Assembly: GCA_017407515.1 (NCBI GenBank)
Contig: JAFQWH010000052.1
Location: forward strand, 1 to 34,228
Direction of reading: 5' to 3'
Length of the DNA stretch: 34,228 bases
Origin: Clostridia bacterium
Lineage (GTDB): Bacteria > Bacillota > Clostridia > UBA1381 > UBA9506
Part shown: piece by piece, positions 1 through 34,228 of the stretch
How the letters are laid out: every line of letters begins with the position of its first letter
Numbering within the stretch: the first letter of the stretch is position 1
Notes under the pieces: model-generated
Database searches by the model: none
Seen by the model: only the letters and a program-made list of their open reading frames with translations
Told to the model about the DNA's origin: nothing
Made by a program: the position numbers and the translations under genes

Positions 1-2639
1 TCTTAGCAGACATGATGCGGTATACCGAGCATGCTGTCCCTGAATCCGGTTATCGTGATGTTGAGGGCGTAGAGCATGAACAAGCTATTAACTTTGCTGT
101 TGAGCAGGGTTATATGGTTGGCGATAAGGGTTTATTCCGTCCTGAAGACGGCGTAACCTACGCGGAGGCTCTTCGTGGTTTTGTTGAGCTGACAGGTCAG
201 AACCTGCGTAAAGAAAACTTGACAGAAACCGGCTATATAATGAAAGCTTCCGGTCTTGGTATTACCAGACGCATAGAAGCAAAGAACGGAAACAGCCTTG
301 TATCTGCCGGTGCGATTTATGCAATGGCGGCAAATACCTTAAAGGCACCTTCTGTCAAGATGGATTCCATTGGAACCGAGGGCATTACCGCTACGCAAAG
401 CGGTGATTTCCTGGAGGTTATGTATGACATTAGAAGAACAACCGCTCTTTTAACAAAAACCCGTTATGCCGGTATTTACACAGCAGAGGGTGCAGGAAAA
501 AATTCCATTATGCTCGACCAGATTCGCTTTAAAGCAGAAGAGGACTGGTCCGAATACTTAGGCTATACCGTAACGGCATATATTGACTTCGGCGGAGTAG
601 AGGCAGAGGTTCTGCATCTTGTGCCTGCTGTTGGAAATGCAATTGTTGAATTAAAATCAGAAGATATTATCTCTGTTAACAGCAGCAAAACAGAAATTGT
701 TTATACCCTTGGAGATCAGACCGATGATGACGAAGAAAAGATGGTGCTAAACAATTCTACCCGTGTTGTCTGGAACGGTGCTGCAGGCGGAACTATTGTT
801 GCCTATACGCCTAACCAGCTTTCTCTGCGTTCGGACGCAGGGCATCCTAAGACCGGTTCTGTTCGCCTGATTGACTATGATGATGACGGCGTTTGTGACG
901 TTATGATTATTATGTCCTACGATATTTATTATGTTGACACGGTTGACGAACGTTCAGAACGGATTATTGACGAGACAGCGGATAAGATTTTTGATATGAG
1001 TGCATATCCGTCTTATAACAGATTTATCACCTATGAATCCGGCGGGGAAGCAGATTTTGAGTCCTTTGATAAGGAACTGTTGTTGCACGTTGCTACAAGC
1101 CGGAACGGCATGGTAAAAATCATTATCGGTGAACAGTCTGTTGAAGCTACCGTCAGCGGCGTGCGTGATAACGGCGGTGTAGAGGAGTATCTGGTAGATG
1201 GCGTATGGTACAGAGGTAATGATTATTTTTACGATAATTTCACTCTGCGTATGGGTTGGCATGGTTATTTCCTTTTAGATGCTGACGGCCGCATAGCCGT
1301 TCTGCAGACGCAATCTTCCATGAAAAACGCTTATTTGATTAACATTTCTAAGGGAATAGGCCTGTCAACAGAAACCCAGGCACAAATGCTGTCTAACTAT
1401 AAAACAGACGAAGCAGCTTATGAAGTTCAGGTCTTTGAGTTTGCTCCGAAAGTTTCAGTTGACAGATACGGTACAGGTGCGTTTACCTCGTATAATGAAG
1501 AAGATATAAGAGCGTTGTTTTTAAAGACACCGGAAGGCCCCGGATTGACTGATTTTAATCACCAGCTTGTGAAATATCAGGTAAATAACAACGGCGAAAT
1601 TACCGCTTTGCAGGCTGCAGATACCAGCGGCAGCTGGAGTGCGACAGAGTTGACCGGCAGCACAATGGATTCCCGTGAATGGTTTAACGAATCCGCGGAG
1701 TTTGCCTTAAGCTATAATGCAAGAAAGGGCGGCATTGTTTCCAGTGCTCTTACTGCAGACAATACCATTACAATCACCGCACCTGAGGCATATAGTAATG
1801 CTTCCACAATTGGCGATAAATTTGTTGTAGACGGTGCAGATGCTCTACTGTGGGTTATTCCGCCGGAAAACCAGATGCAGGAGGTAAACCTATTTGAATG
1901 CGGTTCTTTAAGCGATTTTGCTATTGAAAGCAATCCTGACCTTAAGATTTACGATTTAAAAGAAGACGGTACGATCAGTAACGTGGTCTGGCAGATGAAA
2001 GAGGTTGTCATTCAGGAGACCAAGTGGCAGGCAGAAAACGTTCGTGAGAATGTTTTATTGGTAGATGATATTAAGAGTGTTTTAGCTGCTGACGGTACAG
2101 TTACAAAGGAAATTTCCGGTTACCGTTTTGCACAAAACAGTAATGAAAAACAGGGCTATCTCAGCTTTAGACCTTACCTGTCTAACGGTTTAGATGATAT
2201 TAAAGACGGCGACTTGATTTTCTACAAGCTGGATTCTAAAAACCGTATTATTGATACACTGCGTATTTACAGCTATGAAGACGGCTGCGGTTATGCACCC
2301 TCAACAGGTGATAACCGATACTTCCAGATTCACGAAACAGCACAAAGAACCTACTACGGTTATAACCATCCTTTCTTAGGTAAGATTTTATACGAAAGCA
2401 TTAACGGTGTAACCTTAACGTTCCCGGAACCGACTTATGGTAAAACCGCGTTGTCTTTCTCCAAAACAACTTATTTTGAATGGATTGTATATGATACAGA
2501 AACCGGTGAGGCACATCTTGATAAAACACCGGCAATATACAGCGTTTTAGATGTTGACGACCCCGACGATGCCACCGACGCTTTAGTTCTCTATGGCGGT
2601 GCAAGAGGTATGGCAATGGGCGTTCTGTATGTGAAATAA
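1..2639 (+). CDS. SLH-like surface protein, 5' truncated by window edge
   Basis: The reading frame is already open at base 3 (codons for Leu-Ala-Asp precede the first ATG at 12), so the true start lies outside the window. The N-terminal ~110 visible residues look like divergent S-layer homology repeats: a YRDVEG motif, alternating helices, and a FRPEDGVTYAEAL stretch resembling the SLH F.P...TR.E signature. The rest, about 750 residues, is beta-rich with no fold I recognise. It contains an acidic loop at about 873-899 (DYDDDGVCD) that fits the DxDxDGxxD calcium-loop pattern of dockerins and EF-hands. The gene at 28182 has the same layout (SLH-like head, DxDxDGxxD loop, long beta-rich tail), so the two look like paralogues. 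The next gene starts 49 bases downstream, probably in the same operon. Likely exported and wall-associated; the enzymatic role, if any, is unknown. Confidence 0.75.
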   Translation, partial: LADMMRYTEHAVPESGYRDVEGVEHEQAINFAVEQGYMVGDKGLFRPEDGVTYAEALRGFVELTGQNLRKENLTETGYIMKASGLGITRRIEAKNGNSLVSAGAIYAMAANTLKAPSVKMDSIGTEGITATQSGDFLEVMYDIRRTTALLTKTRYAGIYTAEGAGKNSIMLDQIRFKAEEDWSEYLGYTVTAYIDFGGVEAEVLHLVPAVGNAIVELKSEDIISVNSSKTEIVYTLGDQTDDDEEKMVLNNSTRVVWNGAAGGTIVAYTPNQLSLRSDAGHPKTGSVRLIDYDDDGVCDVMIIMSYDIYYVDTVDERSERIIDETADKIFDMSAYPSYNRFITYESGGEADFESFDKELLLHVATSRNGMVKIIIGEQSVEATVSGVRDNGGVEEYLVDGVWYRGNDYFYDNFTLRMGWHGYFLLDADGRIAVLQTQSSMKNAYLINISKGIGLSTETQAQMLSNYKTDEAAYEVQVFEFAPKVSVDRYGTGAFTSYNEEDIRALFLKTPEGPGLTDFNHQLVKYQVNNNGEITALQAADTSGSWSATELTGSTMDSREWFNESAEFALSYNARKGGIVSSALTADNTITITAPEAYSNASTIGDKFVVDGADALLWVIPPENQMQEVNLFECGSLSDFAIESNPDLKIYDLKEDGTISNVVWQMKEVVIQETKWQAENVRENVLLVDDIKSVLAADGTVTKEISGYRFAQNSNEKQGYLSFRPYLSNGLDDIKDGDLIFYKLDSKNRIIDTLRIYSYEDGCGYAPSTGDNRYFQIHETAQRTYYGYNHPFLGKILYESINGVTLTFPEPTYGKTALSFSKTTYFEWIVYDTETGEAHLDKTPAIYSVLDVDDPDDATDALVLYGGARGMAMGVLYVK

Positions 2640-2671
2640 TTTTCAAGATAGTTTGAAAAAAGTTTGGAGAA

Positions 2672-2680
2672 AGAAAGGAG
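2672..2680 (+). promoter_or_regulatory. Ribosome binding site deciding a GTG start
   Basis: AGAAAGGAG ends eight bases before the GTG at 2689. The longest open frame begins upstream at a TTG (2653) with no ribosome binding site and would put twelve extra residues before the signal peptide. The GTG at 2689 gives a clean Lys-Arg-Lys plus hydrophobic signal peptide. Confidence 0.8.
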
Positions 2681-2688
2681 TTGGTAGT

Positions 2689-5600
2689 GTGAAACGCAAA
2701 GTTGCCGTTTTAGTGTTAATATGTATGATGTTTTTATCAAACGGAGTTTTTGCAGCAAACGTTTCTATCTCTGCTGACGGAATTTATATAAAGGACGGGG
2801 CAGTTACTCTGACTCAGGGTCCGATTCCCTTTTTAGACGGTGAAACCCTGTATCTCCCGGCTGCAGCCGTTTTGCAGGCTGCCGGTATTCCGGCTGAGGC
2901 TTCCGGCAAAGAGGTTACGGCAATGGGAATCACCCTTACAGCTGACAGCCCGGTTATTACGAAAAACGGTGTTTCATACAGTGCTAAGCGTGCACCGGTT
3001 TTAGTGAACGGTGTTGTCTATGCTGACAGTGATATGTTTCAGACTCTTTACGGTATTACCGCAGAAAAACCTTCTGAGGACGGAACTGTAAAACTTTCCA
3101 TGGCCCAAAAGGCTGCACAGGTTACAATTTCTAAAGAAGGTGCCTATACAAAAGACGGTGTTACAACCCAAGGCAAGGCACCTTATACGGAAAATACGAT
3201 TACCTATCTTCCTGTGGCAGAGGTTTTATCGGCTCTGAACCTTGAAGTTGAACAGGTTTACCATAAGGTTATAACACCGACAACAGAAATTACCGCAAAC
3301 AGCGTGTATCTCTTAATCGGTAGCAGTGAGTATGCGGCAAAACGTCCGCCGATTCTGCGGGAGAATACCGTCTATGCAGACATTGCCTTAATGCAGCAGC
3401 TCTACGGCATTACCATTACAGAAGATAAAGACAAAAACATTACGGTTACTTACGGTAATGTTGGTAGCGGCTTGTCTGATGAAGGCTTGCAGACAGACGA
3501 TTCCTGGTATTATGAATTGGTACCGGTGGAGGAATCAAACGAGGGTTTAACAAATGTTGAAATTATAAAAAATAACGTAACCCGGTCTCTTTATAATGCA
3601 ACAGGTAACCCCTATGTCTATATTAATAAAATGCGGCCTGACGGTGCTTTTACAGATATTGACTACGATTTAGATACAGGTGCAATCTTCCCGCCGGTTA
3701 ATCACTTATACAATCTGGAAAACATGTGTAAGATGGTATATTGTCCGGAAAATCCCTATTATTTAGACCCTGTGGCAATTGATGCAATTGCCCGCGGTGT
3801 AGAATATTTTATTAAGCATAAATTCACCAGTACCAACTGGTGGTGGAACGTTGTCGGCGTGCCTCAGGCATGGCAGAGTATCGTCTTATATCAGCCCCAG
3901 GGCCTTGAAAAATACTGGGACCAGATTATGGTATACTGCCAGGGTGTTGAATGGGGCGGTAACGGCGGCAGCTCAATGCCCTTCGTTTTAAACGAACCCG
4001 AGGCCAAAAATGAGCATACTATCAGAACCTATACGGGTTCCGGCCCTGGCCCCGGCGAACGTATTTATGCTTCCATCAAGGAAATGTTCTATGTTGAAAG
4101 AACCCCGGAAGAAGAAGAGCGGATCCTGCAGGATTGTATTACGGGTATCAGCATGGAAATGGCGTTTTTATCCACCCGTGTATTTTATAACAAAGCAGAT
4201 GTTGAGGGCGATACCCTCAGCGTGCAGATCGACTATTCCTACCATGACCATGCAAACTCATTCCTGCCGCTTGCTTACGGTCAGCAATATGTGAATACAA
4301 TTTCTGCAACGATGCAGCGTTTCCGCGGTACCAGCTACCGCATTTCCGATGAAGCCATTATCAATATGCAAAACGGTCTTTTAGACGGTTGGGCTTGGTA
4401 TTATTACAACGGTTTAGAAGATGCTCATTATGTGCAGAATGGTATGGGTCGTGGTACGACTGGCGACAGATATAATACTCCCACGTCAGATTACCGTTTC
4501 ACGGTTTCTGCAAAAAAATACGTGAACTATTTAATTGATGCAATGCTGAAAGAATATGGCGATGTTTTAACCAGAAAGTCAGAATTGCAGGAGCTGGGTA
4601 ATCGTATTGCAAACCCCAGCGAAGACAACTTTGAGGGTAACAGATATTTCTGGGTATCGGATTATTTTTCTCACCACAGAAAAGACTGGAACTTCTCAGT
4701 GCTCGTTCCCTCCAGCCGTATGCAGGAGCAGGAAACCTTTGCCGGCAGCACCGGTATGGAAGGTCTTTTATACCGTAACGGCCCCCATAACCTTTTGACT
4801 GTGGGAGATGATAATTCAAACCCTGCTGCCCGTGACTGGAACCGCTTACCCGGCACCACTTGGGAAATGAATTACTATACTTTAAATAAAGGCAAAGCCA
4901 AGGCAGTAGCACAGTCTGATATGGCAGGCGGTACCTCAGATGGTATGTACGGTATGGCTATGGTAGACTTTTTAGGCGGCTATGTTGATGGTGCTAAGCT
5001 AAAACGCAGCTGGTTCTGCTTTGATGATGAGGTTGTGTGTCTGGGTGCCGGCATCAGCGGCAACAGCACCGATATTGTCAGCACAACCATTGACCAGGTG
5101 AAAACCAAAGGAACGGTTAAAGCAGGAAACGGCAACAGCGGTAAAGATATAACAGCAGCCGGTGAGGCAGAACACTTTGATACCACCGGTTCTACTTGGG
5201 TTTTAAACGGTGACACGGGCTATGTAATTGAGCCCTCTGCCAAAACCTATGTAGAAAACGGAATCCGCTCCGGCGACTTAGCTCGTCACGACAGTGCAAC
5301 TCCGGCAAACACCATTGTAGAAGGCAACATCTTCTTCCTTGGTATTGACCATGGTATCAGCCCGGAAAATGCTTCTTATCAGTATACAATTTTGCCTGTA
5401 ACAACCGAAGAAGAGCTGATGGCTTACAGCCAGTCTCCCAAAGCGGTTATCCTTTCTAACACAGCAGAGGTTCAGGCTGTTTATCATAAGGATTTAAAGA
5501 TTCTCCAGGCAGCTTTCTATAAAGCAGGCTCTATCGAAACCCCTGACGGCTTAAAGCTGACGGTTACGCAGCCCGGTGCTGTTATGGTTCGCCTGTATGA

Positions 5601-6069
5601 CGACGGCACCTATTCCATTCACGCAGCCGACGTTCAGCAGAGAACTGTTCGTAATACAATTACCTTAGCGGGCACCATCAGTGCCAGCCACATCTTTGAG
5701 TTTACCGAAGGTGAAAAGGGTTGGGTAGCCGGTAAAACCATGCATTATTACAGTAATGAAGGTTTTAAAGACGTTAATACCTATAACCCGAACCTTGGGG
5801 AGAACACAGAGTTTGATGTAGCGGCCGACTTGCTGGCGGTTTGCATCAACGGTGAGCTGATGAGAGACTTTAATCCCTATCACCATTATTACGAACTGCA
5901 AGAGCCTTTCTCCGAAGTTCCCGAGATTAAAGCAAAGGGCAACTTTGAAACCCGCGTCCTCATGGGCGAAAACGAGGCGGTTATCAAGGTAACCGATCCG
6001 CAAAACCCCGATAACGAGGCAATTTACACCATCCGTTTTCAAATTAAAGATTCTCAAACCAATGAGTAA
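2689..6069 (+). CDS. Secreted polysaccharide lyase, family 8 type (hyaluronate/chondroitin/xanthan lyase-like)
   Basis: Predicted 1126 residues with a signal peptide ending near Ala-Ala at about 23. Residues ~25-245 hold two repeats resembling the copper amine oxidase N-terminal domain, a non-catalytic module common in Clostridia surface proteins. The middle matches the PL8 alpha-toroid: NWWWN at 383, DYSYHDH at 515-521, RGTSYRISDEAI, then GMGRG. From family knowledge (chondroitinase AC), His521 and Tyr530 fit the catalytic His/Tyr pair (nine apart, as in the family), Arg588 fits the active-site Arg of GRG, and Glu682 fits the structural Glu. HHRKDW, RLPGTT and WFCFDDEVVCLGAGI are also PL8-like. 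The usual TGAN reads TGSG at 449-452, so the catalytic Asn appears absent. A cadherin/Ig-like tail follows. PL8 enzymes cleave uronic-acid-containing glycans by beta-elimination; the actual substrate here is unknown. Confidence 0.86.
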   Translation: MKRKVAVLVLICMMFLSNGVFAANVSISADGIYIKDGAVTLTQGPIPFLDGETLYLPAAAVLQAAGIPAEASGKEVTAMGITLTADSPVITKNGVSYSAKRAPVLVNGVVYADSDMFQTLYGITAEKPSEDGTVKLSMAQKAAQVTISKEGAYTKDGVTTQGKAPYTENTITYLPVAEVLSALNLEVEQVYHKVITPTTEITANSVYLLIGSSEYAAKRPPILRENTVYADIALMQQLYGITITEDKDKNITVTYGNVGSGLSDEGLQTDDSWYYELVPVEESNEGLTNVEIIKNNVTRSLYNATGNPYVYINKMRPDGAFTDIDYDLDTGAIFPPVNHLYNLENMCKMVYCPENPYYLDPVAIDAIARGVEYFIKHKFTSTNWWWNVVGVPQAWQSIVLYQPQGLEKYWDQIMVYCQGVEWGGNGGSSMPFVLNEPEAKNEHTIRTYTGSGPGPGERIYASIKEMFYVERTPEEEERILQDCITGISMEMAFLSTRVFYNKADVEGDTLSVQIDYSYHDHANSFLPLAYGQQYVNTISATMQRFRGTSYRISDEAIINMQNGLLDGWAWYYYNGLEDAHYVQNGMGRGTTGDRYNTPTSDYRFTVSAKKYVNYLIDAMLKEYGDVLTRKSELQELGNRIANPSEDNFEGNRYFWVSDYFSHHRKDWNFSVLVPSSRMQEQETFAGSTGMEGLLYRNGPHNLLTVGDDNSNPAARDWNRLPGTTWEMNYYTLNKGKAKAVAQSDMAGGTSDGMYGMAMVDFLGGYVDGAKLKRSWFCFDDEVVCLGAGISGNSTDIVSTTIDQVKTKGTVKAGNGNSGKDITAAGEAEHFDTTGSTWVLNGDTGYVIEPSAKTYVENGIRSGDLARHDSATPANTIVEGNIFFLGIDHGISPENASYQYTILPVTTEEELMAYSQSPKAVILSNTAEVQAVYHKDLKILQAAFYKAGSIETPDGLKLTVTQPGAVMVRLYDDGTYSIHAADVQQRTVRNTITLAGTISASHIFEFTEGEKGWVAGKTMHYYSNEGFKDVNTYNPNLGENTEFDVAADLLAVCINGELMRDFNPYHHYYELQEPFSEVPEIKAKGNFETRVLMGENEAVIKVTDPQNPDNEAIYTIRFQIKDSQTNE

Positions 6070-6109
6070 TCTTTAAATATAAATTTTAAGAAAGGAAGAT
6101 GGAAAAAAC

Positions 6110-8695
6110 ATGAAAAACTTTGGCAAAAAACTCTTAAGCCTGACTCTTTCCCTTATGTTTATTCTGAGTCTGGCAACAGTACTGCCTGCTTCTGCAGAAG
6201 GCACTGTAACAGCCACTGTTAACGGTAATGCAATTTCATCCGGCGACGCAATTCCTGCAGTAAGCACAGTTGTGTTTACACTGCCGAACGAAATTACAGA
6301 AGCTGATTTAGCAACGGCTGTCGTTTTTGAAGAAGAAGTGAAGGGAGCTGCGGAAGAAACCTGGTATACGCGTCTTTACAAAGGCGAAGTAGCAGGCAAC
6401 ACTCTGACAGTAACCTTTGCTGAAGGTGCTCTGGCAACTAACAGTAACTATCGCTTTACCTTTAAAGCTCCGGCTGTGGCTGTTGACGAAACCTTTGCTT
6501 TTTCAACAACACAGGTTGGCGACTACTACATCAATGATGATTTTAGCCGTTATCCTGAAGTAGCACTTAAAAACCCCGGTTCTGCAGCGATTGCTTCTTT
6601 CCCGGAGAATACTCCTTGGGTTTCAGCGGTAATCAGAAGCGGCTGGTATCAGCGCGTGAAGGTCGTGCAGACAGGAACAGACAGCTATTTACAGTTGAGT
6701 AGTCCTAACGCCACTAATCCGTCCTATGGCTACATGGTTGTTGGTTATGACAACGCATATGTACCGGCGTTTACTTCCGGCGGAACAACTCACACAACCG
6801 AAACGGAAATCAGCTTCAGCATTTCCGGTAATCCGGAATCTATTTTTGAATTAGGATACATTGCTATCGCTCCTGATGCAACCAATGCGGGTTCCTATGG
6901 TGTTTATGTCAGAACAGCTGATATGATCTACGGTAATGCCTCCACAGTTTCTAATTCTACCAAGATTGGTTCTATTGCTGTTCCTACAGCAACCGATGCA
7001 AGCCACACCCTAAAAACTATTATGACCACAACAGTGGCAACACCGAATGTGAAAAAGATGAATAAGGTTTGGTTGGATGGCAATGAAATAACGTTGCCCG
7101 ACGGCGGTGTTGGTATAACATTACATAGTAGTGCCACCGAAGACGTTATCAACTATAATGGTGGCAATACAGGCCTAGGTCATGTCTTTGCTGTTGGTAA
7201 CTTTGCTTCCGGCGAAGACACAACAGAGGCCGTTCTGAAAGTAAGCTCTTATAAGTGCAAGGCGTATGTGCCGAATCAGGCTACAATTACCCCCAGTGCT
7301 GCATCCGGCAGTACAATTTCTAACGTTGGTGCTTTAACCTATACCTTCAGCGAACCTATGAACGCAGAGACGGTTTTAGCAGGCGTTAGCTTCTACGAAA
7401 AGAACAGCAAGTATGTTTCTACCACAACCTATGCAGACCTGCTGGAATGGAATCCCCGTGAGGTAGAGAAGTCTTACGATGCTGCCAGCAAAACCCTGAC
7501 ATTAAGCTTTGCAGCAGGTGACCTTGCAGCAAACGCTGACTATAAGGTTGTTTTTGCTGATACCATTCGGACGGCAGAAGACGCAACCGTGACTGCCGCA
7601 TCTGTTAAAACTTATACCTATAAAACTCAGCGTGCAGTTGGGGACATTTACTATGTAAATGAAAACTTCGACCGTTATCCTACCAGAGCGTATACCTACA
7701 ACGAACGTTTACACTATGGTGCCTTCACTCCGTTCGTTCAGATTCGTGGCTATCTGCAGTCACAATCCGCTATGGTTAATACCAACGGCGATAAAGGCTT
7801 CAAGATCGGATCTCATGGCACAACATGGTCAGCAGCAGTTGGTTATGATAACAGTTATGCAGCTGCTCTGCCCGCCGGAAAGACAGAGCACACCGGCACA
7901 GTTGAAGTTGTAGCTTCCTTTGAAGGAAATCAGACCGGTACTTTTGAAATTGGCGATACACTCATCATTAGAACTGACGGTGTTTTAGAGAACGGAACGG
8001 TTACCTATGATGAAAGCGGCACCATTGGTTTATATGCCCGTACCGCCGGTGTTACCGGTACAGGTGATGGCCTTGCGAATGAATCTTATGGGAACATGAC
8101 CCGCTTAGCAACTCTGAATAACGTTGTTAACAGTGGCAGAAAGCACACAATTAAATATGTTGTGACAACTGTTATTAACCCTGAAAACAATTGCCCCTCT
8201 GCCAGAACTCTGCATGCTGTTTATATTGACGGCGTTAAGGTAGAAACCAATGCCATTCCGGCAGGCGGTCTTGCACTGATAGCTTTCCCCGGTTATTCTC
8301 AGGGCGTGTTCTTTAACACAGGCAAGGTTACAAGAGCGTTCTGTGTATCTAATAATGATGCAAACTCTTTATCCAGCATGACAGTTTACTCCTTAAAGTA
8401 TGGCGATGCTATGAACTTTACCACTTCCGGTGACAAAGAACAGAGCATTACCATTATGAACAACACCGGTGCTGCTATGAACACACTGGTTGTTTTAGCG
8501 GTTTACAACGGCAATACTTTTGTTGGTGTTGACGGCTTAAACGCTGCAGCTGTAACTATCAATGACGGTGCAACTCAGACTATCACCAGAAACGTTGCAA
8601 ACGCAGTTCCTGGCAATACCTATAAGATTATGCTGCTGGATTCTAAGACCAGCTTAAAGCCCTTTACTAAGGCTTTAGAAGGCAGCATTAAATAA
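6110..8695 (+). CDS. Secreted protein with duplicated Ig-like plus beta-sandwich units
   Basis: An 861-residue protein with a signal peptide ending near SASA at about 29. It starts at ATG 6110, 40 bases after the PL8 gene, behind AAAGGAAG. Two long units are visible. Each has a Big_5/SbsA-like Ig domain (endings such as YRFTFKAP and YKVVFADT) followed by a roughly 250-residue beta-rich domain opening with a near-identical signature, YYINDDFSRYP (~6525) and YYVNENFDRYP (~7648). A third, C-terminal module (residues ~778-861) resembles the N-terminal module of the next gene. No catalytic signature or SLH domain is seen. Such architectures usually bind carbohydrate or extend the cell surface; binding is inferred, not shown. 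Confidence 0.8.
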   Translation: MKNFGKKLLSLTLSLMFILSLATVLPASAEGTVTATVNGNAISSGDAIPAVSTVVFTLPNEITEADLATAVVFEEEVKGAAEETWYTRLYKGEVAGNTLTVTFAEGALATNSNYRFTFKAPAVAVDETFAFSTTQVGDYYINDDFSRYPEVALKNPGSAAIASFPENTPWVSAVIRSGWYQRVKVVQTGTDSYLQLSSPNATNPSYGYMVVGYDNAYVPAFTSGGTTHTTETEISFSISGNPESIFELGYIAIAPDATNAGSYGVYVRTADMIYGNASTVSNSTKIGSIAVPTATDASHTLKTIMTTTVATPNVKKMNKVWLDGNEITLPDGGVGITLHSSATEDVINYNGGNTGLGHVFAVGNFASGEDTTEAVLKVSSYKCKAYVPNQATITPSAASGSTISNVGALTYTFSEPMNAETVLAGVSFYEKNSKYVSTTTYADLLEWNPREVEKSYDAASKTLTLSFAAGDLAANADYKVVFADTIRTAEDATVTAASVKTYTYKTQRAVGDIYYVNENFDRYPTRAYTYNERLHYGAFTPFVQIRGYLQSQSAMVNTNGDKGFKIGSHGTTWSAAVGYDNSYAAALPAGKTEHTGTVEVVASFEGNQTGTFEIGDTLIIRTDGVLENGTVTYDESGTIGLYARTAGVTGTGDGLANESYGNMTRLATLNNVVNSGRKHTIKYVVTTVINPENNCPSARTLHAVYIDGVKVETNAIPAGGLALIAFPGYSQGVFFNTGKVTRAFCVSNNDANSLSSMTVYSLKYGDAMNFTTSGDKEQSITIMNNTGAAMNTLVVLAVYNGNTFVGVDGLNAAAVTINDGATQTITRNVANAVPGNTYKIMLLDSKTSLKPFTKALEGSIK

Positions 8696-8712
8696 TTAAG
8701 AATTTTTAAAAG

Positions 8713-8760
8713 TTTTATCATGATCCTAATACAGGGGGCGGGTACCCTTCCGCCCCCCTG
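8713..8760 (+). promoter_or_regulatory. Conserved box plus GC-rich hairpin, element A
   Basis: TTTTATCATGATCCTA at 8713-8728, three variable bases, then CAGGGG, which begins a hairpin (arm 8732-8741 CAGGGGGCGG, loop of eight, arm 8750-8760 CCGCCCCCCTG, one bulge). No T-run follows, so it is not a textbook intrinsic terminator. The same box with the same three-base gap occurs at 32339-32363. It starts 17 bases after the stop of the preceding gene. It may be a 3'-end or attenuation element; function unknown. Confidence 0.55.
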
Positions 8761-8777
8761 ATACTTTATAATGAATG

Positions 8778-8813
8778 ATGAATACTGAAAAATTATCGCT
8801 TTTCAATATTCAT
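8778..8813. repeat. Imperfect inverted repeat, 14-base arms
   Basis: ATGAATACTGAAAA (8778-8791) pairs with TTTTCAATATTCAT (8800-8813) at 13 of 14 positions around an eight-base loop. It lies in the 186-base gap between two secreted-protein genes. It may be a weak transcript hairpin or a remnant of a small mobile repeat; no target-site duplication was recognised. Confidence 0.4.
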
Positions 8814-8881
8814 GATTGATTATACCTAAGTTTTGGCTCTCGTTACGTGAGAGTGATAAAACCTTACAAGGAGGCTCTTTT

Positions 8882-11800
8882 ATGAAACGTTTTTTTGCAA
8901 TCTTTTTATGCATTATTTTGACTTTTTCCCTTTTGCCTGCGTTTGCTGAAAGTGAGGGCATTGAAGCCATGGGCAGCTTTCAGGGTAGGCTTTTGTCAGA
9001 CGGGTATGCGGTTACTTATGATGTAACCCTTACAAACAAAACAGGAGAGCCTCAGACCGTTTCCGTTATGCTGGCACAGTATAGCGGGGCCAGCCTTGCA
9101 AAACTTACGCCGTATTCCGTAGAGCTTTCTATAGCAGAAACCAAATCGGAGACTTATACCATTTCTGCGATTGAAGAAAACGTTAGCGAAGTGCGTGCCT
9201 TTGTCTTTTTCTCTAACGATTCCGTAAAGCCCTTAATTCGGTCAGATAAGCTGAACCTGACTTATGAAAGTATTTACAGCGATTATATGAATTCAAACCT
9301 CGTTACCCAAAAAGAAAGCATCAGCTTAGAAGGCGAGGCACTAAGCAATCGTTTTCCGGTTCATGAAACCTTTAGAACGGTTAGCCAGAAAGCCTATATT
9401 AACGGTGCTTCTGTGCTTGCCTGGTACGATGCGGCACCCACAGAGATTTATGCTTCCATAACCCAAGGGAATTACGGTACGAATGCTCATTTTAAACAGT
9501 TTAGAACCCTTCGCGTGATCAATCCGGCAGGGGAGGTTGTTTGTTATCACGATTTTTCCGAGGAAAATGCAGCTCAGTCTGTTGTGTTAAAGATTCCTGC
9601 TTATACAGGAGAGCCGGGCATCTGGACAATTTCCTATGTAGGCGGAAAATTTACCGACGATGAAGTTACCATTGGTATTCCCGAAACACCGTATTACGGC
9701 ATTCGTGGGGATATGTTTATCGGGTTTAACCACAGAACCCAAAAAACCCTGGAGCTGGGAACAAACCGAAAGTGGTATGTGTATGTCCCCGAAAGCTGCG
9801 TTGGTGCTGATGCTGTTTTCCTACTGGCACACAACAAAGCCTTTGATGCCTATTTAGGTGAGGTTTTTAATTCAATTACCATTACAAGAGCCGACGGTAC
9901 AATCTTAGGTGAGCTTTTAGACGCAAACGGAAATTCCGCCAGATTTGAACCAAACCTTAAAGCACGAGGTAAGGTTGCCCAGGTCAGAGAACAAGATGCC
10001 GATACGGTCTGGAGCTTTGACATTGGTGACTATTATAACTGGATTAAAGACGGAACGGATGACCCTTACGGGGTTTATCATCCCAATTCATTGACTTCAA
10101 CTACCCATAACGCTCTCTATGTTTCCGTTGCAAACGGTTTGCCGGGGCTGTTTTGCCCCACAGAGGCGGCGGCAAGAAAGCTAAAGGGTGGTATTGCCCT
10201 CTCAGAAGATAATCGGGTTTTAGGCGGCGTTTTGCAGGCGGAGGCAAGAAATGTTAGCCGTGAAATTGCTAAAGAGAATTTAGAAGTGAGTGCTGAATTT
10301 CCCGAGGAACTTCCCCAGGAAGTAAAAGATGGGGGGTATCTTGGCGTTGAGGCACTAACCGTTGCTGCTCAAGGCGGTATCACAGATGTACGGGATATTT
10401 GCACCCAGCAAAACGTGAATCCTGATGATATTTTCTTAGGCAGTATGGAAGTTACGGAGTTTGCAACGACGGACACCTTAACCCATAGAGATAATTTTGA
10501 AAACTTTACCTATTCTTCTGCTTCCAGAGACATTTACTCAGCCGGTGCACTCGCATCACGTGCGGGGCTGCCGACTAAGTTAAACGGTCTTTACGGTGAT
10601 CCGGGCATGGTACGGCGGGCAGCACTGGCACTTCTGAGCCATTTTGTAGAAATGTCGCCGGAGGATTTACTTCGTGGATACGGTATGACCGTGCAAATTA
10701 CAAGAGATGCAAACGGTAATATTACCAATGAAAGCTTTAGGGGAGACTACTGGCCTTGCAGCAGAATTTTCTTTACCTATCCCAACTTAGCAGATGCTTA
10801 CAACCTGTTAAAAGATAAGGTTACCCCGGAAACAGCTCAGATTATGAAAAACAGCCTGCTTCGTATTGGTGACAAGCTGGCAAACTACCAGGCAAACGAC
10901 ACCAACCAATGGTCTGAAATTATCAGAGGCCATATGGAGGTGTATCTGGCAACAGGAGAAGAACGGTTCCTGCGTTATTTTGAGCGGCACGCGGCATCTA
11001 TCGGGCAAACGCCTGTTGACGTAAACAGCTTTGGCCAGAATTCAGCCGGAGCCTACCTTGAGAGAATGGCACCCAGTGCTCAGTATGCACAGCAGGCTAT
11101 GCATAACTTCCTGCCTTGTTATTACAGTTATCGGAATCTTCCCAACAGAAATGAAGAGGTTTTAAGAAAGTTCGAGGCGTCTCTTTCCCGGGCAGTATAT
11201 TTTGAAGCGTTAAACTGGATGCCGGAGAATCCGGGCGGCCAATGCTTTTCACCCACAGCCATTATGGTAAAAGGGAAGAACGGAAACTATAACCCCGGTG
11301 GCGGTATGTATCCTAACTTCAGCTACGCGTCAGTCGGTTTTCCGGTAGCTGCAAGAATGTATGATATTTCTCAAAACCGTTGGGCAGCTTCGCCCTCGAC
11401 AGACGGTGCGGATATTTATTACAGATTACCGATGGCGGCTGAGGAGATTTTAAACGATACGCTGTTTAATGCCTCATTTAAAGATAAGCTGGATATTAAC
11501 GGTAAACCGGACGCTTATACAGCACCCAGGTCTTATGAAATCTTTACCCAAGAGATACCAACCAGCGACAGAATGCTCCTGCCTATTGAGGAAACCGATA
11601 GAGTTTGGAAGTTTGATGATTTGCTTGCCTGGAAAAAGAACGGCATGTATGTTTTAAACTATTATTCCAATCAGTTTTCCACACCGGCTTATAATATTGG
11701 TGTCGATGCTATGGCGTCTCGCGGCGGTCTTCCTTTTGCCGTTTGGTCAGAGGGAACAGGGCCGGTTGTTATGTCCCAATATTTAAACACCCCGACAGTT

Positions 11801-12421
11801 GCTCAGCATCTGCCGAACTACGAAGAAAGAAAAGACACCTATTATTATAGCGGCGTTGTCATCGAGATGGCTGACGGAACTACCCATAATACCCGTTTTT
11901 CCGAGGGAACCTTGGTGGAAGAAAACAGCACGGGATATACCATTACCCAGCCGATAGGCCTGGAGACGGTCAGCCAGACAGACGCAAGCGGCAACACAGT
12001 CAAGGTGCCGAAATACGGCGTGATTCGCTATGACGCAACCTATACGGACACAGGCTACACCATTTCTGTAACTTATGAGCCAACAGAAGCAGGAAAGAAC
12101 CCTGTAAACGCCTACATTCAGCTTCCTATCACGCGGCCAAACAAGGCAAGCTATTGGGCGGTTGATAAAAACGGCAATAAGTATTACGATGATAACGATG
12201 ACCTGCGGGCGACACTAACTCAGTCAAACAATAACAAAACCTTAAACTATAAGTCTCTGTTAGAGGGGGCTTACGGCAGCATGAATATTCATACATCAAC
12301 GCAGGCTACCCTTGGCTCTTTAAAGGCCTATGGCAGCTATGCAAGAAATGCAGTTCAGTTGCTAACCTTCCCCTTAGAAAACAATCAGGCTACCGTTACC
12401 TTTGAAATTGTAGCGGAGTAG
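8882..12421 (+). CDS. Large secreted protein, putative toroid-type polysaccharide lyase or hydrolase
   Basis: Predicted 1179 residues. I chose ATG 8882 because AAGGAGG (8868-8874) sits seven bases upstream and the resulting N-terminus is a clean signal peptide ending near AFAES; the longer frame from 8816 has no ribosome binding site. Residues ~25-120 resemble the last module of the preceding gene (NKTG, then DSVKPL). A beta-rich region follows to about 480, then a helix-rich part (~560-860) with repeated helix pairs and aromatic patches that suggests an (alpha/alpha) toroid. The tail is beta-rich, including a region near 11690-11770 with Gly-rich strands like the C-terminal sandwich of heparinase-type lyases. 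I cannot assign a PL or GH family or name catalytic residues. The next gene starts 32 bases on, so they are probably co-transcribed. The enzyme class is inferred from fold impression and context. Confidence 0.7.
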   Translation: MKRFFAIFLCIILTFSLLPAFAESEGIEAMGSFQGRLLSDGYAVTYDVTLTNKTGEPQTVSVMLAQYSGASLAKLTPYSVELSIAETKSETYTISAIEENVSEVRAFVFFSNDSVKPLIRSDKLNLTYESIYSDYMNSNLVTQKESISLEGEALSNRFPVHETFRTVSQKAYINGASVLAWYDAAPTEIYASITQGNYGTNAHFKQFRTLRVINPAGEVVCYHDFSEENAAQSVVLKIPAYTGEPGIWTISYVGGKFTDDEVTIGIPETPYYGIRGDMFIGFNHRTQKTLELGTNRKWYVYVPESCVGADAVFLLAHNKAFDAYLGEVFNSITITRADGTILGELLDANGNSARFEPNLKARGKVAQVREQDADTVWSFDIGDYYNWIKDGTDDPYGVYHPNSLTSTTHNALYVSVANGLPGLFCPTEAAARKLKGGIALSEDNRVLGGVLQAEARNVSREIAKENLEVSAEFPEELPQEVKDGGYLGVEALTVAAQGGITDVRDICTQQNVNPDDIFLGSMEVTEFATTDTLTHRDNFENFTYSSASRDIYSAGALASRAGLPTKLNGLYGDPGMVRRAALALLSHFVEMSPEDLLRGYGMTVQITRDANGNITNESFRGDYWPCSRIFFTYPNLADAYNLLKDKVTPETAQIMKNSLLRIGDKLANYQANDTNQWSEIIRGHMEVYLATGEERFLRYFERHAASIGQTPVDVNSFGQNSAGAYLERMAPSAQYAQQAMHNFLPCYYSYRNLPNRNEEVLRKFEASLSRAVYFEALNWMPENPGGQCFSPTAIMVKGKNGNYNPGGGMYPNFSYASVGFPVAARMYDISQNRWAASPSTDGADIYYRLPMAAEEILNDTLFNASFKDKLDINGKPDAYTAPRSYEIFTQEIPTSDRMLLPIEETDRVWKFDDLLAWKKNGMYVLNYYSNQFSTPAYNIGVDAMASRGGLPFAVWSEGTGPVVMSQYLNTPTVAQHLPNYEERKDTYYYSGVVIEMADGTTHNTRFSEGTLVEENSTGYTITQPIGLETVSQTDASGNTVKVPKYGVIRYDATYTDTGYTISVTYEPTEAGKNPVNAYIQLPITRPNKASYWAVDKNGNKYYDDNDDLRATLTQSNNNKTLNYKSLLEGAYGSMNIHTSTQATLGSLKAYGSYARNAVQLLTFPLENNQATVTFEIVAE

Positions 12422-12453
12422 GGGGACACGGAGTTACATATGGAGGAAACATT

Positions 12454-13386
12454 ATGGCAGAAATTAACTACAACGAAAAAACAATTATGAAGAACGGTTT
12501 CCCGCAAATTAAAAAGCTGGGAGCCATTAGTGCAAACGGCGAAATGACCCCCTTTGTCTGGAACGGAAAGCTCATGCGTTTAGAGCTTGTTGACCCGACC
12601 AACGGTTTGGATAAGGGACAGGCAAAATATGCCGTCATTCGGGATTGCGAAACGGGAGAATATATTTCAAAGTTTGCCGAAGACAGTTATTACCACTCTG
12701 CATATATAGAGGGTGATACGGCTTACGTTTTAGGGGTTAGCCTTTTGACCTGGGACACCATTTTGGTTTATGAAAGCAAGGATTTAGTGAACTGGACCAG
12801 TCGCGTTCTCTTGCAAAAACCGGGTTTTTTCTTTTGTAATACGGCACTGACGAAAGGTCCGGAGGGCTATGTGCTTCTTTTAGAAGCAGGCGAGCCGAAA
12901 GAGCTGGTGGGGGACTATCCCTACACGTTTTTCTTTGCTACTTCGCCTGACCTTATAACTTGGACCTTTATGGATTACGACACAGCGGTGTTTAAAGACC
13001 GGTACTGTGGTGCTCCGTGGCTGAAATATTCCGAGGGGTATTATTATATGATTTCCTTAGCGGAGCTTCCTTGCCTACGATATTCCAACTATTTATACCG
13101 AACTAAGGATTTTAGAAATTGGGAGGTCGGACTTTATAACCCGCTTTTGATGCCAAGTGAAGAAGACAGACAGATTTCGCCGAATGCCCACGGTGATTTA
13201 ACTGATGCATTAAAAGAGGAAATCAAAACCGGCTTTTTATCCAACAATTCTGATATTGATATGTGTGATTATAACGGGAAAACATATCTGAATTATTTAG
13301 CCGGTAATCAGCTTGGATATTACTATATGTTAGAAGCAGAGTACGACGGAACAGTTGCAGAGTTTTTAAAAGCAAATTTTGAATAG
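12454..13386 (+). CDS. Cytoplasmic beta-propeller protein, GH43/GH32/GH130-like fold
   Basis: A 310-residue protein without a signal peptide. GGAGG at 12442-12446 is seven bases before the ATG. Repeated blade motifs of the form S/T-x-D-h-x-x-W (ESKDLVNWT, TSPDLITWT, RTKDFRNWE) are typical of five-bladed propeller glycosidases of the GH43, GH32, GH62, GH68 and GH130 group. The length is in range for a single propeller. The usual GH43 first-blade Asp (in a D-P-x-I motif) is not evident: the matching region reads TPFVWNGKLMRL, so catalysis by the GH43 mechanism is uncertain. Candidate acidic residues occur later, such as NNSDIDMCDYNGK. It follows the large secreted enzyme and is followed by a terminator. 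It may act on imported oligosaccharide; substrate unknown. Confidence 0.72.
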   Translation: MAEINYNEKTIMKNGFPQIKKLGAISANGEMTPFVWNGKLMRLELVDPTNGLDKGQAKYAVIRDCETGEYISKFAEDSYYHSAYIEGDTAYVLGVSLLTWDTILVYESKDLVNWTSRVLLQKPGFFFCNTALTKGPEGYVLLLEAGEPKELVGDYPYTFFFATSPDLITWTFMDYDTAVFKDRYCGAPWLKYSEGYYYMISLAELPCLRYSNYLYRTKDFRNWEVGLYNPLLMPSEEDRQISPNAHGDLTDALKEEIKTGFLSNNSDIDMCDYNGKTYLNYLAGNQLGYYYMLEAEYDGTVAEFLKANFE

Positions 13387-13402
13387 ATGTTCATCAATGC
13401 TT

Positions 13403-13441
13403 AAAAAGAGGCGACAGCAAAAAATGCTGTCGCCTCTTTTT
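13403..13441 (+). terminator. Strong intrinsic terminator of region 1
   Basis: AAAAAGAGGCGACAGC (13403-13418) and GCTGTCGCCTCTTTTT (13426-13441) are perfect complements around a seven-base A-rich loop, with a T-run at the 3' side. It lies 16 bases after the propeller gene. The A-run on the other side means it could also work in the minus direction. Confidence 0.93.
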
Positions 13442-13456
13442 GTATCAAGATTAAAA

Positions 13457-13493
13457 ATAGTCCATAGGAGCTATGCTAGCTCCTATGGACTAT
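13457..13493 (-). terminator. Perfect hairpin terminator of the minus-strand lipoprotein gene
   Basis: A 17-bp perfect inverted repeat (core arm TAGTCCATAGGAGCTA) with a three-base centre, at 13457-13473 and 13477-13493. Read on the minus strand it follows the lipoprotein stop by 15 bases and is followed by ATTTTTAAT, fitting an intrinsic terminator. It faces the terminator at 13403-13441. Confidence 0.85.
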
Positions 13494-13508
13494 GTACTTG
13501 CTTATTTT

Positions 13509-14978
13509 TTAGTTATTTGCTTTCCAAGCGTCATACTGGCTCTGAATTTCAGCAATAACCTTTTCAGAACCTGCTTTTCTGAATTTTTCCAAAGCTTCCG
13601 GCAGCTTAACTGCAGGATCAACAGCACCAACCATTAAGCTGGGAATGAATTCCTGGTGAACGTTATTGATAGCGGTCAGTTCGTTCATAACGTTTGCACT
13701 GTCAAAGTTGAAACCGAAGGTGGGAGAAATGTAAGCTTCGTTATTAAATGCGATATATTTATCCCATAAATCATCAGGATCGCCCTTTTTCAAGTGAAGC
13801 AGGAAGCGGTTACCCTGGTAAGCTGCATTACCGAAGTAATTGTTCTTGTTTGCATCTACAATACCGTTAGGATACTGAACGTGCTTTTCGTCAACAACGG
13901 TATAATGAGTACCTTCAATACCGTGAACAATCATGTTCATCAGTTTTGCATCGGTATACATCATGTTAAAGAACTTCATGGTTCTTACAGGGTTTTCAGA
14001 ATCTGCGGAGATTGCAACGCAAGACTGAGATACCGCACGGGTGTTGATAATCGGCTGAGACAAACGACCATCGAAAATGCTCTTCCAGCCTTCGTCTTCA
14101 ATTGCGTTTTTCTGTTCCTGGAAATAAGGAATCTTTTCAGTCGTGCCTAAGAACATTTTGTGTGCTTTGGCTAAATCAACGGAGGCCGGAGCTGCAGCGT
14201 CAGATCTAAAGAAACCTTTTTGATTCCAGCGACGCATCAGGTCAAAATAATCCTTGAATTCCTGTGTTTCGTAAATGTTTACAACCTTGTCATAATTGCT
14301 TGTCTGGAAGCCTGCAATGTTGCAGTTACGAACCTTTTCAATCGGCAGAAATACTGTTAAACCGTCTCCCTTACCTGTGATACCAATGGGATAAATTCCG
14401 GGTTCGTTGTCCTTAATAGTCTGCAGCATGGGCTCTAAGTCTGCAATAGTTTTAACATTGGAAAAGTCCATGTTGTATTTTTCAACCAAACCGTCCATGT
14501 AGGTCAAAACAGGCTGATATGCATAATCCTTCATCGGGGGGAATGCATAAATCGTACCTTCGACGGAAACAGCTTTCCAAACATAGTCCGGCAGAGTTGC
14601 CTTCATGTCCTGACCGTATTCGTCAATCAACTCATTCAGACGAAGATAGATGCCGTCAGATGCTAATTTGGGGAAGCTTGATGCAAACATGGCATCAATA
14701 GGCTCTCCGGCAAAAATAAGTCTTTGAATACTCTCGGCGTACTCAGAACTGGGGAGCAACGTCTGGGTGACGGTTGCATTGATTTTTTCCTTGGTGTATT
14801 TGCTGATTTCTTCAAACACCATGTCGTGCTCCTGGCTTTTTGTACCCGGAGCAAACCACTTGATCTGGTATTCCTGGTCAGGATTGTCGTCCTTAAAAGG
14901 CTTTTTCTTTCCGCAACCCGTCATAGCGGCAGTGAACACCAGAACAATTGCTAACAATAAAGCAATTTTCTTCTTCAT
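13509..14978 (-). CDS. LplA-like extracellular solute-binding lipoprotein
   Basis: Predicted 489 residues. I chose the start at 14978 because GGAGG (14992-14988) is nine bases upstream; the longer frame to 15041 adds a charged leader with no ribosome binding site. The N-terminus is a lipoprotein signal (MKKKIALLL, then MTGC) with the lipidated Cys at 22. The body has family-1 extracellular binding-protein features: a mixed alpha/beta start (YQIKWFAPGT), IDAMFASSFPKLASDGIYLRLNELIDEYG and a Tyr/Trp-rich ligand region, as in LplA-type binding proteins of Firmicutes sugar ABC transporters. It would hand an oligosaccharide or glycoside to a membrane permease, but no permease or ATPase gene is in the window. 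It may share a transcript with the AraC gene upstream (160 bases away) or use its own promoter near a palindrome at 15010-15028. Confidence 0.9.
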   Translation of the reverse strand: MKKKIALLLAIVLVFTAAMTGCGKKKPFKDDNPDQEYQIKWFAPGTKSQEHDMVFEEISKYTKEKINATVTQTLLPSSEYAESIQRLIFAGEPIDAMFASSFPKLASDGIYLRLNELIDEYGQDMKATLPDYVWKAVSVEGTIYAFPPMKDYAYQPVLTYMDGLVEKYNMDFSNVKTIADLEPMLQTIKDNEPGIYPIGITGKGDGLTVFLPIEKVRNCNIAGFQTSNYDKVVNIYETQEFKDYFDLMRRWNQKGFFRSDAAAPASVDLAKAHKMFLGTTEKIPYFQEQKNAIEDEGWKSIFDGRLSQPIINTRAVSQSCVAISADSENPVRTMKFFNMMYTDAKLMNMIVHGIEGTHYTVVDEKHVQYPNGIVDANKNNYFGNAAYQGNRFLLHLKKGDPDDLWDKYIAFNNEAYISPTFGFNFDSANVMNELTAINNVHQEFIPSLMVGAVDPAVKLPEALEKFRKAGSEKVIAEIQSQYDAWKANN

Positions 14979-15009
14979 TCTTTTTTTCCTCCATTTTTTT
15001 AATTTTTTT

Positions 15010-15028
15010 GTCAACAAGAGGTGTTGAC
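15010..15028. promoter_or_regulatory. Palindromic operator candidate upstream of the lipoprotein gene
   Basis: GTCAACA and TGTTGAC form perfect 7-base arms around AGAGG, centred about 40 bases before the lipoprotein start. On the minus strand, a weak -35-like TTTACG and -10-like GATACT (16-base gap) lie directly upstream, which would place the palindrome over the start of transcription. The promoter part is weak. Confidence 0.45.
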
Positions 15029-15138
15029 AGTATCTTTTCACCGCACCAACCGTAAATCCGGGCAGAAAATAAGCTAGAGTAGAATTTCTGATTGGCTTGG
15101 TGTATAGATCGTTTTATTTTTATAAGATTTTTGGGGAT

Positions 15139-15987
15139 TCAGTCTGATTTTGAGACATGTGTTATAATTGCTTGTTTACGATATTCGCTGGGCGTTTTAT
15201 CAAGGTACCTTTTAAAAATTTTCATAAAATGGATATTATCTTTAAAACCAACGGAATAGGCAATTTCCTTAACGGAGAGGGTTGTGGTTTCCAGCAACCT
15301 GCAGGCTTCGCTCATTCGTAGACGAAGAATATAATTTTTAGCAGAACAATCGTGACTTTCTTTAAAAATCCGACAAAGGTAGGAATGACTAATATTGAAA
15401 TAATCACAAATAGTAGCAACAGTTAAGTCCGTTTTATTATAGCTACATTTAATATAGTCAACGATAGCATCAGGGAGGTTTGTGTTTTTTGCTTCATAGT
15501 CCCTGGAGTTATAATCCAAAATTTTATAAAAGGTGGACAAAGCGTCATAATACCCAATGGATATTTGTTTCAGTTTTTTTGTAAACAGGTGTTCAAACTG
15601 GAGGTAAACGTTATCGAAATACTTACACTTTTTAACCGGTTTTCCCTGAGTCAGGCCTAATTTCTCGCCATAGAACAAGGCAGATTCACCGTCTAGCCCA
15701 AACCAGGCGTATTTCCAGGGGTCTTCGTCAGAAGGGTAGTAACAAAAGTTGGTATTTGGTGGAAGAAAAAACATATCTCCCTTGCTTACCTTGTAAACAT
15801 TCTTTTTGTACTTCAAAACACCGCTGCCCTCTAAAACAACATGCAGTGTGCAATAGGATTGAACCCTGAAAACCTTGCTGGGAGCTACGTAATTGAAATT
15901 GTCAAAGCCAATGGAGTTAATAAGCATATCTTTGTCAATACGACTGAAAAAAGGTATGAATATGGATTTGGCCTCTAAAAATTTCAT
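15139..15987 (-). CDS. AraC-family transcriptional regulator with cupin-like N-terminus
   Basis: Predicted 282 residues. The start at 15987 has GAGGTG (15999-15994) six bases upstream; the longer frame to 16077 would start upstream of the promoter and is rejected. Residues ~20-110 look like a cupin sensor domain (VLEGSGVLKYKK, KGDMFFLPPN). The C-terminal ~100 residues contain two helix-turn-helix units of the AraC type: ICDYFNISHSYLCRIFKE, then EIAYSVGFKDNIHFMKIFKR, then the TPSEYR signature. It sits between the lipoprotein gene and a second AraC gene and has its own strong promoter. By family it probably binds a sugar and controls nearby genes; the ligand is unknown. Confidence 0.93.
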   Translation of the reverse strand: MKFLEAKSIFIPFFSRIDKDMLINSIGFDNFNYVAPSKVFRVQSYCTLHVVLEGSGVLKYKKNVYKVSKGDMFFLPPNTNFCYYPSDEDPWKYAWFGLDGESALFYGEKLGLTQGKPVKKCKYFDNVYLQFEHLFTKKLKQISIGYYDALSTFYKILDYNSRDYEAKNTNLPDAIVDYIKCSYNKTDLTVATICDYFNISHSYLCRIFKESHDCSAKNYILRLRMSEACRLLETTTLSVKEIAYSVGFKDNIHFMKIFKRYLDKTPSEYRKQAIITHVSKSD

Positions 15988-16005
15988 TAAAAACACCTCG
16001 ATTAT

Positions 16006-16034
16006 ATTATATATAGAGAGAATGCATTCGTCAA
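16006..16034 (-). promoter_or_regulatory. Sigma-A promoter of the lower AraC gene
   Basis: On the minus strand, TTGACG (16034-16029), a 17-base spacer and a perfect TATAAT (16011-16006). It lies just upstream of the GAGGTG ribosome binding site of the gene starting at 15987, giving a very short leader. Confidence 0.82.
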
Positions 16035-16161
16035 GGTGAACTATAAAAAAACACAGCAATCTGATAAAAAAGCTCATTTACAATATATTGCGAAAATATT
16101 ACAATATATTATAGATAAATATTCTATTCTGGGTGAGGTGTGCATAGTCAAACCAAATACA

Positions 16162-16938
16162 TTACTCAAAAAAGGGCGTTTTAGTTGTCCGGTTAAGCCA
16201 CTTTTTGGGAGATAAGCCGACCTTGGCGGTGAATGCCTTGGAGAAGTGATACAGGTCACAATAGCCTAAAGCAGCGGCAATTTCGGAAATGGTAAATTGC
16301 CTGCTCTCCAGCATTTCCTTGGCAGAGGAAACACGGAGCTTATCCCGGTATTCTGTAATGGTCATTCCCATGGTGCTTAAGAATTTTGACCGGAGATACG
16401 AGGGCGACATAGAACAGTATTCAGCAACCATTTTTCCGGAGAAGTTTGTTTTAAAATTTTTGTGAATATAGTCAATCGCTTTTGCAATATCCTGATTGTT
16501 GATTTGTTCATGAACGTGCATTTTGATGGTTTCATAATAAAAATCCAGCAGTTTGATTTTGGTGGCGGCGTAGGAATCCCACTGATGGGATTGCCACAAG
16601 TTGCAGATGTTTTTGAGCTTCTCCTGCTGCCGTTCGTTACAATGCTGCATAAAAGGCAGGAGCCTTTTGTCGGTGTTTAAAGTTAACGCACTTGTGATAT
16701 ATGAGCAGGAGCAAGGACATTTGATGCTGTAATTATCTCCGGCACTTAAAAAGAACATATCCCCGGCAGAAAGCGGATACTGTTTTCCGTTACAGGTTAC
16801 AGAGCCGCTTCCGGTAAGCAGCAACACGAACCCGTCAGCGGGTCTGTTCCCGTTTTGATAACTGAAATATTTGTTTTCGGTTTTATGTATAATTGTCTGG
16901 ATGTTTACAATATCAAGCGTCAGCTTTTCGTACACCAT
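16162..16938 (-). CDS. AraC-family transcriptional regulator, divergent from the glycosidase operon
   Basis: Predicted 258 residues. The start at 16938 has GGGAG (16949-16945) six bases upstream; the longer frame to 16992 would run through the promoter. A cupin-like sensor at ~35-90 (LLLTGSGSVTCNGKQYPLSAGDMFFLSAGDNY) precedes a C-terminal AraC DNA-binding domain: MVAEYCSMSPSYLRSKFLS, EIAAALGYCDLYHFSKAF and GLSPKKW. It is transcribed divergently from the DUF5107-GH1 operon, with three TTATACA boxes between them. That arrangement makes it the best candidate for the activator of region 3 (inference). Confidence 0.93.
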   Translation of the reverse strand: MVYEKLTLDIVNIQTIIHKTENKYFSYQNGNRPADGFVLLLTGSGSVTCNGKQYPLSAGDMFFLSAGDNYSIKCPCSCSYITSALTLNTDKRLLPFMQHCNERQQEKLKNICNLWQSHQWDSYAATKIKLLDFYYETIKMHVHEQINNQDIAKAIDYIHKNFKTNFSGKMVAEYCSMSPSYLRSKFLSTMGMTITEYRDKLRVSSAKEMLESRQFTISEIAAALGYCDLYHFSKAFTAKVGLSPKKWLNRTTKTPFFE

Positions 16939-16963
16939 AATTTTCTCCCGAGGTTTTTGTTTT

Positions 16964-16992
16964 ATTATACAATTTTTTTTAGAGAAAAGCAA
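16964..16992 (-). promoter_or_regulatory. Sigma-A promoter of the upper AraC gene
   Basis: On the minus strand, TTGCTT (16992-16987), a 17-base spacer and a perfect TATAAT (16969-16964). The -10 overlaps one TTATACA box (16965-16971), so binding there could block the promoter and give autoregulation. Confidence 0.78.
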
Positions 16993-17045
16993 TATTTAAA
17001 TATGTAAGAAAGTTTTTTTATACAAAAAATGAATCATATTATACA
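16965..17045. promoter_or_regulatory. Three TTATACA direct repeats, candidate AraC-type operator
   Basis: TTATACA occurs at 16965-16971, 17018-17024 and 17039-17045, all in the same orientation. The last two are exactly 21 bases apart and end directly against the -35 of the plus-strand promoter. AraC-family activators are known to bind direct half-sites about 21 bp apart next to the -35. A 12-base AT palindrome (16992-17003) also lies here. Confidence 0.55.
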
Positions 17046-17074
17046 TTGAGAAAAAGCGTGCATTAGAGTAGAAT
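17046..17074 (+). promoter_or_regulatory. Promoter of the DUF5107-GH1 operon
   Basis: TTGAGA (17046-17051), a 17-base spacer and TAGAAT (17069-17074), close to the sigma-A consensus. The start codon at 17111 is 37 bases further on. Confidence 0.72.
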
Positions 17075-17097
17075 AAAATCATACAATAGTAAGTTAT

Positions 17098-17101
17098 GAG
17101 G
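17098..17101 (+). promoter_or_regulatory. Ribosome binding site supporting start at 17111
   Basis: GAGG nine bases before ATG 17111. The upstream in-frame ATG at 17096 has no ribosome binding site. Starting at 17111 gives MIRFEDYIMPA, the kind of start I recall for DUF5107 proteins. Confidence 0.6.
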
Positions 17102-17110
17102 TATGATGCG

Positions 17111-19090
17111 ATGATTAGGTTTGAAGATTACATAATGCCGGCGGCATCTATGGGCCGGGATAACCCTATGCCGGACATAAAAAACGTCAGTTATATCCAT
17201 GCCGGATATGAGGTGACAGAGAAGGTAACAGAAGAAGAGAAAACATATCTGGGCAAGGGTATGATTTCAACAATGCTTCCTTATAAAATGCAGGACGGCT
17301 ATAACCGCGAAAAGAAAGAACGGGCTTTTAGGGCAGCCGTGTTGGAAAATGACTATGTAAAGGCGGTGTTTCTGCCGGAATTAGGCGGCAGACTCTGGTC
17401 TTTATTTGATAAACAATCCGGTCGGGAGCTTTTGCATGTGAATCCTGTGTTTCAGCCGGGAAACCTGGGTCTTCGAAACGCCTGGTTTTCAGGCGGGGTA
17501 GAGTTCAATGTTGGTATTAAGGGTCATAATCCCCTTACCTGTTCGCCCCTTTGGTGTGCTGTGGATACCTGCCCTGAGGGCGAGATTCTGCGAATGTACG
17601 AATTTGAACGGATTCGCGGCGTTGTTTACAGCATCAGTGCTTTTCTTCCGGAAGATTCAAAGGTTTTGTTAATTAAAGCAAGAATTGAGAACACAACCGA
17701 CGAACAAAAATATATGTATTGGTGGTCAAACATTGCAGTCCCTGAAACTCAGGGGACGCGGGTGCTTGTGCCGACAGATGAATCCTTTATAAGCTTTTAT
17801 GATGCAAATCATTATATTCTTGATAAAGTGTCTATTCCGAAGCAGGGCGACCTTGATGTAACATATCCCTGCAGAATTCCCTCGTCGAGAGACTTTTTCT
17901 ACAAGATTCCTGACAAACGGTATAAATGGATTGCTACGGCAAACGAAAGTGGAGAAGGCATTTTGCAATGCTCAACCCAAACCATGAAAGGCAGAAAGCT
18001 TTTTGTCTGGGGTCAGGTCCAGGGCGGCAGGAACTGGAATGAATGGCTCTCTGAGGAAGGGTCTGCATACATAGAAATCCAGGCCGGTCTTGCCCATACG
18101 CAGCTTGAGCACCTGCCGATGAACGGCAAAACAGTTTGGGAATGGACGGAGGCCTACACAGCTCTTTCGTTAGATGCATCTGTCACCCACGGAGACTATG
18201 AAAAGGCCGGTGAAGCGGTTGAAGCCTATATGCTGGACCGTGTCGGTAATCCGGACGAGCTTCATTTTCCTGAACCGGAAACAGTAACGGATTCGAAAAT
18301 TATCTATCAAGGCTCCGGTTGGGGTGCTGTTGAAGAATGTATCAGACAGGAAAGCATCAGCGAATATTGTCACTTTTCCGCAGTCGATGATGAAACACAG
18401 CTATGGTTAAGGCTGGCTCAAGAAAATGTATTTCCTGAACCGAGTGTTTTCAATGAACCGGAAAGCTATGTTGTGGGCCAGTACTGGCTTACAAAGCTGG
18501 AGGCTCTTGCAAAACCGTCTTGGTATAGTCTGCTGCATATCGGTGTTATTAAATATGCCGCCGGTGATGTTCCCGGAGCAAAACAGGCCTGGGAAGCGTC
18601 CCTGACTTATGCACCATCTCCCTGGGCACTCCGGAATCTTTCCATGTTATATAAAAACGAGATGGGCGATTTAGCAACAGCCAGAGGGTATATTTTACAA
18701 GCTTTTGAGCTCAAAAAAGATTGTCCGGCTCTTTGTAATGAGGTGGCATCACAGCTTACCTGCGACGGTGGAGACGCCTTGTGGCTTAGTATATATGATT
18801 CTCTTGATTCTAAATTACAACAAATTGGCAGATTGCGTTTTTATAAAGCAGTTGCCTTGTTGCATCTTGGTCGGCTGACAGAAGCTAAAGACATTTTAAA
18901 CCCGGATTTTGTTATGGATGACATTAAAGAAGGGGAGCTTTCAGTTTCAAGTCTTTGGTTTGAATTGTATCGACGGCTGTATGCTGAAGAAAAGGGCATT
19001 GCCTATAACCCGGACGATACAAAGCTTATACAAGAGGCAGATAAAGTGTATCCTTTGCCTCGGAAGCTTGATTTCAGAATGCACGATTAA
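17111..19090 (+). CDS. DUF5107-like protein with C-terminal TPR-like region
   Basis: Predicted 659 residues, no signal peptide, so cytoplasmic. Residues ~75-320 look like a galactose-mutarotase-type beta-sandwich: FLPELGGRLWSLFDKQSGRE, NAWFSGGVEFNVGIKGHNP and YMYWWSNIAVPE, the pattern I associate with DUF5107. From about 455 onward helix pairs resemble tetratricopeptide repeats (WYSLLHIGVIKYAAGDVPGAKQAWEASL, then ATARGYILQAFELKKDCPAL). DUF5107-TPR proteins are frequent in sugar-utilisation clusters, but I know of no firm biochemical role to assign. It is first in a run with GH1 58 bases downstream, behind the AraC-linked promoter. It may process or sense a glycoside; this is inferred. Confidence 0.8.
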   Translation: MIRFEDYIMPAASMGRDNPMPDIKNVSYIHAGYEVTEKVTEEEKTYLGKGMISTMLPYKMQDGYNREKKERAFRAAVLENDYVKAVFLPELGGRLWSLFDKQSGRELLHVNPVFQPGNLGLRNAWFSGGVEFNVGIKGHNPLTCSPLWCAVDTCPEGEILRMYEFERIRGVVYSISAFLPEDSKVLLIKARIENTTDEQKYMYWWSNIAVPETQGTRVLVPTDESFISFYDANHYILDKVSIPKQGDLDVTYPCRIPSSRDFFYKIPDKRYKWIATANESGEGILQCSTQTMKGRKLFVWGQVQGGRNWNEWLSEEGSAYIEIQAGLAHTQLEHLPMNGKTVWEWTEAYTALSLDASVTHGDYEKAGEAVEAYMLDRVGNPDELHFPEPETVTDSKIIYQGSGWGAVEECIRQESISEYCHFSAVDDETQLWLRLAQENVFPEPSVFNEPESYVVGQYWLTKLEALAKPSWYSLLHIGVIKYAAGDVPGAKQAWEASLTYAPSPWALRNLSMLYKNEMGDLATARGYILQAFELKKDCPALCNEVASQLTCDGGDALWLSIYDSLDSKLQQIGRLRFYKAVALLHLGRLTEAKDILNPDFVMDDIKEGELSVSSLWFELYRRLYAEEKGIAYNPDDTKLIQEADKVYPLPRKLDFRMHD

Positions 19091-19148
19091 AAGTTTTTGT
19101 TCGCATTACATTTGTTAAAAATTATATCAATTAAATAGAGGTGTTTAT

Positions 19149-20498
19149 ATGTATTTTAAATTTCCTGAAAACTTTATGTTTGGTGCAGCCAGCTCTGCTT
19201 GTCAGATTGAATCTGCCTGCAAAGAAGGCGGCAAGGGTGAAGATGTGCATGAGCATTACTTTTCGCTGTATCCTGAAAAGTATTTAAACGATGACCCGAA
19301 TGAGGGTGCTGATTTTTATCATAAATACCCTGAGGACATTAAGATGATGAAAGAGCTGGGCATCAAGTGCTTCCGTTTTTCCATCTCCTGGTCCCGTATT
19401 TATCCCAACGGCCCTGATGAGGTTTGCCAGGCAGGTCTTGATTATTATGCTGACCTGATTGATAAGCTTATTGAAGCAGGCATTACCCCGTTCTTTGACC
19501 TTTGGCATTGCGACCTGCCGTATTGGGTAATTGAAAGAAACGCACTGTTAAACCCGGAGTTTGTTGACTGGTTTGGTGCTTACGCTGAAACCTGCTTCCG
19601 TGCCTTTGGTGACAAGGTGGCATATTGGAGCACCATTAACGAGCCCAACGTTAACGTTATGGCGGCTTACGCCTGGGGCAGCACCGCACCCTTTATGAAA
19701 GATATGAAGCTTGCTATGCAGGCAAACCACATTGCAGTTCTGGCTCATTACAGAGCGGTTAAAATTTTCAGAGAGCTTGGCTGTAAGGGTAAAATCGGTG
19801 TGGTTGTTCACATTCAGCTGACCTATGCACCCAGTATGGATATGAAAGACCAGGAAGCGGCAGAACGCGATATGTCTTTCTATTCTACCTGGTGGACCGA
19901 TTCCATGCTGAAAGGGTATTATCCCAAAAACCTGATGGATTATCCCTACATTGCAGACCTGCTTCCCGAGGGTTGGGAAAAAGATTTAAAAGAAAACTTT
20001 ATTGAATCTGACTTTTTAGGTATTAACTATTACAGCTCATACATTGTTGGCTATGCCGAAGACGGCAAGCTGGATTATGAAATTGTCACCGGTGACAAGC
20101 TGCCTAAGGACGATTACGGTTTCACCATCAATCCCCAGGGTATGTATGATACCATTATGGAAATGCAAAAGCGTCACCCGGGCCTTGAGCTGATTATTAC
20201 AGAAAACGGTATTGGCAGAAAGCGTACAGGCAACTATGAAGAAGAGCTTGACGACGACTACCGCATTAACTACCTGCGTGAGCATTTGCGTGCTGTTGCC
20301 CGTGCAGTAGAAGCCGGTGCCCCTGTTACAGGCTATCTTCATTGGTCCATTATGGATACAACGGAGCTTTACGGTGGCGGCTATTCCATCTTGTTTGGTT
20401 TGACTCAGGTTCGGTTTGATAAGCCTGACAAACAGCGTATTCCCAGAAAAAGCTGGTATTACTATCAGAAAATTATTGCTGAAAAGGCAGTTAACTAA
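19149..20498 (+). CDS. Glycoside hydrolase family 1 beta-glycosidase
   Basis: A 449-residue protein, normal length for GH1, without a signal peptide. AGAGG (19137-19141) is seven bases before the ATG. The family signatures are clear: GAASSACQIE near the start, FRFSISWSRIYPNG, acid/base Glu165 in TINEPN, and nucleophile Glu352 in ITENG. GH1 enzymes release the terminal sugar from beta-glycosides with retention. Some subsite positions depart from the usual pattern: HWD is HCD (Cys121), and the usual Glu-Trp that contacts the -1 sugar is Glu406-Leu407. It may therefore prefer a sugar other than glucose. No phospho-sugar SxKxY motif is seen. It probably hydrolyses imported oligosaccharides or glycosides. 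Confidence 0.95.
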   Translation: MYFKFPENFMFGAASSACQIESACKEGGKGEDVHEHYFSLYPEKYLNDDPNEGADFYHKYPEDIKMMKELGIKCFRFSISWSRIYPNGPDEVCQAGLDYYADLIDKLIEAGITPFFDLWHCDLPYWVIERNALLNPEFVDWFGAYAETCFRAFGDKVAYWSTINEPNVNVMAAYAWGSTAPFMKDMKLAMQANHIAVLAHYRAVKIFRELGCKGKIGVVVHIQLTYAPSMDMKDQEAAERDMSFYSTWWTDSMLKGYYPKNLMDYPYIADLLPEGWEKDLKENFIESDFLGINYYSSYIVGYAEDGKLDYEIVTGDKLPKDDYGFTINPQGMYDTIMEMQKRHPGLELIITENGIGRKRTGNYEEELDDDYRINYLREHLRAVARAVEAGAPVTGYLHWSIMDTTELYGGGYSILFGLTQVRFDKPDKQRIPRKSWYYYQKIIAEKAVN

Positions 20499-20536
20499 AA
20501 ACGTTTATAACGCACCATATAAAAGGAGACGCTATT

Positions 20537-22618
20537 ATGTGTGAAAATGCAAGTAAAGTCATGAAGCCCTTCAAACCGATTGAAGCCGTTGAAGGGGATA
20601 CGACAACCACCATCAAGGTATGGGGCAGAGAATATAGCTTTGGCGAGTCTGCTATGCCGACCTCTGTCATCACCCAGGGCGAAGAAATTTTATCCGGTCC
20701 GATTCGTATTATTTTAGAGGAAAACGGCGAGCCTGCAACTTGGTTACATAAATCTCATTATTTAATGTCCACAGAGGCTGATAAGGCTGTTGTCTGCGGT
20801 ATTCAGAAAAGCGATGCATTTGTGATTAACACAGCCATTACCGTTGAATATGACGGTCTGGTGGGCATTAACTTAAAAATGGTGCCTAAGGGCTCAACTG
20901 CCTCTGAAATTTTTGGTCACTCAAAGAGCAAGAAAGTTGGCTTTGAGGTCAATAAGCTTTGGGTAGAAATTCCCTTAAAGCGTGAATTTGCAATGATGTA
21001 TCAAATGGCAACCGGCAGCACCGTTAACTTTGAAGACGAAAATGCACCGAGCGATGCGGTTGTTCAGTCCTGCGGTGCATTAAAGCGGTCCATGTCTATG
21101 TCCTTTGCACCGCTGATTACTGTGACGGAAAACGGTTCCCGAGGCTTTTCTTACTTCTGCGAAAGCGGAAAGAATTGGGAGCCTACTGATGAAAACAGGG
21201 CGGTAGAAATTGTTGTAACAGAAGAAGAGGTTATTCTTCGTTTAAGACTGCTTGACGGTCACCCCTCATCTTGGGTGCAGAGAGGCAATAGCCCTCTGGC
21301 AAATTCTTACTTCCCCCTGACGTATCACTTCGGTTTTCTGGCAACACCTTTAAGACCGGTTGAAAAAATGGCACGCAAGAGAAGAATTCTGCACATTGCC
21401 GGTCACCATGAAGAGGGTGAAATCGATACCTATGATACATTCCTTGCCACTCCCTCAGAAAAGTTTGGCGGAAAAAACGCTTATGACAGAATGAAGGAAG
21501 CGGGGGTTACCACCCTGATTCTGCACGAGGCATGGAACACAACCCAGAACTTCTGGGAAGTGCCTGTTAAGAGAAAACGTGTTATTAAGAACATAATCAG
21601 AGAATGTCACGCAAGAGATATTGAATTCGTTCCTTACTTTGGTTATGAAATTTCTACCATCGGTTCCTATTGGGACGATGAAAAGGTCAGCGAGATTATT
21701 CGTGTGCCCAAAGATGAAGACGGTTGGTTCGGTTGGTACCGTGAACCTTTCCAGCGTGATTATATCGTTTGCTATCGGTCAGATTGGAAGAACACGATGA
21801 TTGAGGGCATTCGCAAGCTGGTTGATGAACTGGATATTGACGGCGTTTATATGGACCTGGGTATGACAGAGTGTGTGAACGAAAAACACGGCTGTGGCTA
21901 TCGTGATAAAGACGGTAAGCTCCATCCCACCTTCCCGGTTTATGGTATTCGTGAGTTGTTTAAAGGGCTTTATTCCATTTTCCAGCCCCGTGGCGGTTTG
22001 ATTGATTCCCATCAGGGTGCACAATGCAATTTCCCCTCCCGTCCTTTCATTCACAGCACCTACACCGGTGAAGAAATTGTTTGGTTCATCCGCGATTCAG
22101 GGGCAGAGAACATTCCCCTTGATTATTACAACTTTACCTTGTCAGGGAAGCCTTCCGGTGTACCGGTTGACTTTGTTATTGTAGAATATCCGGACTGGAC
22201 GTTTTCTATGGCCCTTGCAGTAACCATCATCAACGGTGCACTGCCCAGACCCAGAATGTTTGCTCATTTGGATATTATTGAGCCCTATTGGAAGGCTATT
22301 GACAGCTTCCCCACAGAAAAGGCTGAATGGTATACCTTTAAAGACAATACCGATTGGGTAAAAACCTCTACTGACGATGTGAAAGTCAGCTTCCATGTAC
22401 ATACAGATTTGCGGGGTAAAAAATCATTGCTTGCCTGTATCTCAAATCCCACTCGCAGAGTGCATGACGATGTAACCGTTACATTTGCGGACAGCTTTAT
22501 CGGTGACTATACTGCTTATGATGCAATAGCCGGTGAAGAACTTAAAGTACAGCAGGGCGTCCTGCATCTGTCCTTTGAGGAGTTCGGCACCAAAGTTATC
22601 CACATCAGCGAACTTTAA
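20537..22618 (+). CDS. Putative cytoplasmic TIM-barrel glycoside hydrolase (DUF6067-like)
   Basis: A 693-residue protein without a signal peptide; AGGAG (20524-20528) lies eight bases before the ATG, 38 bases after GH1. A beta-rich N-terminal half (~1-280) is followed by a TIM-barrel-like part: TTLILHEAWNTTQNFW, IEFVPYFGYEIST, ELDIDGVYMDLGMTECVN and GLIDSHQG. The DGVYMD strand with Asp440, and the preceding Asp of IDG, resemble nucleophile strands of clan-D-type glycosidases. A C-terminal beta domain follows. The overall pattern is what I recall for DUF6067 proteins, a predicted glycosidase family; confidence in that name is moderate. It probably acts with the GH1 enzyme on intracellular glycans. 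Confidence 0.68.
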   Translation: MCENASKVMKPFKPIEAVEGDTTTTIKVWGREYSFGESAMPTSVITQGEEILSGPIRIILEENGEPATWLHKSHYLMSTEADKAVVCGIQKSDAFVINTAITVEYDGLVGINLKMVPKGSTASEIFGHSKSKKVGFEVNKLWVEIPLKREFAMMYQMATGSTVNFEDENAPSDAVVQSCGALKRSMSMSFAPLITVTENGSRGFSYFCESGKNWEPTDENRAVEIVVTEEEVILRLRLLDGHPSSWVQRGNSPLANSYFPLTYHFGFLATPLRPVEKMARKRRILHIAGHHEEGEIDTYDTFLATPSEKFGGKNAYDRMKEAGVTTLILHEAWNTTQNFWEVPVKRKRVIKNIIRECHARDIEFVPYFGYEISTIGSYWDDEKVSEIIRVPKDEDGWFGWYREPFQRDYIVCYRSDWKNTMIEGIRKLVDELDIDGVYMDLGMTECVNEKHGCGYRDKDGKLHPTFPVYGIRELFKGLYSIFQPRGGLIDSHQGAQCNFPSRPFIHSTYTGEEIVWFIRDSGAENIPLDYYNFTLSGKPSGVPVDFVIVEYPDWTFSMALAVTIINGALPRPRMFAHLDIIEPYWKAIDSFPTEKAEWYTFKDNTDWVKTSTDDVKVSFHVHTDLRGKKSLLACISNPTRRVHDDVTVTFADSFIGDYTAYDAIAGEELKVQQGVLHLSFEEFGTKVIHISEL

Positions 22619-22625
22619 GGCTTTT

Positions 22626-22666
22626 GTAAAATCCTAAGACTGGAAAAAGGTTTCCTAAAATTTTAC
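22626..22666 (+). promoter_or_regulatory. Nested hairpin with ATCCTA box, element C
   Basis: GTAAAAT (22626-22632) pairs with ATTTTAC (22660-22666), enclosing GGAAA/TTTCC (22642-22646, 22651-22655). Inside is ATCCTA, three bases, then CTGG, matching the spacing of elements A and B less closely. It separates the cytoplasmic set from the SLH surface set and may be a weak or partial terminator. Confidence 0.4.
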
Positions 22667-22772
22667 ATATATTTATTTCTTTCGCTGTGTTATCATTAAA
22701 TAAACATATAAGACTCAAAAGATTTACAATCAAAGAGAAATTAAGATTTATAGGGAAAAGGAGGAGTTTAAA

Positions 22773-25700
22773 ATGTTCAAAAAACTAACAGCAATTCTGC
22801 TTGTTATCTGTCTGAGCGTTCCGATGCTTTGCATTGGTGCTTTTGCAGATGAACAGGCCAAGCTTGTTGTGACGGACAATTTTAACAACGCAGTGGTCAC
22901 CGTACAGACATCTGCATATAACGGTGACAATAACCGCTACACGAGTGACATTATGAATGTAACCCGAGATGCGGCAAACCGTCTGCTTCATGGCACAACC
23001 GTTTCCATCACGGAAGACGGTTATGAAGGCAGAGCTATGCTGATCTCTCCGGCGTACACAGAAGAATACGGTGAGATTACAACAGAGAGAAACTTTATTC
23101 CCGGACAGGTATTTATTCTGGACGAAAAGTTTAATGCGGCTGAAATTTCTTACCGTTTCTGTGTCAGAAACCGCGGTGAGGGAGATGATGAAGCCGTTCG
23201 CTTAGAGGCATCCTATGCTACCATTGACCACTTTTCTAACTATCCCGGCCTGACCTTTTATAAGGATAAGATTGTAATAGCAGGCGGCGATGAAGCAGGC
23301 TTTAGCTATGATACCGATGTTTGGTATACCGCAAAGTATGTGGTTGAAAACGGTGCAGCACAGATTTTTATTCTGTCTGAGACAGGTGATGTTTTAGCAA
23401 GCAGCACGGTTGTTGGTGAGTTCCCCAAGGTCACAGTGGGCTTTTCGAATCCGAAGAGTAGTGTCAAGGGATTCGCTCTGGCGATTGATGATGCTTCCGT
23501 CAGCCGTTACCGGACAGGCAACCTGGAAACAACCTTTTCTGATGTTTCCTTAATTCATTGGGCATATGACTATGTTGAAGAACTATATAATAAGGATATT
23601 ATTAACGGCAAAGCAGAAAAAATCTTTGCTCCTTCTGACCTGGTTACCCGTGAAGAGTTTGTAAAAATGGCAGTAGGCGTCATCGTTGATACCTTATCAC
23701 AGTCTACCACCAATTATTCAGACGTTGACGGAACAGCTTGGTATGCACCTTTTGTTGCAACGGCTGTTGAAATTGGTTTAAACCCCGGCATCAGCGAAAC
23801 AGAGTTTGGTGTTGGTCAGGCGATTACCCGTGAAGATGTTATGGTTATTTTAGACCGCATCTTAGCCGAAGAACAGATTGCAGTTGATGCATCAAGCGTT
23901 GGTGCTTTCTCTGACCAAAGCAAAATTTCAGCAGATGCAGTAAGTAGCGTTCAGCGTGTTGTTGCAGCCGGCCTGATTCAGGGTGACGATAAAAACAAGG
24001 TGAATCCGCAAAACAACCTGACCCGTGCAGAAGTTTGTGCGGTTATCAGCCGGTTAGATGCACTGGTGAATCCTGTGGTTGTTGAAGGCGACAGATTAGA
24101 CCAGACAAGACCTGCAGCCTTTAACCCTGAGAACTTAGAGCGTAAGCTTTTGGGTATGCATGACTTTGAAAGAGGCAACGTTATGGCATCGCCCGACTTT
24201 TCCTTGACAAACTACAGTGCAGCTAAGCTCGACACAAACGGCAACGCCTACGAGGGCAAAGCTTCTTACAGAATGGCACCGGGCGAGGGCGGTGTTAACA
24301 GTATTACCTTTAGAGTAAGCGGTCTTGACTTAAAGCCCGGCGATGCAGTTTTGGGTATTGCCAATGTAAAATGTACCGGTCTGACTGACGCTGTTATGCG
24401 TAGCGGTGGCAGCGGTCATAACAAGGGCGTTCGTGGTTCTATTTTTTATAATAACTCTACAACCGGTGAAAACACCGGTCACTATCAGACCTATGAAGTT
24501 ATTCAGCGTGATCGTGATTGGGTAACATCCATTCAGTACATTGACTTAACCCACGAGGCCGACAGCGTATCCTTCACCCAGTATATAGACTCGGTTGACC
24601 AGGGTACTGCCTGGTTTGACAATATTGCGATTTATAAAATCGCCCATGACCCCTTCTTAGAAGCTTACTTAGAAACTCCCACCTACAAAGGTCTTATTTA
24701 CGGCGAAGGCGGCGAGGGTGACATTAACCTGACCACCTCTATTTTAGACTATGGCGTTATTGACCTGTCTGACTGCGTGGTTAACGCAAAAATCGTTGAT
24801 GAAAATGATAATGTTTTAATGCAGTCTCAGCTTACGGGTTTAGAGAACGAAGAAGAAATCCGTATTACCTTCTCATCAAAAGATTTGAAGATGAACGAAG
24901 ACTACTATCTGCAGATGTCCTTAGACGATACAGTAAAAGACTATCAGTACAGCTTCCGTGAATGGATTTTGAGAAAACGTCCTGAGGATTATCGTCCCAA
25001 TAACTACTTTGATGAATACGGCAGATTTATCATTGACGGCAAGCCCACCTTCTTTATGGGTATTTACGGTATGAACTATCTGTATACCACCATTGATGAC
25101 TTGATTGGAACACCCTTTAAGGTGCTTCTGCCTTACGGTTGGACGTGGTTTAATGCGAAGAATGAAAACGGCGTCATTACTGCCGGTGCTGACCACGCAC
25201 TCCTTGATTATGCTCACGAAAACGGCATTAAGATGTTAACCGGTATGGGTTCCTTTACCTATGAATCTGCAACGACCTCCGGTTATCATACCGAAATTTT
25301 TAAAGAACCTGAAGATGAAAGAAAGTTCTACGATGCAATCTCTAAAGCTATGGACCATCCCGCACATCTGGGCTGGTACATTGCCGACGAGCAGAGCCCG
25401 GCACGTTATGGTGCTATTAAGGAATGGGAAACCAAGGTCTTTTCAGATAATGACTTATCAGCCTGGACCTTTAACACCTTTACCTATGTAAACAACGCCC
25501 GTGCTGAAGTCAGAATGGCAGATACGTCAAACTGTAGCTCGTATCTGATCTTTAAGGGTGACGGCACAGACGACATCTCCGGTGTTACCGACCGTTTAGG
25601 CGGCATCTTTAACGCTGTTCCCAAGGGTAACAGACCGCTGTATGCAACCCTGCAGGCTGGTCAGTTCTATTCCGGTCTCCGCGGTCCTGATGATATGGAA

Positions 25701-26441
25701 TACAGAAACATGGCAATGCAGGCAATCTGCCTGGGTGCTCAGGGTCTTCTGTACTACAACTACTTTAACATGAAGGGCGAGGAAGGAAACCGTGCCCGTC
25801 CCTTCGAAGTAGAGTGGCCTATCTTAATTGATGCAGTAGAAGAAATTGAAACCTTCTATCCCATGCTGTTATCAACTGATGCACCACCGAAGGTTAACTA
25901 TGAAGCAGGCGACTGGTTCTGCCACATTGAAAAACGTTATGATGGCAAATCCTATCTCTTTACCTGTAACAGAACCAGAAATACACAGACTGCTAAAATT
26001 CAGCTTGAGGGTGTAAAGTCTATCCGCGGTCTGTATAGCGGCAAGACTTACGAGGTTGATTCAAACGGTTGGTTTGAATATGAATACGGCCCCATTGGCG
26101 TTGAAGTATTTGAAGTTGTGCAGAAGGATTATGATTCTCCGGAATGTACCTTAAAGAGTATCGGTTTCTTAAATGGCAACACAAGCTACATTGTTTCAAA
26201 TCCCGGTGAGCAGTTCTCCAAAAACTGGGAGGTTCAGATTCCGGCTGGCGTTACCGAATTAGAATATGCTGCAAAAATTTCTGACAAGGCAACAATGTAC
26301 ATTAACGGTAACAAGGTGGAAACCACAGGTACGATTGATGTTACAGGCGTTAAGACCCTGGAAGTTAAAGTGGTAGCAGAGGACGAACGGTATTCAACAA
26401 CATATACCTATCAGATTGTAAAGGGGGAGACTTATGAATAA
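22773..26441 (+). CDS. SLH-anchored surface TIM-barrel glycosidase
   Basis: A 1222-residue protein with a signal peptide ending near AFA at ~25; AAGGAGGAG (22758-22766) is six bases before the ATG. Residues ~30-245 look like a LamG-like beta-sandwich. Three S-layer homology repeats lie at ~255-425 (FSDVSLIHWAYDYV, YSDVDGTAWYAPFV, then LTRAEVCAVISRL), which bind secondary wall polymers. A second beta domain (~450-620) precedes a barrel-like region (~745-1060): FIIDGKPTFFMGIYG, GWYIADEQSP with Glu873 as a likely acid/base, and LLYYNYFNMKGEE. This resembles clan-A hydrolases of the GH2/GH42 type, but the family is not assigned. A cadherin-like Ig tail ends it. SLH repeats in the middle, rather than at an end, are unusual. 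It overlaps the next gene by eight bases. Confidence 0.82.
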   Translation: MFKKLTAILLVICLSVPMLCIGAFADEQAKLVVTDNFNNAVVTVQTSAYNGDNNRYTSDIMNVTRDAANRLLHGTTVSITEDGYEGRAMLISPAYTEEYGEITTERNFIPGQVFILDEKFNAAEISYRFCVRNRGEGDDEAVRLEASYATIDHFSNYPGLTFYKDKIVIAGGDEAGFSYDTDVWYTAKYVVENGAAQIFILSETGDVLASSTVVGEFPKVTVGFSNPKSSVKGFALAIDDASVSRYRTGNLETTFSDVSLIHWAYDYVEELYNKDIINGKAEKIFAPSDLVTREEFVKMAVGVIVDTLSQSTTNYSDVDGTAWYAPFVATAVEIGLNPGISETEFGVGQAITREDVMVILDRILAEEQIAVDASSVGAFSDQSKISADAVSSVQRVVAAGLIQGDDKNKVNPQNNLTRAEVCAVISRLDALVNPVVVEGDRLDQTRPAAFNPENLERKLLGMHDFERGNVMASPDFSLTNYSAAKLDTNGNAYEGKASYRMAPGEGGVNSITFRVSGLDLKPGDAVLGIANVKCTGLTDAVMRSGGSGHNKGVRGSIFYNNSTTGENTGHYQTYEVIQRDRDWVTSIQYIDLTHEADSVSFTQYIDSVDQGTAWFDNIAIYKIAHDPFLEAYLETPTYKGLIYGEGGEGDINLTTSILDYGVIDLSDCVVNAKIVDENDNVLMQSQLTGLENEEEIRITFSSKDLKMNEDYYLQMSLDDTVKDYQYSFREWILRKRPEDYRPNNYFDEYGRFIIDGKPTFFMGIYGMNYLYTTIDDLIGTPFKVLLPYGWTWFNAKNENGVITAGADHALLDYAHENGIKMLTGMGSFTYESATTSGYHTEIFKEPEDERKFYDAISKAMDHPAHLGWYIADEQSPARYGAIKEWETKVFSDNDLSAWTFNTFTYVNNARAEVRMADTSNCSSYLIFKGDGTDDISGVTDRLGGIFNAVPKGNRPLYATLQAGQFYSGLRGPDDMEYRNMAMQAICLGAQGLLYYNYFNMKGEEGNRARPFEVEWPILIDAVEEIETFYPMLLSTDAPPKVNYEAGDWFCHIEKRYDGKSYLFTCNRTRNTQTAKIQLEGVKSIRGLYSGKTYEVDSNGWFEYEYGPIGVEVFEVVQKDYDSPECTLKSIGFLNGNTSYIVSNPGEQFSKNWEVQIPAGVTELEYAAKISDKATMYINGNKVETTGTIDVTGVKTLEVKVVAEDERYSTTYTYQIVKGETYE

Positions 26442-28182
26442 AAGAATCTTTGCACTTGTAATAAGTCTTGTCATGGTACTGGCGATGCTGGCAATGCCGG
26501 CAACCGTCGCTGCAAGCAGCCCGGTTACCTATGATGGTGAGCGGATTGTGGTGCAGACCAATGTTGATGCACCGGTGGGAACCTATGTTACGATTGTTGT
26601 AGGAAAACCGGGTACTACATTAAATGATGTAAAAAATGCCGCAACCGGTGCGGCACTGACTTCTGTAGCTGAGTATATAGGCGTTTATCCCGTAACAAGC
26701 GGTGACCCGAACGTTAATGCAACCATAGAACTGCGTGAAAACCTGGCAACAGGTAACTGCGAAGTGTATCTGGCTGCTTTTAATACTGAATTTTACAAGC
26801 TTGATGACTTTGATAACTTAAGCAGACTGGACATTAACACAATGGTCAGCAATTTTAATGCAACGCCGGCAGAAAGCTACAGCACCTTGTTTACCGACAG
26901 TAACAAAGCATACTTGCAGGCTTTTAATGCTGATGTTGCAGGCTACAATGCCTTAGTGACACAGGTGTCGAACTTCTATACGAACCTTGCCGCTAAAAAG
27001 CCCTTTGTGGCAACACAGAGCAAAACAGCAGTGGGCGTTTTAGCAGATTGCTTTAACGAGGTTCTTGCTTTTGCCAAGCTGTCAGAGGCAACTGCGACTG
27101 CTGACGTTATCAGCATTTTATCAAATCCTTCTTATAATAATAAGTATTGGACTTTAGCGTTGGGCGAAGGAACTCCTTATTATAACCTGGGAAATGAACA
27201 GAAGACAAGAATTCAGACAAAGCTGGGCGAGGGCACTTATTATAGTGCGACAGCCCTTGAAGCTGATTTTGCCACACAGCTTGCTATTTCTGTTTTCTTA
27301 GAATGTGAAACAGAAACGGATTTATTAGCAGCAAAGCAGACGTATGGCAGCATTTATCAGCTTGACCCAACCCTTTTAGAGGACGCACGGTTAAATGAAT
27401 ATTACATTACCCTGATTCACAATAAAATGATTGATGAGAAAAGCAGTGTAAGCGATGTAACGACACTCCAAAACCTATATGAAAGCTGTGTTACATCAAT
27501 TATTGCCGGAATCCCTGTAGATGATGACGATGACGATGACGGCTACTACGGTGGTGGCGGCCTCGGCGGTGGCGGCGGCTCTATCTTAAAGCCGGACGAC
27601 AAAAAGCCGGAAGTGAAGCCATTAACCGGAATCTTCTCTGATGTATCAGAAAACCATTGGGCTTATGCAAACATTAAGAAATTGTACGACAGAGGAATTG
27701 TTAACGGAAAAAGTGCTACAACGTTTGCTCCCAATGACAATGTGACTCGTGAAGAATATGCAAAAATGATGATTTTAGCATTGGGCAACAGCCTTTCCGA
27801 CGAACCTGTTTCTTACAAAGATGCAGTTAAAAATGGTTGGTATGTACCCTATATTGCGGCGGCAGAGCGTGACGGTTTGATGAACGGTCTCGGTGACGGC
27901 GTGTTTGGCGTCGGTATGGCGTTAAGCCGTGAGGACGCAGCGGTTATGATTGACCGTGCTCTGGTAAGCAAAAACATTGTATTAGACGAAGGCGACCTTG
28001 CTTTTTCAGATAGTGATAAGATTGCAGGCTATGCTAAAACTGCTGTCAGCCGGTTGGTGAAAGCAGGCCTGATTACCGGCTACGGAGACAACAGCTTTAT
28101 GCCGGACCAAACTATTACCCGTTCAGAGGTTTGTACTTTAATTGTTAGAATGATTAACATGTTAGAAGGAGGCGGTAGATAA
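26434..28182 (+). CDS. SLH-domain surface protein with Asp/Gly linker
   Basis: A 582-residue protein with a signal peptide ending near TVAAS at ~28. AAGGGGGAG lies just before the ATG, inside the preceding gene, and the eight-base overlap suggests translational coupling. Residues ~30-120 form a beta module, followed by a long helical region with regular hydrophobic spacing to ~360. A low-complexity linker follows: seven Asp (363-369), then GYYGGGGLGGGGGS. Three canonical C-terminal SLH repeats occupy ~399-575 (FSDVSENHWAYANI, the GWYVPYI repeat and the ITRSEVCTLI repeat). There is no catalytic signature. It is probably a wall-bound structural or adaptor protein; partner unknown. Confidence 0.85.
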   Translation: MNKRIFALVISLVMVLAMLAMPATVAASSPVTYDGERIVVQTNVDAPVGTYVTIVVGKPGTTLNDVKNAATGAALTSVAEYIGVYPVTSGDPNVNATIELRENLATGNCEVYLAAFNTEFYKLDDFDNLSRLDINTMVSNFNATPAESYSTLFTDSNKAYLQAFNADVAGYNALVTQVSNFYTNLAAKKPFVATQSKTAVGVLADCFNEVLAFAKLSEATATADVISILSNPSYNNKYWTLALGEGTPYYNLGNEQKTRIQTKLGEGTYYSATALEADFATQLAISVFLECETETDLLAAKQTYGSIYQLDPTLLEDARLNEYYITLIHNKMIDEKSSVSDVTTLQNLYESCVTSIIAGIPVDDDDDDDGYYGGGGLGGGGGSILKPDDKKPEVKPLTGIFSDVSENHWAYANIKKLYDRGIVNGKSATTFAPNDNVTREEYAKMMILALGNSLSDEPVSYKDAVKNGWYVPYIAAAERDGLMNGLGDGVFGVGMALSREDAAVMIDRALVSKNIVLDEGDLAFSDSDKIAGYAKTAVSRLVKAGLITGYGDNSFMPDQTITRSEVCTLIVRMINMLEGGGR

Positions 28183-30860
28183 TGTTAAAACGGTTTTTAT
28201 GTCTGCTTTTGACGGTTTGCTTGTGTATCGCTCCTTTTGTGGTGACTCATGCCGAAGAGATTGAGGTTCTGCCTCAGGAGCTCAGCTTTTTGCAGGATTT
28301 AGACATTTTGGAAGAGATTCCTGAAAATGGCTTATATCAACGCAGAATCTATTACACAAGAGAAAAATTTGCAAAGACCCTTTCTATGATGCTGCTCTCC
28401 GGTGAACCTAAAATTATTCAGGAACCGGAAATCAGAGACGTTGCCGGAAACGAATATATCAATTACATTGATTTTGTTGTTACACAGAATCTGATGAAGC
28501 TGGACAAGAAGCTGATGTTTTATCCGAAAGACAATGTAACCCTTGATATGGCCGTTTTTGGCATGGTGAACGCTTTGGAATATCAGCCGATGGCAGAGGA
28601 GAGAGGTGGCACAGCAGAGGCTTACTTATCTGTTGCTGCTGAAATCGGCATTTTGCGAAATGTCAGCATTGAAGACCCTGCCAATGTGACAATTTTTGAG
28701 CTGAGCAAAATGATTAACAACGCAATGCGTATTACACCGATGGTGCAGAAAGACGATGTTGTTTCTTGCATTAAGCCCACGCTTTTGGCTCAAAAGGAGC
28801 TTTACAAGAAAAGCGGACGTATTTTAGCTAACAGCAACGTTGGTCTTTCCGTTGGTAAATGCCCTGTTGGGTATGTTAATATTGACGGCAAGCTTTACCC
28901 TACTGATCTTGCCATTGCCGATATTACCGTTGGTTCAATTGTGACCTATTATACCCAAAGAGTTGACGATAAAGAAAAGGTTGTCAGCTACTATTCAGCC
29001 AGCGATGCAGAGGTTATCTCCATTGATGCTGACGAAATTGAAGAGGTTGATTTTACTGCCGGTGGCATAGAAATTACATATGACAACGAAAAAACGGTTC
29101 AGATCGACAGAACTGCGTTTGCACTGGTTAACGGTGCGAACCATAACCTGAACCAAAGCCTGTTTGATGTTTTTGAAAGCGGTACCCTGAATATGCGTGA
29201 CAGCGATGGCGACGGTTCTTATGATGTTGTTTATATGGATTTATATAAGAACGAAGTTGTCCAGGCGGTTGGTTCCGGTTCAAACAGCATTATTACAAAG
29301 TACTATAACCAAACGATTTCTTTCGATGCAGTTAAGGACGATCTTCAGATTATTTCCGAGAATCGTTTTCTGACGCTGGATCAGATTGAAAATGGTCAGG
29401 TTGTCAGCATTGCTTGTGATACGTTCAGCATTGTAGGTGGCCAGCTTGTTTTCGATTATAACAATGCAAAGAAAATTACGATTCGTGTTTCCGATAAGCA
29501 GGTTGTTGGTGTAGTGACTCAGATTTCCGGTACAGACAAGATTGTTATTGACGATGTTAGCTATGAAAGCAGTGCTTATTTGAAAAAACTCTACACTGAC
29601 GGAAAAATATCTAAAGTACAGCCCGGACAGCCGGTGATTTTATTGTTAGATATTTATGACAAGGTTATTGACTATACCATCAACTCTAAAGAGAATCTGA
29701 TGGAATACGGCTACCTGATTGATGCGGCTATCAATACGCAAGGCCTGAATCGGAACCTGATGTTAAAGGTTTTATGTGAGGACGGTCAGATTCGCGTTTT
29801 TGATGCGGCGAAAACCTACCTTTTAAACGGTAAGTCAATTAAGGACCACAGCCTGACCGGTACCAACGGAGAAAATCTTGACAACCGTCTGTTGATTCGG
29901 TATCGTGTACAGAATGAAATGGTGAGAGAAATTGACACCGTTCAGGAAAATCCACTGGCAGAGAACAAAGACAATTCCTTAAGTCTTGATTTTTCCAGCG
30001 GTTCAAGCACCTTGAGCTATCGTTTCGGTAACTTTGGCTGGCGTGTTGTTATGATGGCAACCACCCCGGCCTTTAACGTGCCTGACCCATCAGCGATCAA
30101 TGTAGATGATTCACAGTTTACACGTGTATCTACCTCAACAACGGTGCAGGATAAGTCTTATAAAATTGATGCGTATGACTTAGATGACCGTTTGGTTGCC
30201 GGTTGTATCTTGCGTTACTCGGCTACGGTTTCTGCAAACTTTGGCGATAAGGACGTTGTTTACATGGTTACGGACACCCGCCGTGCGTTAGGCCCTGACG
30301 GTGTACCGACCACGCAGTTGACCCTTGCAAGCAGCGAAAAGGGTGGCGAGGAGATCGTGTTCTTTGCTGACGACGTTGACTGTCGGTTAAACAATAGAAT
30401 GGTGTATTCCAATGCGTCACCGTCACAAACGGGGAACGAACTAACGCCATCTGACTTTAAAAAGGGTGACCTGGTTCGTTATCTCGTGAATGACAAGGGC
30501 TTTGTCAGCACCATTGAGCGTGTGTTCCGTTACAGCGATTCCGAACCCACAAAACCGGTTCAGTACGGTATCGGCGGTGCATACGGTCGTTCCTATTCTG
30601 CGTTTGCTTATAACGTGAACCTTGACTATATGACTCTTTGTATGACAAGAGATATTGCCAATGCAGCTCCGGACCAGTTCTATTCAATCCCCACCTCGCG
30701 TTTTGTCTGCGTTCCGGTTTATAACGTAGAGGACGATGAGGTATACATTGTAACCGATATTTTCGAAACCCCGGCTTATACTAACGCATCGGATACAATG
30801 CTGTACTTAGCAACCTATACATCAGAAATCATGGGCGCCTTTGCGTTCTGCTTGGATTGA
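28182..30860 (+). CDS. SLH-like surface protein, paralogue of the first gene in the window
   Basis: An 892-residue protein with a signal peptide ending near THA at ~24. Its ATG overlaps the previous stop by one base (TAATG), behind AGGAGG. Residues ~30-190 are three weak SLH-like units (EIRDVAGNEYINYIDFV, then LMFYPKDNVTLDMAV). The remaining ~700 residues are beta-rich with no domain I recognise. A DSDGDGSYD loop at 340-348 fits the DxDxDGxxD calcium-binding pattern, matched in the paralogue at about 873-899. In this cluster it follows two SLH genes and in region 1 its paralogue precedes the PL8 gene, so the type recurs with surface glycan enzymes. Function unknown. Confidence 0.8.
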   Translation: MLKRFLCLLLTVCLCIAPFVVTHAEEIEVLPQELSFLQDLDILEEIPENGLYQRRIYYTREKFAKTLSMMLLSGEPKIIQEPEIRDVAGNEYINYIDFVVTQNLMKLDKKLMFYPKDNVTLDMAVFGMVNALEYQPMAEERGGTAEAYLSVAAEIGILRNVSIEDPANVTIFELSKMINNAMRITPMVQKDDVVSCIKPTLLAQKELYKKSGRILANSNVGLSVGKCPVGYVNIDGKLYPTDLAIADITVGSIVTYYTQRVDDKEKVVSYYSASDAEVISIDADEIEEVDFTAGGIEITYDNEKTVQIDRTAFALVNGANHNLNQSLFDVFESGTLNMRDSDGDGSYDVVYMDLYKNEVVQAVGSGSNSIITKYYNQTISFDAVKDDLQIISENRFLTLDQIENGQVVSIACDTFSIVGGQLVFDYNNAKKITIRVSDKQVVGVVTQISGTDKIVIDDVSYESSAYLKKLYTDGKISKVQPGQPVILLLDIYDKVIDYTINSKENLMEYGYLIDAAINTQGLNRNLMLKVLCEDGQIRVFDAAKTYLLNGKSIKDHSLTGTNGENLDNRLLIRYRVQNEMVREIDTVQENPLAENKDNSLSLDFSSGSSTLSYRFGNFGWRVVMMATTPAFNVPDPSAINVDDSQFTRVSTSTTVQDKSYKIDAYDLDDRLVAGCILRYSATVSANFGDKDVVYMVTDTRRALGPDGVPTTQLTLASSEKGGEEIVFFADDVDCRLNNRMVYSNASPSQTGNELTPSDFKKGDLVRYLVNDKGFVSTIERVFRYSDSEPTKPVQYGIGGAYGRSYSAFAYNVNLDYMTLCMTRDIANAAPDQFYSIPTSRFVCVPVYNVEDDEVYIVTDIFETPAYTNASDTMLYLATYTSEIMGAFAFCLD

Positions 30861-30864
30861 GGTG
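30859..30864 (+). promoter_or_regulatory. Ribosome binding site supporting start at 30872
   Basis: GAGGTG sits seven bases before ATG 30872 but only one base before the upstream ATG at 30866, so the second ATG is the better start. It overlaps the stop codon of the preceding gene. Confidence 0.75.
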
Positions 30865-30871
30865 AATGAAT

Positions 30872-32248
30872 ATGAAAAAGTTTTTAACAATAATTTTAGC
30901 TTGCGTGCTGATGCTTTGTCCTATGTCATTTGCCTCAGCAGCAGGGGATGTAACCTATACGTCAGATTTTTCCGGCACAATTAGTACATCAGTTAATGCA
31001 GATAGCGGCATAACGTCCTACAGCTATTCTGATGATGTGTGGAAGATTGATACCGGCAGTGCCCAGGCAATGAGTTATTATTCTTGTCAGGTAACAGATG
31101 AAAGACTTACTTTGTCAATTGCAGACAATGTTTTGACAGCAACGGCTATCTCCCCGAAGGACAGTGCTCTGACCACCAAGAACATTACTTTTACAGATGA
31201 AATTGATACAGTTTATACCGTGTTTAAGTTTTGCGTGGCATCCTCCGGCTATACCGGTCAGTGGATGATTGGCGCCGGTGCTGTTTCTACCAGTAATACA
31301 GACTATGGTTTGTTGGGTGTTGGCGGAGACGGAAAGATTTATGAAATTATAGCTCCGAATCCCCATTTAGGTAGCGCCCGCACAGAAGTGGCATCTTACA
31401 GCTTTAACACTTGGTATACCACGGTGGTTAAAGTGACACCAGGTGCTTATTCTGCCACAATCTATAAGGCAGACGGCACCGTGCTTGCAACAAAAGAGAT
31501 CATCAATGCTGCAGATAAGCAGTTTGCTGTTGCCCGTACTGATTTAATGTTCCGCTCCCATGTAGGAACCAACATTCCCCTTCAGCTTAAAGATGCTAAA
31601 ATGATTGCAACAAGTGCTGCGGCAACACCGACGCTCACAAGCACAGATATAGCAAACGGCGATGACGAGGTATCCCGTAAGCTGGATATTACGTTAAACT
31701 CAAATGTTCCTCTTGATCCCAATGCGGTTACCGCGTCTTTGACTAAAGGCGGAGTCGATGCAGGGAACTACAACGTAAGCTATCCTGATCCGTTTACGGT
31801 TCGCGTACAGGGAACGGGCACAACATTGCTAGACCGTAACACGGAATATGTGTTACAAGTTACTGGTTTTGATCCCATCACTTTTGAAACCGAGGAGTTG
31901 CATATGCTTTCACCGAATGAGCTAACCATTGATACGCTGAATGCAGATGATTCGGTTTTAGATGATGATATTACCGCTTTAACAGCAGGTAAAGTTAAGG
32001 TTCACCTTTCTGTAACAGACCCCCTTTCCTATCCTGATTTCTCCGGCAGAATGATGGCGGTGCTCTACACAGAAAGCGGACACTTAGAATGGCTTGATTT
32101 TGCAGATTTATCAGGTGCTGACTTTTCAGACTTATCAGCAACCTTTACCTTACCGACAATTCCGTCGGGTGCAAGTCTGAAGATTTATCTTTTTGATCAT
32201 CTTAGATCATTTGTACCGGTTTGTGAACCGGTTACATTTGGTTCCTAA
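30872..32248 (+). CDS. Secreted beta-sandwich plus Ig-like protein
   Basis: Predicted 458 residues with a signal peptide ending near ASA at ~23. It starts 11 bases after the previous gene. Residues ~28-245 look like a LamG or jelly-roll module (the SDVW-like opening, TVFKFCVASSGYTGQWMIGAG, NTWYTTVVKVT, IPLQLKDAKM), similar in layout to the units of the gene at 32418. An Ig-like domain follows (~250-350). The last ~90 residues (VKVHLSVTDPLS to LKIYLFDHLRSFVPV) resemble the terminal module of the gene at 6110 and the start of the gene at 8882. There is no anchor or catalytic motif. It probably binds carbohydrate or decorates the surface. Confidence 0.78.
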   Translation: MKKFLTIILACVLMLCPMSFASAAGDVTYTSDFSGTISTSVNADSGITSYSYSDDVWKIDTGSAQAMSYYSCQVTDERLTLSIADNVLTATAISPKDSALTTKNITFTDEIDTVYTVFKFCVASSGYTGQWMIGAGAVSTSNTDYGLLGVGGDGKIYEIIAPNPHLGSARTEVASYSFNTWYTTVVKVTPGAYSATIYKADGTVLATKEIINAADKQFAVARTDLMFRSHVGTNIPLQLKDAKMIATSAAATPTLTSTDIANGDDEVSRKLDITLNSNVPLDPNAVTASLTKGGVDAGNYNVSYPDPFTVRVQGTGTTLLDRNTEYVLQVTGFDPITFETEELHMLSPNELTIDTLNADDSVLDDDITALTAGKVKVHLSVTDPLSYPDFSGRMMAVLYTESGHLEWLDFADLSGADFSDLSATFTLPTIPSGASLKIYLFDHLRSFVPVCEPVTFGS

Positions 32249-32288
32249 GATTTAATATAAAGGCTAACAATTAAAAGCTAGGGGGAAA

Positions 32289-32324
32289 ATGAAAATTTTC
32301 AATAAAGCTTTTACATTGATTTAG
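32289..32324 (+). other. Possible 11-codon leader peptide ORF
   Basis: AGGGGGAAA directly precedes ATG 32289, which encodes MKIFNKAFTLI then TAG. It lies upstream of hairpin element B and the gene at 32418. The purine run overlaps the start closely, so translation is doubtful. It may be a leader peptide or chance. Confidence 0.2.
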
Positions 32325-32338
32325 TCAGGTCCAAAATT

Positions 32339-32383
32339 TTTTATCATGATCCTACCGCAGGGGTGGAAAACCCCCATTCCTGC
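32339..32383 (+). promoter_or_regulatory. Conserved box plus hairpin, element B
   Basis: TTATCATGATCCTA at 32341-32354, preceded by T-run, three variable bases, then CAGGGG (32358-32363). The hairpin is GCAGGGGTGG (32357-32366) with CCATTCCTGC (32374-32383), with two G-T pairs and a seven-base loop. It matches element A in the box and spacing but not in the rest of the hairpin. It is followed by TTCCTTTTC and then the ribosome binding site of the next gene. Confidence 0.55.
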
Positions 32384-32417
32384 ATTCCTTTTCAATTTAA
32401 TATAAGGAGTAATTAAT

Positions 32418-34228
32418 ATGGTAAAAAAAGTTTTATCCATTATTCTGGCAACAATGCTGCTGATGACGATGTCAGTGTTGTCAGTTGCTGCAGTAGAAGC
32501 AAATCCTGCAACCGTTTATACAGATGGCTTTGAAAACGGCTCTGTTGCGGCTGATGGCAGCTACACCAGTGATGTCTGGAATCTGACCGATGCAGCAGCT
32601 ACTGATCATGTTGGTTGGGCAACTCCGAGAAATGCTACATTGTCAATTGTAGAGCAGGGTACTGCACCGAATACCAACAAGGTACTGGAAGTATCCAGAA
32701 CTGCAACAACTGGTGGTTTCCATTTGGCTATGTCTACTGCTAATGCAACCATTCCTGATGGCAAGGCAGTTTATGCAGGCTTTAAGCTTACATTTACAGG
32801 TTACCCGGGTTCAGCAAAGAAATGGCTGATTGGTGTTGGAAGAAATCCGCTTCTTAATGTGGCACCGGGCTGGGTAGAATATGCAATCACCGATACGCAA
32901 GGCGCTTGGAGTAACCTGCAAGAAGTAGTTGATACAAAGCAGGTTGTACAGTATAACACCTGGGTTACGGTTATGATGAAAATCACCGCTACGACTGCAC
33001 AGGCTTGGGTATACGATGCAGAGGGTGCTCTGCTGACTACAGTAGCAAAAACAGGCTCTTTCAAAGGCTATCCGTCTATTTTCCATCCGAACGAAGGCGG
33101 TGCAGACCAAGTTAAAATGTATATTGACGACAGCTTCTATGCTTTGGTAGACGCAAACAATACAATTGCACTCAAGTCTTCAAGTCTTACTGATAATGCA
33201 ACCAATGTTGCACTGACAAATCAGAACATTGATCTGAAGTTCGACATGCCTGTTGGTGACCTGGCGGCTGATGACATTACCTGTGGCAATGCAACCGTAT
33301 CGGCAGAAAGAATTGCTTATGACACAGTTCGCGTAAATCTGAGCAATGTAAATGCTGAAACTACTTATACTTTGGACTTTTCCAAGGTAAAGGGTATGTC
33401 CGGCAATGTTTTAGCCGGAAAATCCACATTGACTTTCACAACAATGATGAAGCCGGCTAACCCCGCTACTGTTTATACAGATAGCTTCGAAACAGGTGCA
33501 GTAGCTGAAGGCGTGTATACCAGCAATGTATGGGCATTAAATAACGCAGGTGCAACTGCCGCTGCCGGTGCTACTACTACACCGAATGTATCTATGCAAA
33601 TTGTAACCCAGGATGGTAACAAAGTACTTGAGCTTTCCCGTGATAAAACCGGCGGCGGTTTTGACCTGGCAATGAATACCGGCAATGCAACCATTCCGGA
33701 AAACACAACAGTTTACGGAATCTTTAAGTTTATGGTTCCCAGCGGTACACAGTCCGGCAGAACCTGGTATCTTGGTTACGGAAGAACACCGCTTCTGAAA
33801 CTTTATTCCGGTCAGGCATATTTACATACCTACGATACACCGGGTTCCTGGCATACACCGGCACAAACCAATGAGGTAACACTCTCTTACAACACATGGA
33901 ACACAGCTATCATTAAGCTGACAGCTACAACTGCCAGTGCACAGATTTTAAATGCTGAAGGCAGAGTGGTGCAGTCCTCTACGGAAAAGACAGGAAGCAT
34001 TAAGGGTATTCCTACAATTTTCCATCCTAATGATGCCAATAACAGCTCTAACCTGAAACTGTATCTTGATGACAGCCGTTATGTTGCTGTAAAAGCAGAT
34101 AACACAATGGTGGTGGAAGCAAGCTCTATCACAGAAAATGCTACCAATGTTGAACTGCTTGATCAGGTTATTGACTTAAAGTTTGATCTGCCGATTGCAG
34201 ATTCAGCAGTCAACAGCATTACCTTAAA
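32418..34228 (+). CDS. Secreted tandem-repeat beta-sandwich protein, 3' truncated by window edge
   Basis: The frame opens at ATG 32418 (AAGGAG at 32404-32409, eight bases upstream) and stays open to the window end, so at least 603 residues are visible. A signal peptide (MVKKVLSIILATMLLM) ends near VAAVEA. Two repeats of about 319 residues are seen, starting at 32502 and 33459. Both open NPATVYTD and then F-E-x-G, and share NATIP, a K-x-W or T-W-Y-L-G-x-GR-x-P-LL core, YNTW, T-T-A, FHPN, DDS and ATNV. Each unit is a jelly-roll-like domain plus a Big_5-like Ig domain. No catalytic residues or anchor are seen in the visible part. It is likely a carbohydrate-binding or structural surface protein; C-terminal domains are outside the window. 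Confidence 0.85.
   Translation, partial: MVKKVLSIILATMLLMTMSVLSVAAVEANPATVYTDGFENGSVAADGSYTSDVWNLTDAAATDHVGWATPRNATLSIVEQGTAPNTNKVLEVSRTATTGGFHLAMSTANATIPDGKAVYAGFKLTFTGYPGSAKKWLIGVGRNPLLNVAPGWVEYAITDTQGAWSNLQEVVDTKQVVQYNTWVTVMMKITATTAQAWVYDAEGALLTTVAKTGSFKGYPSIFHPNEGGADQVKMYIDDSFYALVDANNTIALKSSSLTDNATNVALTNQNIDLKFDMPVGDLAADDITCGNATVSAERIAYDTVRVNLSNVNAETTYTLDFSKVKGMSGNVLAGKSTLTFTTMMKPANPATVYTDSFETGAVAEGVYTSNVWALNNAGATAAAGATTTPNVSMQIVTQDGNKVLELSRDKTGGGFDLAMNTGNATIPENTTVYGIFKFMVPSGTQSGRTWYLGYGRTPLLKLYSGQAYLHTYDTPGSWHTPAQTNEVTLSYNTWNTAIIKLTATTASAQILNAEGRVVQSSTEKTGSIKGIPTIFHPNDANNSSNLKLYLDDSRYVAVKADNTMVVEASSITENATNVELLDQVIDLKFDLPIADSAVNSITL

Follow-up and report, generated by a model that had tools for sequence, protein, structure and literature searches.

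A candidate AraC-family operator of 21 bp direct repeats, with a helically phased third half-site, between divergent araC and DUF5107 genes of a Clostridia bacterium

Between the divergent genes for an AraC-family regulator and a DUF5107 protein, the word TTATACA occurs three times in one orientation, which raises the question of whether the adjacent regulator uses them as its operator and, if so, which of the two promoters they would serve. The window, by which is meant the whole 34,228 nucleotide stretch that was analysed, carries the copies on the + strand from positions 16965, 17018, and 17039, exactly where the earlier note had placed them. As it had also described, the latter two are 21 bp apart, with TTGAGA directly after the last of them from 17046, and the first copy, at 16965-16971, shares bases with the araC -10. 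The features concerned, including the half-sites as they were delimited in the alignment described below, are as follows.

16162..16938, - strand: araC-family regulator gene, 258 aa (Pfam HTH_18 5.9e-19, HTH_AraC, AraC_binding)
16959..16971, + strand: distal half-site, GT TTTA TTATACA
16964..16969, - strand: araC promoter -10, TATAAT, covered by the distal half-site
16987..16992, - strand: araC promoter -35, TTGCTT, 17 bp spacer to the -10
17012..17024, + strand: half-site 1, GT TTTT TTATACA, kept in 9/9 aligned loci
17033..17045, + strand: half-site 2, AT CATA TTATACA, 21 bp from half-site 1, abutting the -35
17046..17074, + strand: DUF5107 operon promoter, TTGAGA, 17 bp spacer, TAGAAT
17111..19090, + strand: DUF5107 gene, first of the operon (Pfam PF17128 2.6e-33)
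19149..20498, + strand: GH1 beta-glucosidase-like gene, second of the operon (Pfam Glyco_hydro_1 1.1e-120)
20537..22618, + strand: GHL6/DUF6259-like putative glycoside hydrolase gene, third of the operon (weak Pfam matches to GH123_N, DUF6259, and GHL6)

On the + strand side, the genes under control are most likely the three of DUF5107-GH1-GHL, with gaps of 58 bp between the DUF5107 and GH1 genes and 38 bp between the GH1 and GHL genes; relatives of the GHL gene adjoin DUF5107 in most loci examined. The best NCBIfam model for the GH1 gene is a GH1 beta-glucosidase, with a score below that model's cut-off. The promoter at 17046 had been called that of a glycosidase, which is apt for the operon but not for its first gene, since DUF5107 is predicted to be a mutarotase-like protein with TPR. 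Its AlphaFold model (pLDDT 92.7) has a galactose-mutarotase-like supersandwich followed by TPR, and in Foldseek the best match is 5cd6 (E 1.8e-28), with galactose mutarotases next. A literature search for DUF5107 returned an incidental mention only, and the model is offered as a lead on a domain of so far unassigned role.

The genes of the operon differ in their identity to those of related loci. The GH1 gene shares 98% protein and 92.6% DNA identity with those of L010 and L072, and the GHL gene is 92% identical to that of G008, against 73% for the adjacent DUF5107 and 58-59% for the adjacent AraC in the comparison with L010 and L072. Agreement at four-fold sites is 70% in GH1 and 43-44% in DUF5107 and AraC. 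This contrast suggests that part of the operon may have been exchanged recently between species.

Taken alone, the word TTATACA is unremarkable in the window, where it occurs 10 times against 5.5 expected, a mild excess. When the intergenic sequence was dinucleotide-shuffled 20,000 times, no shuffle had three TTATACA or a TTATACA pair at 21 bp. When the choice of word is allowed for, any 7-mer occurs twice at 21 bp in 1.8% of shuffles, and any 7-mer three times including one 21 bp pair in 0.16%, because of which the window sequence by itself is suggestive but short of conclusive. The decisive support for the repeats being something other than chance is their conservation across loci.

The DUF5107 relatives came from two sources, related genomes and named genome contigs; the latter are mostly Clostridia MAGs, many of them from the ruminant gut according to their titles. 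The relatives of the AraC came from class and order searches. Close relatives of this AraC (44-58% identity) are present at six other loci, divergent to DUF5107 in five of these and to a different gene in L098; this gene of L098 is, judged by eye, an apparent glycosidase. More distant arrangements, with AraC identities of 28-31%, are those of L088, L093, and the paralogous pair L104/L105.

In the nine aligned loci, site 1 is conserved as TTTTRTACAAA and site 2 as TACATTG, so that the TACA of site 2 runs straight into the TTG of the -35 in every one, as expected of the proximal site of a class II operator. All nine have the two half-sites as a direct repeat, with a spacing of 21 bp in seven and of 20 bp in two, which are more diverged, and the spacer of the DUF5107-type promoter is 17 bp in all but L093, where it is 16 bp. 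The operator layout recurs at the paralogous AraC of L104/L105 (G007 and G001, at about position 1394 on the - strand; 28-29% identity), next to a different divergent gene, with 20 bp spacing and a degenerate site 2 (TATATTG). A search for the boxes in orthologous AraC/DUF5107 intergenic regions had been named in the earlier note as the test on which its proposal would turn, and all of these regions carry the pair next to the -35. Within 652 kb of fetched DNA the composite operator is found only at the aligned loci and L104/L105, and its rate in random AT-rich sequence is 3 per 20 Mb.

Alignment of 25 half-sites, being nine of site 1, nine of site 2, and seven distal, has a second conserved element, with a purine at -9 in all 25 and T at -8 in 22. 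This RT element stands 10 bp from TACA (0 to +3) and recurs in all three classes of site. The 7 bp box is therefore the core of the half-site and not its full extent, which in this alignment is the 13 bp RT-N4-TTATACA, and the 25 sites are bipartite, with two conserved parts one helical turn apart. Site 1 of both L100 and L093 is TTTTGTACAAA, which contains the perfect palindrome TTTGTACAAA.

Such a half-site fits the two helix-turn-helix (HTH) motifs of one AraC monomer, as the RT and TACA parts are one turn apart. The AlphaFold model of the regulator (pLDDT 90) has a cupin domain, linker helices, and a DNA-binding domain with two HTHs, in which helices 179-190 and 229-240 give the pair of HTHs typical of the AraC/XylS family. 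The closest solved relative by sequence is the AraC DNA-binding domain 2k9s (E 5.9e-19). In Foldseek the full length protein resembles ToxT/Rns and the sensor cupin resembles those of BgaR and AraC; the Pfam AraC_binding match, above its cut-off, is likewise that of an AraC-type cupin sensor. A second AraC-family gene lies directly downstream on the same strand, at 15139-16077 of the window, and has a counterpart in the same place in L072 with 58% identity.

Is it this AraC that would bind the repeats? Operator scores were computed on 300 bp in front of the DUF5107 gene, or in front of araC in the case of L093, with leave-one-out for the positive loci, and are 27-37 in all eight DUF5107 loci with a linked relative of this AraC. 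The operator is missing upstream of DUF5107 in all 24 loci without a linked AraC relative, where scores are -12 to 5.3 (Fisher 9.5e-8 for the association, an approximate value as the loci are related by descent). The operator also stays with the AraC where it is beside another divergent gene (L098, L104/L105) and where, as in L093, it heads the operon and is transcribed in the same direction. Since the operator tracks the AraC and, within the fetched DNA, is found only at such loci, the adjacent AraC is its likely binder.

The genome of this bacterium, in an assembly that is 80% complete, has one perfect full site, with no mismatches to the consensus in half-site 1, and one 2-mismatch match of chance quality. 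Five of six relatives that were searched have one site at 0-1 mismatches plus 2-mismatch matches; the sixth, G101, where the pair is at 20 bp, has no match to the 21 bp full-site pattern in the genome scan. The regulator is probably local, because there is a single good site in its own genome, although an 80% complete assembly may miss others. What had been put forward as a regulatory model for a wider region of the window thus probably holds for the DUF5107 operon and not for the whole of that region, the genome site scan giving a regulon of one operon. A search of genome contigs with the single AraC sequence gave no matches, and in a phylum-wide sample, with a wide AraC alignment as query, the window itself was the sole match.

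The repeats are very probably the operator of the adjacent AraC, through which it would activate DUF5107-GH1-GHL in a ligand-dependent, class II manner and repress its own gene, a reading drawn from the sequences, their conserved geometry, their association with this subfamily of AraC, and the one good site in the assembled genome. Each RT-N4-TTATACA would take one monomer, with one HTH in the groove at TACA and the other 10 bp further upstream, in that at RT. A dimer that occupied half-sites 1 and 2, and so reached up to the -35, would touch RNA polymerase and switch the operon on, as AraC does on I1-I2, when the cupin domain holds what may be a sugar-derived ligand. A further protomer at the distal half-site would cover the araC -10 and so repress araC.

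It is highly improbable that the repeats are due to another regulator or to promoter architecture alone. Either might be supposed from the AT-rich core of the repeats, from its overlap with promoter elements of the two genes, and from the 20 other AraC-like matches in the genome. The absence of the operator from the 24 DUF5107 promoters that lack this AraC, and its presence where the AraC adjoins other genes, argue against a different regulator, and the alignment does not have the 10-11 bp register of PhoP-type repeats.

The distal copy, noted earlier as a third site 53 bp away, is indeed kept in position and phase across seven loci, being present in all seven close divergent loci, as TTATACC in L098 and without RT in L099; L088 has no distal box. 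The distances from the distal site to site 1 are 53, 54, 64, 64, 64, 65, and 65 bp, which form two classes one helical turn apart (p ~1e-4 for the phasing under a uniform null in these seven loci). The AraC tree calls for two separate changes between the short and the long class, either one amounting to about a helical turn. The core of the distal box is shared with the araC -10, which would account for part of its conservation even if the AraC did not bind there.

That sites 1 and 2 alone are the AraC operator, with the distal copy merely the araC -10 (TGTATAAT read backwards) and no place for the regulator, is on balance unlikely. The coincidence of the distal copy with the TATAAT of a promoter whose layout is similar in most orthologous loci speaks for it, as do the retention of such an araC promoter without the box in L088 and the TTATACC of L098. 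Because of the overlap with TATAAT, only positions beyond the -10 core were tested, and there the distal copies match the half-site: GT is present at -9/-8 in six of seven against 4% of background TTATAC words, and the final A (+3) in six of seven against 33%. Their fit to the half-site of sites 1 and 2 is better than that of background (MWU p ~3e-5, approximate because the loci are related), and their distance to site 1 stays in helical phase. The distances and their changes on the tree support a functional contact. They do not specifically imply a loop, because an action of site 1 on the araC promoter, from class I-like positions, would be expected to be phase-sensitive too. A short repression loop of 53-65 bp or a cooperative complex of the distal and proximal sites accounts for the phased distances and for the two changes of class on the tree; loops of this size are costly without DNA bending, the evidence is from only seven loci, and this reading is a doubtful one. 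There is an in-phase distant third half-site, at 53-54 or 64-65 bp, as in AraC-style loops, but not a loop of ~200 bp, and with a distance of only 53-65 bp the arrangement is not classed as one; short-range looping is possible. The operator of the adjacent AraC, with all three half-sites, is the reading preferred here.

At araBAD, AraC has 21 bp direct-repeat half-sites, the proximal of which is at the -35, as well as a distal repression site and divergent genes, and its loop spans ~210 bp, from O2 to I1. At Pm, XylS has two-part direct-repeat half-sites 21 bp apart that reach the -35; its half-site is TGCA-N6-GGNTA and its effectors are aromatic. The repeat layout at Pm is shared here, while the half-site sequence and effectors of XylS differ. 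Like Escherichia coli AraC at araBAD, the regulator described here combines a cupin with two HTHs, 21 bp direct repeats up to the -35, a distal site, and divergent genes; unlike it, the recognition sequence is different and the distal site is 53-65 bp away, on the araC -10. The loop and the I1-I2 switch at araBAD have been described (PMC4486848). Several predicted AraC-family rhamnose regulators of Bacillales, Bacteroides, and Enterococcus have direct repeats with 21 bp periodicity (PMC3870299), and work on AraC-family sugar regulators in Caldicellulosiruptor has read tandem sites that lie upstream of promoters as a sign of activation (PMC8579813). These regulators are alike in the control of sugar genes and differ in their targets, and the likeness noted here is one of layout. 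BgaR, of the Clostridium perfringens lactose switch, has been used together with the bgaL promoter (PMC5816073), and is likewise an AraC-type regulator from a clostridium, whose cupin sensor resembles that of the present regulator (Foldseek matches 6nwj and 6nwo). The sensors are, however, only 17-18% identical, and the likeness noted here is that of the sensor. As a circuit, the present one belongs with AraC class II activation, textbook in architecture, with its own, newly identified recognition sequence.

This gives an operator sequence and a testable circuit for an AraC subfamily that is so far uncharacterised and belongs to mostly uncultured Clostridia of the herbivore gut, and it ties DUF5107 to probable sugar-responsive control alongside GH1 and GHL-type enzymes. 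The least ordinary point is that the third site keeps its helical phase across loci. It might be, as a tentative and rather improbable extension, that this subfamily, mostly of ruminant-gut Clostridia, has a compact three-site operator, in which a distal half-site placed in the -10 of the regulator's own gene, some five or six turns from the activating pair, would couple the two divergent promoters by way of a minimal loop or cooperative complex.
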